Origin: Brucella tritici
GTDB lineage: Bacteria > Pseudomonadota > Alphaproteobacteria > Rhizobiales > Rhizobiaceae
Direction of reading: 5' to 3'
Length of the DNA stretch: 64,000 bases
Assembly (NCBI RefSeq): GCF_902825325.1
Contig: NZ_CADEAR010000004.1
Span: forward strand, 62,001 to 126,000
Position numbers and translations under genes: made by a program. The notes beneath the pieces were generated by a model. It had not been told where the DNA came from. It did not search any database and saw only the letters and a program-made list of their open reading frames with translations. Positions 1 through 64,000 of this stretch are shown here, piece by piece (positions within the stretch are counted from its first letter, which is position 1; every line of letters begins with the position of its first letter).

Positions 1-2
1 TT

Positions 3-1331
3 GCGCCGAAAGGCGAACTGCGCATGGGCGCTAATCCACATGCAAATGGCGGATTGCTGCGTAAAGAACTTCACACACCTGACTTCCGTCAATACGCCGT
101 TGACGTCAATGAACCGGGCGCCATCGACGCGCAATCGACCAAGATACTTGGTGAATACTTGCGGGACGTGCTCAAGCTGAATGAGCCCGAGAAAAATTTT
201 CGCGTGTTCGGCCCGGACGAGACCGCGTCGAACCGCCTCAGTGCGGTTTTCGATGCCAGTGACCGTGTGTGGATGGCTGAAACGCTCGACATAGACGATC
301 ATCTTTCTGCGGATGGTCGCGTGATGGAGGTGTTGAGCGAGAATTTATGCCAAGGCTGGTTGGAGGGATACCTGCTAACCGGCAGGCATGGTTTCTTCTC
401 CTGCTACGAAGCTTTCATCCATATCGTTGATTCCATGTTTAATCAGCACGCAAAATGGCTGCAGGTTGCCCGGGAGCTGAAATGGCGAAAGCCTGTCTCT
501 TCCCTCAACTATCTTCTGACGTCGCACGTGTGGCGTCAGGATCATAATGGCTTCTCCCATCAGGATCCTGGTTTTGTCGATCTAGTGGCCAATAAAAGCG
601 CCGATATCATCCGTGCCTATTTTCCACCCGATGCCAATACGCTGCTGTGGGTCGGCGATCATTGCCTGAAAACCTGGAATCGCGTGAACGTAATTGTTGC
701 GGGAAAGCAGCCGGAGCCTCAGTGGCTGTCAATGGATGAAGCCATCCGCCATTGCGAAGCCGGTCTCGGCATATGGAGCTGGGCCGGAACTGAGGATGGT
801 CTGGAACCCGATATCGTGATGGCATGTGCGGGCGATGTTCCGACGATGGAAACGCTTGCGGCAGTCGATCTTCTGCGGCAGTCGTTGCCGCATCTGCGTA
901 TCCGGGTAGTCAATGTCGTGGATTTAATGGTTCTTCAGTCGCCACAACAGCATCCCCATGGCATTGCTGACGAGGAGTTTGATCGGATTTTCACGACCAA
1001 CCGGCCGGTGATCTTCGCTTATCACGGCTATCCATATCTCATTCATCGGCTCGTTTATAAGCGTAGGAATCACCCGAATTTCCATGTGCGCGGCTTTATC
1101 GAACAAGGGACGACGACCACGCCCTTTGATATGACGGTCTTGAATGAGCTGGATCGGTTTCATCTAGCCATTGAGGCCATCAGGCGACTGCCACTCGGTG
1201 GCGATGTCGCAGAACCTTTGATCGCCAGATTTGTAGACAAACTGACGCTTCACAAAAAATACGTGAGAGAACATGGTGAGGATATGCCTGAAATCCGTAA
1301 CTGGAAATGGCCGTATAGGGTTGAGGCTTGA
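3..1331 (+). CDS. Phosphoketolase, C-terminal part (5' truncated by window edge)
   Basis: This is the C-terminal half or so of a thiamine-diphosphate phosphoketolase, which cleaves xylulose 5-phosphate and/or fructose 6-phosphate with phosphate to give acetyl phosphate and an aldose phosphate. The frame is open to the window edge. An internal ATG at position 24 is not the start, because the codons before it continue a typical family segment ([16 protein letters not shown]). Further family-like stretches are the [11 protein letters not shown] motif near the start and the [10 protein letters not shown] and [15 protein letters not shown] segments near the end. A full enzyme is about 790-800 residues, so roughly 350 are missing upstream. 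It ends in a normal stop and is followed by a long non-coding gap. Whether the substrate is Xu5P only or both sugars cannot be read from this part. Confidence 0.93.
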
Positions 1332-1820
1332 GTGAATGGGCTTTCGCCTATGCGAAGTGGACTTGCCGTTTGTTCACTAAAAGAAGGTGTCTGAAGTCTG
1401 TATGTGAGATATTGGCTGCGGCTTCCGGTGCCGTGGCCAAGCCTATATGGTTTTCTATCTGGTGAGGTTCTTTGATAGTATCGCGCAAGCTTACCGATGA
1501 TTTTTCCATAATTAAATTTTAGGATGAGAGAAATTCACAGTGTAATTCTAAGGATCGGGCTGGCCATAGATTTTTTCTTTTTATTTCGTTCTTTGGCACA
1601 GCAGAAATAAACTCTTTCTTCCGCAGTTGGACGCAATAAATATTGAAAACTAAATTCGCCGTAAAAAGCGACCAAAAACATTTGGGATTTTATCCAGAAT
1701 GCGTTAGCGTTTCCACAGTCCCGTGGGAGGACGTGATGAAATACAGTGGGGGAGTAACCTGCAAGAACTTCCCGCTCGGCCATGGCGCCATGGCAAAATC
1801 TATTGGAGTGAGGAGGAAAT
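1332..1820. other. Intergenic region between phosphoketolase and TRAP transporter
   Basis: This 489-base stretch holds no convincing gene. The middle part (about 1500-1700) is AT-rich and is the likely promoter region of the transporter. A short weak hairpin (CTTTCGC/GCGAAG, about 1340-1356) follows the phosphoketolase stop but has no T-run. A 63-codon open frame at 1643-1834 overlaps the next gene start and has no recognisable features, so I do not call it. An ideal AGGAGG at 1811-1816 belongs to the gene at 1821. Confidence 0.6.
1779..1794. promoter_or_regulatory. 16-bp perfect palindrome in TRAP transporter leader
   Basis: GCCATGGCGCCATGGC reads identically on both strands and ends 26 bases before the start codon of the TRAP binding protein. 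It is also a direct repeat of GCCATGGC. It could be an operator or a small translational hairpin close to the ribosome binding site. No known regulator can be assigned. Confidence 0.4.
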
Positions 1821-2774
1821 ATGCAAATCTTTAATCGGAAAACAACTGTTTCTCTGGCGACTGCGCTAGGGCTGGTTTGGGGCGCGGCGCAAGCGAAAGC
1901 CGAGGAATTTGTAAATATTCTGACTGGCGGAACCAGCGGTGTCTACTATCCGCTGGGCGTTGCGATGGAAAAAATCTATTCGGGCATTCCCGACGTGCGC
2001 CCTTCGGTGCAGGCAACAAAAGCATCCATTGAGAATATCAATCTCATCAACAGCGGTCGCGGCGAAGTTGCGTTCACGCTGGGCGATTCCCTGCGCGATG
2101 CCTATGAAGGAAATGAAGCAGCCGGTTTTAAAAAGAAGCTCACCAATCTGAGCACCCTTGCAGCGATCTATCCGAATTATGTTCAGATCGTCGCCTCCAA
2201 GGAATCCGGCATCAAGACATTGGCCGATCTCAAGGGAAAGCGGCTTTCCGTCGGAGCACCGAAATCCGGGACCGAACTGAATGCACGAACCATTCTAGAG
2301 GCAGCCGGACTTTCCTATGACGACCTGGGCAAGATCGAGTATCTGCCCTTTGCAGAATCGGTCGAACTCATGAAAAATCGCCAACTGGATGCAACCTTGC
2401 AATCCTCCGGGCTTGGCGTTGCCTCGCTGCGTGATCTTGCCAATTCGGTAGACATCAACGTTGTCGAGGTTCCGGCAGACGTCATCGAGAAGATCGGCGC
2501 GCCCTATCAGGTCAACACGATCCCGGCGGATACCTACAGCGGGCAGGATAAGGATGTCGTAACGGCCTCCGTAATCAACTATCTGATCGTTCGTCCCGAT
2601 ATGGATGAGGAACTAGTCTACCAGATGACCAAGGGGCTGTTCGAGAATCTTGACCAGTTGACTGCCGCCCATTCATCGGCAAAGGCAATCAAGCTCGACA
2701 AAAACACCATAGTGTCACCTGTCCCGGTTCATCCCGGCGCGTTGCGTTACTATAAGGAAAAAGGCATCGAATAG
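1821..2774 (+). CDS. TAXI-family TRAP transporter solute-binding protein
   Basis: This is the periplasmic receptor of a TRAP transporter of the TAXI type, which captures a small organic anion such as a dicarboxylate or amino acid and passes it to the fused permease downstream. The 317-residue protein starts with a signal peptide (basic MQIFNRK, hydrophobic run, AQAKA cleavage region around residues 22-27). The mature part opens with NILTGGTSGVYYPLG, the region typical of TAXI proteins. The start at 1821 is fixed by AGGAGG five bases upstream. A hairpin followed by four T's lies between this gene and the permease, which could let the receptor be made in excess over the membrane subunit. The substrate is unknown. 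Confidence 0.93.
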   Translation: MQIFNRKTTVSLATALGLVWGAAQAKAEEFVNILTGGTSGVYYPLGVAMEKIYSGIPDVRPSVQATKASIENINLINSGRGEVAFTLGDSLRDAYEGNEAAGFKKKLTNLSTLAAIYPNYVQIVASKESGIKTLADLKGKRLSVGAPKSGTELNARTILEAAGLSYDDLGKIEYLPFAESVELMKNRQLDATLQSSGLGVASLRDLANSVDINVVEVPADVIEKIGAPYQVNTIPADTYSGQDKDVVTASVINYLIVRPDMDEELVYQMTKGLFENLDQLTAAHSSAKAIKLDKNTIVSPVPVHPGALRYYKEKGIE

Positions 2775-2796
2775 GCTGGCAGCAGTCCTGCCCAGT

Positions 2797-2836
2797 GGAC
2801 GATATCCGAGTGACATTTCACAGGTATCGTCCTTTT
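2797..2836 (+). terminator. Intra-operon hairpin with T-run
   Basis: GGACGATA (2797-2804) pairs with TATCGTCC (2825-2832), and a small inner GTGA/TCAC stem lies in the loop. Four T's follow. It sits between the TRAP binding protein and permease genes, so it may be a partial terminator or an mRNA-stabilising 3' structure that gives more receptor than permease. Confidence 0.5.
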
Positions 2837-2921
2837 CCGGCCGACGGCGCTCGATCCCTGTCAATCGGATCGCTCCCGTAACTGTTCATTTCAACTTGCA
2901 TAATCTGATGAAGGTTCGTTC

Positions 2922-5027
2922 ATGACGCAGAGCGAGAACAGCGCCGTTGAATCGGCTGAGCATATTCCCGCCTGGGGTGTCGGCGCAGGCGCAAAAATCC
3001 TGTTTGCCATCGCCGTGGCTTTTTCGGTTTTCCAGCTTTGGACTTCTGCCTATTCACCATTGCCAAGTCAGGTGGTCCGCTCCATCCATGTCGGATTTCT
3101 GCTTCTGCTTCTCTTCGGCCTCTATGCCAATGCGAGTACGGTCGCTGCCAAGCGAGCGGCGTTCTGGCTGGCTGCCATTGTCGCTTTCGCGCTCAGTCTT
3201 TACCATTGGATTTTCTACGAAGATCTGGTGATCCGGGCTGGCGAACCCAATACGCTCGATATCGTGATAGGCATTCTTGTGGTCGGTCTCGTCTTCTGGG
3301 CGGGCAAAAAGATGATGGGCTGGACCTTGCCGCTCATCTGCGCGATCTTTTTGGCTTACGGTCTGTTCGGGCAATATCTGCCGCATCCATTCAATCATCG
3401 CGGATATGATTTCGAGCAGGTGGTCGAGGTTCTCTTTCTGGGAACAGAGGGAATTTACGGCACGCCGATCTATGTCTCATCGAGTTATATTTTCCTTTTC
3501 ATCCTGTTCGGGGCATTTCTCGAACGCGCTGGCATGATCCAACTCTTCAACGACATTGCCATGGGAACGGTCGGCGCGTCGCGGGGCGGGCCAGCAAAAG
3601 TTTCGGTAATCTCGTCCGCACTCATGGGGACGATCAACGGTTCCGGTGTCGCCAATGTGGTAACGACAGGCGCGTTCACCATTCCACTCATGAAGCGTTC
3701 CGGCTTTCGCCCGGCCTTTGCCGGTGGTGTCGAAGCAGTGGCCTCGATGGGCGGCCAGATCATGCCGCCGGTCATGGGCGCGGTTGCCTTTATCATGGCT
3801 GAAACGCTCGGCCTGCCCTATGTCGAGATCGTCAAGGCGGCAATCGTTCCCGCAATTCTCTACTTCATAACTGTCTTCGTGATGGTTGATCTTGAAGCGC
3901 GTCGTCTCAAGATGAAGGGCCTCAATAAAAGCGAAATGCCAAGCGCGCTTGAAGCAATCCGAAAGCGCTGGTTTCTGGTTCTGCCGCTGGTCGCATTGGT
4001 ATGGCTGCTTTTCTCGGGCTATACGCCACTTTTTGCAGGCACGGTTGGCCTCAGCCTGACCGCGCTCATCATCCTCGGTGTGCCGGTTTCCGGCTCCATG
4101 TCGATGCCGCTGCGCGTGCTGTTCTGGGTCGCGCTCGGCGTCATGTCGGCTGCGGCTTTCGGCACCACCTTCAATATATTCGGCTATGTCCTGCGCGGCA
4201 TCACACTGATCATCTGCCTCGTTGCGCTGTTGGTCGCGATAAATTTTCTGGTGCGCGGCGGACGTGCAACGCTGAACCTTTGCCTCGAAAGCCTCGCGGA
4301 AGGTGCCAAGAATGCGCTGCCTGTGGGCATCGCCTGTGCGCTGGTTGGCGTCATCATCGGCATTCTGGCGCTGACTGGTGCCGGATCAACTTTCGCACGC
4401 GTGATCGTCAGTGTAGGAGAAAACTCGCTCTTCTTCTCGCTGGTATTGACCATGCTGGCCTGTCTCGTGCTCGGTATGGGCATTCCGACCATTCCAAATT
4501 ACATCATCACATCCTCGATAGCTGGACCGGCGCTCCTTCACCTCGAAGTGCCGCTGCTGGTGTCGCATATGTTCGTCTTTTATTTTGGCATCATGGCCGA
4601 CCTCACTCCGCCTGTCGCGCTCGCAGCTTTTGCAGCGGCGCCGATTGCGCGAGAGTCCGGCATGAAGATCGGCATGCAGGCGATCCGGATCGCGGTTGCG
4701 GGTTTTGCAGTGCCCTTCATGGCAGTGTACGAGCCGGTTATCATGCTTCAGGAGGGCGGGCCTCTTTCCGAAAAATTCGGTTTCTGGCCCGCCTTCGTCT
4801 ATATGTTCATCAAGGCGCTGCTCAGCATTCTGCTTTGGGGAGCGGCCGCCATCGGCCATCTTCGAACACCGTTGAAGATGTGGGAACGCATATGGGCTTT
4901 CGTTGCCATTGCTCTGATGCTCGCCACCTATCCCTTTAGCGATGAGCTCGGCTTTGCGGCCTGTGCGGCCTTTCTTGTCTGGCATTTCTGGAGATCGCGA
5001 CCTTCCGTCGTCGCGTCATCAGGTTGA
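2922..5027 (+). CDS. TRAP transporter fused permease (4TM/12TM)
   Basis: This is the inner-membrane part of the TAXI TRAP transporter, with the small (4 TM) and large (12 TM) subunits fused in one 701-residue polypeptide, as is usual in the TAXI class. The first roughly 170 residues hold about four hydrophobic segments. The large domain then carries conserved blocks such as SRGGPAKVSVISSALMGTI and GGQIMPPVMGAVAFIMAE. Later blocks include MGIPTIPNYI and ADLTPPVALAAFAAA. It acts as an ion-coupled importer with the receptor encoded at 1821. Its stop overlaps the ATG of the DUF1850 gene by one base, so the two are probably translationally coupled. Confidence 0.95.
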   Translation: MTQSENSAVESAEHIPAWGVGAGAKILFAIAVAFSVFQLWTSAYSPLPSQVVRSIHVGFLLLLLFGLYANASTVAAKRAAFWLAAIVAFALSLYHWIFYEDLVIRAGEPNTLDIVIGILVVGLVFWAGKKMMGWTLPLICAIFLAYGLFGQYLPHPFNHRGYDFEQVVEVLFLGTEGIYGTPIYVSSSYIFLFILFGAFLERAGMIQLFNDIAMGTVGASRGGPAKVSVISSALMGTINGSGVANVVTTGAFTIPLMKRSGFRPAFAGGVEAVASMGGQIMPPVMGAVAFIMAETLGLPYVEIVKAAIVPAILYFITVFVMVDLEARRLKMKGLNKSEMPSALEAIRKRWFLVLPLVALVWLLFSGYTPLFAGTVGLSLTALIILGVPVSGSMSMPLRVLFWVALGVMSAAAFGTTFNIFGYVLRGITLIICLVALLVAINFLVRGGRATLNLCLESLAEGAKNALPVGIACALVGVIIGILALTGAGSTFARVIVSVGENSLFFSLVLTMLACLVLGMGIPTIPNYIITSSIAGPALLHLEVPLLVSHMFVFYFGIMADLTPPVALAAFAAAPIARESGMKIGMQAIRIAVAGFAVPFMAVYEPVIMLQEGGPLSEKFGFWPAFVYMFIKALLSILLWGAAAIGHLRTPLKMWERIWAFVAIALMLATYPFSDELGFAACAAFLVWHFWRSRPSVVASSG

Positions 5028-5386
5028 TGGCAGTCTGCATTGCAACGGCTGGCGGCGCACTCAAAATCGCCGCCACAAGCTTTCTGCTCTCATGGACGCA
5101 CAGCGTTGAGAAAGTGCCGTGGCAGGAGTCCTGGAATGTTACGTCGCAGGGACTGGTCTTGTCCGAGGCGCGCATCAAAGGCTCCGGCGCTGGCATGGAC
5201 CCGCCTGCAGATGCTGTTCTCAAGAATGGCTGGTATGTTTATCACCCAGCCATTCCTCCACGCCGGGAAATCGTCCTCGCCGCCTCCGGCAAGACAGGCG
5301 GGGGCTGGACGTTCTGCTCAGGGCAAAAATGTATCGAGCTGGGCAAGGCCGCGGAAAAGCTAATCCATATCAAACCTTGTGAATAG
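5027..5386 (+). CDS. DUF1850 domain protein, TRAP-associated
   Basis: This is a 119-residue protein of the DUF1850 type, a family commonly encoded next to TAXI TRAP transporters and without a defined function. It begins with a hydrophobic N-terminus (MAVCIATAGGALKIAATSFLL) that may be a signal or anchor. The segment SFLLSWTHSVEKVPWQESW is typical of the family. I chose the ATG at 5027, which overlaps the permease stop by one base, over an upstream TTG at 5024. A cysteine pair (CSGQKC) lies near the C-terminus. The most likely role is as an exported accessory factor for the transporter, which is inferred from context only. Confidence 0.8.
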   Translation: MAVCIATAGGALKIAATSFLLSWTHSVEKVPWQESWNVTSQGLVLSEARIKGSGAGMDPPADAVLKNGWYVYHPAIPPRREIVLAASGKTGGGWTFCSGQKCIELGKAAEKLIHIKPCE

Positions 5387-5605
5387 GTTCGTCAGCGAGC
5401 GGTACTGCATGGCGTCAAAAATGGACGCAAGGATAAGATTCCGGATTCTACGCTAACGACTCATGTCTCCGGCGCCGCTATCTTCAATCATCTAGTAAAG
5501 CAAGCAAAGAAACATTGACCAGTGCGCTTCAATTCGAACGCGCGGACGGAATTGCTTTGCATTTTACCAGATAGCGCAAGTGAAGTAATAGCGTTGGAGG
5601 ATCTC

Positions 5606-6616
5606 GTGAGTATAAACTTTAGATCATTGTGTATATCTGCGGATCGCATGGCAACACGGCGTATTCTCGTAGCAGGCGGTGCAGGATTTCTCGGTTCTCA
5701 TCTTTGCGAGCGTCTTCTGAACGAAGGAAACTTTGTCATCTGTGTCGATAATTTTTCGACGGGACGGCTCGAGAACATCCGCAATCTGCTGCGTTATGAC
5801 ACGTTCAGCTTTGTGCGCCACGATATTGTCCATCCGATCGATCTGCCTGTAGACGAGATCTACAATCTGGCCTGCCCGGCATCGCCGCCGCACTATCAGG
5901 CCGATCCGGTTCACACGATGAAGACGAGCGTCATGGGCTCGCTCAATCTGCTTGAGCTGGCAGCGCATTATCAGGCCCGGATTTTCCAGGCTTCGACGTC
6001 GGAAGTGTATGGCGATCCGCAAACGCATCCGCAACCGGAAGCCTATTGGGGTAATGTAAACTCCTTCGGTCCCCGGTCATGCTACGACGAAGGCAAGCGC
6101 TCAGCCGAAACGCTGTTTTACGATTTTCACAAGCAGTATGGCGTCGATATCCGTATCGTGCGCATCTTCAATACCTATGGCCCGCGCATGCGGCCCGACG
6201 ATGGCCGTGTCGTGTCGAACTTCATCGTACAGGCCCTCAAGGGCGAAGAAATCACCATCTATGGCGACGGCTCGCAGACCCGTTCCTTCTGCTATGTCGA
6301 AGATCTTATCGAAGGTTTCAGCCGGTTGATGAACAGCCAGATTCAGAAGCCCGTCAATCTCGGCAATCCGGGAGAATTCACTGTCCGCGAGCTGGCCGAA
6401 CAGATCATTGCGCTGACCGGTTCGGCGTCGCGCATTGTCTATCGTCCGCTGCCCACCGACGATCCGCGCCAGCGGCGTCCGGACATCATGCTGGCAAAGC
6501 GCGAGCTTGGCTGGGAACCACAGATAGCACTTGTCGAAGGGCTGAAGCAGACGATCGCCTATTTCGAACGCCAGTTGGCCAGACCCTCTGGTGAGCTTTT
6601 CGAGGTGGCAAGATGA
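5606..6616 (+). CDS. UDP-glucuronate decarboxylase (UDP-xylose synthase)
   Basis: This is an extended short-chain dehydrogenase that converts UDP-glucuronate to UDP-xylose with tightly bound NAD. The N-terminus shows the nucleotide-binding GGAGFLGSH motif, followed by [21 protein letters not shown] and the catalytic TSEVYGDP and CYDEGKR (Tyr-x3-Lys) motifs. These blocks are characteristic of the decarboxylase rather than of plain epimerases. The open frame extends upstream to 5522, but GTG 5606 is preceded by GGAGG at 5596-5600. An ATG at 5648 is the next alternative and would still keep the whole Rossmann fold. Its stop overlaps the galE start by four bases (ATGA). With ugd at 9467 the cluster can make UDP-xylose from UDP-glucose. 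Confidence 0.9.
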
Positions 6617-7599
6617 CCCGGCAGAACATACTCGTTACCGGTGGCGCGGGCTTCATTGGCAGCCATACGGCCAAGCTTCTGCATAGGAGCGGATTTTCCC
6701 CGGTCGTCTATGACAACCTGTCGACCGGTCACAGGTCTTCCGTGCGCTGGGGTGATTTTGTCGAAGGCGATACGCTTTCGCAGGAGCAGCTCATTGCTGC
6801 AATCAGGACCTTTGATCCGGCAGCCATCATCCACTTTGCGGCCTCGGCCTATGTGGGTGAATCCGTCACGGATCCGGCAAAATATTATCGCAACAATGTC
6901 GGCGGCATCCAATCCGTTCTGGAAGCCAGTCGCCTGACAGGCGGGCGCCCGGTCATCTTCTCATCGAGCTGTGCCACCTACGGTATTCCTGATGTGCTGC
7001 CGATCCGCGAAGGCGAAACGCAAAATCCGATCAATCCCTATGGCCGCACAAAGCTGATCGCGGAACATATGCTGGCCGATTATTCGGCCGCCTATGGCAT
7101 GCCCTATGCGGCGTTGCGCTACTTCAATGCCTGCGGTGCCGATCTGGATGGCGAACTGGGCGAAAAGCACGATCCCGAAACCCATCTGATACCGCGCGCC
7201 ATGCTGGCTGCGGCGGGGAGGGCGGACTGTCTCGAAGTGTTCGGCGACGATTATGATACGCCGGATGGCACCTGCATCCGCGATTATATCCATGTGGTCG
7301 ATCTGGCGCGGGCACATGTGCTTGCAGTCGAGCATCTTCTGAATGGCGGCGACAATCTCATCCTTAATCTGGGAACCGGGCGCGGAACATCCATCAAGGA
7401 AATCGTGGATGCGATAGACCGGCTGACCGGACGCACGGTGCCTGTCGAAATGCGTGCGCGCCGGGCAGGCGATCCGCCGGTGCTTTATGCCGATCCGGCA
7501 GAAGCTGCAGCAAAGCTTGGCTTTCGCACGCTCCATTCCGATCTCGATACGATCATCCGCACTGCCGCGCCCTTCTTTGGTCTGGAGATACGAACATGA
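6613..7599 (+). CDS. galE: UDP-glucose 4-epimerase
   Basis: This 328-residue NAD-dependent epimerase interconverts UDP-glucose and UDP-galactose. The GGAGFIGSH motif is near residue 10, with YDNLSTGH, the FSSSCATYG serine motif and NPYGRTK (Tyr-x3-Lys) after it, then [10 protein letters not shown] and the [10 protein letters not shown] block typical of GalE. Length and motif order are normal. It overlaps its neighbours on both sides by ATGA junctions, so it is translated as part of the polysaccharide operon. It presumably supplies UDP-galactose for that polymer. A preference for UDP-GlcNAc or a uronate epimer cannot be excluded. Confidence 0.92.
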
Positions 7600-9446
7600 C
7601 ACGGCGCGAGCTTCATCCAGCCGTTGATGGCGATACAGGCGAAACGGAACCATTGCTGGCCCCCATCTTCACTGGCCGCGAGCGGGCGGAATATGTGGTG
7701 GGCATTGTCCTGTGGGCCCTCGCCATCGCCTATTTCTGGCAATGGTGGTTCATCAGCGCAAAGCACAATCATCTACTCGGCTCCATTCTGGTGACGGCAC
7801 TCTTGGCGTGGATCACGATCCTGCCGCTTTACTTCATCACGGTTTTCTTCCATGCAGCGCGCCCGACCGGCCCGCTTCGCATTCCTGCCGGAAGCCGCGT
7901 CGCCATGGTCGTCACCAAGGCTCCGTCAGAGCCCTTCGAGGTGGTGGCTGAAACGTTGCGCGCCATGCTGGCGCAGGATGTGCCGCACGATACCTGGCTT
8001 GCCGATGAGGACCCTTCGCCCTCGACGCTTGCCTGGTGTCGTGAGCATGGCGTGTTCGTTTCCACGCGCAAGGGCCGCGCCGACTATCATCGGCAGATCT
8101 GGCCGCGCCGTACCCGGTGCAAGGAAGGCAATCTTGCTTTCTTCTACGATCACTATGGCTATGAGCGCTATGATTTCGTCTCGCAGCTCGACGCCGACCA
8201 TGTGCCTGAACCGGGCTATCTCTTCAATATCCTGCGGCCTTTTGCCGATCCGGCTGTCGGTTATGTTTCCGCACCGAGCATTTGTGATCGCAATGCGCAT
8301 GAAAGCTGGTCGGCGCGCGGACGTCTCTATGTGGAAGCCAGCATGCATGGCTCGCTGCAGGCCGGTTACAATGGCGGCTTTGCCCCGCTCTGCATCGGTT
8401 CGCACTATGCCGTGCGGACGGCAGCGCTGAAGGAAATCGGCGGACTTGGGCCGGAACTGGCCGAGGATCATTCCACGACCCTGTTCATGAACGCGTATGG
8501 CTGGCGTGGTGTTCATGCGCTGGACGCCATCGCCCATGGTGACGGCCCGCGCACCTTCGCCGATCTCGTGACGCAGGAGTTCCAGTGGTCGCGCAGCCTT
8601 GTGATGATTCTGCTGCAATATACGCCGAAGCTGATCGGGCGGCTGCCGCTGCGCCTGAAGCTCCAGTTCCTGTTCTCGCAGCTCTGGTATCCTCTCTATG
8701 CATTCTTTCTGGCGCTGGCATTCGTTCTGCCGATAGTCATTCTGGCTTATGGCGATAATTTCGTCAGCGTTACCTATCCCGCCTTCCTTATGCACTTCTT
8801 GCCACTATCGCTCGTGACTTTGGCGCTGGCATTCTGGTGGCGGTCGAGCAAGACATTCCGTCCGGTCGACGGCAGGATTTTCAGTTGGGAAGCGATGCTG
8901 TTCCTGCTGGCACGGTGGCCCTGGGCTCTGGCTGGCACCTTCGCAGCCTTCCGCGACTGGCTGACCGGTTCCTTTGTCGATTTTCGTGTCACGCCCAAAG
9001 GCTCATCCGAGGTGGATCCGGTGCCGCTGCGGGTGATTGCTCCCTATGCGCTGATCTCCGGTCTCTCCATCCTGCCGGTGTTCGTCGTCAGGGATGCCCA
9101 TGAAACGCGGGGCTTCTTCATTTTCGCCATCGTCAATGCGTGTTCCTACCTGTTCCTGTTGGCGATGATCGTGATTCAGCACACCCGCGAAAATCAGGTG
9201 CGGATGACGAGCCGCCTCTATCGACCGGTGTTGGCATGCAGCTTTACCGCGCTGGTGGCACTGACCGGCTTCACGACTGTTGAACGTGGACGCGACGGTA
9301 TCGAGGCGCTGAGCTGGGGCACGAAAAGCTTCACGATATTTGACGATCGCTTCTCGGTCGCCGGTGCCGGTGTGGGCGGACGCGATCTCCACCGGACAAT
9401 TTTCAATCCACGCTGGCGTACGGATACTGCCAGCACAGAGAACTAG
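7596..9446 (+). CDS. Membrane-bound family 2 glycosyltransferase (polysaccharide synthase)
   Basis: This is a 616-residue processive-type glycosyltransferase of the cellulose synthase/hyaluronan synthase fold. Two hydrophobic segments (about residues 30-90) precede a cytoplasmic GT2 domain with a DED acidic motif (near 136), the metal-binding DADH (near 198), an EDHST acid motif (near 289) and QEFQWSR (near 326, the Q-x2-R-W-like acceptor motif). At least five further membrane segments follow. I see no PilZ domain and no adjacent BcsB partner. It should polymerise a sugar from the UDP-xylose, UDP-galactose or UDP-glucuronate made by its neighbours, or UDP-glucose, and export the chain across the inner membrane. 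The product is not predictable from sequence alone. Confidence 0.85.
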   Translation: MTRRELHPAVDGDTGETEPLLAPIFTGRERAEYVVGIVLWALAIAYFWQWWFISAKHNHLLGSILVTALLAWITILPLYFITVFFHAARPTGPLRIPAGSRVAMVVTKAPSEPFEVVAETLRAMLAQDVPHDTWLADEDPSPSTLAWCREHGVFVSTRKGRADYHRQIWPRRTRCKEGNLAFFYDHYGYERYDFVSQLDADHVPEPGYLFNILRPFADPAVGYVSAPSICDRNAHESWSARGRLYVEASMHGSLQAGYNGGFAPLCIGSHYAVRTAALKEIGGLGPELAEDHSTTLFMNAYGWRGVHALDAIAHGDGPRTFADLVTQEFQWSRSLVMILLQYTPKLIGRLPLRLKLQFLFSQLWYPLYAFFLALAFVLPIVILAYGDNFVSVTYPAFLMHFLPLSLVTLALAFWWRSSKTFRPVDGRIFSWEAMLFLLARWPWALAGTFAAFRDWLTGSFVDFRVTPKGSSEVDPVPLRVIAPYALISGLSILPVFVVRDAHETRGFFIFAIVNACSYLFLLAMIVIQHTRENQVRMTSRLYRPVLACSFTALVALTGFTTVERGRDGIEALSWGTKSFTIFDDRFSVAGAGVGGRDLHRTIFNPRWRTDTASTEN

Positions 9447-9466
9447 GCGAAAGAGGCGCGACGATT

Positions 9467-10903
9467 ATGAAGATCGCTGTTATCGGTACGGGATATGTCG
9501 GATTGGTCAGTGGCACGTGTTTCGCAGCATGGGGACACGAGGTCGTCTGTGTCGACAAGGACGCCCAGAAGATCGCCCGGCTGGAGCGCGGCATTGTGCC
9601 GATCTACGAGCCGGGGCTGGATGAGCTGGTGGAACGCAACTTCGCCTTTGGCCGACTCAGCTTCACGACCAATCTGGCGGAAGCGGTCAAGGGCGCGGAG
9701 CTTGTCTTCATCGCAGTCGGTACACCAGCGCGTGCGGGACACGGCGATGCGGACCTGTCCTTTGTCTATATGGCGGCTCGCGAGCTTGCACCATTGATCG
9801 ACGACTATAGCGTCGTTGTGGTCAAGTCCACCGTTCCGGTCGGCACAGGCGATGTGGTGCAAAAGATCATCGGCTCGGTTCGCCGACCCGGCACATTCTC
9901 CGTTGCGTCCAATCCGGAGTTCTTGCGCGAGGGTGTGGCTATCCGCGATTTTCTTGAGCCTGATCGCGTCGTCATCGGCGTGGAGGACGAGCGCGCACGT
10001 TCCGTGCTTGTCGCCCTTTATGCTCCGCCGCTCGAAGCTGGAAAGACGCCAATCGTGATTACGCAGCGCCGGACATCGGAGCTGATAAAGTATGCGGCCA
10101 ACGCTTTTCTCGCCACCAAGATCACCTTCATCAATGAACTGGCGGATCTGTGCGAGGAAGTCGGCAGCGATGTCACCGAGCTGGCGCTCGGCATGGGGCT
10201 GGACAAGCGTATTGGCACCAGCTTTCTCAATGCGGGGCCTGGCTATGGCGGCTCCTGCTTCCCAAAGGATACGATTGCGCTGTTGCGCACTGCCCAGGAT
10301 CACGGGGTCGCCCTGCGGCTGGTCGAGGAAACGGTTACCGTCAATGAGGCGCGCAAGCGTCGCATGGCGCTGAAGGTGCTGGATGCGCTCGGCGGTAGTG
10401 TCGAAGGCCGGACGATTGCCGTTCTCGGTCTGACGTTCAAGCCCGATACGGACGATATGCGTGACGCACCGTCCATTCCGCTTATCGAAACCTTGCAGCG
10501 TTTCGGCGCCAGAATTCGGGCCTTTGATCCGGCTGGAATGGAGAATGCGCGCTGTCTTCTCAGCGATGTCGAGTTTTGCGACGATCCCTATGAATGTCTG
10601 AACACAGCCGATGCGGCGGTGGTCGTGACTGAATGGGACAGCATTCGCAAGCTTGATCTCGTTCGGATGAAACAGGTCATGCAGGACACGGTGCTCGTCG
10701 ATCTGCGTAATGTCTTTTCACCGACAATTGCCGAGAATCTGGGCTTCCGGATTTCGACGATCGGTCGTCCCGTTCAACAGCGGCAGGAAACAAGACCAAC
10801 AAACGTTCTGCCGCACGCGCGCATCCGTCAATCGCAAGAACCCTTGGCGGGTGCGCGCAACCTGAAGGTCGTGGGAGGTTCAAATGAAACATTCGATGTT
10901 TGA
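9467..10903 (+). CDS. ugd: UDP-glucose 6-dehydrogenase
   Basis: This enzyme oxidises UDP-glucose twice with NAD to give UDP-glucuronate, the substrate of the decarboxylase at 5606. The N-terminus is a Rossmann motif (GTGYVGLVSG) and the catalytic cysteine is in GPGYGGSCFPKD near residue 260. The C-terminal domain has GLTFKPDTDDMRDAPS. At 478 residues it is about 35-40 residues longer than typical bacterial Ugd. The extra C-terminal tail (after NLGFRISTIGR) is basic and of low complexity, and its last 20 bases overlap the next gene. Confidence 0.95.
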   Translation: MKIAVIGTGYVGLVSGTCFAAWGHEVVCVDKDAQKIARLERGIVPIYEPGLDELVERNFAFGRLSFTTNLAEAVKGAELVFIAVGTPARAGHGDADLSFVYMAARELAPLIDDYSVVVVKSTVPVGTGDVVQKIIGSVRRPGTFSVASNPEFLREGVAIRDFLEPDRVVIGVEDERARSVLVALYAPPLEAGKTPIVITQRRTSELIKYAANAFLATKITFINELADLCEEVGSDVTELALGMGLDKRIGTSFLNAGPGYGGSCFPKDTIALLRTAQDHGVALRLVEETVTVNEARKRRMALKVLDALGGSVEGRTIAVLGLTFKPDTDDMRDAPSIPLIETLQRFGARIRAFDPAGMENARCLLSDVEFCDDPYECLNTADAAVVVTEWDSIRKLDLVRMKQVMQDTVLVDLRNVFSPTIAENLGFRISTIGRPVQQRQETRPTNVLPHARIRQSQEPLAGARNLKVVGGSNETFDV

Positions 10904-11453
10904 AGGCCAACGGTCCCGGTATGGCTGGCGCACGGACAGGAGCAGAGGCGTTCTCACGCTCTTTGTCCTGCTGGCCGGGCTCGGCACGCCAGCCGGTGCA
11001 GCAACGGCTACGGCGGATGGCTTGCCCGAGGACGCCCGTGTGATGACACCTGCAGAGCTTTACGTGCTCTATCGTGACAAGAACTGGCAATGGGCCGATG
11101 GCGCTGGCCGGATGGAAAGCCAGAACCGCCGATTCACCGCCCGCGTCGATGGCGACAAGGGCAAGGCCTGGGCTGAAGGCCGCTGGCGGATCACCTGGTC
11201 GGGCCAGATGTGCTTCGATGCGAAATGGCATCTGGATCAAGGCGTCTTCCCGAACAAGACCTGTTTCTCCCACCGCATTGCCGATGGGACGATCTATCAG
11301 AAACGCGAACCGGACGGTGTCTGGTATGTCTTCCGCCACGCTGGCGGAAACAAGGATGACGAAGCGCGCAAGCTCGTCTCCATCGAAACAATAACGCCAA
11401 AAACGGAAGCGCTGAATCTGGCGCTGCCCGTCGCGCAATCGCCAACGCAATAA
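10884..11453 (+). CDS. DUF995 domain protein (first copy)
   Basis: This is a 189-residue exported protein of the DUF995 type, known mainly from rhizobia and Brucella and without assigned function. A basic start and hydrophobic stretch (LTLFVLLAGLGTPAGAA, about residues 25-42) form a long signal sequence. The domain follows: MTPAELYVLYRDKNWQWADG, then KAWAEGRWR, paired cysteines (MCFDA and TCFSH), IYQKR and VWYVFRH. It overlaps the end of ugd by 20 bases and has GGGAGG just upstream of its ATG. The second DUF995 gene at 12471 shares the same blocks in the same order, with the GH26-like gene between them. A role in handling the exported polymer is inferred from context. Confidence 0.8.
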   Translation: MKHSMFEGQRSRYGWRTDRSRGVLTLFVLLAGLGTPAGAATATADGLPEDARVMTPAELYVLYRDKNWQWADGAGRMESQNRRFTARVDGDKGKAWAEGRWRITWSGQMCFDAKWHLDQGVFPNKTCFSHRIADGTIYQKREPDGVWYVFRHAGGNKDDEARKLVSIETITPKTEALNLALPVAQSPTQ

Positions 11454-11464
11454 AGGAGGCGGCG

Positions 11465-12409
11465 ATGAAAACCTCATATAAAATAGCAACGGCCATTCTT
11501 TGCGGTGGGATGCTTTCAACCGCTGTTTACGCGGCAAGCGGTGTCTCGGGCGCCAATGTCGATACCCGTAACATGTTCCATGACAAGCGCCCGGTCATAA
11601 CCCCGCAATCCATCACGTTCGGGGCTTATGATCCGCACGGGGATTTCACCAACGATCCCAATTCCCGTATCGAGCATCTGTTCCTGCCCTGGGAAGATGT
11701 GGACCTGACCAGCCTGTCGACCGCCGATGCCTATGCGCAGGAACGGGGCCGCGAATTGCTGATCACCATCGAACCCTGGTCATGGGCTCGCGACTGGCGC
11801 GTTGCGCCGGATGATCTTCTGAGCGGAATCGTGCGTGGCCGCTACGATTCAAACATGGCGGCCGTCTGCTCTGCCGCTTCCAAGCTGAAGAGCCCGGTCA
11901 CCATTCGCTGGGCGCAGGAAATGGAGGACAAGGCTGGCCAGTTCACCTGGTCCTACTGGCCGGCACAGGGTTATATCCGCGCCTATCAGCATGTCGTCAG
12001 CGTCTGCCGCAAGTCACTGCCGCACGCCAAATATATGTGGTCGCCGAAGGGCGAAGAGGGGCTTGAGGCCTATTATCCGGGCGATGGTTATGTCGATGTG
12101 ATCGGTCTGTCGGTGTTCGGCTACGAAACCTACGATATGCTGGAACTCGGACGCGCATCCACCTTCGTCGAACGGGCTAAGCCCGGATATGACCGGGTCG
12201 CAGGCTTCAAGAAGCCGATTGTCATCGCCGAACTCGGCTATGAGGGAAGCGATACCTATGTCCGCGCCTGGGCACAGGAGACCAACAAGCCGCAGCCCGA
12301 ATTCCCGAAACTTACAGCGGCCGTCTACTTCAATGACCGCGAAGTCTATCCGTGGCCACGTGGTGTCGGGCGGCCTGACTGGCGGGTTGCGAACCATCCG
12401 CTTGATTAA
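11465..12409 (+). CDS. Secreted GH26-like glycoside hydrolase (beta-mannanase family fold)
   Basis: This is a 314-residue protein with a signal peptide (MKTSYKIATAILCGGMLSTAVYA). The mature part looks like a clan GH-A glycosidase related to family 26. RWAQEMED near residue 150 has the acid/base glutamate after a conserved arginine, and IAELGYEG near residue 256 has the second, nucleophile glutamate. SWARDW and SVFGYE are aromatic substrate-site-like segments. It should act in the periplasm or outside the cell, cutting a beta-linked polymer. Sitting in a polysaccharide operon, it probably trims or releases the product made by the glycosyltransferase at 7596. The linkage it cleaves is not known. 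Confidence 0.78.
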   Translation: MKTSYKIATAILCGGMLSTAVYAASGVSGANVDTRNMFHDKRPVITPQSITFGAYDPHGDFTNDPNSRIEHLFLPWEDVDLTSLSTADAYAQERGRELLITIEPWSWARDWRVAPDDLLSGIVRGRYDSNMAAVCSAASKLKSPVTIRWAQEMEDKAGQFTWSYWPAQGYIRAYQHVVSVCRKSLPHAKYMWSPKGEEGLEAYYPGDGYVDVIGLSVFGYETYDMLELGRASTFVERAKPGYDRVAGFKKPIVIAELGYEGSDTYVRAWAQETNKPQPEFPKLTAAVYFNDREVYPWPRGVGRPDWRVANHPLD

Positions 12410-12470
12410 TCCGGAGATGCGAGTCCGTTCCATTTTAATCATGCTCTAACGTCTGAACAGGAATACGACA

Positions 12471-12989
12471 ATGTTTTCGATCCGTTTGAGAACCGTCACT
12501 GCGGCGCTGTCCGTGCTTCTTCTGGCAGGCGCCGCCGATGCGGCGCCGAAGCCGAAGACCGAAGATCCGGTTGCCATCAAGGCTGCTGCGGCGTCACCGC
12601 TCTCAGCCAAGGCGCTTGAGGCGCTTTACTCCGGCAGAACATGGAAATGGAAGGATGGAGGTGGCTATTTCTCAGCCGACAGACATCGTTTCATCGCCTG
12701 GTCGCAGAAGGGCAGGGCCTGGTCCTACGCACAGGGGCGCTGGTATGCCACCGACAGCGGCAAGCTCTGTCTTCAGGCCTATTGGGTCAGCAAGACGGGG
12801 AGCAGCAGCGATACGACCTGCTTCCTCCACCGCGAGCAGGACGGCGTCATCTATCAGAAGCGCTCGCTGGGCGGTAGCTGGTATGTCTTTCGCAACAATC
12901 CCCCACGCCCGACCGATGAGGCAGCCAAGCTCCTGCGCGGTGACCGTATCAGCAAGGGGCTGGCAATCATGAAAGCCAAGGCGAGATGA
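12471..12989 (+). CDS. DUF995 domain protein (second copy)
   Basis: This 172-residue exported protein has a clear signal peptide (MFSIRLRTVTAALSVLLLAGAADAA) and is a paralogue of the protein at 10884. Shared blocks are LYSGRTWKWKDGGGYFS, GRAWSYAQGRWY, paired cysteines (LCLQA and TCFLH), IYQKR and SWYVFRN. The spacing between the two cysteines is close to that of the first copy, so a disulphide is plausible. It is the last gene of the polysaccharide operon, 61 bases after the glycosidase. The family has no defined activity. Confidence 0.78.
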   Translation: MFSIRLRTVTAALSVLLLAGAADAAPKPKTEDPVAIKAAAASPLSAKALEALYSGRTWKWKDGGGYFSADRHRFIAWSQKGRAWSYAQGRWYATDSGKLCLQAYWVSKTGSSSDTTCFLHREQDGVIYQKRSLGGSWYVFRNNPPRPTDEAAKLLRGDRISKGLAIMKAKAR

Positions 12990-13093
12990 TCGCCGGGCAC
13001 GCATGCCGGCTCGCTGATCAGTATCGAGTTCTGGCGAGCCGGTATGCCTTGGAGCGCCTCCCGGAAGCCGTTCCACGCCGGCCGGATCGCGCT

Positions 13094-13399
13094 CTAGTCA
13101 CGGATGAAGCAGCGAGATTTCTGCCCGAAGCCGCTTGGCGTGCACACATAGGACGTGCCGGTCGCATATTGCGATGCGGAAACCTTGATGACTTTCGCGG
13201 ATGCGGGCTTGTTGAAGCGAGCTTGACTGCCAACCTCGAACTTGGCGAGATAAACGGAAACTGTTGCGCTTTTCTGCTTGCGTGTGTCCTTGGCTTCTGC
13301 ACCTGCCGTCAGGCAAAATGAAGCGGACAGTCCAACGATGATAGCGGCAGCCCATTTCAAGCCTTCGCGACGTACGGCATATGCAAATACATTGTTCAT
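13094..13399 (-). CDS. Small secreted protein, unknown function
   Basis: This 101-residue hypothetical protein starts at 13399 with GGAGG seven bases upstream. The N-terminus is a signal peptide (hydrophobic WAAAIIVGLSASFCLTAGAEAK, cleavage near residue 36). The mature part is about 65 residues, basic, and ends with two cysteines (YVCTPSGFGQKSRCFIRD) that could form a disulphide. I do not recognise a family. It is transcribed against the polysaccharide operon. The signal peptide and clean ribosome binding site make it a real gene despite its size. Confidence 0.65.
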   Translation of the reverse strand: MNNVFAYAVRREGLKWAAAIIVGLSASFCLTAGAEAKDTRKQKSATVSVYLAKFEVGSQARFNKPASAKVIKVSASQYATGTSYVCTPSGFGQKSRCFIRD

Positions 13400-13733
13400 G
13401 CGATTGCCTCCGGTTGTTATTACCGTGCTTTCTATCGGATGCGTTTTAATATTCTGGCCGGATTTTCATGAAAATTTTCATCAAATGGGATGCAATCAAC
13501 TCATTTCAGAGACCGTTTTGCGCGCTCCGACACTTCCGGTCAAATCTGGGAAGAGGCCGGGAAAGCGGGGTTGTCGGCGCGTAAGTGGAAACGTCGGCTA
13601 CCGGTCTGAACGGTTACGTGGCTGATAGTGTTCCAGCTTATTTTGATTTTATACGTGCAAATGCTACTATCGACGCAGGGCTTGGTTCGCCATTACCGCG
13701 CCTCGAGCCTCCGGGTTGGTTTAGGGAGTTGCC
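13400..13733. other. Divergent intergenic region upstream of AraC regulator
   Basis: This 334-base gap lies between the small secreted protein and the AraC gene. It contains a palindrome TTTTCATGAAAA at 13463-13474 and a second TTTTCAT at 13475-13481. Either could be a regulator site, but neither can be assigned. I see no gene and no obvious structured RNA. Confidence 0.45.
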
Positions 13734-14894
13734 GTGACATCCCCGAGCGACAAGGCCTCGCGTGATCTGAAGCCCGATTTTGTGGAGCGCCGCCAGTCAG
13801 TGCGCGTTCCACTCGCGCCCCTTGGAGAAGATGCCCGAAGCACCAATATTCTGACCCCGCTGGTCTTTACGACCGAAGAGCTGGAACCCTGCGCACAGTT
13901 TCCCACATGGCAACAGCACGTGGCTCCCCTCTATGATGTGCGGATGCCGGATGGTGTGAACGCCGAAGACGGTTTTGCCGTTACCCAGAAAGTCTGGGAT
14001 CTGCGCGGCATGCTGCTGATAGAACAGACTGTTCCTCCATTCAGCTATGAACGTACAGCGGAAAAGGTTCGTTTCAGCCCGATTGATCACTGGCAGATCA
14101 GTTTTCTGCGAAGCGGTCGCACATGGACGGCGGTGGATGATCGTGTGGCGGAAAACGAGCCCGGCATGATCAATATCCGTTCGTTTGGCTATCCGTTTCG
14201 CGGTCGTGCGCTGGCAACGGACGTGGTGCTGCTGATCATTCCGGTCGATCATTTCGCCGGTCTGGGCGGTATGCCGGAAGCGTGCAACAATGCGACGCTC
14301 GGAGGCTATCGCGCCAAGCTGCTGATCGATTTCGTATCGACGATCCAGGCGGGACTTGACCATATCAGAAGCGAAGACCTGCCGGAGCTGCGCGACGCCC
14401 TGCGCCAGATCGTATTTGACACGATCGCCCCTTTGGTAAAGGAAAACGATGCGAGCGAACACAATGCGTCTCTCGGGGCCTCTCTGGGGTTGATGACCAA
14501 GGCCAGACGCTTCATCCAGAAAAATCTCACCTCCCGTGAACTCACGCCCGATGCACTGAGCAAGGAGCTCGCCATCTCACGCACACATCTCTATCAGCTG
14601 TTCGAAGGCTCGGGCGGGGTGCTCAACTATATTCGCCAGAAGCGTTTGCTTGCAGCACATGAGATGCTTGCGGATGCATCCGAAAACCGCAGGGTGTCCG
14701 ACATAGCGCAGCTGTTTGGCTTCGATACGGCAGCCAATTTCACGCGGGCATTCACGCAGCATTTTGGCTACAGTCCGAGCAATGTCCGCAAGTCGCTGTC
14801 GCGAAACGACGGCATCAGCGACAGCCAGTCTGACGCGAACCGCTCCCTCACTTTCTCAACCCTGTTACGCACGCTGGCGACATTCGATACGTGA
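13734..14894 (+). CDS. AraC-family transcriptional regulator
   Basis: This is a 386-residue regulator with an N-terminal sensory domain of the AraC_binding_2/cupin-like type (about residues 60-240, including DHWQISFLRSG) and a C-terminal AraC double helix-turn-helix (about 260-350: LSKELAISRTHLYQLFEG, then VSDIAQLFGFDTAANFTRAFTQHFGYSP). The start is a GTG after GGGAGTT. It stands alone, so targets cannot be inferred with confidence. Candidates are the divergent small secreted gene or the polysaccharide operon. Confidence 0.88.
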   Translation: MTSPSDKASRDLKPDFVERRQSVRVPLAPLGEDARSTNILTPLVFTTEELEPCAQFPTWQQHVAPLYDVRMPDGVNAEDGFAVTQKVWDLRGMLLIEQTVPPFSYERTAEKVRFSPIDHWQISFLRSGRTWTAVDDRVAENEPGMINIRSFGYPFRGRALATDVVLLIIPVDHFAGLGGMPEACNNATLGGYRAKLLIDFVSTIQAGLDHIRSEDLPELRDALRQIVFDTIAPLVKENDASEHNASLGASLGLMTKARRFIQKNLTSRELTPDALSKELAISRTHLYQLFEGSGGVLNYIRQKRLLAAHEMLADASENRRVSDIAQLFGFDTAANFTRAFTQHFGYSPSNVRKSLSRNDGISDSQSDANRSLTFSTLLRTLATFDT

Positions 14895-15172
14895 TCCTCT
14901 GGAGAGTGATCATTCCAACCGGAAAGGAGAATGAGTGGGACCGTTTGGGTGACAGTTTAATCGGGCGTTCTTAACCGAACGGGCGTTCAGCGGAGGCGAT
15001 AACAAGGCCGCCCACGCCGATCCCACGCTGTCTCAAATTGCTTCCGCACGATCTGCTCAGCGCTATAGCTGACGGTTGCTAACGCTGTCACATAACCCAA
15101 ACCACCCGCGCAAATGTGCGGCTTTCCCTTCGGCATAGAATATCGCTTTGCCAAACTCTGGAGCCAGAATAG

Positions 15173-15487
15173 TTAGCGCGCGCAGCGCCGCTTGTTGAGC
15201 CGGACCTTGATCCTGTCGGGAGAGGTACTTTTCGCCTTGTGGTCCGATGAGACGATGTGCGCACGCACGGTGCAGTCGCCGGCCAGAACCTCGAAATTAT
15301 TGGAGCGGATATACATCACCGTATTGATCGGCTGGTCGGGCATTTTCTGCGCGACGGCATTGACGACAGCGGTGACTTCCTTCGCCCGTTGCTTCGAACT
15401 GCCATTGCTGGCAGCCAGCGCCGGGCTGAACGTGGATGAGAATGCGAATATGCCCGCAAGCAGAAAAGCAGCGTTAGCTTTCTTCAT
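15173..15487 (-). CDS. Small secreted protein, unknown function
   Basis: This is a 104-residue exported protein. The frame stays open upstream to 15649, but the ATG at 15487 gives a textbook signal peptide (MKKANAAFLLAGIFAFSSTFSPALAA) and has GGAGG seven bases upstream, so I take it as the start. The mature part has two cysteines (AGDCTVRAH and the C-terminal KRRCAR). It is basic at the end. No family is recognised. Confidence 0.65.
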   Translation of the reverse strand: MKKANAAFLLAGIFAFSSTFSPALAASNGSSKQRAKEVTAVVNAVAQKMPDQPINTVMYIRSNNFEVLAGDCTVRAHIVSSDHKAKSTSPDRIKVRLNKRRCAR

Positions 15488-15579
15488 TGGCATGGCCTCC
15501 GATTGAGCTGGAATTGAATGGACCAACATAGGCCCCAATTGCGTCAATACCAGTGCCGGAAGGCTGGATTTAACCTCTT

Positions 15580-16188
15580 TTACCAGGTTTTTGTCTCGTT
15601 TATGCCGTTTGCGATGCGCTTGGCAGTGGTTACGACCAGAAGCAGGCAAAGGAACGGCTGCAGCCAGAAAATCCAGTCCGGGAGGCCGCCGTCAATAGCG
15701 ATCCAGGCGCCGAGTACGCCGAAGACGACGGCGCGGTCGCTCTTGCCCATCGGACCGTCATAGCGGCGGCTCGCACCCACGGACGCACCGGTAACGCCTG
15801 TAAACTCCGTCAGGGTGGCCAGCAGTATAATCGCAAAAATCCAGGGCGCTGACAAAGGTGCGATGATCGCAAACGGTGCGTACAGCGCGGCATCGGAGAC
15901 GACATCGCCAATCTCGTTGAGATAGGCACCGAGCGTCGATTTCTGCCCATGTTCACGCGCCAGCATTCCGTCGACGGCGTTCAGCGCCATGCGCAGGAAC
16001 AGCCAGATCGGGACGAGTGCAAACCATGCCGCCTTTCCACTCCACGCCAGAAAAGCGCCAAGTATGACCGAGACGAGCGCGGCAGCGACTGTAACCTGAT
16101 TGGCCGTTACACCGCCTTCGGCAAGTCGCACGACAAGAGGCCGCAGTAAATTCTGGAAACGCGACTTGAGTTGATAAACCGACATCAA
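15580..16188 (-). CDS. ynbA: CDP-alcohol phosphatidyltransferase, YnbA-like
   Basis: This 202-residue membrane enzyme should transfer a phosphatidyl group from CDP-diacylglycerol to an alcohol headgroup. The CDP-alcohol signature is near residue 73 (DGMLAR, then an eight-residue gap, G, and D later), but the third of the four usual aspartates is asparagine (GAYLNEIGD). A further aspartate follows in VVSD. About five or six hydrophobic segments surround it. It diverges from a run of genes matching the E. coli ynb set (YnbC-, YnbD- and YnbB-like), which supports the YnbA assignment. The headgroup is unknown. Confidence 0.8.
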   Translation of the reverse strand: MMSVYQLKSRFQNLLRPLVVRLAEGGVTANQVTVAAALVSVILGAFLAWSGKAAWFALVPIWLFLRMALNAVDGMLAREHGQKSTLGAYLNEIGDVVSDAALYAPFAIIAPLSAPWIFAIILLATLTEFTGVTGASVGASRRYDGPMGKSDRAVVFGVLGAWIAIDGGLPDWIFWLQPFLCLLLVVTTAKRIANGINETKTW

Positions 16189-16326
16189 GAATCTCTTGGG
16201 AAACGAAGAATAAGTATTGAACAGCTATTTGCGGTTCGCTCCAGCTCGTTTATTCAAACATTTGGTTTCACTCAATAGAAATTGGGGGCAATTGTCCCAT
16301 GAGGAAACATCTGGAGAGGGGATGGC

Positions 16327-18111
16327 ATGAACGAGCACGCTACAAACCGGCATCGCGCGGCGCAGGAAAGCCAGTTCGTCACCCATGACGGCACGTCGCT
16401 ATTCTACCGTTTCTGGCCATCACTCTCCGACAAGCCGAAAGGCGTGATTGTCCTCCTGCATCGCGGTCATGAACACAGCGGACGCGTCGCGCACCTCGTT
16501 GATGAGCTGGGGCTGGACGACTACGCCTTCTACGCATGGGATGCGCGCGGCCACGGCCAGTCGCCGGGCGTGCGTGGCTTCTCGCCCTCATTCGGTGCGT
16601 CGATCCGTGACCTGGATAGTTTCGTAACCCATATCCGACAGGAAACCGGCACCGCCATCGAAGATGTGGCGATTATCGCGCAGAGTGTTGGCGCGGTGCT
16701 GGCCGCTGCCTGGGTGCATGATTATGCGCCGAATATTCGGGCGCTGGTGCTGGCTTCACCTGCCTTCGACATCAAGCTCTATGTGCCCTTCGCCAAGGAG
16801 GGCATCGGCCTGTGGCAGAAGCTGAAGGGCACGTTCTACGTCAATTCCTACGTCAAACCACAGTTTTTAACTCATGATCCGGAACGCATCGAATCCTATC
16901 GCACCGATCCGCTGATCACGCGGCCCATCGCATCGCATATCTTGCTTCAGCTTTATGAGGCGGCAAAGCGCGTGGTGGACGATGCGCGGGCGATCACCGT
17001 TCCGACGCAACTGCTCATTTCCGGTAGCGATTTTGTCGTGCGTACCGCACCGCAACATCGCTTCTTCGAGAATCTCGGCAGCCGCATCAAGGAGCGGCAT
17101 GTGCTGAAAGGCTTCTACCACGACACGCTGGGCGAGCGGGATCGCAAGCCGGCCATCGAACGCATCCATGATTTCATCGAGGCTCGTTTTGCAGAAAAGC
17201 CGCAGCGCGCTGATCTGACCGAAGCGCATATTGCTGGCCACACGCGCGACGAGGCTGACCGGCTGTCCAGCCCGCTGCCGCTTCTGACCGCGCAGGGGCT
17301 TTACTGGGCGTCGACACGCGCTTCGATAGCCTTCGGCGCATTGTTTTCGGAAGGGTTGAAAGTCGGCAAGCGCACGGGCTTCGATTCCGGTTCCACGCTC
17401 GATTACGTTTATGAGAATGAAGCGCGGGGCCTCGGGCCGGGCGGCAAGCTTATCGACAAGCAGTTTCTGGAAGCCATCGGCTGGCAAGGCATCCGGCAGC
17501 GCAAGGTGCATCTGGAGGAACTGATCGGTGCGGCGATCAAACGGCTCAAAAGCGAGGGCCGCTCGACCAATATTCTCGACATTGCCTGCGGCCATGGCCG
17601 TTATGTCATCGATGCGGTGGTGCGTGCTGACGAAATGCCGGACAGCATTCACCTGCGGGATTATTCGCCGATCAATGTGCTGGCAGGCAACAAGCTCATC
17701 AGGGATCGCGGGCTGGAATCCATCGCTCATATGGAAGAGGGCGACGCTTTCAATGCGGAAACCCTCGCGGCGGTCACGCCTAAGCCGGACCTCGCCATCG
17801 TGTCCGGTCTTTATGAACTCTTCCCCGATAATGCGCTGATCAATCGTTCGCTGTCGGGGCTTGCCCGCGTGCAGAGACCCGGCTCATTGCTGATTTACAC
17901 CAACCAGCCATGGCATCCGCAGCTTGAAATGATCGCGCGGGCACTGACCTCGCATCGCGGTGGCGAGGCATGGGTGATGCGCCGCCGCACGCAGGGCGAA
18001 ATGGACCAGCTTGTCGAGAAGGCAGGCTATCGCAAGCTCGAACAGCGCGTCGATCAGTGGGGCATTTTTTCCGTATCGATTGCAGAACGCGTTGGAGACG
18101 GCGAAGCGTGA
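16327..18111 (+). CDS. ynbC: Alpha/beta hydrolase fused to SAM methyltransferase, YnbC-like
   Basis: This 594-residue protein has two domains. The N-terminal half (about 15-290) is a monoglyceride-lipase/lysophospholipase-type alpha/beta hydrolase, with WDARGHGQS and a nucleophile serine near residue 120 in an unusual elbow (AQSVGA instead of G-x-S-x-G). A C-terminal histidine is likely in GFYHDTLGE. The second half (about 340-590) is a class I SAM-dependent methyltransferase with motif I ILDIACGHGRY near 420. The fusion fits E. coli YnbC. Its substrates are presumably the lipid made by the neighbouring enzymes. The stop overlaps the GTG start of the next gene. Confidence 0.82.
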   Translation: MNEHATNRHRAAQESQFVTHDGTSLFYRFWPSLSDKPKGVIVLLHRGHEHSGRVAHLVDELGLDDYAFYAWDARGHGQSPGVRGFSPSFGASIRDLDSFVTHIRQETGTAIEDVAIIAQSVGAVLAAAWVHDYAPNIRALVLASPAFDIKLYVPFAKEGIGLWQKLKGTFYVNSYVKPQFLTHDPERIESYRTDPLITRPIASHILLQLYEAAKRVVDDARAITVPTQLLISGSDFVVRTAPQHRFFENLGSRIKERHVLKGFYHDTLGERDRKPAIERIHDFIEARFAEKPQRADLTEAHIAGHTRDEADRLSSPLPLLTAQGLYWASTRASIAFGALFSEGLKVGKRTGFDSGSTLDYVYENEARGLGPGGKLIDKQFLEAIGWQGIRQRKVHLEELIGAAIKRLKSEGRSTNILDIACGHGRYVIDAVVRADEMPDSIHLRDYSPINVLAGNKLIRDRGLESIAHMEEGDAFNAETLAAVTPKPDLAIVSGLYELFPDNALINRSLSGLARVQRPGSLLIYTNQPWHPQLEMIARALTSHRGGEAWVMRRRTQGEMDQLVEKAGYRKLEQRVDQWGIFSVSIAERVGDGEA

Positions 18112-19433
18112 CCACGCAATTAACGGAAGTGGATGGATCTTCACGGTGGTCAGTGATCCGCCGCGCGGTCCTTTGGCTTCTGTTTCTTGGCCCCTTTTTC
18201 TATCTGACCTACGGTACGGCGAACTGGTTCGCATCGCAGCAAAGTCACGTACCGAACCTTGCTTTCGAGTGGGAACACCATGTTCCCTTCATCGCGTGGA
18301 GCATCATTCCCTATTGGTCGGTCAATCTGTTCTATGCGATTGCGCTGTTCGTCAATGACAGCCCGGAACAGGTCGACCGGCTGGCAAAGCGCTATCTCAC
18401 CGCGCAGATCGTCGCTGTTCTCTGCTTTGTCGCTTTTCCGTTGACCGCAACTTTCGTAAAACCGGCAACAGCCGGGCTTCCGGGTTTCATGTTCGATGTG
18501 CTTGGCGGCTTCGACAAACCCTTCAATCAGGCGCCATCGCTGCATATTGCGCTCTTGATTATCATCTGGGACCAGATGCGCCGCATAATGGGCGACGCCA
18601 TGCGCGTGGTCTGGCATGTCTGGTGTCTGCTGATCGGTCTGTCGGTGCTCACCACCTATCAGCACCACGCGGTCGATATTCCGGCAGGCGCGTTGCTTGG
18701 CCTGTTTGCCCTATGGCTTTTTCCGCGCAGCGGTCCTTCGCCGCTCGCGGGCTTTCGTTTCAACTTTGATACGAGAGCCAAACGAATCGGTTTTTGTTAT
18801 CTGGCGGGTGCAGTCCCGTTTCTGGCTCTGGCAATCCACGGCTTGTCCATCACTGGTTATGCGATTTTCTGGCTCTGGCCCGCGACGGCACTTGCCGTCG
18901 TCGCTCTTGGCTATCTCGGTGCCGGTGCCGGCATTTTCCAGAAACAGACAGATGGATCGGTCAGCCTCGCAAGCCGCTGGCTGCTTTGGCCCTACCGGCT
19001 TTTTGCCCGACTGAACGTGCGGTTCTGGACACGCAAGCTGCCGCCGCATGTCGAACTTGCCGACGGAGTGTTTCTTGGACGGTATCCAAAACCAGCGGAG
19101 CTTTCCCCCTTTGCTGCCGTCGTTGATCTTGCCGCTGAAATGGTGCCGCCACGCCATTTGCCAAGTCATTCAATTGAATGGAAAAGCTTTGGCGCGCTTG
19201 ATCTGGTCGCGCCGTCATCCGAAACAGTGCGACTGGCATCCGATGCCGTTGAAGCTGCGCGCCATCATGGTCCGGTGCTCATCTGTTGTGCGCTTGGTTT
19301 TCAGCGCAGCGCCGCGGTTGCAGTCGCGTGGCTCGTCTCTACTGGCCGCGTCGCCAGTGTGCGTGAGGCCGAAACGCTGATCCGCTCCAAGGGCTGGCCT
19401 GTCCATCTGCATCGTGCCGAGGGGGTGGCATGA
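18108..19433 (+). CDS. ynbD: PAP2/inositolphosphotransferase-like membrane domain fused to tyrosine-type phosphatase, YnbD-like
   Basis: This is a 441-residue two-part protein. The N-terminal membrane half has a PAP2-superfamily core with PSLHIALL near residue 143 and HHAVDIPAG near 187, the two histidine motifs typical of lipid phosphatases and inositol phosphotransferases. The C-terminal part is a dual-specificity phosphatase-like domain with the C-x5-R loop CALGFQRSA near residue 394. The open frame reaches 17970, but GTG 18108 overlaps the upstream stop (GTGA) and begins right before the first membrane segment. The last four bases overlap the next gene. Likely roles are dephosphorylation or headgroup transfer on a phospholipid. 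Confidence 0.8.
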   Translation: MTTQLTEVDGSSRWSVIRRAVLWLLFLGPFFYLTYGTANWFASQQSHVPNLAFEWEHHVPFIAWSIIPYWSVNLFYAIALFVNDSPEQVDRLAKRYLTAQIVAVLCFVAFPLTATFVKPATAGLPGFMFDVLGGFDKPFNQAPSLHIALLIIIWDQMRRIMGDAMRVVWHVWCLLIGLSVLTTYQHHAVDIPAGALLGLFALWLFPRSGPSPLAGFRFNFDTRAKRIGFCYLAGAVPFLALAIHGLSITGYAIFWLWPATALAVVALGYLGAGAGIFQKQTDGSVSLASRWLLWPYRLFARLNVRFWTRKLPPHVELADGVFLGRYPKPAELSPFAAVVDLAAEMVPPRHLPSHSIEWKSFGALDLVAPSSETVRLASDAVEAARHHGPVLICCALGFQRSAAVAVAWLVSTGRVASVREAETLIRSKGWPVHLHRAEGVA

Positions 19434-19861
19434 ATTCTCCGGCAACGTCCATCGCGATTGTGTTGCGCCGCAATGCCGTTCTCGGCATCGCGGTCGCCGT
19501 CGTGCTGCTTGCGGCCGGGCCCTTCATGCGCCCGGTGCATGATCTGGCTTTCTGGCTGATCTGGCCGCTGCTGTTGGCGAGCGCATTGATCGTGCTGGGT
19601 ATTGCAGCGCATCTTCTGTTCGATGCTGCGCTTTTCAAGCTGATCGCCGGTTCCGGTGAAACGGGATTGGGTGAGGTAGATAGCATTCTTGAGCGCATGG
19701 GTTTGCGCTCCAATGACGGCACGGTCCGTCCACTTGCGAAAAGGATGGAAGGCTCGCGACGGATCATGGGGCGTCTGTGTTTCTTCATGGGGCTTGGTAT
19801 TGTGCTTTTCATTCTGCTGGCCACAGTGCCATTGGGGCAGCCATTAGGATGGGGGCTGTGA
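19430..19861 (+). CDS. Small membrane protein of the ynb-like locus
   Basis: This is a 143-residue protein with three or four hydrophobic segments (about residues 14-33, 40-65 and 118-140) and a short soluble loop (GSGETGLGEVDSILERMGL and following). It overlaps the ynbD-like gene by four bases and ends two bases before the plsC-like gene, so it is part of the same operon. I do not recognise a family. It may be a membrane partner or scaffold for the lipid enzymes around it. Confidence 0.65.
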   Translation: MNSPATSIAIVLRRNAVLGIAVAVVLLAAGPFMRPVHDLAFWLIWPLLLASALIVLGIAAHLLFDAALFKLIAGSGETGLGEVDSILERMGLRSNDGTVRPLAKRMEGSRRIMGRLCFFMGLGIVLFILLATVPLGQPLGWGL

Positions 19862-19862
19862 C

Positions 19863-20516
19863 ATGCGGGAACTGGTTCGCCATCAGGTGCAATCGATTTT
19901 CGGTTCGTTTCTGGCAATCCTGTCGCGCGGGATAACCGGCGTGCGACCAATCTGGAGCGGCACTGGTCCGTCGCGCAATCAGCGTATCTATTTTGCCAAC
20001 CATACAAGCCACGGCGATTTTATCCTGCTTTCCTCCTGTCTCGATCAGGAAGAACGCGCGCGCACCCGTGCTGTCGCTGGTGCCGATTATTGGCGGGGCA
20101 ACCGCGTGCGCCAGTTCATGGCGGAAGTTCTGTTGCGCACCGTGCTTGTCGAGCGCAACTGGGTGGAACGCACGCAAGACCCGATGGAAGTGATGCTGAA
20201 AGCGCTGGCCGATGGCCATTCGCTCATCATCTTTCCCGAAGGCACACGCAACATGACCGATGAAGCGCTGCTGCGCTTTCGTTCCGGCATCTATAATCTG
20301 GCGCTGTCGCGTCCTGATGTCGAGCTGGTGCCCTGCTGGATCGAAAACATGTCGCGTGTGTTGCCCAAGGGCGCAATGCTGCCGGTGCCGCTGCTGTGTC
20401 GCGTGATTTTTGGTGCGCCGGTGCAGCTTCGCGACGGCGAGGACCGCAAGGAATTTCTCGCCCGCGCTCGCCAGAGCCTTCTCGATATTCAGCCTCAGAA
20501 TGGTAATCACTCATGA
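19863..20516 (+). CDS. 1-acyl-glycerol-3-phosphate acyltransferase (PlsC family)
   Basis: This 217-residue acyltransferase carries the catalytic H-x4-D motif in NHTSHGD near residue 46 and the phosphate-binding FPEGTRN near residue 124. These are the two hallmark blocks of the PlsC family, which acylates lysophosphatidate to phosphatidate. It follows the small membrane protein by one base and overlaps the CDP-diacylglycerol synthase-like gene by four bases. In this locus it probably feeds phosphatidate to that enzyme. Confidence 0.88.
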   Translation: MRELVRHQVQSIFGSFLAILSRGITGVRPIWSGTGPSRNQRIYFANHTSHGDFILLSSCLDQEERARTRAVAGADYWRGNRVRQFMAEVLLRTVLVERNWVERTQDPMEVMLKALADGHSLIIFPEGTRNMTDEALLRFRSGIYNLALSRPDVELVPCWIENMSRVLPKGAMLPVPLLCRVIFGAPVQLRDGEDRKEFLARARQSLLDIQPQNGNHS

Positions 20517-21442
20517 GTGAAACAACCCGATTATTCCTTGGCCTCATGGGCGTTCTGATAACGGCAAGCGCCGTTGCCGGTGTTCTTTCTTGGCGCGCCC
20601 CGAAGCCGCTGTCATCCACGCTGGTCAATCTCAATGCCCGCATCAAGGCATGGTGGATCATGGTTGGCGCCATGTGCATCGCCTTCCTGTTCGGCAAGGG
20701 CGGCGTGATCGTGCTGTTTGCGCTGATCTCGTTTGCTGCGTTGCGTGAATATGCAACGCTGACGCAAACACGCCGCGCCGACCATCACGTGCTGCTCGGC
20801 ATGTTCCTGCTGGTTATCCCGGTGCAATATTATCTGATCTGGATCGACTGGTACGGGCTCTATTCCATCTTCATCCCGGTTTATTGCTTCCTCGCCATGC
20901 CGGTTCTGACAGCACTTTCCGGTGACACGTCGCGCTTTCTGGAGCGCATCAGCGAACAGCAGTGGGGCATCATGCTCTCGGTCTATTGCATCAGCCATGT
21001 GCCCGCGCTGATGACGCTGGATATTCCCGGTTTCGATGGCAAGAAGCTGCTGCTGATCGCGTTTCTGGTGGCCACGGTGCAGGGCAGCGATGTGCTGCAA
21101 TATATTTTCGGAAAGCTGTTCGGAAAATATCGGATCGCGCCCAGTATATCGCCATCCAAGACATGGGAAGGGTTTGTGGGCGGAGTGGCTGCAGCCTCAC
21201 TTCTGGGGGCAGGTCTTGCATGGCTGACGCCGTTTTCGCCGGTTCAGGCGGGTGCACTTGCTGCAACTTCCTGCATCATGGGCTTTTTCGGCGGGCTGGT
21301 CGCTTCCGCCATCAAGCGTGATCGCGGCGTGAAGGACTGGGGACACATGATTGAAGGACATGGCGGGATGCTTGACCGTGCCGACAGCCTCGTTTTTTCG
21401 GCGCCTGTCTTCTTTCACATCGTGCGTTACTTCTGGACGTGA
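20513..21442 (+). CDS. ynbB: CDP-diacylglycerol synthase (CdsA family), YnbB-like
   Basis: This 309-residue integral membrane cytidylyltransferase activates phosphatidate with CTP to form CDP-diacylglycerol. The family signature is present near residues 263-280 (SAIKRDRGVKDWGHMIEGHGG), and PSISPSKTWEGFVGG near residue 215 is also typical. About eight hydrophobic segments are visible. It is probably a second, specialised cytidylyltransferase, because it sits in the ynb-like lipid operon. It matches YnbB in the E. coli set and would feed the YnbA-like transferase. Confidence 0.87.
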   Translation: MSETTRLFLGLMGVLITASAVAGVLSWRAPKPLSSTLVNLNARIKAWWIMVGAMCIAFLFGKGGVIVLFALISFAALREYATLTQTRRADHHVLLGMFLLVIPVQYYLIWIDWYGLYSIFIPVYCFLAMPVLTALSGDTSRFLERISEQQWGIMLSVYCISHVPALMTLDIPGFDGKKLLLIAFLVATVQGSDVLQYIFGKLFGKYRIAPSISPSKTWEGFVGGVAAASLLGAGLAWLTPFSPVQAGALAATSCIMGFFGGLVASAIKRDRGVKDWGHMIEGHGGMLDRADSLVFSAPVFFHIVRYFWT

Positions 21443-21454
21443 GACGATGTCCTG

Positions 21455-22519
21455 TCAGGGGAGTTTCAAAGTGATGAACTGCGAAACCTGACTGTGGTTG
21501 AAGTTGTTGTCGGAAGCGAGGATCAGCGTTTTCTTGCCGTCAACCATCGGCCCGAAGGTGACGGCCTCGATATTGTCGATGTCGAGGCCGAAATCGCCTT
21601 CGTTGAGCTGGAGGAGAAGTTTCTTGCCGAGCGGTGCCACCGACTGATTGGCCAGTGAGGGCACATTCTTCACATTGCTGGTGCAGTCGAAGGATGCGCG
21701 GTAAAGCGAAATGCGATTGCCCACGCCCATGGCGAAGGAGCGCTCGACAGTGAGGAGATCGTTTCCGTCGGCAATGAATTCCGACAGGCCGTTATCGTTC
21801 CAGAAGGGCGGCAGCGTCGCCTTGGTGAAGATCGGGTCGGTGTCATAGGCAAATTCTGCCGTCACATTGCTCGAGGCAAGGTCAAAGGCGATGATGCGTG
21901 AACGGCTGCCGTGGTCGAGCGTCGCCTTGTCTCCATCCTGTATCAGGGCGTTTTCCGTTCCCGCCAGAAGCGTCTTTCCGTCCGGTGTGATGGTCAGGCT
22001 TTCAAAAGACAGATTGTTGCGGATGCCGCGTGTCTTGCTCTCGTCGGGGATGTAGGCTTCCGGCAAAGCAAATTCGCGAATGAAGCTGCCGTTGGTCTTT
22101 GCTTCGCCGATAAAAGGCCTGCCATTCCTATCGCCTTCGCTCGACCAGTAGAGCGTGCCTGTCTCCCCGTTGAAACGGATGCTTTCAGGGTCCACATCCT
22201 TCAGTCCAAATGGTTTGCCGGCCTTGTCCAGAAGCGTGACAGTTTCCAGAATATCAAGGCTTTGCACGCCGGAACCGTCGATGGCGAGCTTGAGCTTGTA
22301 GAAGCGCGCAGGTGCGTTTTCCGAGCGGTCGTCGGAAATGGCGTAATAGACATCCTCTCGCGGATCGTAATCGAGGCCGGAAATTCCACCGAATTCAATG
22401 CCGCCAATTTTTAAGCCGGTCGGCAGCGTGATAGCGCCGATAAGTTCCGGCTTCTGCATTTCCTGTGCTGAGGCGCTGGTGGCGAGGGCAAGAAACAGTG
22501 CAACAAAAGGTGCTTTCAT
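21455..22519 (-). CDS. Secreted esterase-like phytase-family protein
   Basis: This is an exported protein of about 354 residues belonging to the family annotated as esterase-like activity of phytase, a beta-propeller fold. The signal peptide MKAPFVALFLALATSASAQ supports the ATG at 22519 over an in-frame GTG ten codons upstream. Typical segments are GGISGLDYDPREDVYYAISDDRS, DPESIRFN, WSSEG, RNNLSFESLTITPDGKTL, NDNGLSEF and NIEAVTFGP. Its substrate is not known, and family members are mostly uncharacterised. It converges with the ynbB-like gene, 12 bases apart, and I see no terminator between them. Confidence 0.82.
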   Translation of the reverse strand: MKAPFVALFLALATSASAQEMQKPELIGAITLPTGLKIGGIEFGGISGLDYDPREDVYYAISDDRSENAPARFYKLKLAIDGSGVQSLDILETVTLLDKAGKPFGLKDVDPESIRFNGETGTLYWSSEGDRNGRPFIGEAKTNGSFIREFALPEAYIPDESKTRGIRNNLSFESLTITPDGKTLLAGTENALIQDGDKATLDHGSRSRIIAFDLASSNVTAEFAYDTDPIFTKATLPPFWNDNGLSEFIADGNDLLTVERSFAMGVGNRISLYRASFDCTSNVKNVPSLANQSVAPLGKKLLLQLNEGDFGLDIDNIEAVTFGPMVDGKKTLILASDNNFNHSQVSQFITLKLP

Positions 22520-22589
22520 GACGGATATCCGTTCGATCAGGAAAGTCACCGGATAGCTGTTCTGTTTGACAGGACGATGAAAGCCGGTC

Positions 22590-23309
22590 TCATACCCTGT
22601 CGGCGGTGCGTGTCGGTTCTTCCCTGTCGATCAGATGGGAAGGGGCAGCAAATTGCAGCAGCCTGTTCTTGTTCGTGATCTTGATCGCGGAGGCCTGCAC
22701 GCTGACGCCATGCGAGCCAAGCGTCGCAAAATTGCGCGACAGGTTTTCCGGCGTCATGCCGAGATAAGCGGCAAGCGTCCGTTTTTCATAAGGGATCATC
22801 ACGACCTCCGCGCCGTTGTTCAACAGCGATTCCTTGACGATCCAGTTGGCGAGGCGCTGCACACTGCTTCGAAGCTTCTGTGCCTTCAGTTCCTTGACCA
22901 GACGGCGATAGGAGCGTGCGGTTTCAAAAACGACGGCGCGCATGAAGCCTAGATCCTCGCTCATCAAATCCCGGACAAGGCTGGAGGGCACCATCAACAC
23001 GCGGGTGGGCGTCAGTGTCTGCGCAGTCTGCAGGCACACGTCGTCATTGAGAACCGCGGCGAGAATGAAAATATCGTCGTTGCGCAATATCTCCAGCGCG
23101 GTTTCGCCGTCATCCGATTTCGCCGACATCAGCACGAGGCCATCGAGGATCGCGAACAGAAAGTCCGCAGGCTCGTCCTCCTTGATCAAGGTCGTGCGCG
23201 GTGGAAATGACTGCACGAAGCTCGGACGCATGATCCGCTCGAATGTGGCATCTGCCATATCCATGAAAAGCGGCAGATTTCTCAGCGCGTCGATATCTTC
23301 CTTCCGCAT
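22590..23309 (-). CDS. narR: Crp/Fnr-family regulator of nitrate respiration, NarR-type
   Basis: This 239-residue regulator has an N-terminal cyclic-nucleotide-binding-like beta-roll and a C-terminal helix-turn-helix (RTLAAYLGMTPENLSRNFATL, about residues 177-197). It has a single cysteine, so it cannot hold the four-cysteine iron-sulphur cluster of FNR. That fits the NarR/DNR/NnrR branches that sense nitrate, nitrite or NO. It is divergent from narK-narGHJI with two perfect FNR-type boxes in between, which is the arrangement expected for NarR. AGGGAGG lies upstream of the ATG. The NarR label rests on synteny and the missing cysteines; a DNR-like NO sensor is the alternative. Confidence 0.8.
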   Translation of the reverse strand: MRKEDIDALRNLPLFMDMADATFERIMRPSFVQSFPPRTTLIKEDEPADFLFAILDGLVLMSAKSDDGETALEILRNDDIFILAAVLNDDVCLQTAQTLTPTRVLMVPSSLVRDLMSEDLGFMRAVVFETARSYRRLVKELKAQKLRSSVQRLANWIVKESLLNNGAEVVMIPYEKRTLAAYLGMTPENLSRNFATLGSHGVSVQASAIKITNKNRLLQFAAPSHLIDREEPTRTADRV

Positions 23310-23352
23310 TAAACCTCCCTCTTAGGATCAAGTTTTTGTTGGCCTATTATGC

Positions 23353-23366
23353 TTGATTAATATCAA
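23353..23366. promoter_or_regulatory. FNR/NarR-type box 1
   Basis: TTGATTAATATCAA matches the TTGAT-N4-ATCAA consensus perfectly. Its centre is about 50 bases upstream of the regulator's start codon on the minus strand and about 190 bases upstream of narK. At that distance it could mediate autoregulation of the regulator gene. Confidence 0.8.
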
Positions 23367-23464
23367 TTAGGCAATGCGTATTAATCAATACTTCAGACAA
23401 ACTAAATCTATTTTTGGCGTTAACTCACGAATATCCTAAATTCAACTTGAATAGTCCGGCGATA

Positions 23465-23478
23465 TTGATCTTAATCAA
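23465..23478. promoter_or_regulatory. FNR/NarR-type box 2, narK promoter
   Basis: TTGATCTTAATCAA is a second perfect TTGAT-N4-ATCAA box. Its centre is about 77 bases upstream of the narK ATG. If it acts at the usual -41.5 position, transcription would begin near 23513 and leave a leader of about 36 bases. It is the likely activator site for the whole narKGHJI operon. Confidence 0.82.
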
Positions 23479-23548
23479 TGTATTCATCTGAAAGTCGACG
23501 CATAAGTGCAAGCGAAACCTTCCATGGTATTCAATTCGGAGTACGCCT

Positions 23549-26287
23549 ATGCAACATGTCGCAGGGGAAAATCCCAGGGCGCAGACTACCGCGCTGGCGA
23601 TGAGTACGACCGCATTCACAGTCTGTTTTGCGGTCTGGACCATCTTCGCAATCATCGGCATTGAAATTCGATCCGAGCTTGGCCTGAGCGAAACGCAGTT
23701 CGGCCTGCTCGTCGGTACGCCTATTCTGACCGGGTCGCTGATCCGTGTCATCCTGGGCATCTGGGCGGATCGCTATGGTGGCCGCGCCATCTTCACGCTG
23801 ACCATGCTGGTCTCGGCGGTTGCCACCTGGCTTCTGACCTATGCCACCACCTACCCGCAGATGCTGATTGCAGCACTCGGCGTCGGCGTGGCGGGCGGGT
23901 CGTTCTCGGTCGGTGTTGCCTATGTCTCGCGCTGGTATCCGCCTGAAAAGCAGGGCGTGGCGCTCGGCATTTTCGGCGCGGGCAATGTTGGCTCGGCGGT
24001 GACGAAGTTTTTTGCGCCAATGGTCATGGTCGCATTCGGCTGGCATGCGGTTGCCGAAATCTGGGCGGCCGCGATGGTCGTCATGGCACTGATCTTCTAC
24101 TTCACCACGAGCGACGATCCGGTTCTGGTCGAGCGTCGGCGCACAGGTGAAAAGCCAGCCAGCACGTTGATGGAGCTGGAACCGCTCAAGAACGTGCAGG
24201 TCTGGCGTTTCTCGCTTTACTATTTCTTCGTCTTCGGCGCTTTCGTGGCTCTCGCGTTGTGGCTGCCGCAGTATCTGATCCATGTCTATGGCGTCGATAT
24301 CCGTCTGGCGGGCATCATCGCGGCGTTCTTCTCTGTCCCGGCCAGCCTTTTCCGCGCCTATGGCGGGCATCTTTCGGATGTCTATGGCGCGCGCCGGGTC
24401 ATGTACTGGACCTTCGCCGTTTCGCTGGTCGCGACATTCGTATTGTCCTATCCACCAACGGATTACGTCATCCAGAGCGATAACGGTCCGCTTGCTTTCC
24501 ATGCCGAAATGGGTGTGATCGGCTTCACCATCACCGTCTTCATTCTCGGCTTCTTCATGGCCTTGGGCAAGGCCGCCGTCTTCAAGCATATTCCGGTCTA
24601 TTATCCGGGCAATGTCGGCTCCGTCGGCGGTCTGGTGGGCATGATCGGCGGTCTTGGCGGCTTCATCCTGCCGATCCTGTTCGGCGTGCTTCTGGACCAG
24701 ACCGGCCTCTGGACAAGCTGCTTCATGCTGCTCTTCGTCATCGTCGCGGTTTCCTTTGCGTGGATGCATGTCTCGATCCGCCAGATGGAGCGTGCAGCCG
24801 AAGGCAAGACGACGGAAGAGCTTCCGCCCTTTGCCGAACTGCAGGGGCTCAAGAAGGCCGAAGTCAAACCTGCAAAGGGCGATTCTGTTCTCACCGACTG
24901 GCGTCCGGACGATCCGACCTTCTGGGAACAGAAGGGAAGGAAGATCGCCAAGCGCAACCTGTGGCTTTCGATCCCGGCACTTCTCCTATCCTTCGCCATC
25001 TGGCAGGTCTGGTCCGTGGTGGTGGCAAAGCTGCCGCTGGTGGGTTACCAGTTCACGACCGACCAGCTATTCTGGCTGGCGGCGCTCCCCGGCATCTCGG
25101 GCGCGACCTTCCGCATCTTCTATTCCTTCATGGTGCCGATCTTCGGCGGCCGCCTTTGGACCACACTGACCACCTGGTCGCTGGTCATTCCGGCCATCGG
25201 TATCGGCTATGCCGTGCAGAATCCGAATACGCCTTACTTCATCTTCCTGCTGTTGGCGCTCTGCTGTGGCTTCGGTGGCGGCAACTTTGCCTCCTCCATG
25301 TCCAACATCTCGTTCTTCTTCCCGAAGCATGAGAAGGGCAATGCGGCGGCGCTCAATGCTGGCCTCGGCAATCTCGGCGTCAGCGTCGTGCAGTTCGTCG
25401 TTCCGCTCGTCATCACTGCCGGTATCTTCGGCAAGCTTGGCGGTGATCCGGCAATGGTCGCGACCGCATCAGGCGAAGCCCCGCTCTGGCTCCAGAACGC
25501 CGGCTTCATCTTCGTGCCGTTCATCGTCATCACTGCTTTCGCCAACTGGTTCGGCATGAACGATATCGCCTCGGCCAAAGCATCGTTTGCCGATCAGGCC
25601 GTGATTTTCCGCCGCAAGCACAACTGGATTATGTGCTGGCTTTACACCGGCACGTTCGGTTCGTTCATCGGCTATTCGGCTGGCTTCCCGCTGCTCACCA
25701 ACATCCTGTTCCCCGAGGTCAATGCGCTTCAGTTCGCCTTCCTTGGACCTTTGGTCGGCGCGCTGTCGCGGTCGGGTTCGGGCTGGCTTGCCGATAAATA
25801 CGGCGGCGGGCGCGTGACCATCTGGGCCTTCGTCCTGATGATGATCGGCGTGGCAGGCGTGCTGTATTTCGTCGGTATCAAGGATCAGCCGAATGCTTTC
25901 TGGGGCTTCTTTGCTTCCTTCGTGCTGCTGTTCTTCGCAACCGGTATCGGCAATGCCTCCACCTTCCAGATGATCCCGGCGATCATGTCGAAGGAAATGG
26001 TGCGGCTGATGCCTAATGCCAGCCCGGAAGAACGCCGTCATGAAGCGGACAAGGAATCTGCGGCCATCACCGGCTTCACCTCGGCCATTGCTGCCTTCGG
26101 CGCCTTCTTCATCCCGAAGGGCTACGGCACCTCGATCAGCATGACCGGCGGACCGGAAGCAGCACTCTGGGCCTTCCTGATCTTCTACGTGACCTGTCTC
26201 ATTATCACCTGGGGCGTCTACACCCGAAAAGGCGGTCTGCTTTATGACGTCGAGCGCCGCAACAAGACAGCCGCTGCTGCTGCCTGA
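23549..26287 (+). CDS. narK: Nitrate/nitrite transporter, NarK1-NarK2 type fusion
   Basis: This is a 912-residue protein with two complete major-facilitator domains, about 1-410 and 470-905, joined by a charged linker (around ERAAEGKTTEELPPF to PTFWEQKGRK). Such fusions are known in Paracoccus and other alphaproteobacteria, where one half works as a nitrate/proton symporter and the other as a nitrate/nitrite antiporter. MFS loop motifs such as DRYGGR in the first half and DKYGGGR in the second are visible. It is first in the nar operon, 23 bases before narG, and carries nitrate in and nitrite out for the membrane nitrate reductase. Confidence 0.95.
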   Translation: MQHVAGENPRAQTTALAMSTTAFTVCFAVWTIFAIIGIEIRSELGLSETQFGLLVGTPILTGSLIRVILGIWADRYGGRAIFTLTMLVSAVATWLLTYATTYPQMLIAALGVGVAGGSFSVGVAYVSRWYPPEKQGVALGIFGAGNVGSAVTKFFAPMVMVAFGWHAVAEIWAAAMVVMALIFYFTTSDDPVLVERRRTGEKPASTLMELEPLKNVQVWRFSLYYFFVFGAFVALALWLPQYLIHVYGVDIRLAGIIAAFFSVPASLFRAYGGHLSDVYGARRVMYWTFAVSLVATFVLSYPPTDYVIQSDNGPLAFHAEMGVIGFTITVFILGFFMALGKAAVFKHIPVYYPGNVGSVGGLVGMIGGLGGFILPILFGVLLDQTGLWTSCFMLLFVIVAVSFAWMHVSIRQMERAAEGKTTEELPPFAELQGLKKAEVKPAKGDSVLTDWRPDDPTFWEQKGRKIAKRNLWLSIPALLLSFAIWQVWSVVVAKLPLVGYQFTTDQLFWLAALPGISGATFRIFYSFMVPIFGGRLWTTLTTWSLVIPAIGIGYAVQNPNTPYFIFLLLALCCGFGGGNFASSMSNISFFFPKHEKGNAAALNAGLGNLGVSVVQFVVPLVITAGIFGKLGGDPAMVATASGEAPLWLQNAGFIFVPFIVITAFANWFGMNDIASAKASFADQAVIFRRKHNWIMCWLYTGTFGSFIGYSAGFPLLTNILFPEVNALQFAFLGPLVGALSRSGSGWLADKYGGGRVTIWAFVLMMIGVAGVLYFVGIKDQPNAFWGFFASFVLLFFATGIGNASTFQMIPAIMSKEMVRLMPNASPEERRHEADKESAAITGFTSAIAAFGAFFIPKGYGTSISMTGGPEAALWAFLIFYVTCLIITWGVYTRKGGLLYDVERRNKTAAAAA

Positions 26288-26310
26288 AGAAATAAAGTGA
26301 GGATAAAATC

Positions 26311-29300
26311 ATGAGTCTACTCCTCGACCGCCTGAATTTTCTCGCGCGCAAGAATGTCGGCACCTTCTCGGAAGGCTATGGCGTCACGACCAATGAAAAC
26401 CGTGACTGGGAAGAGGCCTATCGCAAGCGCTGGCAGCACGACAAGATTGTCCGCTCCACCCATGGCGTGAATTGCACCGGCTCTTGCTCGTGGAAAGTTT
26501 ATGTCAAGGGCGGCATCATCACCTGGGAAACCCAGCAGACGGATTATCCGCGCACGCGCGCCGACCTGCCGAACCATGAACCGCGCGGCTGTTCGCGCGG
26601 GGCAAGCTATAGCTGGTATGTCTATTCGGCCAACCGCGTGAAATATCCGCTGATCCGCTCCCGCCTCCTGAAGCTGTGGCGCAAGGAACGTGCGGTGAAA
26701 ACGCCAGTCGCAGCCTGGGCCGCAATTCAGCAGGACCCTGCCAAGCGCGCCGACTATATGAAGGTACGCGGTCTCGGCGGCTTCGTTCGCGCAACCTGGG
26801 ACGAAGTCAACGAGATTATCGCTGCGGCCAATGCCTATACGGCCAAAACTTACGGACCGGATCGCGTCATCGGCTTCTCGCCGATCCCGGCCATGTCGAT
26901 GGTTTCCTATGCGGCCGGTTCTCGTTACCTGTCGCTGCTCGGCGGCGTCTGCATGTCGTTCTATGACTGGTATTGCGACCTGCCGCCCGCTTCGCCGCAA
27001 ACCTGGGGCGAGCAGACCGACGTGCCGGAATCGGCTGACTGGTATAATGCCGGTTTTCTGATGCTCTGGGGTTCCAACGTACCGCAGACCCGCACGCCGG
27101 ATGCGCATTTCTATACGGAAGTGCGTTACAAGGGCACCAAGTCGGTCGTGGTCTCGCCGGATTATTCGGAAGCCGCAAAGTTTTCCGATCTGTGGCTGCA
27201 TCCCAAGCAGGGCACCGATGCCGCGCTGGCCATGGCGCTCGGCCATGTCATCCTGCGCGAATATCACATTGACCGGCAGGTACCCTATTTCGAGAATTAC
27301 TGCCGTAAATATTCCGATTTCCCGATGCTGGTCATGCTCTCGAAGAAGGACGGCCGCTATGTGCCGGATCGGTTCCTGCGCGCGTCCGACTTCAAGGGCG
27401 ATCTCGGCGAAGGCAACAATCCCGACTGGAAGACGGTCGCCTTCGACACAAAGTCGGGCGCCTATGTCGCGCCGCAGGGTTCCATCGGTTTCCGCTGGGG
27501 TGACGACGGCCAGTGGAACCTTGAAGAAAAGGACGGCAAGGGCAAGGATGTGGAACTTGCCAAGAGCTTCATCGACAAGGACAGCCATGATGCCGTTGCC
27601 GATGTGGCCTTTCCATATTTCGGTAATCGCGAGCACGATTACTTTGAAGGCACGGACCATGACAGTGTGCTGGTGCGCAAGGTTCCGGCCCGCAAGCTGA
27701 AGATCAAGGGCGGCGACGTCATGGTAGCGACAGTGTTCGACCTGTTTGCCGCCAATTACGGGCTTGATCGCGGGCTTGGCGACGAGAACTCCGCCAAGTC
27801 CTATGACGAGGGCCTGCCATACACTCCGGCCTGGGCTGAAAAAATCACGGGCGTCCCGCGCGACCAGATCATCGCGGTCGCCCGCGAATTCGCAACCAAT
27901 GCCGAAAAGACCAACGGTCGTTCGATGGTTATCCTCGGTGCCGGTCTCAACCACTGGTACCATATGGACATGAATTATCGCGGCATCATCAACATGCTGG
28001 TGATGTGCGGTTGCGTCGGTCAGTCCGGCGGCGGCTGGAGCCATTATGTGGGGCAGGAAAAGCTGCGTCCGCAGACCGGCTGGACAGCGCTTGCCTTCGC
28101 GCTCGACTGGAACCGTCCGCCGCGCCACATGAACTCCACCTCGTTCTTCTATGCGCATACCGACCAGTGGCGCTACGAGACGGTAAAGGTGCAGGACATC
28201 CTCTCGCCTACGGCCCCCGAGGGTGCATGGGACGGCACGATGATGGACTATAACATCCGCGCCGAACGCATGGGCTGGCTGCCTTCCGCTCCGCAGCTCC
28301 AGACGAACCCGCTGGAACTCGCCAAAGAGGCCGCCGCATTGGGCAAGGAGCCAAAGGACTTTATCGCGAATGCGCTGAAGAACGGCACCGTCACGATGTC
28401 CTGCGAAGACCCGGACCATGAGGCCAACTGGCCGCGCAACATGTTCGTCTGGCGTTCGAACCTGCTCGGTTCGTCGGGCAAGGGGCATGAGTATTTCCTG
28501 AAGCATCTGCTCGGTACCTCGAACGGCCTGCTCGGCAAGGATCTGGGTCAGGAAGGCGCACAGGAAAGCCGCGAGGCCGTGTGGCATGAGAATGCTCCAG
28601 AAGGAAAGCTCGACCTTCTGGTCACGCTCGATTTCCGTATGTCCACAACTTGCGTCTATTCCGATATCGTTCTGCCGACTGCCACCTGGTACGAGAAGAA
28701 CGACCTCAATACTTCCGACATGCATCCCTTCATCCATCCGCTGTCGAGCGCAGCCGACCCGGCATGGGAAGCGCGCAGCGACTGGGAAATCTTCAAGGGT
28801 ATCGCCCGGAAGTTCTCGGAAGTGGCACCGGAAGTGCTGGGCGTCGAGAAGGACATCGTTCTTGTGCCGACCCTGCATGACACGGCGGGCGAACTGGCGC
28901 AGCCGAAGGATGTTCTTGACTGGAAGAAGGGTGAAGTCGAGCCGATTCCCGGCAAGACGATGCCATCGGTCGTGGTTGTGGAGCGCGATTATCCGAACCT
29001 CTACAAGCGCTATACCTCCGTCGGACCGCTTCTCGACAAGCTGGGCAATGGCGGCAAGGGCATTTCATGGAATACCCAACACGAGGTCGAGCTGCTCGCT
29101 AATCTGAACGGCAAGGTTCATGAGCCAGGGGCAAGCGAGGGACGTCCGCGCATCTATACCGACGTCGACGCAACCGAGGTCATTCTGTCGCTCGCGCCGG
29201 AAACCAACGGCGAAGTGGCGGTCAAGGCATGGGAAGCGCTGTCGAAGTTCACAGGACGCGACCATTCGCATCTCGCTATCCCCAAGGAAGACGAGAAGAT

Positions 29301-30075
29301 CCGCTATCGCGATATTGTTGCGCAGCCGCGCAAAATCATCTCCTCGCCAACCTGGTCGGGCATCGAATCCGAAACCGTCTGCTACAATGCAGGCTATACT
29401 AACGTCCATGAGCTGATCCCGTGGCGCACGCTGACCGGTCGTCAGCAGCTCTATCAGGATCACCTGTGGATGCGTGCATTTGGCGAAGGCTTCTGCGTCT
29501 ATCGCCCGCCGATCGATACCAAGACGGTCAACCCGGCAATCCGTGAAAAGGCGGACGGCAAGCCGCATCTGGTGCTGAACTTCATCACGCCGCACCAGAA
29601 ATGGGGCATCCACTCCACCTATACGGACAATCTCCTGATGCTGACGCTCAATCGCGGCGGGCCGGTTGTCTGGATTTCGGAGCCTGATGCCGCAAGGGCA
29701 GGCCTCGTCGATAATGACTGGGTGGAAGTCTACAACGCCAATGGCGCCATTGTGGCCCGTGCGGTCGTCTCCCAGCGCATGAAGGACGGAACCGTCTTCA
29801 TGTATCATGCGCAGGAGAAGATCGTAAACACGCCCGGCTCGCCGCTCACCGGCCAGCGCGGCGGCATTCACAACTCCGTCACCCGCATCATCACCAAGCC
29901 GACGCATATGATCGGCGGCTATGCCCACCAGTCCTATGGTTTCAACTATTACGGAACCGTTGGTGCCAACCGCGACGAGTTCGTGGTCGTGCGCAAGCTT
30001 GAGAAAGTGGACTGGATGGAAGGTCCGCTTGAAGAAGGCAACCAGAGCTCCGCAGCGAAGGAGGCAGCAGAATGA
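26311..30075 (+). CDS. narG: Respiratory nitrate reductase alpha subunit
   Basis: This 1254-residue catalytic subunit holds the bis-molybdopterin guanine dinucleotide cofactor and the [4Fe-4S] cluster FS0. The cluster ligands are H51, C55, C59 and C94 in the H-x3-C-x3-C-x34-C arrangement unique to NarG. The N-terminus lacks a twin-arginine leader, as expected for the cytoplasm-facing enzyme. The region GGVCMSFYDWYCDLPPASPQ fits the site of the aspartate molybdenum ligand. Length is normal. The stop overlaps the narH start (ATGA). Confidence 0.97.
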   Translation: MSLLLDRLNFLARKNVGTFSEGYGVTTNENRDWEEAYRKRWQHDKIVRSTHGVNCTGSCSWKVYVKGGIITWETQQTDYPRTRADLPNHEPRGCSRGASYSWYVYSANRVKYPLIRSRLLKLWRKERAVKTPVAAWAAIQQDPAKRADYMKVRGLGGFVRATWDEVNEIIAAANAYTAKTYGPDRVIGFSPIPAMSMVSYAAGSRYLSLLGGVCMSFYDWYCDLPPASPQTWGEQTDVPESADWYNAGFLMLWGSNVPQTRTPDAHFYTEVRYKGTKSVVVSPDYSEAAKFSDLWLHPKQGTDAALAMALGHVILREYHIDRQVPYFENYCRKYSDFPMLVMLSKKDGRYVPDRFLRASDFKGDLGEGNNPDWKTVAFDTKSGAYVAPQGSIGFRWGDDGQWNLEEKDGKGKDVELAKSFIDKDSHDAVADVAFPYFGNREHDYFEGTDHDSVLVRKVPARKLKIKGGDVMVATVFDLFAANYGLDRGLGDENSAKSYDEGLPYTPAWAEKITGVPRDQIIAVAREFATNAEKTNGRSMVILGAGLNHWYHMDMNYRGIINMLVMCGCVGQSGGGWSHYVGQEKLRPQTGWTALAFALDWNRPPRHMNSTSFFYAHTDQWRYETVKVQDILSPTAPEGAWDGTMMDYNIRAERMGWLPSAPQLQTNPLELAKEAAALGKEPKDFIANALKNGTVTMSCEDPDHEANWPRNMFVWRSNLLGSSGKGHEYFLKHLLGTSNGLLGKDLGQEGAQESREAVWHENAPEGKLDLLVTLDFRMSTTCVYSDIVLPTATWYEKNDLNTSDMHPFIHPLSSAADPAWEARSDWEIFKGIARKFSEVAPEVLGVEKDIVLVPTLHDTAGELAQPKDVLDWKKGEVEPIPGKTMPSVVVVERDYPNLYKRYTSVGPLLDKLGNGGKGISWNTQHEVELLANLNGKVHEPGASEGRPRIYTDVDATEVILSLAPETNGEVAVKAWEALSKFTGRDHSHLAIPKEDEKIRYRDIVAQPRKIISSPTWSGIESETVCYNAGYTNVHELIPWRTLTGRQQLYQDHLWMRAFGEGFCVYRPPIDTKTVNPAIREKADGKPHLVLNFITPHQKWGIHSTYTDNLLMLTLNRGGPVVWISEPDAARAGLVDNDWVEVYNANGAIVARAVVSQRMKDGTVFMYHAQEKIVNTPGSPLTGQRGGIHNSVTRIITKPTHMIGGYAHQSYGFNYYGTVGANRDEFVVVRKLEKVDWMEGPLEEGNQSSAAKEAAE

Positions 30076-31610
30076 AAATCCGTGCGCAAATTGGAATGGT
30101 GCTCAATCTCGACAAGTGCATCGGCTGCCACACCTGCTCCGTGACGTGCAAGAACGTCTGGACCAACCGTGAAGGCGTGGAATATGCCTGGTTCAACAAT
30201 GTCGAGACCAAGCCCGGCATCGGTTTCCCGAAGGAATGGGAAAACCAGAAGAAGTGGAACGGCGGCTGGGTCCGCAAGAAAAACGGCAAGATCGAGCCGA
30301 AGATGGGCTCCAAGTGGCGCATCCTCGCCAAGATTTTCGCCAATCCGGACCTGCCTGAAATCGACGACTATTACGAGCCGTTCGACTTCGATTACGGCCA
30401 TCTCCAGACGGCAGGCGAAAGCAAGACCATGCCGACCGCCCGCCCGCGCTCGCTGATTTCCGGCGAGCGGATGGAAAAGATCGAATGGGGGCCGAACTGG
30501 GAAGAAATTCTCGGCGGCGAGTTCGCCAAGCGCTCGAAGGACTACAATTTCGAAGGCGTGGAGAAGGAAATCTACGGCCAGTTCGAAAACACCTTCATGA
30601 TGTATCTGCCGCGCCTGTGCGAGCACTGCCTCAACCCGACCTGCGTTGCGGCCTGCCCGTCGGGTGCGATCTACAAGCGCGAGGATGACGGCATCGTCCT
30701 GATCGATCAGGAAAAGTGCCGCGGCTGGCGCATGTGCGTCTCCGGTTGCCCCTACAAGAAGATTTATTACAACTGGAGTTCAGGCAAGTCCGAGAAGTGC
30801 ATCTTCTGCTATCCGCGCATTGAAGCCGGTCAGCCGACCGTATGTTCGGAAACCTGCGTGGGCCGCATCCGTTATCTGGGCGTGATGCTCTATGATGCCG
30901 ACCGCATTTCGGAGGCTGCGTCCACGGCTAATGAGCAGGATCTCTACGAAGAACAGCTCAATATCTTCCTCGATCCGAACGATCCTGCCGTGATCGAGCA
31001 GGCGCGCAAGGACGGCGTGCCGGAAGCATGGCTGGAAGCGGCGAAACATTCGCCGGTCTACAAGATGGCGATGGACTGGAAGATCGCCTTCCCGCTTCAT
31101 CCTGAATATCGCACTCTACCGATGGTCTGGTACGTACCGCCGCTCTCGCCGCTCCAGTCTGCTGCTGCATCTGGCAAGCTCGGCATGGATGGTCCGCTGC
31201 CGGATGTCCGTTCCATGCGCATTCCGGTCCGCTACCTTGCCAATCTTCTGACAGCAGGCAAGGAAGAGCCGGTCATCTCGGCGCTGGAACGCATGCTCGC
31301 CATGCGTGCCTATATGCGCGCCAAGACTGTTGATGGCGTTATCGATGAGGCGATTGCCGATCGCGTCGGCATGAGCGGTGCGATGATCGAGGAAATGTAC
31401 CACATCATGGCGATTGCCAATTACGAGGACCGCTTCGTCATCCCGACCACGCATCGTGAAATCACCGAGGATGCCTATGACGTGCGCGGCTCCTGCGGCT
31501 TCACTTTCGGCAATGGCTGTTCGGGTGGAACGTCGACCGAAGACCTGTTCGGCTCCAAGCGCCAGAAGGTCGTCCAGACACCAACGGATATTTTCCGGGA
31601 GCAGGTGTAA
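30072..31610 (+). CDS. narH: Respiratory nitrate reductase beta subunit
   Basis: This 512-residue electron-transfer subunit carries four iron-sulphur clusters. Cysteine groups are clear: CIGCHTCSVTCKNVW at the N-terminus, CEHCLNPTCVAACPSGA, CRGWRMCVSGCPYKK and CIFCYPRIEAGQPTVC. The tryptophan in CRGWRMC replaces a cysteine, which is the known mark of the [3Fe-4S] cluster in NarH. It passes electrons from NarI haem to NarG. Coupled to narG by a four-base overlap and to narJ by a TAATG junction. Confidence 0.97.
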   Translation: MKIRAQIGMVLNLDKCIGCHTCSVTCKNVWTNREGVEYAWFNNVETKPGIGFPKEWENQKKWNGGWVRKKNGKIEPKMGSKWRILAKIFANPDLPEIDDYYEPFDFDYGHLQTAGESKTMPTARPRSLISGERMEKIEWGPNWEEILGGEFAKRSKDYNFEGVEKEIYGQFENTFMMYLPRLCEHCLNPTCVAACPSGAIYKREDDGIVLIDQEKCRGWRMCVSGCPYKKIYYNWSSGKSEKCIFCYPRIEAGQPTVCSETCVGRIRYLGVMLYDADRISEAASTANEQDLYEEQLNIFLDPNDPAVIEQARKDGVPEAWLEAAKHSPVYKMAMDWKIAFPLHPEYRTLPMVWYVPPLSPLQSAAASGKLGMDGPLPDVRSMRIPVRYLANLLTAGKEEPVISALERMLAMRAYMRAKTVDGVIDEAIADRVGMSGAMIEEMYHIMAIANYEDRFVIPTTHREITEDAYDVRGSCGFTFGNGCSGGTSTEDLFGSKRQKVVQTPTDIFREQV

Positions 31611-32320
31611 TGAACAAGACCCTGAAAATCATTTCGCTGCTGCTTTCCTATCCGACCGCAGAGTTGCAACTCGGCGGCGAGGAACTGAAAAAAGCACTGG
31701 CCGGGGAAAAGCTTTCCCCCGGCATCCGCAGGCTGCTCGACAGCCTTGTCGATTATGTCTGCGACTGCGATCTCTACGAGGCGCAGGAACGTTACGTGCA
31801 CCTTTTTGACCGCACGCGCTCGCTGTCGCTGCATCTTTTCGAGCATGTGCATGGTGAAAGCCGCGACCGCGGCCAGGCTATGGTCGATCTCATGAAGATG
31901 TATGACGAGAATGGCTTTGTCGTCGATGCCAAGGAACTGCCGGACTATCTGCCGTTGTTCCTCGAATTCCTGTCGACACGCTCGCCAGAGGAAATCCACG
32001 ATCTTCTCACTCAGACCGGCCATATTACAGCGGCCATCGGTGAGCGTCTGCGCAAGCGCCAGTCGCCTTATGCCAACGCCTTTGCGGCGCTGCTTCATGT
32101 AGCCAATGCCAAGCCGGACAAGAATCTCGTCGGGGAGTTGCTGCGGCAAGAAGAAGATGATCCGAACGATCTGGCCGCGCTCGACCGCATATGGGAAGAA
32201 GAAGCGGTAACGTTTGGCGGCAATGCAGGCGAAAATTCCTGCGGCCCGGACCGGTTGCGCATGCAGATGCGTGCAGCACAGCGCAAGCCCGGCAACCCGT
32301 CCAACCCATCACATATATAG
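31610..32320 (+). CDS. narJ: Nitrate reductase molybdenum cofactor assembly chaperone
   Basis: This is a 236-residue chaperone of the NarJ/TorD family, needed to insert the molybdenum cofactor and FS0 cluster into NarG before the complex attaches to NarI. The helical core shows LLSYPTAELQ near the N-terminus, then YVHLFDRTRSLSLHLFEHVHGESRDRGQAM, the most conserved NarJ segment, and PDYLPLFLEFLS. The protein is not part of the mature enzyme. It starts on the last base of the narH stop. Confidence 0.95.
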   Translation: MNKTLKIISLLLSYPTAELQLGGEELKKALAGEKLSPGIRRLLDSLVDYVCDCDLYEAQERYVHLFDRTRSLSLHLFEHVHGESRDRGQAMVDLMKMYDENGFVVDAKELPDYLPLFLEFLSTRSPEEIHDLLTQTGHITAAIGERLRKRQSPYANAFAALLHVANAKPDKNLVGELLRQEEDDPNDLAALDRIWEEEAVTFGGNAGENSCGPDRLRMQMRAAQRKPGNPSNPSHI

Positions 32321-32330
32321 GAGACGGAAG

Positions 32331-33053
32331 ATGGCTTACCTCCATACGTTTCTTTTCGGCATCTATCCCTACATCGCACTGAGCGTGCTCGTGCTCGGCT
32401 CGATCTTCCGCTATGACCGCGAGCCCTATACCTGGCGTTCCGGCTCAAGCCAGCTTTTGCGGCGCAAGCAGCTCATGTGGGGGTCGGTTCTGTTCCATCT
32501 CGGCGTGCTGTTTATCTTCGCTGGCCATCTGGTCGGCCTGCTGACGCCGATCTGGGTTTTCGACATGCTCGGCGTCAGTCATGAGGCAAAGCAGATTCTC
32601 GCCGTTGTGGCGGGTGGCATCGCCGGTATGATGGCAATCGTTGGCGCCAGCATGCTTGTGCATCGCCGTGTATTCGATCCGCGCGTTCGTGCGTCCTCGC
32701 GGCCATCCGACACGCTGATTATCATTCTGTTGTGGTTGCAGCTTCTGCTGGGGCTCGGCACCATCCCGATCTCGTTGCAGCATATCGACGGCGGCGAAAT
32801 GGTGACATTCATGAACTGGGCACAAGGTATCTTCACCTTCAATCCGGCGGCATCCAGCTACATCGCCAATGCGTCGTTCATCTTCAAGATGCATATCTTC
32901 CTGGGGCTGACCATCTTCCTGCTGTTCCCGTTCACGCGGCTTGTGCATATGCTGAGTGCGCCGGTCCGCTACATCTGGCGTCCGGGCTATCAGGTCGTGC
33001 GTGAGCGCAACCATACGGCTCAGCCCTCGCATATGCGTATTCCTGCGGAGTAA
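32331..33053 (+). CDS. narI: Respiratory nitrate reductase gamma subunit (cytochrome b)
   Basis: This is the 240-residue membrane anchor that oxidises quinol and passes electrons to NarH through two b haems. Five hydrophobic segments are visible. Haem ligand histidines are H56 and H66 in one helix and H188 and H206 in another; the first pair has the same numbering as in the E. coli protein. The frame is open upstream to 32214, but the ATG at 32331 follows GGAGACGGAAG and yields a normal NarI N-terminus (MAYLHTFLFGIYPY). Confidence 0.96.
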   Translation: MAYLHTFLFGIYPYIALSVLVLGSIFRYDREPYTWRSGSSQLLRRKQLMWGSVLFHLGVLFIFAGHLVGLLTPIWVFDMLGVSHEAKQILAVVAGGIAGMMAIVGASMLVHRRVFDPRVRASSRPSDTLIIILLWLQLLLGLGTIPISLQHIDGGEMVTFMNWAQGIFTFNPAASSYIANASFIFKMHIFLGLTIFLLFPFTRLVHMLSAPVRYIWRPGYQVVRERNHTAQPSHMRIPAE

Positions 33054-33058
33054 GGCTC

Positions 33059-33985
33059 ATGGTGACACTTTTTGACCGGAAACAGCCGTCTGAACAGCAT
33101 CAGGGCGCCCACGCCCACGCCCATGATCATAACACCGGTTACACGACCTATCAGGAGCCGGATACGCGGGTGCCGCCAAAACCACGCCCGGTTTTCGATG
33201 CAGTGTCCGTCAATGGCGTGGCGATCAACGAAACCGACATTCTGACGGAGGCACAAAACCATCCGTCGGAAAATCCCGGCGCGGCACTGCTTGCTGCCGC
33301 CCGGGCGCTTGCCGTGCGTGAACTTCTTCTGCAGCGCGCAAGGGAAACCGGCATCGTGCCAGAAAGCGAGAAAGATGCGGAGGGGCGCAGCGAGACTGAT
33401 GAAGATGCCCTCGTGCGCATGGTGATTGAACGGGAGGTCGAGGTGCCTTCCGCCACGCGCGAGGAAGCCTTGCGCTTCTACGAAAAAAACCGCCATCGCT
33501 TCACCAGTGCGCCCATTCTGGAGGCAAGTCACATCCTGATCGCCGCCGATCCGACCGACCAGCGCGAGCGTGAGAAGGCCCGCACGACGGCATCCTATCT
33601 GGCTACCTCGGTGATTACCGAGCCTGCCACCTTCGCTTCGGTCGCCCATGAATACTCGTCCTGCCCTTCGGGCGCGCAAGGCGGCAATCTCGGCCAGCTC
33701 ACACGCGGCAGCACAGTGCCTGAATTCGAACGGGCGCTGGAGCGCCTCACGCCCGGCGAAATAACGCCAGCGCCTATTGAAAGCCGCTTTGGCTTTCACA
33801 TTGTGCGCCTTGATCGCCGCATCGAAGGCGAAGAGCTCCCGTTCGACTATGTTGCCGACAGGATTGCCGGGTGGCTGGAAGCCTCCACCTGGTCGAAGGC
33901 CGTGTCGCAATATATCGCGATCCTCGCAGCAGATGCCGATATCACTGGTATCGATCTGCTTTCGAATGAGGGAGCGGATGGATGA
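33059..33985 (+). CDS. Parvulin-type peptidyl-prolyl isomerase of the nar operon
   Basis: This 308-residue protein has a C-terminal parvulin rotamase domain (about 155-265: ASHILIAADP, SSCPSGAQGGNLGQL, VPEFERAL, ESRFGFHIVRLDRR) preceded by a SurA/NifM-like helical region. The N-terminus is histidine-rich (GAHAHAHDHN), so metal binding is possible. There is no signal peptide, so it should act in the cytoplasm. It lies five bases after narI and overlaps the next gene by four bases. Parvulins in this position are known in other nar operons and probably help fold or mature the reductase. Confidence 0.85.
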   Translation: MVTLFDRKQPSEQHQGAHAHAHDHNTGYTTYQEPDTRVPPKPRPVFDAVSVNGVAINETDILTEAQNHPSENPGAALLAAARALAVRELLLQRARETGIVPESEKDAEGRSETDEDALVRMVIEREVEVPSATREEALRFYEKNRHRFTSAPILEASHILIAADPTDQREREKARTTASYLATSVITEPATFASVAHEYSSCPSGAQGGNLGQLTRGSTVPEFERALERLTPGEITPAPIESRFGFHIVRLDRRIEGEELPFDYVADRIAGWLEASTWSKAVSQYIAILAADADITGIDLLSNEGADG

Positions 33986-34521
33986 GCGGTGTACCGACGC
34001 TTGCGGCCATCCGGGCCGCGAAGGACGAGCCGGTTGACCAGCTTCTGGCAGGCGTGGCACATCGGGCCAGACAGGCTGGACTGCACGTTGTGGGCTTTCT
34101 TCAGCACCGCGAAAAGAACACGGATGAATGCTGTCGCGATATCGAGATCAAGCATATAGGCACCGGCGTGACGCAGATCATCTCGCAGTCGCTCGGCTCG
34201 GGTTCGAAGGGATGCCGCCTCGACCCGGCGGCCCTTGCCGATGTAGCAGGCTCGCTTCTGGCGGAACTGGATGACGGCGCCGATGTTCTGATCCTCAACC
34301 GTTTCGGCAAGGGCGAGACGGAAGGGCACGGTTTCCGCGCCATCATCGAAACGGCATATGCGCGCCAGATTCCGGTGCTGACGGTGGTGCGGGAAACCTA
34401 TGTCGACGGATGGAACGACTTTGCCGGTGACTGCGGTATCCTTCTGGCGGCGGATAGCAAGGCAACGCTTGGGTGGTTCGACCGGCTGACGGAATTACGG
34501 CAATTGCCGGAAGCCGTTTGA
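33982..34521 (+). CDS. DUF2478 protein, nitrate reductase/molybdenum associated
   Basis: This is a 179-residue soluble protein of the DUF2478 type. Members of this family are often encoded near molybdenum enzymes or transporters and have a P-loop-NTPase-like fold without a clear Walker A. Recognisable stretches are LAGVAHRARQAGLHVVGFLQ, LNRFGKGETEGHGFRAIIE and VPVLTVVRE-like IPVLTVVRETYVDGW. It is the last gene of the nar operon and overlaps the parvulin gene by four bases. A role in cofactor supply or maturation is inferred. Confidence 0.8.
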   Translation: MSGVPTLAAIRAAKDEPVDQLLAGVAHRARQAGLHVVGFLQHREKNTDECCRDIEIKHIGTGVTQIISQSLGSGSKGCRLDPAALADVAGSLLAELDDGADVLILNRFGKGETEGHGFRAIIETAYARQIPVLTVVRETYVDGWNDFAGDCGILLAADSKATLGWFDRLTELRQLPEAV

Positions 34522-34538
34522 CGGCGGTCTTTCCGCCG
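34522..34538 (+). terminator. Short GC hairpin after the nar operon
   Basis: CGGCGG (34522-34527) pairs with CCGCCG (34533-34538) immediately after the last nar operon stop. There is no T-run, so termination is uncertain. It may instead protect the 3' end of the transcript. Confidence 0.35.
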
Positions 34539-34549
34539 GAATTGCTGCT

Positions 34550-35254
34550 CTATAAATCGAGCTGATCGCGACGGTCTTCCGCAATCAGCTTGCGGATCTG
34601 ATAGACGATCTGGTCTCCATGCGCCTTGCCAAGCAGGTCGGCGGTATCCACGTCCCGTTCTTCAATGGCGCGGATCATGTCTTCATGCTCAGTGACGTAA
34701 CGCTCGGGCAGGCGGTCGGCGAAAGACTGGTAATAGAGGCGCAACAGCCTGCGCCCTTCATCGAGAAGCCGCGAAAAGAAGGTGGTGTAGAAGGGATTGC
34801 GCCCCGCTTCCGCAATAGCCGCATGAAAATCGCGGTTGGTCGCGATCATTTCCAGCGCGTTTTGTGAGCGGACGGCGCGGGCAAAAGCTTCCTGATGCGC
34901 GCGGATGTTTTCAAGGTCCCTGTCGGTCCGGTTGCGGGCGGCAAGCCGCGTCGTTACGCGGTACATCAGCGTTACCGCGTCGAAAAATGCGGGGAGGCTC
35001 AGAAAGTCGATATTGGACACAACGGTCGAGCGATTGGGCAGCGTGGTTACGAAGCCGTCGCTTGCCAGCCGCACCAAAGCCTCACGTATAGGCGTGCGCG
35101 ACATGGAAAAGCGTTCGGCCAACTGGTTTTCATCAATGGGGCTACCCGGCGCAAGCGAAAGATCGATAATCTCGTCGCGCAGCACGTCGTAAACCAGTTT
35201 GACACCTGAACCCTTCTTCCGGTCGGCTGTCTGGTTTGCGTCGTCTTTGTCCAT
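34550..35254 (-). CDS. GntR-family (FadR/FCD) transcriptional regulator
   Basis: This regulator of about 234 residues has an N-terminal winged helix (LAERFSMSRTPIREALVRLASDGFV) and a C-terminal all-helical FCD ligand domain (about 100-230, with metal-site-type histidines in RDFHAAIAEAG and TEHEDMIRAI). The ATG at 35254 has GAGGA about 11 bases upstream. A longer frame to 35326 lacks a better site and reads into a repeat. It diverges from the DapA-family gene at 35595 and probably controls that catabolic island. An inverted repeat at 35493-35505 is a candidate operator. Confidence 0.88.
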   Translation of the reverse strand: MDKDDANQTADRKKGSGVKLVYDVLRDEIIDLSLAPGSPIDENQLAERFSMSRTPIREALVRLASDGFVTTLPNRSTVVSNIDFLSLPAFFDAVTLMYRVTTRLAARNRTDRDLENIRAHQEAFARAVRSQNALEMIATNRDFHAAIAEAGRNPFYTTFFSRLLDEGRRLLRLYYQSFADRLPERYVTEHEDMIRAIEERDVDTADLLGKAHGDQIVYQIRKLIAEDRRDQLDL

Positions 35255-35340
35255 GATCTTGTCTGTCCTCAGTCGTGATGTTTTGGCGACCCGAAAATAG
35301 GTACGGCGCGGCAAACTGCGCTCCAAACACCAGTTTCAGC

Positions 35341-35442
35341 ATAGAGCGCTTCCTATCCTCTGAAGCGTGGGAAATGCTCTATCCATTTGTTTTTACGCAT
35401 TATCCAACGCAAAACCGCTTCGCACTTTTGCTGGAAATGCGC
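35341..35442. repeat. Dispersed intergenic repeat, copy 1
   Basis: The core GAAATGCTCTATCCATTTG followed by TTTTTACGCAT and AAAACCGCTTCGCACTTTTG is shared with 47440-47521 and, more degenerately, with 44295-44368. The unit is bounded by inverted ATAGAGC/GCTCTAT segments. Elements of this kind are frequent between genes in Brucella, Ochrobactrum and other Rhizobiales. Confidence 0.7.
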
Positions 35443-35492
35443 ATCCAGTCAAGCAATCCTACCTCAAACAAAAATTTTGGTCGACAAGAAAA

Positions 35493-35505
35493 ATACAAAG
35501 TGTAT
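35493..35505. promoter_or_regulatory. Candidate GntR operator
   Basis: ATACAAAGTGTAT is an inverted repeat (ATACA, three-base centre, TGTAT) in the AT-rich promoter region 90 bases before the DapA-family gene. AT-rich inverted repeats of this size are typical of GntR/FCD operators, and the regulator is encoded divergently. The assignment is by position and symmetry only. Confidence 0.45.
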
Positions 35506-35594
35506 ATTTGATTTCAATACAAGGTTCGGCAGACCGATTGTAGATCCAGCCCGCGTGAAGAACGCTCAAGGAAAAACGTCCAAGGAACGACGCT

Positions 35595-36557
35595 ATGACC
35601 TCTAACATTTTCTCCGGTTGCATTCCGGCCCTCATGACCCCCTGCAAGCCCGACCGCACGCCGGATTTCGATGCGCTGGTCCGCAAAGGCAAGGAACTGA
35701 TCGCGAAGGGCATGTCTGCGGTTGTCTATTGCGGTTCCATGGGTGACTGGCCGCTTCTCTCGGACGAGGAACGCATGGCTGGCGTCGAAGCGCTTGCCAA
35801 GGCAGGCGTGCCCGTCGTCGTCGGCACCGGCGCTGTCAACACGAAGATCGCCGCCGCCCACGCGGCCCATGCGCAGAAAGTTGGCGCGAAGGGCCTGATG
35901 GTCATTCCGCGCGTTCTCTCGCGTGGGTCGTCGATCTCGGCGCAGAAGGCCCATTTCAAGGCGATCCTTGCGGCAGCTCCTGATCTGCCAGCCGTTATCT
36001 ACAACAGCCCGTATTACGGCTTTGCGACCCGCGCCGACCTTTTCTTCGCACTGCGTGCGGAACATCCGAACCTCATTGGCTTCAAGGAATTCGGCGGTGC
36101 GGAAGCCATGCGTTACGCAGCCGAAAACATCACGAGCGCCGATGACAATGTAACCCTGATGGTCGGTGTCGATACCGGCGTTTTCCACGGTTTCGTCAAT
36201 TGCGGTGCAACCGGTGCCATCACCGGCATCGGCAATGTGCTGCCGAAGGAAGTCCAGCATCTCGTGGCATTGTCGAAGGCGGCCGCCACAGGCGATGTCG
36301 CGGCGCGCAAGCTGGCGCTGGAACTGGAAGCCGCACTGGACGTACTGTCATCCTTCGATGAAGGCCCGGACCTCGTTCTCTTCTACAAGCATATGATGGT
36401 TCTGACCGGCAATCCGGAATATGAACTGCATTTCAACGAGACGGACAAGCTGTCCGATAGCCAGCGCGGCTATTGCGAAACCCAGTTGAAGCTCTTCCAG
36501 ACCTGGTATGCCGACTGGAACAAGCAGGGCGGCGCAGCGGCGAAATACGCCGCCTGA
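35595..36557 (+). CDS. DapA-family lyase/deaminase, probable 1-pyrroline-4-hydroxy-2-carboxylate deaminase type
   Basis: This is a 320-residue class I aldolase-fold enzyme of the dihydrodipicolinate synthase family. The Schiff-base lysine is in IGFKEFGG near residue 164 and the catalytic tyrosine is in YNSPYYGF near residue 138. The pattern SGCIPALMTPCKPDRTPDFDALVRKG, CGSMGDWPLL and VIPRVLSRG resembles the enzymes of trans-4-hydroxyproline catabolism that deaminate pyrroline-hydroxycarboxylate to 2-ketoglutarate semialdehyde. The neighbours (Ldh2-family reductase, D-amino-acid-oxidase-type flavoprotein, RidA) agree with that. A true lysine-pathway DapA is unlikely here. A strong two-way terminator follows. 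Confidence 0.75.
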   Translation: MTSNIFSGCIPALMTPCKPDRTPDFDALVRKGKELIAKGMSAVVYCGSMGDWPLLSDEERMAGVEALAKAGVPVVVGTGAVNTKIAAAHAAHAQKVGAKGLMVIPRVLSRGSSISAQKAHFKAILAAAPDLPAVIYNSPYYGFATRADLFFALRAEHPNLIGFKEFGGAEAMRYAAENITSADDNVTLMVGVDTGVFHGFVNCGATGAITGIGNVLPKEVQHLVALSKAAATGDVAARKLALELEAALDVLSSFDEGPDLVLFYKHMMVLTGNPEYELHFNETDKLSDSQRGYCETQLKLFQTWYADWNKQGGAAAKYAA

Positions 36558-36588
36558 AATCTAGGTCCTGACCCTTCACAGATAAAAC

Positions 36589-36617
36589 AAAAAGGCGCCG
36601 AATTCCGGCGCCTTTTT
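36589..36617. terminator. Bidirectional terminator
   Basis: AAAAAGGCGCCG (36589-36600) pairs with CGGCGCCTTTTT (36606-36617) around a five-base loop. It lies between two convergent genes, with T-runs on both strands, so it should end transcription from both sides. Confidence 0.92.
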
Positions 36618-36625
36618 GTTTGGGA

Positions 36626-37657
36626 TCATGACACTGCGTCGAGACCCTTTTCCTTCAGTTTTTCCAACAACGCGATCTCGGCTGCGGTGAGCGCAATGCC
36701 CTTGGCCAGTGAATCGCGACGGGCGGCAAAGCGGCGCTGTGACGGCAGGCGTGCGCCCTGTCCGGCAATCGCTTCGATCAGGATTTCGCCACGCTCCTGC
36801 GGGTTGCCGCGGCCACCTGCCATGCGGGCAGGGTCGAAGGCGATGATGAGTTCGCCGTGGCGCGGCGCAAGCGTCGTCGTGCCAAGGAAGTCCAGCGCCT
36901 CGGGGCTGGTGAAATCACCGATCATCACACCGGCCAAAAGCTCGATCATCGTGGAGATGGCCGATCCCTTGTGCCCGCCAAACGGCAGCATTGCTCCTGC
37001 AAGGGCGGCTTCAGGATCGGTCGTCGGATTACCGTCCGCATCGACGGCCCATCCTTCGGGTAGCTGCTTTCCGGCACGACGGTAAAGTTCCAGTTCGCCA
37101 CGCGCGGCAACGCTGGTGGCAAAGTCGAACACATAAGGGTAATCGCCGGAGCGAGGCCAGCCGAAGGCGAATGGGTTGGTGCCGAGAAGCGGCTTCGTTC
37201 CGCCTGCTGGCGCCACGGTGGCATAGCTCGGGCACATGGCCATTGCCGCAAGGCCCTGTTCGGCAAGTGCTTCGACTTCAGGCCACAAGGCTGCGAAATG
37301 GGTGCAGTCGTTGATCGCCAGCGCTGCGATACCGAGCTTGCGTGCCTTCTCGACGAGGGCAGGCGTGCCGCGCTCGAATGCTAGATTGGCAAAGCCGCCC
37401 TTGGCATCAACGCGGACGACGGCGCTGTCGTCGGTCGTGACGACCGGGACGGCATCGGCGACAACCTTGCCGCTCTTCAGCGTGCGCAGGCAGCCTTCGA
37501 TACGGTAGACACCATGCGATTTGCAGCCGTCGCGTTCACCCGCCACAATCGTCTTGGCAATGGCTGCGGCATGATCGGCGCTGAAACCCGTTCTGTGCAG
37601 GATTTCTCGCACAAGCTTGGCGAGTTCTTCTGTCGAAATCGAAATGGTGTCGCTCAT
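36626..37657 (-). CDS. Ldh2-family NAD(P)H reductase (pyrroline/piperideine-2-carboxylate reductase type)
   Basis: This 343-residue oxidoreductase of the malate/L-lactate (Ldh2) family has the characteristic non-Rossmann fold. Visible blocks are GERDGCKSHGVYRIEGCL near residue 45 with the catalytic histidine, INDCTHFAALWPEVE, PLLGTNPFAFGWPR and FGGHKGSAISTMIELLAG. The DGCKSHG variant resembles delta1-pyrroline-2-carboxylate or delta1-piperideine-2-carboxylate reductases, which are part of hydroxyproline and D-amino acid pathways. The ATG at 37657 has AGGA eight bases upstream and is preferred to a TTG six codons before it. It converges with the DapA-family gene. Confidence 0.78.
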   Translation of the reverse strand: MSDTISISTEELAKLVREILHRTGFSADHAAAIAKTIVAGERDGCKSHGVYRIEGCLRTLKSGKVVADAVPVVTTDDSAVVRVDAKGGFANLAFERGTPALVEKARKLGIAALAINDCTHFAALWPEVEALAEQGLAAMAMCPSYATVAPAGGTKPLLGTNPFAFGWPRSGDYPYVFDFATSVAARGELELYRRAGKQLPEGWAVDADGNPTTDPEAALAGAMLPFGGHKGSAISTMIELLAGVMIGDFTSPEALDFLGTTTLAPRHGELIIAFDPARMAGGRGNPQERGEILIEAIAGQGARLPSQRRFAARRDSLAKGIALTAAEIALLEKLKEKGLDAVS

Positions 37658-37832
37658 TCTGTCATTCCTATCCAATTCTTGGGCGCAATTCTTTGGACGC
37701 AGTTCTTAGGGGTGGGCCGAGTGTAGGCGAATATCGTTCGTTAAATGCATACAAGATGCATGCAGGGTTGTCATGCCGCACAGGCGGGGCGGAGACTGCG
37801 GCAAAAGGGCTGGCGTGGAAGGGGCGGTCTCC

Positions 37833-38729
37833 TTACCGCCGTGCATCAAATGGTGCGACAGCCTGGCGAAGAAAATCAATCAGTTTGTTGGCCGCGAGCG
37901 AGCGTGGATGATTTTTGGATGTAAGCAGCCAGAGATCGATGGTCGTTTCTGGCACGATGCGTCGCCTGATCAGCATATCGGGACCAAAATCGAGGCCAAC
38001 AAAGGAAGGGACGATGGAAACACCCACGCCATTGGCCACGAAGCAACAGGCCGTCTCGGAAAGTGGAACTTCTATGCGGTTTCTCTTCTGCACGCCCTTG
38101 ATCTGGAAGGCGCGGTCGATGGTCATCAACGAACAATCGTCTCGGGCCAGCGACACAAAGGGGTCGCTGCCGAGGTCTTCCAGATCGATGACGGCCTTGT
38201 CGGCAAGCGGATGACCGGCTGGCAGCACGCAGACCATTTCAAACCGCATGAGGCGTTCAGTCTCGACATTCGGGTGTTCAAATGGCAGCACGCTGAGGCC
38301 GATATCAACCTGTTGTGCGGCAACGAGATCGATGATGCGTGGGGAGGGCAGGCTGCGCATGGTGAAATGGATATCCGGCTGGTCGGCGAGGAGCGGCGCG
38401 AGCGATTGCGCCAGAAACCGCGTGGTGAGCGCCGGCGGCGCGACGAGCGTTATCTCGCCCCACTCCTGATTTCGCACAGCATCGGCCAGCCGCGCCACCC
38501 GCGCCGTACCGGAAAACATCTTGGCGACCTCGACAGCGAGCATGCGTGCTTCGAGCGTTGGTGTCAGGCGCCCGCCGGAGCGAATGAAAAGCTGGAAACC
38601 GCAGGTATCGGAAAAACTGCGCAGGAGCTTGCTGACAGCTGGTTGCGAAATCCGCATCCGTTCGGCAGCAAGCGTAACCGACCCGGTTTCTATCGTGTTG
38701 TGAAATGCTTCGAGTTGGCGGATGTTCAT
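37833..38729 (-). CDS. LysR-family transcriptional regulator
   Basis: This is a 298-residue regulator with the standard N-terminal helix-turn-helix (MNIRQLEAFHNTIETGSVTLAAERMRISQPAVSKLL) and a periplasmic-binding-protein-like effector domain. I take the ATG at 38729 because it gives the normal LysR N-terminus; the frame extends nine codons further. It diverges from the binding protein at 38882, and the AT-rich gap between them is the expected LysR control region. The inducer is probably an amino acid or imino acid of the local pathway. Confidence 0.88.
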   Translation of the reverse strand: MNIRQLEAFHNTIETGSVTLAAERMRISQPAVSKLLRSFSDTCGFQLFIRSGGRLTPTLEARMLAVEVAKMFSGTARVARLADAVRNQEWGEITLVAPPALTTRFLAQSLAPLLADQPDIHFTMRSLPSPRIIDLVAAQQVDIGLSVLPFEHPNVETERLMRFEMVCVLPAGHPLADKAVIDLEDLGSDPFVSLARDDCSLMTIDRAFQIKGVQKRNRIEVPLSETACCFVANGVGVSIVPSFVGLDFGPDMLIRRRIVPETTIDLWLLTSKNHPRSLAANKLIDFLRQAVAPFDARR

Positions 38730-38766
38730 GCAGGCGCTTTCGTCTGGAATCGACAATATGAGGTTT

Positions 38767-38807
38767 GGTTATAATGATAGGATAATTTGATATTTGACAA
38801 TTATACC
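38767..38807. promoter_or_regulatory. AT-rich control region of LysR/binding-protein pair
   Basis: An imperfect inverted repeat, GGTTATAAT (38767-38775) and ATTATACC (38800-38807), lies between the divergent LysR gene and the binding protein. The location fits a LysR regulatory site. It is not a perfect T-N11-A match, so confidence is low. Confidence 0.35.
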
Positions 38808-38881
38808 CTGTCTCGCTTTTCTCCCTGCAAGAAAGCACGACGGGCCGCCAGGCGGTTCGTTTCATAAAAAGGGGAATGCGC

Positions 38882-40510
38882 ATGAGACTGGCCCGTCCAT
38901 CGGCCTTTGCTTCCACATTGGGGTCGGCGATGCTGGCCCTGTCGCTGTCAGCTCCCGCTCATGCGGGAATATTGTCGGTTTGCGTCGAGGGATCGCCGGA
39001 AATCTTCAATCCGCAGCTAAGCAGCAACGGCACCACATCGAACGTTCTTGGCAATATTTACGACAATCTCGTCTCGGTGAAGGCGAACAGTTCCGATCTG
39101 GAACCCTCGCTTGCCGAAAGCTGGACGATTTCGGATGACGGTCGTACCTACACGTTCAAGCTGCGCAAGGGTGTCAAATGGCAGTCCAATGCGCAGTTCA
39201 CGCCAAGTCGGGATTTCAACGCGGATGATGTGGTTTTCACTTTCGACCGGATGATGAGTCCGGAGAACCCCTACGCCAAAATCAATGGCGGCAACTACGT
39301 CACATTCAACACCAAGCTTGCCAACACTCTGCAATCGGTAAGGAAGATCGACGACTACACTGTCGCCTTCACCTTGAAGGAGCCTTTGGCACCTTTTGTC
39401 GGCGTTGTGGCGCACCAGTCGCTCGCTATCACCTCGGCGGAATATGCCGATGTTCTCCTGAAGGCTGGAACGCCGCAGACTTTCGATATGGACCCCATCG
39501 GGACAGGCCCTTTCGCCTTGCAGGCCTATCAGCAGGATGCCATCGTGCGGCTTGCGCCGTTCAAGGAAACCTGGGGGGCGGCTATCGGTGACAAAAGCCG
39601 CACACCGATGGTCGACGCACTCATTATGGCGATCAGCACGGATGCGTCGGTGCGCCTGCAACGTGCACTTGCAGGCGAGTGCCAGATTGCGCTTTACCCC
39701 AATCTTGCGGATCGCGCGACGATCGAGAAGAGCGAAACGCTTGAACTCGAGCAGACACCGGTGGCCTCGACCGGCTTTATCGATTTCAACTTCCGTGACG
39801 AGAAGTTTCAGGACAAGCGCGTGCGAACTGCTCTTGCTGAAGCAATCAATGTCCCCGCGCTGGTTGAAGCGGTTTATAGCGGCATGGGTGTATCCACGGG
39901 AGCGCTGATCCCGCCGGTCCTCTGGGGACATGCCAAGGATCTGCCACCACACGAATATAATCCTGAAAAGGCCAAGGCGCTTCTGGCGGAAGCCGGTTAT
40001 CCAGACGGTTTTTCAACGCAGGTCTGGGCCGTTCCGGTCTATCGGCCCTATATGCCGAATGGTCGCCGTGCTGCGGAAATGATCCAAGCCGACTGGGCCA
40101 AGATCGGTGTGAAGGCGGAAATCGTCTCTTTTGAATGGGGTGAATATATCCAGCGCGCGCGGGCTGGCGAAGCGCCGGTCGCGATGTTTGGCGGTATTTA
40201 TGATTTCCCCGACCCGAGCCAGATTCCCAACAATTATTTCATCTGCGATTCCGAGGGCAAGCCAAGTCCGTCCAATGTGGGCGCGTGGTGCGACAAGGAA
40301 TTTATCAGCCTGATGAATGAGGCCGGCCGCGTTACAGACAAGGAGAAGCGCATCGAGCTCTATGAGAAGGCGCAAAGACGTTTCTACGAGGAAGCGCCTG
40401 CGGTCATTCTCGGCGGTGCCGACACGCTGACGACGGTTGCCAAAAATGTGAAGGGTTTCGAGCCCGCAATTTTCGGGACGAGCCGGTTCTCCGGTGTCAC
40501 CGTGGAATAG
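38882..40510 (+). CDS. Family 5 (peptide/opine-type) ABC transporter substrate-binding protein
   Basis: This is a periplasmic receptor of about 542 residues in the DppA/OppA cluster. It has a signal peptide (MRLARPSAF, hydrophobic run, APAHAG). Typical family segments are CVEGSPEIFNPQLSSN, LAESWTISDDGRTYTFKLRKGVKW, DVVFTFDRM, DPIGTGPFAL and IPPVLWGHAKDLPPHEYNPEKAKALLAEAGYPDG. The ATG at 38882 has GGGGA six to seven bases upstream; an ATG two codons earlier is nearly on top of it. No permease or ATPase gene is adjacent, so it must use a transporter encoded elsewhere or act as a shared receptor. The next genes are an oxidase and RidA. Confidence 0.88.
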   Translation: MRLARPSAFASTLGSAMLALSLSAPAHAGILSVCVEGSPEIFNPQLSSNGTTSNVLGNIYDNLVSVKANSSDLEPSLAESWTISDDGRTYTFKLRKGVKWQSNAQFTPSRDFNADDVVFTFDRMMSPENPYAKINGGNYVTFNTKLANTLQSVRKIDDYTVAFTLKEPLAPFVGVVAHQSLAITSAEYADVLLKAGTPQTFDMDPIGTGPFALQAYQQDAIVRLAPFKETWGAAIGDKSRTPMVDALIMAISTDASVRLQRALAGECQIALYPNLADRATIEKSETLELEQTPVASTGFIDFNFRDEKFQDKRVRTALAEAINVPALVEAVYSGMGVSTGALIPPVLWGHAKDLPPHEYNPEKAKALLAEAGYPDGFSTQVWAVPVYRPYMPNGRRAAEMIQADWAKIGVKAEIVSFEWGEYIQRARAGEAPVAMFGGIYDFPDPSQIPNNYFICDSEGKPSPSNVGAWCDKEFISLMNEAGRVTDKEKRIELYEKAQRRFYEEAPAVILGGADTLTTVAKNVKGFEPAIFGTSRFSGVTVE

Positions 40511-40595
40511 TTGAATAGTCAGGCAGTTCCCGACACGTTTCGCTGGGGGCCGCCTCAAACTGCGCATTCGCATGAGAGCAGATACGGGAGCAGAT

Positions 40596-41696
40596 ATGAA
40601 AGTCCTGATTATCGGTGCGGGCATACTTGGTGCAAGCACGGCCTACCATCTCGCCCGCAAGGGCATCGACGTCGAAATCGTCGACGCCCAGCATGAAGGC
40701 AAGGCCACGCTCGCCGGTGCCGGTATCGTATGTCCGTGGGCAACCAAACTTGAGGATGGTCCCTTTTACGATATGTATGCCGCAGGCGCGGCCTATTATG
40801 CGGCGCTGGTGGAAGGGCTCAAATCATTCGGCGAAACCGATCTCGGTTATGGCAAGGTCGGCGGTCTGGTCGTCGCCGAAGACAGGCAGGAATTCGAAGC
40901 TGCCGCCGAGCGAGTAGCGCGTCGGGTCGCCAATGTTCCGGAGGCAGGCACGGTCGAGCATCTGAGCGCAGCAGCGGCGCGCGAGAAATTTCCGCCACTG
41001 CGCGACGATATGGAAGCGATCTTCATTCCGGGTGCAGCTCGCGTCGATGCACGGCTGCTTGCAGCAGCCATGTTGCGCGCTGCGGCCTCTCTTGGTGCGA
41101 AAGTGCGACAGGATCGGGTTTCACTCGTTTTGAAGGACGGCAAGCCGGTTTGCTCTGCAGGCGACGGTACTGTGGTTGAGGCAGACGAAATCGTCGTGAT
41201 CGCCGGTGCCTGGGCTTCGCAGATACTTGATCCGCTGGGTCTCGATCATCCGGTTGAACCGCAGAAGGGGCAGATCATTCATCTTCGTCTGCCGGGTGTC
41301 CAGACTTCGAACTGGCCGGTGCTCCTGCCCATGGGCAGCCATTATTTGTTGGCATTCGACGATTCCCGCGTGGTGATCGGCGCTACTCGCGAAGATAATT
41401 CAGGCTTTGATTATCGCGTAACGGCAGGTGGGGAGGCTGAAGTACTGAATGCGGGGCTGGCAGTGGCTCCTGGCCTTGCAAACGCGACCCACATCGAAAC
41501 ACGCATTGGCTTCCGTCCGGCATCCCGGAGCATGAAGCCCATCCTGGGCCGTGTGCCGGGCGTCTCGGGTCTGACCGTCGGAAACGGGCTCGGCGCAGCC
41601 GGGCTCACCATCGGACCTTTCGCAGGCAGACTGCTGGCCGACCTTCTGACCGACGCGCCGCTCGCCGTCGATCTTTCTCGTTACGCGCCTGCGTGA
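40596..41696 (+). CDS. FAD-dependent oxidoreductase, D-amino acid oxidase (DAO) family
   Basis: This is a 366-residue flavoprotein with an N-terminal dinucleotide-binding motif (VLIIGAGILGASTAYHLARKG) and a second FAD contact at the C-terminus (LTVGNGLGAAGLTIGP). The DAO fold oxidises an amine or D-amino acid to an imine. The start at 40596 is set by GGGAGC upstream and the Rossmann motif right after it. With the DapA-like deaminase, the Ldh2 reductase and RidA it fits a D-hydroxyproline or D-amino acid dehydrogenase step. Single-subunit length suggests no separate small subunits. Confidence 0.82.
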   Translation: MKVLIIGAGILGASTAYHLARKGIDVEIVDAQHEGKATLAGAGIVCPWATKLEDGPFYDMYAAGAAYYAALVEGLKSFGETDLGYGKVGGLVVAEDRQEFEAAAERVARRVANVPEAGTVEHLSAAAAREKFPPLRDDMEAIFIPGAARVDARLLAAAMLRAAASLGAKVRQDRVSLVLKDGKPVCSAGDGTVVEADEIVVIAGAWASQILDPLGLDHPVEPQKGQIIHLRLPGVQTSNWPVLLPMGSHYLLAFDDSRVVIGATREDNSGFDYRVTAGGEAEVLNAGLAVAPGLANATHIETRIGFRPASRSMKPILGRVPGVSGLTVGNGLGAAGLTIGPFAGRLLADLLTDAPLAVDLSRYAPA

Positions 41697-41741
41697 CGGG
41701 TCATCTCATTTGAAATTCAATTCTGTAAGAGAGGTATAATT

Positions 41742-42092
41742 ATGGTAACGCGTTACCGGAAGCATCGCATCATGCATGCGGCAGTGGAGCATAACGGTCT
41801 CATTTTCGTCGGTGGACATGCGGCGTCCGATATTTCGCTCGGCATGAAGGAACAGACGCAGCAAGTCTGCGCCAAACTGGACGACGTGCTTGCCGAATGC
41901 GGCTCGGACAAGACACAGCTCGTCTCGGCACGCATCTACATCAGCGACATGTCGAAGAAGGAAGAGATGAACGAAGCCTGGCTCGAATGGCTGGATGGGG
42001 ACGACCTTCCCGCCCGCGCCACGATTGGCATCGCCGATCTGGGCGACCCGAAGCGATTGATCGAAGTCGTGGTCGTTGCGGCCAAGAACTGA
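41742..42092 (+). CDS. RidA/YjgF/YER057c family protein
   Basis: This is a 116-residue member of the RidA family, which hydrolyses reactive enamine/imine intermediates or acts as a related imine deaminase. Features include MHAAVEHNGLIFVGGHAA, LDDVLAECGSDKTQLVSARIYISDM and the C-terminal LPARATIGIADLGDPKRLIEVVVVAA, where the family arginine lies. It directly follows the flavin oxidase whose imine product it may clear. A strong terminator closes the unit. Confidence 0.88.
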   Translation: MVTRYRKHRIMHAAVEHNGLIFVGGHAASDISLGMKEQTQQVCAKLDDVLAECGSDKTQLVSARIYISDMSKKEEMNEAWLEWLDGDDLPARATIGIADLGDPKRLIEVVVVAAKN

Positions 42093-42106
42093 AACCATAG
42101 TCGAAG

Positions 42107-42128
42107 GGAGCGCTGAGGCGCTCCTTTT
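42107..42128 (+). terminator. Rho-independent terminator after ridA-like gene
   Basis: GGAGCGC (42107-42113), loop TGAG, GCGCTCC (42118-42124), then TTTT. It separates the catabolic island from the pseudoazurin unit. Confidence 0.85.
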
Positions 42129-42176
42129 GGCTTCTATTGTAATTTGAGCGTCATTATCAGGAATAACTTCACCTGT

Positions 42177-42190
42177 TTGATCCAGATCAA
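42177..42190. promoter_or_regulatory. FNR/NnrR-type box upstream of pseudoazurin
   Basis: TTGATCCAGATCAA is a third perfect TTGAT-N4-ATCAA box in the window. Its centre lies about 98 bases before the pseudoazurin start codon. It indicates oxygen- or NO-responsive control of pseudoazurin and probably nnrS, parallel to the nar operon. Confidence 0.8.
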
Positions 42191-42281
42191 AGAGGTTGGC
42201 AGACGACAGGTCTACATCCCGTGACGTGGCGTGTCAAAGCCGAGACGGCAGGTGCGCCAATCGATGGAGATCAGGACGAAA

Positions 42282-42722
42282 ATGCGTAACCTCGCGATCA
42301 AATTTGCTGCAGCAGGCATTCTTTCGGTGCTGGCGGCCCCAGCCCTTGCCGAAAATATCGAAGTTCACATGCTCAACAAGGGTGCCGAAGGCGCCATGGT
42401 TTTCGAACCCGCCTATATCAAGGCCAATCCCGGTGACACGATCACTTTCATACCGATCGACAAAGGGCACAATGTCGAGTCCATCAAGGACATGATCCCC
42501 GAAGGTGCCGAAAAATTCAAAAGCAAGATCAATGAGAACTATGTGCTGACGGTTACCCATCCCGGCGCATATATGGTAAAGTGCACACCGCATTATGCCA
42601 TGGGCATGATCGCGCTCATCGCTGTCGGTGACAACCCGGCCAATCTCGACCAGATCGTTTCTGCCAAGAAGCCGAAGATCGTTCAGGAGCGGCTGGATAA
42701 GGTCATCGCCAGCGCCAAATAA
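42282..42722 (+). CDS. Pseudoazurin (periplasmic type I copper protein)
   Basis: This small blue copper protein of about 146 residues carries electrons in the periplasm, typically to nitrite or nitrous oxide reductase. A signal peptide ([23 protein letters not shown]) precedes the mature [22 protein letters not shown]. Copper ligands are visible as histidine in KGHNVES and as the cysteine, histidine and methionine of [11 protein letters not shown]. The ATG at 42282 has AGGA five bases upstream and gives a compact leader, so the longer frame from 42231 is not used. It is followed by nnrS and preceded by an FNR-type box. Confidence 0.92.
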
Positions 42723-42779
42723 GATTGACCGAAAACTCTCGATGAGCCGAACTTGAACCGGCTACATGACGAGGACATC

Positions 42780-44024
42780 ATGACCAGACAGCCAAGCCTG
42801 CAGGCAGTACCTGCTGCGATGCCATCCGATCAAAAAGGTATGCCGCGTGGACTGAAAATGACTGGTCCCGTCCTCCTCAGCTATGGCTTCCGCCCATTTT
42901 TTCTGGGCGGAGCCATATGGGCCGTTCTGGCCATGCTTTTCTGGATATTGTCGCTGACGCTTGGAATGCCGCTCGGCGGTTCCTATGGCGGGCTGAACTG
43001 GCATGCCCATGAAATGGTGTTTGGCTTCTCCTCCGCCGTTTTGGCAGGGTTCCTGCTGACAGCCATTCCGAACTGGACCGGCGGTCTGCCGGTGTCGGGG
43101 ATGCCGCTTGCGGTTCTCTTCGGGGTGTGGATTGCGGGCAGGCTCGTGTTTCTGGAGCCTGATCTTGTCGATATACGGTTCGCCGTTGCGGTCGAAGGCC
43201 TGTTTCTGCCCTTGCTGCTTTTCATCTGCGCGCGGGAAATCATTGCCGGGCGCCAGTGGAAAAACCTGAAGGTTTTGGTCGGCGTGGCAACGGTGATGGT
43301 TGCCAATCTCGTCTTTCATTATCTGATCCTGACCGATGGCGACGTGGCATTGGCCAACCGCATTGGTGTCAGTGCCTATGTCCTGCTGGTCATGGTGATC
43401 GGTGGGCGCATTGTGCCAAGCTTCACCCGCAACTGGCTCAACAAGATGGGGCGGATACGCTTTCCGGTGCCGTTCAACCGCTATGATGGTTTCAGCATTC
43501 TTGTCGGGGTGGCTGCCTGCATCGGCTGGATCGCCGCTCCTGATCAGACGATAACGGCGGTGCTGGCGTGGATCGCAGCCCTGTTTCACATCGTGCGGCT
43601 TTACCGCTGGCGGGGATGGTCTGTGGCGAGGGAAAAGCTGCTGCTGGTTCTTCATGTCGCCTATGCCTTCATCCCGCTCGGTTTCATCGCCATCGGTCTT
43701 TCCGCCATTGATCGCCTCAACCCCTATTCCGCCTTGCATGTCGTGACTGTCGGCGCAATCGGCTGCATGATGCTGGCGGTCATGACGCGGGCGACGCGAG
43801 GCCATACCGGACGCGAGCTGACGGCCTCGCCCGTCACGCAGATTGCCTATCTGTGCCTGGTCGCCGCCGCGCTGATCCGCCCGCTGGCGGAAGTCATGCC
43901 GAATTTCTTCCATACCATCCTCGCCGCATCGGCTTTGCTCTGGATGGGCGCTTTCGGGCTTTATGTTCTCGAATACGGTCCGATGCTTTTGCGTGAGCGG
44001 CGCCAGCGCATGGCCGGTGCGTAA
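42780..44024 (+). CDS. nnrS: NnrS family haem-copper membrane protein
   Basis: This is a 414-residue membrane protein with about twelve hydrophobic segments, belonging to the NnrS family, which is linked to denitrification and protection from nitric oxide. Typical blocks are LLSYGFRPFFLGGAIWA near the N-terminus, GLNWHAHEMVFGFSSAVLAGFLLTAIPNWTG, GRIVPSFTRNWL and HVVTVGAIGCMMLAVMTRATRGHTGREL. Several of these histidines are proposed metal ligands. The ATG at 42780 follows GAGGA; the in-frame TTG at 42753 is not needed. It probably shares the FNR-controlled transcript of pseudoazurin. A terminator follows. Confidence 0.9.
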   Translation: MTRQPSLQAVPAAMPSDQKGMPRGLKMTGPVLLSYGFRPFFLGGAIWAVLAMLFWILSLTLGMPLGGSYGGLNWHAHEMVFGFSSAVLAGFLLTAIPNWTGGLPVSGMPLAVLFGVWIAGRLVFLEPDLVDIRFAVAVEGLFLPLLLFICAREIIAGRQWKNLKVLVGVATVMVANLVFHYLILTDGDVALANRIGVSAYVLLVMVIGGRIVPSFTRNWLNKMGRIRFPVPFNRYDGFSILVGVAACIGWIAAPDQTITAVLAWIAALFHIVRLYRWRGWSVAREKLLLVLHVAYAFIPLGFIAIGLSAIDRLNPYSALHVVTVGAIGCMMLAVMTRATRGHTGRELTASPVTQIAYLCLVAAALIRPLAEVMPNFFHTILAASALLWMGAFGLYVLEYGPMLLRERRQRMAGA

Positions 44025-44053
44025 TCCGCCTCATCTCGATACTATTATAAGGA

Positions 44054-44085
44054 GCAGTCCGTGGTCATCCACGGATTGCTTTTTT
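44054..44085 (+). terminator. Rho-independent terminator after nnrS
   Basis: GCAGTCCGTGG (44054-44064), loop TCAT, CCACGGATTGC (44069-44079) with one G-U pair, then six T's. It ends the pseudoazurin-nnrS transcript and insulates tkt. Confidence 0.9.
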
Positions 44086-44192
44086 GCGTTTTGGGAGGTG
44101 AGTCGCGGCGCTGAAGCTGCGATTCGCCCTTTCTAAACGGCCAAAAACAAGGGTGTGGAAAGAAAAATCACACTCAATATCACATTTAAATC

Positions 44193-44220
44193 GTTATAAT
44201 GTTATGGCCATATTGTTATG
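44193..44220. promoter_or_regulatory. Candidate ery-type operator upstream of tkt (ATAACAT motif)
   Basis: On the plus strand GTTATAATGTTAT (44193-44205) is followed by ATTGTTATG (44212-44220). Read on the minus strand this is ATAACAT-T-ATAAC plus another ATAAC. The 8-bp-phased repeat matches the one at 50776-50790 upstream of the deoR-tpiA2-rpiB unit, and related motifs lie upstream of eryA and the ery transporter. A shared regulator such as EryD is likely but unproven. Confidence 0.5.
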
Positions 44221-44247
44221 CTTTTGAAACGGTGTTACCGCAATTGG

Positions 44248-44290
44248 TGCCTGAGAGGCTGGCCTTAAAAGGACTGCGAAATCTCAGGCA
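44248..44290 (+). other. Leader hairpin upstream of tkt
   Basis: TGCCTGAGA (44248-44256) and TCTCAGGCA (44282-44290) form a perfect nine-pair stem around a 25-base loop. It lies in the probable 5' leader of tkt. It has no T-run and does not match a riboswitch I know, so it may be an mRNA structure or a regulator site. Confidence 0.45.
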
Positions 44291-44294
44291 GCAC

Positions 44295-44368
44295 GAGCGC
44301 AATGCGCTCTGGCTTAGTTGTTTTACGCATATCGGCACCGAACCGGGTTTCGTTTGCCGGACATGCTC
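44295..44368. repeat. Dispersed intergenic repeat, copy 3 (degenerate)
   Basis: The segment starts with GAGCGC/GCGCTC, continues with TTGTTTTACGCAT, then ACCGAACCGGGTTTCGTTTG and ends at ACATGCTC. It follows the order of elements of the copies at 35341 and 47440 but is diverged. Like the copy at 47440 it lies shortly before a gene's ribosome binding site. Confidence 0.5.
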
Positions 44369-44401
44369 AAGGCTTTGCTTTTGGCAAGGAGGTTGCCGCC
44401 G

Positions 44402-46402
44402 ATGAATTTCGCCCCGCCCGTATCAGATATGCTGCAACTCGCCAACTGCATTCGCGCTCTCTCGATCGATGCCGTCGATGCTGCCAATTCCGGCCATCCG
44501 GGAATGCCGCTCGGCATGGCTGACGCCGCAGCCGTTTTGTTCTCGAAGCACCTGAAATTCGATGCGTCGACGCCGAACTGGGCGGACCGTGACCGTTTCG
44601 TGCTCTCCAACGGCCATGGCTCGATGCTGCTTTACAGTGCGCTCTATCTGGCGGGCTACAAGGACGTGTCCATCGATGAGCTGAAGAACTTCCGCCAGTG
44701 GGGTTCGAAGACCGCCGGTCATCCGGAATATGGTCATACAGAAGGCGTTGAGCTGACCACCGGCCCGCTCGGTCAGGGTCTCGCCAGCTCGGTCGGCATG
44801 GCAATCGCCGAACGCGCGCTCGCCGGCCAGTTCGGCAAGGATATTGTCGATCACCGCACTTATGTGTTCTGCGGCGACGGCTGCCTCATGGAAGGCGTGG
44901 GACAGGAAGCGATCTCGCTTGCCGGTCACCTTCGCCTCGGCAAGCTGATCCTGCTCTATGATGATAACGGCATCACCATCGACGGCAGCACGGAAATTGC
45001 CTTCACCGACGATATTCCAGCCAAGTTCAAAGCTTGTGGCTGGAATGTTGAGAAGGTCGACGGTCACGATCATCATGCCATCGATGCGGCGCTGACGCGC
45101 GCCAAGGCTCAAGCCGACCGCCCGACGCTGATCGCGCTCAAGACTGTCATCGGCTATGGTTCGCCAAATCGCGCCGGTACGAGCGGCGTGCATGGCGCGC
45201 CGCTGGGTGCCGCTGAAAATGCCGCCACCAAGGCAGCGCTCGGCTGGACGGCGGAAGCTTTCGAAATTCCCGGCCCCTTGCTCAATGCCTGGCGTGAAGC
45301 CGGTGCGCGTGGCGTTTTGGAGCGTGAAGCGTGGCAAAAGCGCGTCGATGCGCTGCCTGCAACCGAACGCGCCGAATTCGACCGTCGTATTGCTGGCGTT
45401 CTGCCGGAAGGCTTTGCAGCGGTCGTCGGCGATGCCAAGCAACGTCTCCTCGACAAGCCGCAGAATGTTGCGACCCGCAAGGCAAGCCAGATCGCGCTTG
45501 AAAGCCTGACGGCAGCCCTGCCGGAAATGATCGGCGGCTCGGCTGACCTTACCCATTCGAACCTCACCCGCGTTCCTGCCGTCGACAGCGATTTCACGCC
45601 GGAAAACAGCGGTCGCTATGTCAGCTACGGCGTGCGTGAATTTGCGATGGGCGCAGCCATGAACGGTATCGCGGTCCATGGCGGCTTCATCCCTTACGGC
45701 GGCACCTTCATGGTGTTCTCCGATTACGCCCGCAACGCCATCCGCCTTTCGGCGCTGATGGGTGTGCGTGTCATCCATGTGCTGACGCATGACTCCATCG
45801 GTCTCGGCGAAGACGGTCCGACGCACCAGCCGGTCGAACATCTGGCCAGCTTGCGCGCCATGCCGAACCTTCACGTCTTCCGCCCGGCAGACACGATTGA
45901 GACGCTGGAATGCTGGGCTGTGGCGGTTTCCGATCCGCATACGCCTTCGGTGCTGGCCCTTTCGCGCCAGAACGTGCCGCAGTTGCGCACCGACAATGGC
46001 GAGAACCTCTCCGCGCGTGGCGCCTATGTACTGCGTGAAGCAAAAGGCGAACGCCAGATCACATTGCTTGCCACGGGCACGGAAGTGTCGCTCGCTGTGA
46101 AGGCTGCCGAAAAGCTTGCTGAAGAAGGCATCGCAACAGCGGTCGTCTCCATGCCGAGCTGGGATCTGTTCGAAAAGCAGAGCAAGGAATACCGCAAGGG
46201 CGTTCTGGGCGATGCGCCGCGCATCGCCGTCGAGGCCGCAGGCAAGTTCGGCTGGACGCGTTATGTCGACAGCGAAGACGATGTGATCGGCATGGATGGC
46301 TTCGGCGCTTCGGCACCTGCCGAGGTGCTCTATGAAAAATTCGGCATCACGGCCGAGGCGATTATCGCCCGCGCCAAATTCTTGCTGGAGCAGGGCAAAT
46401 GA
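44402..46402 (+). CDS. tkt: Transketolase
   Basis: This is a 666-residue thiamine-diphosphate transketolase, exchanging two-carbon units between ketoses and aldoses, including erythrose 4-phosphate plus xylulose 5-phosphate to fructose 6-phosphate and glyceraldehyde 3-phosphate. The N-terminal domain has [20 protein letters not shown] and the cofactor motif [13 protein letters not shown] near residue 158. The middle domain has [23 protein letters not shown] and [19 protein letters not shown]. The ATG at 44402 follows AAGGAGG; the longer frame from 44318 reads through the repeat. It overlaps fbp by four bases, and its neighbours suggest it consumes the erythrose 4-phosphate made from erythritol. 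Confidence 0.94.
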
Positions 46403-47421
46403 CGGTGGCTGGCAATTTTTCTCCGCTGGTTCTTGTTGGCGATAGCGATCGCGTGGAAGCCGAAGCTGTCGGCGCTTATCTCGACAACTGGGCTGGCAAG
46501 GACGCGCTGCGCCTTGCGACCGCCGATGCAATCAAGGCTATTCTGGCTGGCGCAGCGCGGCTTGCCGGTCGCATCGCACGCGGTTCGCTTCCTGGCGATC
46601 CGGGCAAGCTTGTCGGCGTCAATAGCGATCAGGACCAGCAGAAGTGCATCGATGTCGGTTCGCACAATCTGTTCGTTGAGCTGCTGATCGCGGGAGGTGC
46701 GGCCTCCATTCTTTCGGAGGAAGCGGATCTTCCCGTAGCAGGCAAGGCCGATGGGCTGATCGCTGTCGCCATCGATCCGCTCGATGGCTCGGGCAATGTG
46801 GGCCTAGGTGCCCCGCTTGGCACGATTTTCTCGATTTTCCCGGCAGATACGGCGGAGCCGTTTTTGCAGCCCGGCAACCGCCAGATTGCAGCCGGTTATG
46901 TTTCCTACGGCAATTCGGTCGATCTCGGCTTTTCGGTCGGCGAGGGCGTGATTTTCGCGACATTCGATCCGGCAAGCGGGATTTTCCATATCACGCGCCG
47001 CAATGTGACGCTGCCGGAACACACGTCCGATCTGGCGTTCAACGCATCCGTCCAGCGGCATTTGTCCGCTGGCATGCAAGCCTATGTCAACGATGCATTC
47101 CTTGGCAAGGATGGTCCGCGCGGGCGTAACTTCAACATGCGCTGGCTCGGTGCTGCGGTGGGCGACATGCACCGCATCATGCAGCGCGGCGGCCTGTTCT
47201 TCTATGTGAATGACAGCCGCCCCGGCTATGAGAAGGGCCGCTTGCGGCTCGTCTACGAAGCCAATCCCATTGCTTTCCTCGCCCGTGAGGCGGGTGGCAA
47301 GGCGACCGACGGTTCGAGATCCATTCTCGATATTGTCCCGCAAACCTATCACGAGCGCAGTGCGCTGGTGTTCGGCGTGGCCGAAGAGGTGGATATCCTC
47401 GGCGAATATTTCGCGAAATAA
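46399..47421 (+). CDS. fbp: Fructose-1,6-bisphosphatase, class I
   Basis: This 340-residue phosphatase converts fructose 1,6-bisphosphate to fructose 6-phosphate. It is the class I (Fbp/CbbF) type: the metal-site motif [24 protein letters not shown] is near residue 124 and the C-terminal [29 protein letters not shown] block is diagnostic. It is not the class II GlpX enzyme. It overlaps tkt by four bases. With fba downstream it gives a gluconeogenic or Calvin-type set that builds hexose phosphate from triose phosphate. Confidence 0.92.
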
Positions 47422-47439
47422 CCTGATCTGACATCGTCT

Positions 47440-47521
47440 GGAGCATTGGAAATGCTCCATCCATTTGTTTTTACGCGCATCTTGTTCCGAAAACCGTTTC
47501 ACACTTTTCGGGATGCGCTCT
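47440..47521. repeat. Dispersed intergenic repeat, copy 2
   Basis: This begins with a perfect hairpin GGAGCATT (47440-47447), GGA, AATGCTCC (47451-47458). It continues with CCATTTGTTTTTACGC and AAAACCGTTTCACACTTTTC and ends with GGGATGCGCTC. It shares its core with 35341-35442. It lies between fbp and the fba ribosome binding site. Confidence 0.72.
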
Positions 47522-47533
47522 AGGAGGCTAGAA

Positions 47534-48598
47534 ATGGCGCGCATTACGCTGCGGCAATTGCTCGATCACGCCGCTGAACAGGGTTACGGCGTCCCGGCAT
47601 TCAACATCAATAACATGGAACAGGCGCTTGCCATCATGGAAGCGGCGGATGCCGCCGATGCGCCGGTGATCCTGCAGGCTTCGCGCGGTGCGCGTTCCTA
47701 TGCAAACGACATCATGCTCCGTCACATGATGGATGCGGTAACGGAAATCTATCCGCATATTCCGGTCTGCGTGCATCTCGACCATGGCAACGAAGCCGCC
47801 ACCTGCATGACCGCCATCCAGGCGGGCTTCACCTCCGTCATGATGGACGGCTCGCTCAAGGCTGACGGCAAGACGCCTGCCGACTGGGACTACAATGTTT
47901 CCGTCACGCGTCAGGTCAGCGAGATGTCGCATCTTGGCGGCATCTCGGTGGAAGGGGAACTCGGCGTTCTGGGTTCGCTCGAAACCGGCATGGGCGATGC
48001 AGAAGACGGCCACGGCGCGGAAGGCGTACTGTCGCACGACCAGCTTCTGACCGATCCGGATGAAGCTGTGAAATTCGTGCGCGAAACCAAGGTCGATGCA
48101 CTGGCAATCGCCATGGGCACGTCGCATGGCGCCTACAAGTTCAGCCGCAAGCCGGACGGTTCCGTCCTCGCCATGAATGTGATCGAGGAAATCCATCGCA
48201 AGCTGCCGAACACGCATCTTGTCATGCATGGTTCGTCTTCTGTGCCGGAAGAGCTGCAGGAAATCATCAACAAGTATGGCGGCAAGATGAAGCCGACCTG
48301 GGGCGTTCCGGTTGAGGAAATCCAGCGTGGCATCAAGCATGGCGTGCGCAAGATCAACATCGACACGGACAACCGCATGGCGCTGACCGGCCAGATCCGC
48401 CGCGTCCTGCAGGAAGATCCGAGCGAGTTCGATCCGCGCAAATACCTGAAGCCTGCGATGGCCGCGATGACCAAGCTCTGCAAGGAGCGCTTCGAGCAGT
48501 TCGGCACTGCCGGTCATGCTGCCTCGATCCGTCCGATCCCGCTTTCCGAAATGGCAAAGCGCTATCGCGATGGTTCGCTGGATCCGAAGTTCAGCTAA
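47534..48598 (+). CDS. fba: Class II fructose-bisphosphate aldolase (CbbA type)
   Basis: This is a 354-residue zinc-dependent aldolase that joins dihydroxyacetone phosphate and glyceraldehyde 3-phosphate. Visible motifs are [19 protein letters not shown] near the N-terminus, the metal-site HLDHGNEA near residue 83, [22 protein letters not shown] with a further histidine, and [10 protein letters not shown]. Length and sequence fit the Calvin-cycle-type class II aldolases. The ATG at 47534 follows TAGGAGG; the longer frame from 47465 runs into the repeat. It converges with rpiB across a shared terminator. Confidence 0.94.
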
Positions 48599-48620
48599 AT
48601 TCTGTCGATACGGCAAAAGA

Positions 48621-48650
48621 AAAGCGGAGGGGAAACCCTCCGCTTTTTTG
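48621..48650. terminator. Bidirectional terminator between fba and rpiB
   Basis: AAAGCGGAGGG (48621-48631), loop GAAA, CCCTCCGCTTT (48636-48646) and further T's. A-tracts on the other side make it work in both directions, ending fba and the ery operon. Confidence 0.92.
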
Positions 48651-48666
48651 TTTCATGCGTTGAAGA

Positions 48667-49122
48667 TCAACGTGCGTTGTATTTTGCGTCGACTTCGTTG
48701 ATCGCGTTGACATTGCCAGCCGAACGGCCATTTTCGTCAAAGGTCTCAGCGAGGAAGGCGTCGGCAATGGTCTTGGCCACTTCCGAGCCGATGACGCGGG
48801 CGCCCATGGTGATGATCTGGGCATTGTTGGAAAGCGCTGCGCGCTCTGCCGAATAGGTATCGTGCGTCAACGCGGCGCGGATGCCGGGAACTTTGTTGGC
48901 CGCGATGCATACACCGATGCCGGTGCCGCAAACGAGGATGGCGCGATCATAGGTGCCATCGAGCACCGCGGAAGCCACGCGGTCGGAGAGGTTGGCGTAG
49001 AATGCATCTGCGCCAGCGTCCGTGCGTGAGATTTCCGAAACCTCGAAGCGATCCTTGAGATGATCAGCGAGAACCTTGGCCAGACCTTCGCCGGCGCTGT
49101 CGCCTGCTACTGCTACTTTCAT
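48667..49122 (-). CDS. rpiB: RpiB-type sugar-phosphate isomerase (erythritol pathway, EryI)
   Basis: This is a 151-residue member of the RpiB/LacAB family. In Brucella the equivalent gene in this position acts on erythrulose 4-phosphate to give erythrose 4-phosphate. Family signatures are [14 protein letters not shown], the active-site [21 protein letters not shown] with its cysteine, [27 protein letters not shown] use the ATG at 49122; the longer frame overlaps tpiA2 and has no sense. It is the last gene of the ery operon, 11 bases after tpiA2. A plain ribose 5-phosphate role is possible but the context argues for the tetrose. Confidence 0.92.
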
Positions 49123-49133
49123 GACGTTACTCC

Positions 49134-49910
49134 TTATTTGGATGCAATTTTGTTGGCGCATTTGGCCAGAATGTCGAGATAGCCTTCGACGTTCCATGCC
49201 GAGCGACCGATGAAAAGACCGTCGATATGCGGGCAGGCGATCAGCTCTTCGCAATTGCCCGGATTGACCGAGCCGCCATAAAGGCAAGGCAAGCGGCGAC
49301 CAAGCACGCTTTCTGCAACCGCAATGATTTCCGCCTGTCGCGCATCTGCATAGTCCGCCGATGCCGGGATGCCATTTTCGCCGATGGCCCAGACCGGTTC
49401 ATAGGCAAACAGGATTTCGGCCTGCTTCTGCGCATCGGAGAGCTTGGAAAGCGCACCGCGTACTTCTTCTTCAAGCACTTGCGCCGCGCGTCCGCTTTCA
49501 CGGTCTTCCAGTGTCTCACCGATGCAGATGAGCGGGATCAGACCGTAACGCACGGCGGCTTCCACTTTCAGGCCAATAGTTTCGTTGGTTTCGCCGAAAT
49601 GTTCGCGGCGCTCCGAGTGGCCGAGTTCGACAATATCGAGATTACAATCCTTGAGCATCAGCGGCGAAATCTCGCCGGTCCATGCACCCTGATCGGCCCA
49701 ATGCATGTTCTGCGCGCCCACCTTGACGGATGTGCCGGAGAGAATTTCCTTCACTTCGCGCACGGCGGTAAAGGGCGGTATGACGAAGCGCTGGATGTCC
49801 GACGACCGGCTCGCATCGGCAGTTTTCAGCGCTTCGGCGAAAACGCGGGCTTCAGCCAGCGTCTTGTTCATCTTCCAGCTCGTGCCAATCCAGAATTTGG
49901 TCATGCTCAA
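49134..49910 (-). CDS. tpiA2: Triose-phosphate isomerase paralogue TpiA2 (erythritol pathway, EryH)
   Basis: This 258-residue TIM barrel has all the triose-phosphate isomerase catalytic residues: lysine in WIGTSWKMN, histidine in [12 protein letters not shown], and glutamate in AYEPVWAIG, with the GGSVNPGN phosphate loop. In Brucella the paralogue at this place in the ery operon isomerises 3-tetrulose 4-phosphate to erythrulose 4-phosphate. The TTG at 49910 has AAGGA in good spacing, and the ATG two codons later is the alternative. The second amino acid region and length are normal. Confidence 0.92.
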
Positions 49911-49926
49911 TTTTCGTCCTTTAGGT

Positions 49927-50715
49927 TTATGCGCAGTCGTCAGCGATGGTCAGTGCAATGCCAGCCTGTTCGAGATCGGCCAGTACAGTCGCGTCGGGGG
50001 AGGCATCGGTTATGATCGCGTCGAAATCGGAAAGATCAGCCATGACATGCAGTGCGGGGCGTCCGAACCGCTGGTGATTGACCAGAAGACAGGTGCGGGC
50101 GGCGGACGCCGTCATGGCGCGCTTTGTACGCACCACATTCTCATCCATGTGATAGACGAGCTTGCCATTGACTGCAGGCGAGGAAATGAAGGCGATATCG
50201 GCACTCAGATGTGACAGGGCGCTTTCTGTCAGAATGCCGAAAAACGCATTGAACTTGGCTGAATAGGTTCCACCGAGCGCGATGAGATTGATTCCGCTTT
50301 CACCCTTCAGCTCATCAATGATGACGGCGTTGTTGGTGATGACCGTCAGCGGGCGTTTTTCCAGAAGCAAACCGCCGAGAACTGCGGCCATGGAGCCGTC
50401 GTTGATCATCACCGTCATACCCGGCTCGACAAGTTGGAGCGCGGTACGGGCCATCTTCTGCTTCGCTTCGCCGTCCTGCCGTTCGCGGAAGCGGAAATCG
50501 CTTTCAAATTGTGTACCGGTATCGATCGTCGCTCCGCCGCGTACCTTGCGCAGCACGCCGGTATGTTCCAGCGAATCCAGATCGCGATGGATCGTCATTT
50601 TGGAAACGGCAAACCGATCCGCCAGATCGTCGAGATCGACGGCCTGATTTTCGATCAGAAGGTTTATTATCGCCTGTCTTCTGTCGTCGCGCTTCACGCT
50701 CTCGTCCGATCTCAT
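49927..50715 (-). CDS. DeoR-family regulator of the erythritol locus
   Basis: This is a 262-residue repressor-type protein with an N-terminal DeoR helix-turn-helix (LDDLADRFAVSKMTIHRDLDSLEHTGVLRKVRGGA) and a C-terminal sugar-phosphate-sensing domain (INDGSMAAVLGGLL and so on). It lies between eryD and tpiA2. Two tandem ATGTTAT motifs sit just upstream of it, next to the eryD stop, so it may begin a separate transcript with tpiA2 and rpiB. Its ligand is probably a tetrose phosphate of the pathway. Confidence 0.88.
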   Translation of the reverse strand: MRSDESVKRDDRRQAIINLLIENQAVDLDDLADRFAVSKMTIHRDLDSLEHTGVLRKVRGGATIDTGTQFESDFRFRERQDGEAKQKMARTALQLVEPGMTVMINDGSMAAVLGGLLLEKRPLTVITNNAVIIDELKGESGINLIALGGTYSAKFNAFFGILTESALSHLSADIAFISSPAVNGKLVYHMDENVVRTKRAMTASAARTCLLVNHQRFGRPALHVMADLSDFDAIITDASPDATVLADLEQAGIALTIADDCA

Positions 50716-50775
50716 TGGCGGAACATTTATCGCGTGAAGTTAGATCACAAAATCACAAAAAAATCTATTATAAAA

Positions 50776-50790
50776 ATGTTATTATGTTAT
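50776..50790. promoter_or_regulatory. Tandem ATGTTAT operator candidate upstream of deoR-tpiA2-rpiB
   Basis: ATGTTATTATGTTAT contains two ATGTTAT units eight bases apart. On the minus strand, the direction of the genes, this is ATAACATAATAACAT. It starts 60 bases before the DeoR start codon and overlaps the last codons of eryD. The same 8-bp-phased motif occurs upstream of tkt (44193-44205). Confidence 0.5.
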
Positions 50791-51737
50791 TTTCCGTTCG
50801 GCTGTTCAACGAGCGCTTTTGCCGTGCGCTCATCGGTGATGAGGCCGTAAAGACGACCGCTTTTCAGCACGGCGCGGATGGCTTCCACCTTGGAAATTCC
50901 ACCGGCAAGGCCCACAATTCGGCTCATATCCGCGTTTTCGACCGATGCAGCGATGGTGCGGGCGGTCAGCGCTGTTTCGAGGCGCTGGCCATTGGCGTCA
51001 AAGAAATGGCCGAGCATTTCGCCAACACCGCCGAGGCTGGCGATCTCTTCGACTTCAGCCAGTTCTATCATGCCGGATGTGACAAGCTGCGCCTGCGCAT
51101 CGACTGTGCCGATGCCGACGATCTTCAGTTCAGCTTGGCAACCCATGTCGAAAACGGTGGTGACACCGCGTTGTGCGAGCAGCACTTCGCGGTCTTCTGC
51201 CGTGTTGGCGAAGAAGGGCACCGGCATCACATAAGCGGGCATACCTGTCTTTTCGGCGATGCGGTGCATCACATCATGCGGGTTGGCGGCAAAATTGCGT
51301 GTCAGGCCGCCGAGCAGCGACACGAAACGCAGGTCGTTGGCTACCACGCGGGGCATATAGTTGACTGCGGCCGAAAGCGTGCGGCCATGGCCGATGCCGA
51401 TGACTTCATGGTCGCCATGCTCGATCTCGCGCCGCAGAAAATCCGCACCCGCATGACCAAGCGCCATGAGCGGCAGGCCCTCCTCGCCAATGTCAGGGGC
51501 AACTTCGCAATAATCGAGGCCGTACATATCGGCGAGGCGGTTTTCGAGGTCGATACATTCGGTTATGTCACCGTCGATACTGACCTTCACCGCACCGTCC
51601 GCGACGGCTTTGGCAATAAGGCGATGCGCTTTCACGGACGGCAGACCAAGGCGCTTCGCAACGGCTGACTGGGTCATGCCCGCCACGAAGTGAAGCCATG
51701 CAGCGCGCAGCGCCAGTGAATCGTCAGCATCTGCCAT
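50787..51737 (-). CDS. eryD: Erythritol operon regulator EryD (SorC family)
   Basis: This is a 316-residue regulator of the SorC/DeoR-like sugar-binding family, with a short N-terminal helix-turn-helix (GMTQSAVAKRLGLPSVKAHRLIAKAV) and a large sugar-binding domain (GIGHGRTLSAAVNYMP, SLLGGLTR, and a C-terminal VVGLAGG-like RIVGLAGGISKVEAI). In Brucella EryD represses the ery operon and is relieved by erythritol or a product. It lies 27 bases after eryC in the same direction. It is the best candidate to bind the ATAACAT motifs in the region. Confidence 0.93.
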   Translation of the reverse strand: MADADDSLALRAAWLHFVAGMTQSAVAKRLGLPSVKAHRLIAKAVADGAVKVSIDGDITECIDLENRLADMYGLDYCEVAPDIGEEGLPLMALGHAGADFLRREIEHGDHEVIGIGHGRTLSAAVNYMPRVVANDLRFVSLLGGLTRNFAANPHDVMHRIAEKTGMPAYVMPVPFFANTAEDREVLLAQRGVTTVFDMGCQAELKIVGIGTVDAQAQLVTSGMIELAEVEEIASLGGVGEMLGHFFDANGQRLETALTARTIAASVENADMSRIVGLAGGISKVEAIRAVLKSGRLYGLITDERTAKALVEQPNGK

Positions 51738-51764
51738 TGAAAGCGGTCCGGTTCCTTAAATTGT

Positions 51765-52697
51765 CTATATCTTCAAGTCCTTAGCGCCGGTGTCAATGTG
51801 CGGAGCCCAGAAAGCCACACTTTCCGCAATCTGCGGAATGACTTCACGGTCGTTCGGCTCGCGTTCCTTGAACGACAGCTCAAGGCAGATTTCATTGTCC
51901 ACCGCACCGCCTTCGGCAAAGGCTTTCAGAAGTGGTTCTGGCTGGATGCGTCCCTTGGCATTGAACGCGGCGGTGAACGGACGATGTCCGCCCTTGTCCA
52001 TCAGGCTCTGCTTGATGTGAATGATCGGTGAGACTTTCGGCACGGCGCGTGCCCAGGCGTAGGGATCGAAATCGTCCGGATTGGCGGAAGTCACATCGCC
52101 ATGGTCGATATCAGCCATCATCCACATCGGAATTGCCATGTCGGCAGCGGTGAGGCGGTCCTGAAGCTTCATGCATTCGGCAATCGTCTCGCCAAATTCA
52201 CGCCCGATGCTCATCGGCTCCCAGAAGACATAGTCGAGACCGGCACTGCTCGCATGTTCGGCGACTTCCGCCCAGCAATCGATCGCAATCTTGATAAGCT
52301 CTTCGCGGCGCGAAGCGTCATCGAAATCCTTGTAGGTGAAGATCGCAAACTGCGTGCCGACCGACTTGCCGCCAAGATCGCCGATAATGTCGGCAAAGGT
52401 CTTGAACCAGTCGATATAATAGCGGCGCACTTCTGCGTCCGGATGGCCGAAGTGATTGAGACGGCCATAGGGGCCGGTCATGCCGGAGGTGACACGAACG
52501 CCGGTGCGCTGCAGTGCCTTGTCCATGTCGCGCGTCAGGCGGCGAATGGTCGAAGCCTGCCAGCTTGGATTGATGAACTCGTGGGTGAGTTGGAGGTCAC
52601 GCAGGCGCAGGTCGCGCGCCACGGTTTCGATCAGGTCGTCCGGCTCTGCAAAGCGGTTGACCAGTGGATTGGTGTTCAGCGAAAGCGTCAGAGCCAT
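51765..52697 (-). CDS. eryC: Tetrulose-4-phosphate racemase/epimerase EryC
   Basis: This 310-residue TIM-barrel protein belongs to the sugar phosphate isomerase/epimerase (AP endonuclease 2-like) fold. It was once annotated as a dehydrogenase in Brucella, but is now understood there to convert L-3-tetrulose 4-phosphate to its D form. Metal-site-type residues are in FWEPMSIGREFGE, MMADIDHGDV, PIIHIKQS and CLELSFKEREP. It starts seven bases after eryB. Length and position match the Brucella gene. Confidence 0.92.
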   Translation of the reverse strand: MALTLSLNTNPLVNRFAEPDDLIETVARDLRLRDLQLTHEFINPSWQASTIRRLTRDMDKALQRTGVRVTSGMTGPYGRLNHFGHPDAEVRRYYIDWFKTFADIIGDLGGKSVGTQFAIFTYKDFDDASRREELIKIAIDCWAEVAEHASSAGLDYVFWEPMSIGREFGETIAECMKLQDRLTAADMAIPMWMMADIDHGDVTSANPDDFDPYAWARAVPKVSPIIHIKQSLMDKGGHRPFTAAFNAKGRIQPEPLLKAFAEGGAVDNEICLELSFKEREPNDREVIPQIAESVAFWAPHIDTGAKDLKI

Positions 52698-52704
52698 GGC
52701 TTCC

Positions 52705-54213
52705 TCAGGCAGTAAAATTTGCGTTGTCGAACCATGCGATGAATGCGGTACGTTCGGCTTCGGTCAGGTGCAGGTAATGCTTGGTACGGCGATAGAGAAT
52801 GTCCTCTGCCGTCTTCGCCCATTCATTCGCTACCAGATAGCGCACTTCCGCCTCATAGAAGCTGCTGCCGAAATGGCGACCGAGACCTTCGAGGTTTTGC
52901 GCGCCTGCAACCACTTCTTTCGTGCGCGCACCGTAGAGGCGGCCATAATGATGGACGAGTGTGCGCGGCATCCACGGATAGGTGTCGCGCAAGCTATTGG
53001 CGAAGGTTTCATAATCGGCATTGGCGATTTCGCCGCCCGGAAGCGGTGCGCCATGCGTCCAGTCGCCGCCCATTTTCGGGAAGATGTGCTTGAGGCGATG
53101 CATGCCGCGCTCCGCCAGCTCGCGGAACGTGGTGATCTTGCCGCCAAAGACGTTGAGCAGCGGCGCGTCGTTGGTTTCGTCGAGGTCGAAGACATAATCG
53201 CGGGTGACGGCGGAAGGGTTGCCCTTGCCGTCGTCGAACAGCGGGCGAACACCGGAGAAGGAATGCAGCACGTCTTCGCGCCTGAGCTTTTCCTTGAAAT
53301 AGCGGTTCACCGCAGTCAGCAGATATTCGATTTCCTTCTCATCCGCTGCAACGTCTTCGGCACGGCCTTCATAGGCGATGTCGGTGGTGCCAATCAGCGC
53401 CTTGTCGCCCTCATAAGGATTGATGAAGATAACGCGCTTGTCGTGGTTCTGGACGAGATAGGCATTTGCGCCCGACCAGAATTTCGGAACGATGATGTGG
53501 CTGCCCTTGACGAGACGCACATTGCGCGACGAGTTGGAGCCAGCGACATTGTGGATGACATCCGTAACCCATGGTCCGGCGCAGTTGACGATGCAGCGCG
53601 CGCGGAATGTGCGGGTTTCGCCGGTGTCGCGGTTTTTTGTTTCCACAATCCAGCCGCCTTTTTCGCGGCGTGCGGAGACGACAGGCGTGCGGGTAAGAAT
53701 GGTCGCGCCTTTTTCAGCAGCGCCAACCGCATTTAGTGCAACGAGACGGGCATCATCGACCCAGCAGTCGGAATATTCGAAGCCTTTGGTATATTGGTCG
53801 ACGATCGGCGTACCTTCCGGATCGCGCCGCAGGTCGAGCGTGCGTGTGCCGGGAAGCTTCTTGCGACCGCCGAGGTGGTCATAGAGAAACAGGCCGAGCC
53901 GCACCAGCCAGGCTGGACGGTCCTGCGGGCTGTGCGGCAGAACGAAACGCATCGGCCAGATGATATGGGGAGCGGCGTTCAAAAGCACTTCGCGCTCGAT
54001 CAGCGCTTCGCGCACGAGGCGGAACTCATAATATTCGAGATAACGCAGGCCACCATGCACCAGCTTGCCGGAGCGCGATGATGTTCCCTGCGCCAGATCG
54101 TCCTTTTCCGCCAGCACAACCTTGAGGCCGCGCCCGGCGGCGTCACGGGCTACGCCCGCGCCGTTGATACCACCGCCGATGACAAACAGATCGCAGGTTT
54201 CCGGTTCAGCCAT
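52705..54213 (-). CDS. eryB: Erythritol-phosphate dehydrogenase EryB (GlpD-like flavoprotein)
   Basis: This is a 502-residue FAD enzyme of the glycerol-3-phosphate dehydrogenase family that oxidises erythritol 4-phosphate to 3-tetrulose 4-phosphate, passing electrons to the respiratory chain. The FAD motif DLFVIGGGINGAGVARDAAGRG is at residues 8-29, followed by KDDLAQGTSSRSGKLVHGGLRYLEYYEF, typical of the family. The ATG at 54213 has AAGGAG seven bases upstream; the longer frame from 54273 would overlap eryA. A paralogous flavoprotein gene begins at 63503. Confidence 0.93.
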   Translation of the reverse strand: MAEPETCDLFVIGGGINGAGVARDAAGRGLKVVLAEKDDLAQGTSSRSGKLVHGGLRYLEYYEFRLVREALIEREVLLNAAPHIIWPMRFVLPHSPQDRPAWLVRLGLFLYDHLGGRKKLPGTRTLDLRRDPEGTPIVDQYTKGFEYSDCWVDDARLVALNAVGAAEKGATILTRTPVVSARREKGGWIVETKNRDTGETRTFRARCIVNCAGPWVTDVIHNVAGSNSSRNVRLVKGSHIIVPKFWSGANAYLVQNHDKRVIFINPYEGDKALIGTTDIAYEGRAEDVAADEKEIEYLLTAVNRYFKEKLRREDVLHSFSGVRPLFDDGKGNPSAVTRDYVFDLDETNDAPLLNVFGGKITTFRELAERGMHRLKHIFPKMGGDWTHGAPLPGGEIANADYETFANSLRDTYPWMPRTLVHHYGRLYGARTKEVVAGAQNLEGLGRHFGSSFYEAEVRYLVANEWAKTAEDILYRRTKHYLHLTEAERTAFIAWFDNANFTA

Positions 54214-54248
54214 TTCATGCTCCTTCGGATGCAATTGCATCCCATAGT

Positions 54249-55799
54249 CTATATGCGTGCCAACTTGCCCCATACCGGCGTCAGTGCCAGCCGAGCTTCC
54301 TGATAGGCAACGAATAGTTCCTCATAGTGCTTTGCGCGCGGACCGTCCGGGGCCTCGCACGGGCCAAGCAGCGGCTCGACCCATTCCGCAATACATGCAT
54401 CCATGCTGGGATAGGCGCCGATGGCCACCGCAGCCATCATGGCAGCACCTGCGGCTCCCGCCTCTTCGCGCGAGGAAACACGCACTGGCGCATTCACGGC
54501 TGCGGCAAGGGTGCTGCGCAGAGCCTTCGAGCGCGCCGCGCCGCCGGTGATGCGCAATTCGGCAGGCATTTCACCCATGGCTGCGTAGCAGTCGCGCGTT
54601 GCCATGCCGAGGCCTTCAACGACAGACCGCACCATTTCGGGGAAACGGTCGCGGCTGGAAAGGCCGACGAAACCGGCCCGGGCATAGGCATTGACGAAGG
54701 GGCCGCGTTCGCCCGCTTCCGAAATATACGGATGATAGAGGATCGCCCCCGGACGGCTGGCATTGAACCAATCATCAAGGCGGGGAATAAGGTCACCGAG
54801 CGAAATAGGCTTGTCCGGCGTCGACATGAGATCGGCAGCGACCTGCAATATCCAGTCAATATTGATCGTCGCGCCCATATTGGTCTGCACCTGCGTGACG
54901 ATACCGGGAATGGGCAGGGCGATGACGTAGCCGGTGCCTTCCTTGTTCAGGTGGATGTCGGCAATCGGCTTGGCACGCATGTGCACGCCTGTGGAACCGA
55001 TGGTCGAGCATCCGGCTCCTGCCGTTCCACCGCGAACGCCTGCGCCGAGTGCGGTCATCGCCATATCGACATAGGCGAGGCTCACCGGCGTTCCTGCCCG
55101 CAAGCCCGTTGCTGCTGCCGCTTCGGGGGAAAGCGGATGCTGCACTTCGGTGCCGTCGATGATTTCCGGCAGCAATCCACGTCGTTTCGTCAGGCCGAGC
55201 GCGTCGATGACGACATCGTCATACTGGCGATTGCGGAAATTGCCGAAGGTGAAGCTTGCTTCCGAGGGGTCGGTGGCGCGAATGCCGGTGAGATTGAGAT
55301 AGAGCCAGTCCTTACAGTGGAGCGCAACTTCGGCATTATCCAGAAGCTCGGGCGCGATAGCATCCATATGCGCCATCTGGGAGCCCTGCTGGCAGGTGTT
55401 CAGCCCGGTGCCGGTCGCTTCAAAGCGCGCGCGGTTCATGGGGCCAGCGGCAAGCCGCGTGACCGTCGTTGCCGCACGGGCATCGAGCCATAGCCAGGCA
55501 TCGCCAACCGGCTGGTTGTCGCGACCGACAAGCCAGGTTCCGTCGCCCTGGCCGGTAACGGCGATTGCCGCAGTGCGTTCGGCTAGGCCCGGCACCTTCG
55601 CGCCGAGGTCGCGCAATGCGCGCGCGCAGTCATGCCATGTCTGGGAAAGCGATTGTGTGACGGCGCCATGGTCGCCGGTATCGTATTTGTTGCGAACGGC
55701 TGCAGACTCGATCTGACGTCCGCTGAGATCGAAAGCGACTGCCTTGAGCACGGAAGTACCCGCGTCGATCCCGATGATGATGTCACCTTTCTCACGCAT
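54249..55799 (-). CDS. eryA: Erythritol kinase EryA (FGGY family)
   Basis: This 516-residue FGGY carbohydrate kinase phosphorylates erythritol, the first step of the pathway. The N-terminal phosphate loop IIIGIDAGTSVLKAVAFD, AVTGQGDGTWLV and GAGCSTIGSTGVHMRA are clear. The C-terminal ELRITGGAARSKALRSTLAAAVNAPV ATP-binding block follows. It leads the eryABCD operon and is divergent from the transporter. The start codon has no strong ribosome binding site; MREKGDIIIG is nevertheless the natural N-terminus. Confidence 0.94.
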   Translation of the reverse strand: MREKGDIIIGIDAGTSVLKAVAFDLSGRQIESAAVRNKYDTGDHGAVTQSLSQTWHDCARALRDLGAKVPGLAERTAAIAVTGQGDGTWLVGRDNQPVGDAWLWLDARAATTVTRLAAGPMNRARFEATGTGLNTCQQGSQMAHMDAIAPELLDNAEVALHCKDWLYLNLTGIRATDPSEASFTFGNFRNRQYDDVVIDALGLTKRRGLLPEIIDGTEVQHPLSPEAAAATGLRAGTPVSLAYVDMAMTALGAGVRGGTAGAGCSTIGSTGVHMRAKPIADIHLNKEGTGYVIALPIPGIVTQVQTNMGATINIDWILQVAADLMSTPDKPISLGDLIPRLDDWFNASRPGAILYHPYISEAGERGPFVNAYARAGFVGLSSRDRFPEMVRSVVEGLGMATRDCYAAMGEMPAELRITGGAARSKALRSTLAAAVNAPVRVSSREEAGAAGAAMMAAVAIGAYPSMDACIAEWVEPLLGPCEAPDGPRAKHYEELFVAYQEARLALTPVWGKLARI

Positions 55800-55902
55800 G
55801 GCGGATATGTGCTTTCATTGACATTTGGATTCCTCCCGCGACTGAAAATACGTCGCTCCCAGCCCCGTTTATAATGAAGTCGGGCAATGGCGTATGCTGG
55901 AG

Positions 55903-55913
55903 ATAACATAACG
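55903..55913. promoter_or_regulatory. ATAACAT motif, eryA side
   Basis: ATAACATAACG contains two overlapping ATAAC units about 100 bases upstream of the eryA start codon. It resembles the motifs at 44193-44220, 50776-50790 and 56258-56264 and is a candidate EryD or DeoR site. Confidence 0.42.
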
Positions 55914-56257
55914 CTACCACGTTGTCTGTAAAATTTTCGATGGTGAGAATTTTTTTTCACCAAACAGTGATTGCAGGGGAAATCGCTGTGATTCAATGTG
56001 CGGATTTTGACCCGTTTCTTTTCTTTCTGGCAAAGATTTTTCTATCAGAAAATTGCTAACTATCTGAAATAAATAATAATATTTTTGGATACCTCTTACG
56101 TTTCCATATGCTTTTATCGTGAAAAGTTGCTGTGTGAATAATTCGCGTTGTAACGGAATATGTAGTGGATTTCTCTGGATTGTGATGTGGATTCAGCATG
56201 GAATGGTGCTAATTAACCGGTGTTTCGAAAACATCCGATTGACAGCTTTCAAGCTTT

Positions 56258-56264
56258 ATAACAT
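56258..56264. promoter_or_regulatory. ATAACAT motif, ery transporter side
   Basis: ATAACAT is followed by CATTATT, so the second half-site is imperfect. It lies 13 bases after a TTGACA hexamer, where bound protein would overlap a promoter. Evidence is the shared motif only. Confidence 0.4.
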
Positions 56265-56370
56265 CATTATTGGAGTTAATAACACACCGCTATCATAGGC
56301 TCTGATTGCGGTGCATCTGTTTCCAGGTTGCACGGAGGAGCGGGGCCCTGGAATTCATGTGGAGGCCATC

Positions 56371-56469
56371 ATGATCTTGTCCATCGCATCTTGCGCCGCT
56401 TTGGCGGAGGCTCCTGCCTATCCGGCAGGCCCGATGGCAATGATCGAGAATAGTCTACAGGCGGCTTAA
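56371..56469 (+). CDS. Possible 32-residue leader peptide or small protein
   Basis: This short frame begins with ATG five bases after GGAGG (56361-56365) and ends at TAA. It would encode MILSIASCAALAEAPAYPAG and twelve more residues, a mildly hydrophobic peptide. It lies 62 bases upstream of the DUF2291 gene on the transporter strand. A further five-codon frame (ATG 56356) overlaps its start by ATGA. It could be a translated leader controlling the transporter genes or a small membrane-associated protein. I do not recognise it. Confidence 0.4.
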   Translation: MILSIASCAALAEAPAYPAGPMAMIENSLQAA

Positions 56470-56531
56470 ATCCAGCCGCATCATCCGTTTCCATAACGAC
56501 AATACGGCAGAATTGCTGAAGGCGTTTGATA

Positions 56532-57185
56532 ATGAGTGCACAAACCAGTCAAATTTCACAAAAACCCGCAAAGCTGAGCCGCGCCGTCGTCTGGAGCGTG
56601 ATCGCTGTGGTGGTGGTTGTCGGTGCGATTGCCTTCGACACGAAAGTCGTGAAGATCGGGTCTGATTCCGATGTGCGCCAGCAGGCTTTCTCTCCCGATG
56701 CCTATGGCGCTTCCGAATTCCCCAAGGTGAAGGCCAGCGTCGAGCAGCGCGCCGTGGATGCTGTGGAAGTTGGAACGGCTCTCGCCGCCGACAAGGCCGC
56801 AGCCGGAAAGAAATATGGCGTGGGCGATGTTAATCCGGTCATCCCGGTCAAGTTCACGGGCGTCGTCGAAGAGCGCAAGTCCAACTACAACGTCGTGAAG
56901 GTCGATGGCCTGCCGGACGGCGTCGCCATCCGTGTCCAGACCGGCCCTGCCGTCAACGGCACCGATCTGCGCGATGCGACCGGCGAAATCCAGTTCGGCC
57001 AGTTCAAGAACCAGATCGAATATCAGAACGCCGGCTCGGCTTTGAACAATGAGATGAAGAAGCAGGTGCTTTCGGGCGTCGATGTCGAGAATCTCGTCGG
57101 CAAGACCGTGACGGTGGTTGGCGTCTTCAAGGTCGTCAATCCGAAGAACTGGCTCGTCACGCCTGTGGGGCTGGAAGTGAAATGA
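56532..57185 (+). CDS. DUF2291 family protein of the erythritol transporter operon
   Basis: This is a 217-residue protein with one N-terminal membrane segment (LSRAVVWSVIAVVVVVGAIAF) and a periplasmic domain (KKYGVGDVNPVIPVKFTGVV, YNVVKVDGLPDGVAIRVQTGPAVNGTDLRDATG and so on). It belongs to the DUF2291 group, found next to sugar ABC transporters. It is not the binding protein, which is encoded at 59953. It overlaps the ATPase gene by four bases (ATGA), so tight co-translation is likely. The ATG at 56532 is used rather than a TTG two codons earlier. Confidence 0.85.
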   Translation: MSAQTSQISQKPAKLSRAVVWSVIAVVVVVGAIAFDTKVVKIGSDSDVRQQAFSPDAYGASEFPKVKASVEQRAVDAVEVGTALAADKAAAGKKYGVGDVNPVIPVKFTGVVEERKSNYNVVKVDGLPDGVAIRVQTGPAVNGTDLRDATGEIQFGQFKNQIEYQNAGSALNNEMKKQVLSGVDVENLVGKTVTVVGVFKVVNPKNWLVTPVGLEVK

Positions 57186-58726
57186 GCGCCGCTCCAAAAA
57201 TCGAAGGCAAAAACGGCGATGTCGTTCTTGCCGCGCACAACGTCGCCAAAGCCTATGGTCGCATTCATGCCTTGAAGGGCGTGAATTTCGAAATTCGCCG
57301 TGGTCAGGTCACGACGCTTTTCGGCGAAAACGGTGCCGGAAAATCGACGCTGATGAAAGTGCTTTCCGGCGTCATCCAGCCGACCTCCGGCACGATCATT
57401 CTCGATGGCGAACCGGTGACGTTCAATTCGTCTACTGAAGCGCGCGATCTCGGCATCTCGATCATCCATCAGGAATTGAGCCTCGCGCCCAACATGAACG
57501 TGCGCGACAACATCTTCATGGGACGCGAAATCCGTACTGCGACCGGCGTCGATTTCGCCGAGGAAGAACGCCTGACGCGTGATCTTCTGAAGGAATTGGA
57601 AGAAGACATCGATCCACTGACGCCGGTCGAGGAACTTCGCCTTGGCCAGCAGCAGGTCGTTGAAATTGCCCGTGCTCTTTCGGTCAATTCACGTATTCTC
57701 ATTATGGATGAGCCGACATCGGCGCTCAGCGCCTCGGAAGTCGAGGTTCTGTTCAAGGTGATCCGCGACCTGACGGCGCGTGGTGTCGCCATCGTCTATA
57801 TTTCGCACCATCTGGAAGAAGCGCTGCAGATCACCAATCATGCGGTGGTGCTGCGCGACGGCACCATGACGGCCTATGCACCGCGCGAGGAAATCGATCT
57901 GGAATGGATCGTCCGCAACATGGTCGGCGAAAATTTCGATCTCGGCTCGCCGCCGACCGGCTATGACTGGGGCGATGTTGCGCTCTCCGTGGAGAACCTG
58001 ACGGTTCCCGATCCGGGTGGTGCGGGCTTCGCGCTGGTCGACCGCATGTCGCTTCAGGTCCGGGCTGGTGAAATCGTCTGCATTTATGGCCTCATGGGTG
58101 CCGGTCGTACGGAGCTTCTGGAAACTGTTGCCGGTCGTCTCAAGGCAAGCGGTGGACGTGTTCTCCTGAAAGGGCAGGATGTTTCCGGCCTCACCATCGC
58201 GCAGCGTATCGAGAAGGGCCTTGTGCTGGTGCCGGAAGATCGCCAGCGCGACGGTCTCGTCCAGACGATGACGGTCGGCAAGAACCTGTCGCTCGCCAGC
58301 ATCGCCGAAATGACGAAGGGCCTTTTCACATCGCGCAAGCGTGAAAAGCAGATTGTCGATCAGTCGATCAAGAATGTGCACATCAAGACGGATGGCGGCG
58401 AAGCGACAATCGGTTCGCTTTCCGGTGGTAACCAGCAGAAGGTCGTGATCGGCAAGATGCTGGCAACCGAGCCGGAAGTCATTCTGCTTGATGAGCCAAG
58501 CCGCGGCATCGACATCGGGGCGAAGGCGGAAGTGTTCAAGCTTCTAGCTGAAAAGGCGAAGCAGGGTCTGGCTGTCGTCTACACGACTTCGGAAGTCGGC
58601 GAGTGCCTTAGCATCGCTCATCGTATCATCGTCATGCACCGTGGACGCATCTCTGCCGAATTCGGATCGGACGTGTCCAAGGAGAAGATCATGGCCGCCT
58701 CGGGCGAAGCCATGGTCGGTCACTAA
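57182..58726 (+). CDS. eryE: Erythritol ABC transporter ATPase EryE
   Basis: This 514-residue protein has two fused ATP-binding cassettes, typical of ribose-type sugar importers. The first has Walker A GENGAGKSTLMK and Walker B ILIMDEPTSALS; the second has a degenerate Walker A (GLMGAGRTELLE) with signature LSGGNQQKVVIG and Walker B VILLDEPSRGID. It powers erythritol uptake with EryF and EryG. The name follows the Brucella eryEFG set. Confidence 0.93.
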   Translation: MSAAPKIEGKNGDVVLAAHNVAKAYGRIHALKGVNFEIRRGQVTTLFGENGAGKSTLMKVLSGVIQPTSGTIILDGEPVTFNSSTEARDLGISIIHQELSLAPNMNVRDNIFMGREIRTATGVDFAEEERLTRDLLKELEEDIDPLTPVEELRLGQQQVVEIARALSVNSRILIMDEPTSALSASEVEVLFKVIRDLTARGVAIVYISHHLEEALQITNHAVVLRDGTMTAYAPREEIDLEWIVRNMVGENFDLGSPPTGYDWGDVALSVENLTVPDPGGAGFALVDRMSLQVRAGEIVCIYGLMGAGRTELLETVAGRLKASGGRVLLKGQDVSGLTIAQRIEKGLVLVPEDRQRDGLVQTMTVGKNLSLASIAEMTKGLFTSRKREKQIVDQSIKNVHIKTDGGEATIGSLSGGNQQKVVIGKMLATEPEVILLDEPSRGIDIGAKAEVFKLLAEKAKQGLAVVYTTSEVGECLSIAHRIIVMHRGRISAEFGSDVSKEKIMAASGEAMVGH

Positions 58727-58749
58727 AATAGTTATGGAGCACTGATAGA

Positions 58750-59790
58750 ATGTCAGTCACGAGCACCAACAAAGAAACAGCGGCTCCGAACGGCGCGAAG
58801 CGGAAACCCGGCATCGTGCATCTGCTGCTCGAAGGTCGTGCATTTTTTGCACTGATCGCGATCATCGCAGTTTTCTCGTTCCTTTCGCCTTATTATTTCA
58901 CGGTCGACAACTTCCTCATCATGTCGTCGCACGTGGCCATTTTCGGCCTGCTTGCCATCGGCATGCTGCTCGTCATCCTCAATGGCGGCATCGATCTTTC
59001 CGTTGGCTCCACATTGGGGCTGGCCGGTGTGGTCGCCGGTTTTCTGATGCAGGGCGTGACGCTGCAGGAATTCGGCATCATTCTCTATTTCCCGGTCTGG
59101 GCCGTGGTTCTCATCACCTGTGCGCTCGGCGCGTTCGTCGGCGCGGTCAACGGTGTGCTCATCGCATATCTGCGCGTTCCGGCCTTCGTTGCGACGCTCG
59201 GCGTTCTCTATTGCGCGCGCGGCGTGGCGCTTCTGATGACCAATGGCCTGACCTACAACAATCTCGGCGGACGTCCGGAACTTGGCAATACGGGCTTTGA
59301 ATGGCTTGGATTCAACAAATTGTTCGGCGTGCCGATCGGCGTTCTGGTTCTGGCGGTTCTCGCCATCATCTGCGCGATCGTTCTCAACCGCACAGCATTT
59401 GGCCGCTGGCTCTATGCATCGGGCGGCAACGAACGTGCGGCTGAACTGTCCGGCGTTCCGGTCAAGCGCGTCAAGGTGTCGGTCTATGTCATTTCCGGCA
59501 TTTGCGCTGCCATCGCAGGTCTGGTTCTTTCTTCGCAGCTTACGTCGGCTGGTCCGACAGCAGGCACCACTTACGAACTGACGGCAATCGCTGCCGTGGT
59601 TATCGGTGGCGCTGCGCTCACTGGGGGGCGCGGTACTATACAGGGCACACTTCTCGGCGCTTTCGTGATCGGTTTCCTTTCCGACGGCCTCGTGATTATC
59701 GGCGTGTCCTCCTACTGGCAGACCGTCTTTACCGGCGCGGTGATCGTGCTCGCGGTTCTGCTCAACAGCATTCAATACTCCCGGCGATGA
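58750..59790 (+). CDS. eryF: Erythritol ABC transporter permease EryF
   Basis: This is a 346-residue ribose-type (RbsC-like) permease with about nine or ten membrane segments. It shows LLAIGMLLVILNGGIDLSVGSTLGLAGVVAG near residue 80, GAVNGVLIAYLRVPAFVATLG, GRWLYASGGNERAAELSGVPV (the ATPase-contact loop) and YELTAIAAVVIGGAALTGGRG. It would work as a homodimer with the double ATPase EryE. Confidence 0.94.
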   Translation: MSVTSTNKETAAPNGAKRKPGIVHLLLEGRAFFALIAIIAVFSFLSPYYFTVDNFLIMSSHVAIFGLLAIGMLLVILNGGIDLSVGSTLGLAGVVAGFLMQGVTLQEFGIILYFPVWAVVLITCALGAFVGAVNGVLIAYLRVPAFVATLGVLYCARGVALLMTNGLTYNNLGGRPELGNTGFEWLGFNKLFGVPIGVLVLAVLAIICAIVLNRTAFGRWLYASGGNERAAELSGVPVKRVKVSVYVISGICAAIAGLVLSSQLTSAGPTAGTTYELTAIAAVVIGGAALTGGRGTIQGTLLGAFVIGFLSDGLVIIGVSSYWQTVFTGAVIVLAVLLNSIQYSRR

Positions 59791-59952
59791 TCGATAGCGG
59801 CTCTGTCCACCGTTCCGGATGGAGCCGCGAAAACAGCCGGGCGTATCGAAAGAGTTCCAAAAGGGCACAAGATCTCGAAAACGGCCTGATGGAAATGAGT
59901 ACCGCCGGGGAACCGGCATAACGCAAACGAAAAATGTTAAGGGAGTGAGACC

Positions 59953-60900
59953 ATGTTCAAGAAGGGAATGCGCGTTCTGTTCGCCGCTGCGGCAGCGTTG
60001 CCTCTCATCGCCAGCACGGCCTGGGCCGAAGGACTGATGACGATCATCGTCAACGATCCGTCCAATCCGTACTGGTACACCGAAGGTGAAATTGCCAAGA
60101 AGACCGCTGAAGGTCTCGGCTACAAGGCTGTTGTCGGTGGCCACAAGGGCGACACCAACACCGAAAGCAACCTGATCGACACGGCTATCACCAACAAGTC
60201 GGTTGCCATCATTCTCGACCCGGCCAATGCGGACGGTTCGGTCGGCGCGGTCAAGCGTGCAATCGCCGCCAACATCCCGGTTTTCCTCGTCAATGCGGAA
60301 ATCAACCAGGAAGGCCTGGCCAAGGCACAGCTCGTTTCCAACAACGCACAGGGCGCCGCTATCGGTGCGACCCAGTGGGTCGAAAGCGTTGGCGACAAGG
60401 GCAAGTATGTCGAGCTGTTCGGTTCGCCATCGGACAACAACGCCGCAACGCGCTCGAACGGCTATGAAACCGTTCTGTCGCAGTATCCCGATCTGGTGAA
60501 GGCCGGTCAGGACGTCGCCAACTGGGACCGTACGCAGGGTCACGACAAGATGCAGGCTCTGCTTCAGGCCAATCCGGACATCATCGGCGTTATCTCCGGT
60601 AATGACGAAATGGCTCTGGGCGCAATTGCTGCTCTGAAGAAGGCTGGCAAGCTGGATCAGGTGAAGGTCGGTGGTTTCGACGGTTCGCCGGATGCGGTTG
60701 CAGCCATCAAGGCGGGTGAACTGCAGTACACCGTTCTGCAGCCGGTTGCCGTGTTCTCGGAAGCTGCCGTCAAGCAGGCCGACAACTTCATCAAGACCGG
60801 CAAGACCGGTGTGGATCATGAAAAGCAGCTCTTCGACTGCATCCTGATCACCAAGGACAATGTCGACAAGTACACCTCGCCGTTCGTTCTCGAACAGTAA
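59953..60900 (+). CDS. eryG: Erythritol ABC transporter binding protein EryG
   Basis: This is a 315-residue periplasmic binding protein of the ribose/galactose type. The signal peptide (MFKKGMRVLFAAAAALPLIASTAWA) is followed by EGLMTIIVNDPSNPYWYTEGEIAKKTAEGLGY. Other family features are LIDTAITNKSVAIILDPAN, IPVFLVNAEI, DNNAATRSNGYETVL and GVISGNDEMALGAIAALKKAG. A 163-base gap separates it from eryF and GGGAG is upstream of its ATG, which allows separate high expression. A GC hairpin lies just downstream. Confidence 0.94.
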   Translation: MFKKGMRVLFAAAAALPLIASTAWAEGLMTIIVNDPSNPYWYTEGEIAKKTAEGLGYKAVVGGHKGDTNTESNLIDTAITNKSVAIILDPANADGSVGAVKRAIAANIPVFLVNAEINQEGLAKAQLVSNNAQGAAIGATQWVESVGDKGKYVELFGSPSDNNAATRSNGYETVLSQYPDLVKAGQDVANWDRTQGHDKMQALLQANPDIIGVISGNDEMALGAIAALKKAGKLDQVKVGGFDGSPDAVAAIKAGELQYTVLQPVAVFSEAAVKQADNFIKTGKTGVDHEKQLFDCILITKDNVDKYTSPFVLEQ

Positions 60901-60911
60901 GGTTTGAAAAG

Positions 60912-60946
60912 GCGCATCCCGGCAGCAGAACGCTTTCGGGATGCGC
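60912..60946 (+). terminator. Hairpin downstream of eryG
   Basis: GCGCATCCCG (60912-60921) and CGGGATGCGC (60937-60946) form a perfect ten-pair stem with a 15-base loop. Only three T's follow, so strong termination is uncertain. The right arm resembles the end of the dispersed repeat at 47440-47521. Confidence 0.5.
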
Positions 60947-61075
60947 ATTTCCAGAAGTCCCTCTCCTCAAGAAAGTCCCATGCAATCACTCGCTGGATTT
61001 TGGGGCTGAAGACCGCGCAATATAAAGCCTATCAGGCGATTCCGAAGCTTTTGGAACGCGCAAGCAAGGGGACAA

Positions 61076-61945
61076 GTGACAGGCATGGCAGTGAGCAACA
61101 AAGCAAGCATTGACAAGCTTATGACGGAGCAAGTGCCGAACGACAGCCGGCATGCGCGTCAGCTCGTCCGGCGCCAGCAGATTGCGGAAACTGTAATGGC
61201 TGAAGGCTCGATGCGTATCGAGGACCTCACCGAACGGTTCGGCATCAGCCTGATGACAGCGCATCGCGACGTCGATGAACTGGTCAGCCGCGGCCTGTTT
61301 CGCAAGTCGCGCGGCATCGTGTCGGCTGCGCCCACAAGCCTGATCGAGGCAAGCGATCTTTATCGCGTTACCCGCCAGTCGGAAGAAAAGAAACTGATCG
61401 CCGAAGCTGCAATGCAGTTCGTTGAGCCGGGACAGGCCATTTTCTTCGATGATTCCACCACTGTTCTGCAAATGGTGCCGCATCTTCCGGGCAAGGGGCC
61501 GCTCACCGTCATTACAAACTCGCTGATTCTGATGAACGAAGTACGCGACATCAAGGATGTGACGCTGCTCGGTCTTGGCGGTCAGCTCTATAACTGGTGC
61601 AACGCATTCGTCGGCGGCATGACGATCCACGAAATTCGTCGTCTTCGCGCCGATGTGGCCTTCATTTCGATTGCAGCGATCACCGACGACCTCCTGTTTC
61701 ATCAATCACCGGAAATGGTGGAAACCAAGCGTGCCATGCTGGACTGCGCCGCCAAGCGCATTCTTCTTGCCGATCACACAAAATTCGAGCGCCGCGCTTT
61801 ACACAATTTCGGGGCGCTCAGCGACTTCGATGTCGTCATCGTGGATGAGGCTACGCCTTTCGCGCATATCGAGCGCATGGAGGCGCAAGGCATCAACGTG
61901 GTGGTTGCCCGCGCCAATGCCGGGACAGGCGGCAAGCAAGAATAG
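61076..61945 (+). CDS. DeoR-family transcriptional regulator (second)
   Basis: This is a 289-residue DeoR-type regulator with the HTH MRIEDLTERFGISLMTAHRDVDELVSRGLFRKSRGIV and a sugar-phosphate-responsive domain (QAIFFDDSTTVLQMVPHLPGKGPLTVITNSLILMNEV). The GTG at 61076 has AAGGGG at good spacing; an ATG three codons later is the alternative. It is related to, but clearly different from, the DeoR protein at 49927. It heads a module with a FGGY kinase and a GlpD-like flavoprotein, which it probably represses. Confidence 0.87.
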   Translation: MTGMAVSNKASIDKLMTEQVPNDSRHARQLVRRQQIAETVMAEGSMRIEDLTERFGISLMTAHRDVDELVSRGLFRKSRGIVSAAPTSLIEASDLYRVTRQSEEKKLIAEAAMQFVEPGQAIFFDDSTTVLQMVPHLPGKGPLTVITNSLILMNEVRDIKDVTLLGLGGQLYNWCNAFVGGMTIHEIRRLRADVAFISIAAITDDLLFHQSPEMVETKRAMLDCAAKRILLADHTKFERRALHNFGALSDFDVVIVDEATPFAHIERMEAQGINVVVARANAGTGGKQE

Positions 61946-61974
61946 CTCGCGCATATTTATCAGGAATACGATAC

Positions 61975-63489
61975 ATGCCCTCTCTGCTCGGAATCGACAG
62001 CGGACTGACCGTCACCAAAGCCGTACTGTTCGATATTGACGGAACCACCCTTGCCATTGCCCGCCGCCGCGTGGCGCAATCCTTTCCGCGCGCCCGCCAT
62101 GTCGAACGCGACATGGATGAATTCTGGACTGCAACGGCGGATGCTATTGCCGAAGCCATCGCTAAAGGCGGGCGACCTGCGTCCGACATTCTGGCCATTG
62201 CCACCACAGCGCATGGTGATGGCATCTATATGCTCGACAAGGATCGCCGTCCGCTTGGCGCAGGCATATTGTCTCTCGACAGCCGCGCCGTTGATGTTGC
62301 GGAGCGTTGGGTCAATAGCCCCGTTGCAGAGCAGGCCATAACCATCACCGGCCAGCTTCCCCATGCATCGGCACCATCCGCCATTCTGGCATGGGTGAAG
62401 GAAAACGAACCGGAACGCTTTGGCCGCATCGTGCATGTGATCGCCTGCAAGGACTGGCTGCGCTTTTGCCTGACCGGCGATGTCGGCACGGATCGCACCG
62501 AAGCCTCGACCTCCTTCACCGATGTCAACACGCAGGAATATTCGAAAGAAGCGCTCGCTCTTTTCGGGCTGGATGCGCTTTGGGACGCATTACCACCCAT
62601 GTCGCGTTCCGATGAAATCGTGGGTAGCGTTTCTGTCGAATGCGCACAACGTACAGGCCTCGTTGCCGGAACACCGGTTGTCGGTGGCTTGCACGATGTC
62701 ACCGCTTCAGCGCTTGGCGTCGGCGGGCTTGGCATCGGGACCGTTGCCGTGGTGGCCGGGACCTATTCCATCAACGAAACATTATCTTCCGAACCGCGTG
62801 TCGACAAAAGCTGGTTCTGCCGCAATGGTATTGCGCCGGGCGAATGGAACAATATGTCGATCTCGCCGGCGTCGACGGCCAATTACGACTGGTTCCTCGA
62901 CAAGCTCTGCCCGGCAGAACGGCGCGAGGCAGAGGAAACAGGGCGTTCCATCCACGACATGCTGCGCCCGGAAATCGATACGGCATTGGCGAAGCCTTCG
63001 ACGGCGATGTTCCATCCCTATCTCTTCGGCTCGCCCTATGGGGCGATGGCGAGCGGTGCGTTTTTCGGTCTGCGCGGCTGGCAGGATCGGGGCGATATGC
63101 TGCGCGCAATCTGGGAAGGCATTGCCTTCAATCATCGCATCCATGTTGATCACCTGAAGGACGGGTTTGCAATCTCCGCTGCGCGCCTCACCGGCGGCGT
63201 GTCGCGTAGCCCGGCTTTCGCGCAGATGTTTGCCAATGTGCTCGGCATGCCCGTTACCGTTACGGATACGGACGAGGCCGCCGCCTGGGGGGCTGCCCTT
63301 TGCGCTGGCAAGGGCGCAGGTGTCTTTGCCAATGTCTACAGCGACCCGCGCGATCTCGACGCCATAGGCCGCACCTATGAACCGGATGCAGCGCGAAGCG
63401 CGCTTTATGAAAAGCGCTATCAGCTTTTCAAGGAGATCGCATCTGCGCTTGGGCCGGTCTGGCCAAAGATCGAAGCTCTTGCGGATTGA
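61975..63489 (+). CDS. FGGY-family carbohydrate kinase (second polyol/pentulose kinase)
   Basis: This 504-residue kinase has the N-terminal LLGIDSGLTVTKAVLFDIDG phosphate loop, TTAHGDGIYML, CKDWLRFCLTGDVGTDRTEAS and HDVTASALGVGGLGIGTVAVVAGTYSINE. The C-terminal ISAARLTGGVSRSPAFAQMFANVLGMPV ATP-binding segment follows. It is a divergent paralogue of EryA. It could phosphorylate a pentulose or polyol such as a pentitol. The substrate cannot be assigned from sequence. It sits 29 bases after the DeoR gene. Confidence 0.88.
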   Translation: MPSLLGIDSGLTVTKAVLFDIDGTTLAIARRRVAQSFPRARHVERDMDEFWTATADAIAEAIAKGGRPASDILAIATTAHGDGIYMLDKDRRPLGAGILSLDSRAVDVAERWVNSPVAEQAITITGQLPHASAPSAILAWVKENEPERFGRIVHVIACKDWLRFCLTGDVGTDRTEASTSFTDVNTQEYSKEALALFGLDALWDALPPMSRSDEIVGSVSVECAQRTGLVAGTPVVGGLHDVTASALGVGGLGIGTVAVVAGTYSINETLSSEPRVDKSWFCRNGIAPGEWNNMSISPASTANYDWFLDKLCPAERREAEETGRSIHDMLRPEIDTALAKPSTAMFHPYLFGSPYGAMASGAFFGLRGWQDRGDMLRAIWEGIAFNHRIHVDHLKDGFAISAARLTGGVSRSPAFAQMFANVLGMPVTVTDTDEAAAWGAALCAGKGAGVFANVYSDPRDLDAIGRTYEPDAARSALYEKRYQLFKEIASALGPVWPKIEALAD

Positions 63490-63502
63490 AGGACAAGGCG
63501 CG

Positions 63503-64000
63503 ATGCGCCACAGACATAAAGACAGTAAGATGAATGACTTCGCAGGCAAGGCCGGAATGAAAAGCCGCATCGGACAACTGGAAGCCGAGGGCGTGGATGT
63601 GCTCATCCTTGGCGCTGGTGTCAACGGAGCGGGCCTCTATCGCGATCTTTGCGAGCAGGGCGTGAGCTGTCTCATCGTCGACAAGGCGGATTTCGGTTCA
63701 GGCACAAGTGCTGCGCCGTCGCGGCTTATCCATGGCGGCCTCAAATATCTGGAAACCGGTGAGTTCGGGCTTGTGGCCCAGTCCACACTGGAACGTAATC
63801 TGCTTTTGAAAAATGCGCCGCACAATGTCGAGCCGCTGCCGACTTTCATTCCTGTCTTCTCATGGACCAAGGGTATTACGGCGGCGTTGCGTACCCTATT
63901 TGGCTCGACGACCGCGCCGCGCAGCCGTGGCGCCGCGCTGATCAAGATCGGTCTGGCGCTTTACGATTATTTTGGTGCGCGCGAGCGCGTTATGCCGCGT
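63503..64000 (+). CDS. GlpD-like FAD glycerol-3-phosphate dehydrogenase (3' truncated by window edge)
   Basis: The first 166 codons of a flavoprotein of the glycerol-3-phosphate dehydrogenase family are present. The FAD motif DVLILGAGVNGAGLYRDLCEQG is near residues 32-53, followed by KADFGSGTSAAPSRLIHGGLKYLETGEFGLV, matching the same region of EryB. I use the ATG at 63503; a second ATG at 63530 is possible and would still include the FAD motif. With the kinase before it this repeats the kinase-plus-dehydrogenase pairing of eryA and eryB, so it probably oxidises a sugar alcohol phosphate. Confidence 0.85.
   Translation, partial: MRHRHKDSKMNDFAGKAGMKSRIGQLEAEGVDVLILGAGVNGAGLYRDLCEQGVSCLIVDKADFGSGTSAAPSRLIHGGLKYLETGEFGLVAQSTLERNLLLKNAPHNVEPLPTFIPVFSWTKGITAALRTLFGSTTAPRSRGAALIKIGLALYDYFGARERVMPR

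What the first reader, a model, noticed from the sequence alone, without database searches (positions are those of the whole stretch)
15580..21442. Extended ynb-like phospholipid locus with unknown product
The sequence shows a CDP-alcohol phosphatidyltransferase, a hydrolase-methyltransferase fusion, a PAP2-plus-tyrosine-phosphatase fusion, a small membrane protein, a PlsC acyltransferase and a CdsA-type cytidylyltransferase, coupled by overlaps of a few bases. Four of these match the E. coli ynbABCD set. PlsC and the 143-residue membrane protein make it a near self-contained pathway from lysophosphatidate to a phosphatidyl-alcohol that may then be dephosphorylated, deacylated or methylated. 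I infer a dedicated, possibly novel, membrane lipid.
Basis: partly seen in the sequence, partly recalled or inferred. Interest (0 to 1): 0.78.

Follow-up and report, generated by a model that had tools for sequence, protein, structure and literature searches.

The report
Conserved six-gene unknown phospholipid pathway
Six neighbouring genes, four of them shared with an unstudied E. coli gene set, travel together across many bacteria and probably build and modify one minor membrane phospholipid that has yet to be identified.

Summary
The six genes are there and form a real unit. Five are co-directional and almost contiguous (three 4-nt overlaps, one 1-nt gap); the YnbA gene is divergent, not coupled. 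Of 101 long loci drawn by YnbC, 80 hold all six. In an unselected 398-genome phylum draw the small membrane protein occurs in 26 genomes, all among the 27 with YnbC (Fisher 6e-40). Where the cluster is split, genes move in pairs: plsC-ynbB in two genomes, ynbD-small in one. Eight genomes without YnbC hold ynbA-ynbB-plsC. So there is a core (PlsC, YnbB, YnbA) and a tailoring set (YnbC, YnbD plus small protein); E. coli holds a reduced version. YnbA lacks two of the eight 'absolutely conserved' residues of its class: D1 and D3 are Asn in 108 of 108 sequences; three sister enzymes of the genome keep Asp. Best reading: a dedicated minor-phospholipid pathway ending in a methylated, perhaps dephosphorylated and deacylated phosphatidyl-alcohol. 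The product is not shown; printed E. coli data argue against PG and bulk lipid supply.

The parts
15580..16188 (-). YnbA-like CDP-alcohol phosphotransferase, divergent; D1 and D3 of the class signature are Asn (N69, N90 counted from the ATG at 16185)
16327..18111 (+). YnbC: monoglyceride-lipase-like hydrolase (S120, D235, H265) fused to Methyltransf_20
18108..19433 (+). YnbD: PAP2-type membrane domain (S144, H146, H186, D190) fused to dual-specificity phosphatase domain (C394, R400); inferred GTG start, 4-nt overlap with ynbC
19430..19861 (+). small membrane protein (three hydrophobic stretches, all-helical model) without a known family; goes with ynbD
19863..20516 (+). PlsC-type 1-acylglycerol-3-phosphate acyltransferase (NHxSxxD, FPEGTR); goes with ynbB
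20513..21442 (+). YnbB: CDP-diacylglycerol synthase paralogue; the genome also holds a separate cdsA-type gene

Best explanation
A dedicated pathway for a minor membrane phospholipid, made of a core and a tailoring set. Core: PlsC acylates lysophosphatidate to phosphatidate; YnbB turns it into CDP-diacylglycerol; YnbA, nearest to the inositol-phosphate-using synthases but with a remodelled metal site, moves the phosphatidyl group to a small soluble alcohol, most likely an alcohol phosphate from general metabolism. Tailoring: YnbD, with the small membrane protein as its partner, removes (or transfers) a phosphate; the methyltransferase half of YnbC methylates the product and its monoglyceride-lipase-like half removes an acyl chain or clears side products. 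Shown: gene content, co-occurrence, pairings, conserved catalytic residues. Inferred: every substrate, the order of steps, the small protein as a physical partner, and the methylated product.
For: Co-occurrence, also where the cluster is split. Closed gene set: in 39 loci no other protein family recurs in more than 5, apart from one cluster in 7 that looks like a wrong-frame ORF. Catalytic residues of YnbB, YnbC, YnbD and PlsC near-invariant. All 36 YnbA tested match the archaetidylinositol-phosphate and the phosphatidylinositol-phosphate synthase models of NCBIfam, which are also the two best for the window copy; both kinds of enzyme use inositol phosphate (PMC4634129, passages). PIPS Arg195, whose change raises the KM for inositol phosphate, aligns with an invariant Arg190 in four alignment modes. 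A second, cdsA-type gene in the genome. In print for E. [quoted passage not shown]
Against: No lipid has been tied to these genes. In all four alignments PIPS Arg155 falls on Ala152, one residue beside the invariant Arg151, and Lys135 and Ser132 of PIPS are not kept, so the acceptor-phosphate argument rests on one Arg plus family resemblance. No inositol-1-phosphate synthase in this genome, and E. coli is not among the control genomes where that family rings, so the acceptor is unknown. YnbA lacks two metal-binding Asp and might be inactive. Of 37 genomes with a YnbA match 10 have neither YnbC nor the small protein. In print, E. coli YnbB raises a different lipid, MPIase, when overproduced.
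Confidence: 0.6

Rival explanations
1. A second or stress-time route to a known lipid such as phosphatidylglycerol or cardiolipin.
For: PlsC, CDS and a CDP-alcohol phosphotransferase plus a lipid phosphatase are the steps of PG synthesis (recalled); PTPMT1, a PGP phosphatase (function recalled), is a weak relative of the YnbD phosphatase domain (3rgo, 9.8e-6; many other phosphatases score better).
Against: E. coli YnbD does not rescue a strain without PGP phosphatases (PMC7413402, passages; I saw no proof there that YnbD was made); YnbB does not replace CdsA; the window YnbA matches the pgsA model at 20.6 bits against a cut-off of 109; a methyltransferase has no place in PG synthesis.
Confidence: 0.13
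2. A lipid-repair or turnover unit: YnbC deacylates damaged or lysophospholipids, PlsC re-acylates, YnbD and the rest recycle head groups.
For: YnbC hydrolase half is monoglyceride-lipase-like by sequence and fold; a PlsC-type gene is in the same unit.
Against: In L164 and L165 the YnbC frame holds only the methyltransferase half; eight genomes hold ynbA-ynbB-plsC without YnbC.
Confidence: 0.12
3. Support for the glycolipid MPIase (GlcNAc-PP-diacylglycerol), with YnbB as backup enzyme, as proposed in print for E. coli.
For: YnbB overproduction raises MPIase, restores it when CdsA is depleted, and loss of ynbB worsens the defect in a Tam41 background (PMC6362211, PMC7018664, passages).
Against: Deletion of ynbB alone leaves MPIase unchanged; the passages I saw give no role to YnbA, YnbC, YnbD, PlsC or the small protein, which co-occur with YnbB.
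Confidence: 0.08
4. YnbA is a pseudoenzyme that only scaffolds or senses CDP-DAG; the real work is done by the other proteins (not exclusive of the readings above).
For: D1 and D3, metal ligands in PIPS structures (PMC4634129, PMC6506517, passages), are Asn in 108 of 108.
Against: The other six signature residues (D2, G1, A, R, G2, D4) and a Glu next to N90 are invariant too; YnbA is present at all 109 YnbC loci and in eight genomes that have the core without YnbC.
Confidence: 0.1

Closest known systems
E. coli ynbABCD
   Same: Homologues of YnbA, YnbB, YnbC, YnbD, adjacent
   Different: E. coli has no plsC and no small membrane gene at the locus, and all four genes run one way
Phosphatidylinositol-phosphate synthase / archaetidylinositol-phosphate synthase
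   Same: Best NCBIfam and PDB relatives of YnbA; Arg195 equivalent kept
   Different: Scores far below the curated cut-offs (48 of 170 and 75 of 180 bits); D1 and D3 are Asn; Lys135 not kept; no inositol-1-phosphate synthase in the genome
CdsA, CDP-diacylglycerol synthase
   Same: CTP_transf_1 domain and signature near-invariant
   Different: Distinct from the genome's other cdsA-type gene (profile E 6e-152 against 2e-30); N-terminal half of E. coli YnbB reported unrelated to CdsA (PMC7018664, passages)
Monoglyceride lipase
   Same: Best fold and sequence match of the YnbC hydrolase half
   Different: Fused to a Methyltransf_20 domain; the GxSxG nucleophile motif reads AQSVG in the window
PAP2 phosphatases (PgpB type) and dual-specificity phosphatases
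   Same: Ser/His/His/Asp of PAP2 motifs C2 and C3 and the CX5R loop are kept
   Different: Motif C1 is reduced to [RK]P in 96 of 103; the two domains are fused; E. coli YnbD replaces neither PGP nor C55-PP phosphatases in vivo (PMC7413402, passages)

Membership tests
Class I CDP-alcohol phosphotransferases (YnbA) | eight signature residues D1xxD2G1xxAR...G2xxxD3xxxD4 | tested here: not met
   six of eight kept; D1 and D3 are Asn in 108 of 108
Class I CDP-alcohol phosphotransferases (YnbA) | domain homology (PF01066) | tested here: met
   37.1 bits over a cut-off of 22
Class I CDP-alcohol phosphotransferases (YnbA) | six or more membrane helices | tested here: inconclusive
   five hydrophobic stretches by a simple hydropathy scan; no structure was predicted
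PIP synthase (YnbA) | score over the NCBIfam equivalog cut-off | tested here: not met
   48 of 170 bits, and 75 of 180 for the archaeal model
PIP synthase (YnbA) | both acceptor-phosphate Arg (M. tuberculosis R155, R195) | tested here: inconclusive
   R195 kept; R155 falls on Ala152, beside Arg151
E. coli-type ynb set | YnbA, YnbB, YnbC, YnbD homologues together | tested here: met
CDP-DAG synthase (YnbB) | CTP_transf_1 signature KR..KD, HGG..DR.D | tested here: met
   92 of 92 at nine positions, 91 of 92 at the last Asp
PlsC-type acyltransferase | HX4D and FPEGTR | tested here: met
   88 or 89 of 89 at the five positions checked; substrate not testable
PAP2 phosphatase (YnbD, N-terminal half) | motifs C1 KX6RP, C2 PSxH, C3 ...HX3D | tested here: inconclusive
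   S144, H146, H186, D190 in 103 of 103; C1 reduced to [RK]P. Pfam PAP2_3 matches 20 of 30 and PAP2 21 of 30 members
Dual-specificity phosphatase (YnbD, C-terminal half) | CX5R loop and upstream Asp | tested here: met
   98 of 103 for C and R, the rest gaps; 97 of 103 for Asp, the rest gaps
PGP phosphatase (YnbD) | dephosphorylates PGP in vivo | not testable with these tools
   reported negative for E. coli YnbD (PMC7413402, passages)
Any known family (small protein) | match in Pfam or PDB, by sequence or fold | tested here: not met
   no PDB sequence match at E 1; Pfam: four families, each with one member of 29, E 0.02-0.09; no PDB fold match at E 0.001, best 0.84

The most novel reading that the evidence does not exclude
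The module makes an undescribed methylated phospholipid through a CDP-alcohol phosphotransferase that works with an Asn-substituted metal site, and the small protein is a new partner subunit of the phosphatase; E. coli K-12 carries a reduced, still unassigned version.
Probability: 0.4. Interest if true: 0.82.

Novelty: new variant of a known kind. Interest (0 to 1): 0.62.

Why it matters
Every part but one is a familiar lipid-enzyme family, yet the combination matches no pathway I could name. The unit is widespread, present in most E. coli genomes in reduced form (a match over at least 80% of ynbABCD in 4242 of 5426), and was not assigned a product in the passages I saw. The core/tailoring split and the two gene pairs say which genes to express together, so the question 'what do the ynb genes make' becomes directly testable. 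If YnbA is active, a motif taken as absolute for the enzyme class is not absolute.

Tried and rejected
A PIP-synthase label for YnbA: rejected on cut-offs and residues. PG synthesis: set low mainly on printed complementation data. Fold search of the small protein: confident model of its 120-residue core (pLDDT 95) but no match. Fold search of YnbC: the 50 rows shown are nearly all alpha/beta hydrolases by title; the first whose title names no hydrolase is 3ocj, rank 32, which I did not check; no PDB sequence match to the methyltransferase half was listed. Search for recurrent neighbours: the first script was swamped by wrong-frame ORFs and was discarded; the filtered run (ORFs of 100 aa or more) found only a TetR-type regulator (5 of 39 loci), an SDR-like protein (4) and one cluster in 7 loci that looks like a wrong-frame ORF (the two labels are mine, from the sequences).

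Paper searches (all ten): 'ynbABCD' 0 papers; a five-term search 0; some searches gave the papers cited and otherwise incidental or unrelated ones. Of these I saw passages of PMC13313352 (ynbC in a list of mutated genes in persistence lines), PMC3855560 (ynbD in a list of candidate fitness genes), PMC13031359 (ynbA in a transposon list), PMC10134817 (ynbA down in one condition) and PMC12419801 (unrelated). Only open-licence papers are held, so absence from print is not shown; the BBRC 2019 YnbB paper was seen only as described in PMC7018664.

Presence means a profile match at E 1e-5 within the fetched stretch. The set was drawn by YnbC, so its presence there is by construction. Counts were repeated on the 36 loci over 13 kb of 39 representatives (37 below 80% YnbC identity plus L164 and L165). 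Dropped before residue counts for low coverage: YnbA 1 of 109, YnbC 2 of 109, small protein 1 of 96. One YnbC-positive genome of the phylum draw (G449) was not fetched. Of the 13 long loci without plsC and ynbB, only G310 (L160, same contig as L080), G102 (L161) and G353 (L158) were searched genome-wide; the other Rhizobium loci were not. In the eight core-only genomes YnbC and the small protein were sought genome-wide, YnbD only in the fetched 8-19 kb.

Full report
What is there. The window lies in a 4.76 Mb genome, by inference of the genus Brucella, Ochrobactrum group: the nearest named YnbC matches are B. oryzae (98%, best segment) and B. tritici (97%). ynbC, ynbD, small, plsC and ynbB run on the + strand with 4-nt overlaps (18108-18111, 19430-19433, 20513-20516) and one 1-nt gap; ynbA runs the other way, 138 nt off.

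Is the unit real? In 109 loci found by YnbC (80 named, 27 unnamed, E. coli, window), iterated profiles found ynbA in 109, ynbD in 103, the small protein in 96, ynbB in 92 and plsC in 89. Of 101 loci longer than 15 kb, 80 hold all six; ynbD and small are both present in 94, both absent in 5, and ynbD alone in 2 (E. coli and L091); plsC and ynbB are both present in 85, both absent in 13, and ynbB alone in 3. On 36 long representatives, 28 hold all six; ynbD/small: 30 both, 4 neither, 2 ynbD alone; plsC/ynbB: 32 both, 2 neither, 2 ynbB alone. The commonest order is ynbA-C-D-small-plsC-ynbB on one strand (48 of 109); the window's arrangement with divergent ynbA is the second (13 of 109). The named loci include alpha-, beta- and gammaproteobacteria and two MAGs labelled Acidobacteria.

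Unselected check. In one draw of 398 genomes of the phylum, the window's own included, Methyltransf_20 (YnbC) occurs in 27, the small protein in 26, and YnbA in 37 at E 1e-20. The 26 are all within the 27, and the 27 are all within the 37 (Fisher 6e-40 and 6e-34; by genus the small protein is in 12 of the 13 YnbC genera and 0 of the other 200, 1e-18). Of the 27, 22 have all six at one locus. Three have all six in two pieces: G310 and G102, where plsC and ynbB sit side by side on another contig, and G262, where ynbD and small sit 43 kb away. G353 has ynbA and ynbC together and ynbB on another contig, with no plsC at E 1e-20 and no small protein. G449 was not fetched. Of the 10 genomes with YnbA but no YnbC, eight have ynbA-ynbB-plsC together, one (G168) has partial ynbA and ynbB frames, and one (G344) is a weaker hit without the motif or the neighbours. 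Two further loci, from other families of the order (G044, G050), carry the methyltransferase half alone with ynbA-ynbB-plsC.

Reading of the anatomy. The pattern gives a core (YnbA, YnbB, PlsC), a pair that adds to it (YnbD, small protein) and YnbC. That the set stays complete and that pairs move together in the split cases argues for function and not mere hitch-hiking. No further gene family recurs widely at the loci, so the head group probably comes from general metabolism. The genome has a second cdsA-type gene and three other CDP-alcohol phosphotransferases, which by sequence I take as PgsA, PssA and a phosphatidylcholine-synthase type (my labels; no call names them).

YnbA. All 36 members tested match the archaetidylinositol-phosphate and the PIP synthase models; the window copy is far below both cut-offs. 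The class signature is described as eight absolutely conserved residues, with the first three Asp binding metal and the fourth likely as base (PMC4634129, passages); a di-nuclear metal site is formed by D68, D71, D89 and D93 of the M. tuberculosis enzyme (PMC6506517, passages). In YnbA, D68 and D89 are N69 and N90 in four alignment modes and in 108 of 108 sequences, always followed by a Glu; nine of the ten YnbA frames from genomes without YnbC have the same, the tenth (G344) lacks the motif. The three sister enzymes of this genome keep Asp. Either the site binds metal differently or YnbA is not a transferase; the invariance of the rest speaks for activity.

Other parts. YnbC: lipase triad and methyltransferase motif I kept in 106 or 107 of 107; fold of the hydrolase half nearest to monoglyceride lipases. 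YnbD: both catalytic centres kept. PlsC and YnbB: signatures kept. Small protein: all-helical model, pLDDT 95, three hydrophobic stretches in the window copy and in 17 of 29 members at a laxer threshold, Asp84 in 95 of 95 and Asp65 and Arg105 in 94 of 95; no known relative.

What is in print. For E. coli, YnbB makes CDP-DAG in vitro, raises MPIase when overproduced and cannot by itself replace CdsA, though it can when a yeast CDP-DAG synthase is co-expressed (PMC6362211 and PMC7018664, passages). YnbD has no ascribed function and does not replace PGP or C55-PP phosphatases (PMC7413402, passages). ynbB turned up in a transposon screen of strains with only phosphoglyceride-linked ECA but is not needed to make it (PMC8609368, passages). 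None of the passages I read treats the genes as one pathway.

Verdict. Observation confirmed with two corrections; pathway reading well supported by comparative genomics; product unknown. It is a broadly conserved variant of CDP-diacylglycerol-based lipid synthesis, of real interest because it is testable in E. coli K-12 and because YnbA breaks a class rule.

Noticed in passing
L120 (Brucella oryzae record) and the contig of the same length in G006: The ynbC copy is interrupted in frame in this assembly (three pieces); could be decay or an assembly error.
   Followed up: no
window:23549-26287 and onward: A 912-residue ORF that looks like a fused pair of nitrate/nitrite transporters (NarK-like), followed by a 1254-residue ORF that may be a nitrate reductase large subunit; these labels are recalled. 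A regulator with CRP/FNR-type domains lies just upstream (22590-23309).
   Followed up: no
window:21455-22549: Phytase-like esterase gene convergent with ynbB; no such family appears among the neighbours that recur in the loci examined.
   Followed up: partly
L090, L114, L131, L164, L165: A TetR-type regulator (my label) lies near five of 39 representative loci, two of them the methyltransferase-only form.
   Followed up: no
L218: A genome whose nearby ORFs look like AzoR and LdhA of E. coli (recalled) has ynbA-ynbB-plsC there, so plsC may have been present in an enterobacterial ancestor and lost in E. coli.
   Followed up: no
L220 (G168): Partial ynbA and ynbB frames in a 1.9 Mb genome, apparently decaying.
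   Followed up: no
L082: On a Rhizobium plasmid, ynbD, small, plsC and ynbB each give two hits: a duplication or split frames.
   Followed up: no
same-genus genomes G002-G004, G013, G020, G025, G027, G029, G031, G032: Ten of 35 genomes of the genus (own included) lack Methyltransf_20, among them the smallest well-covered ones.
   Followed up: no
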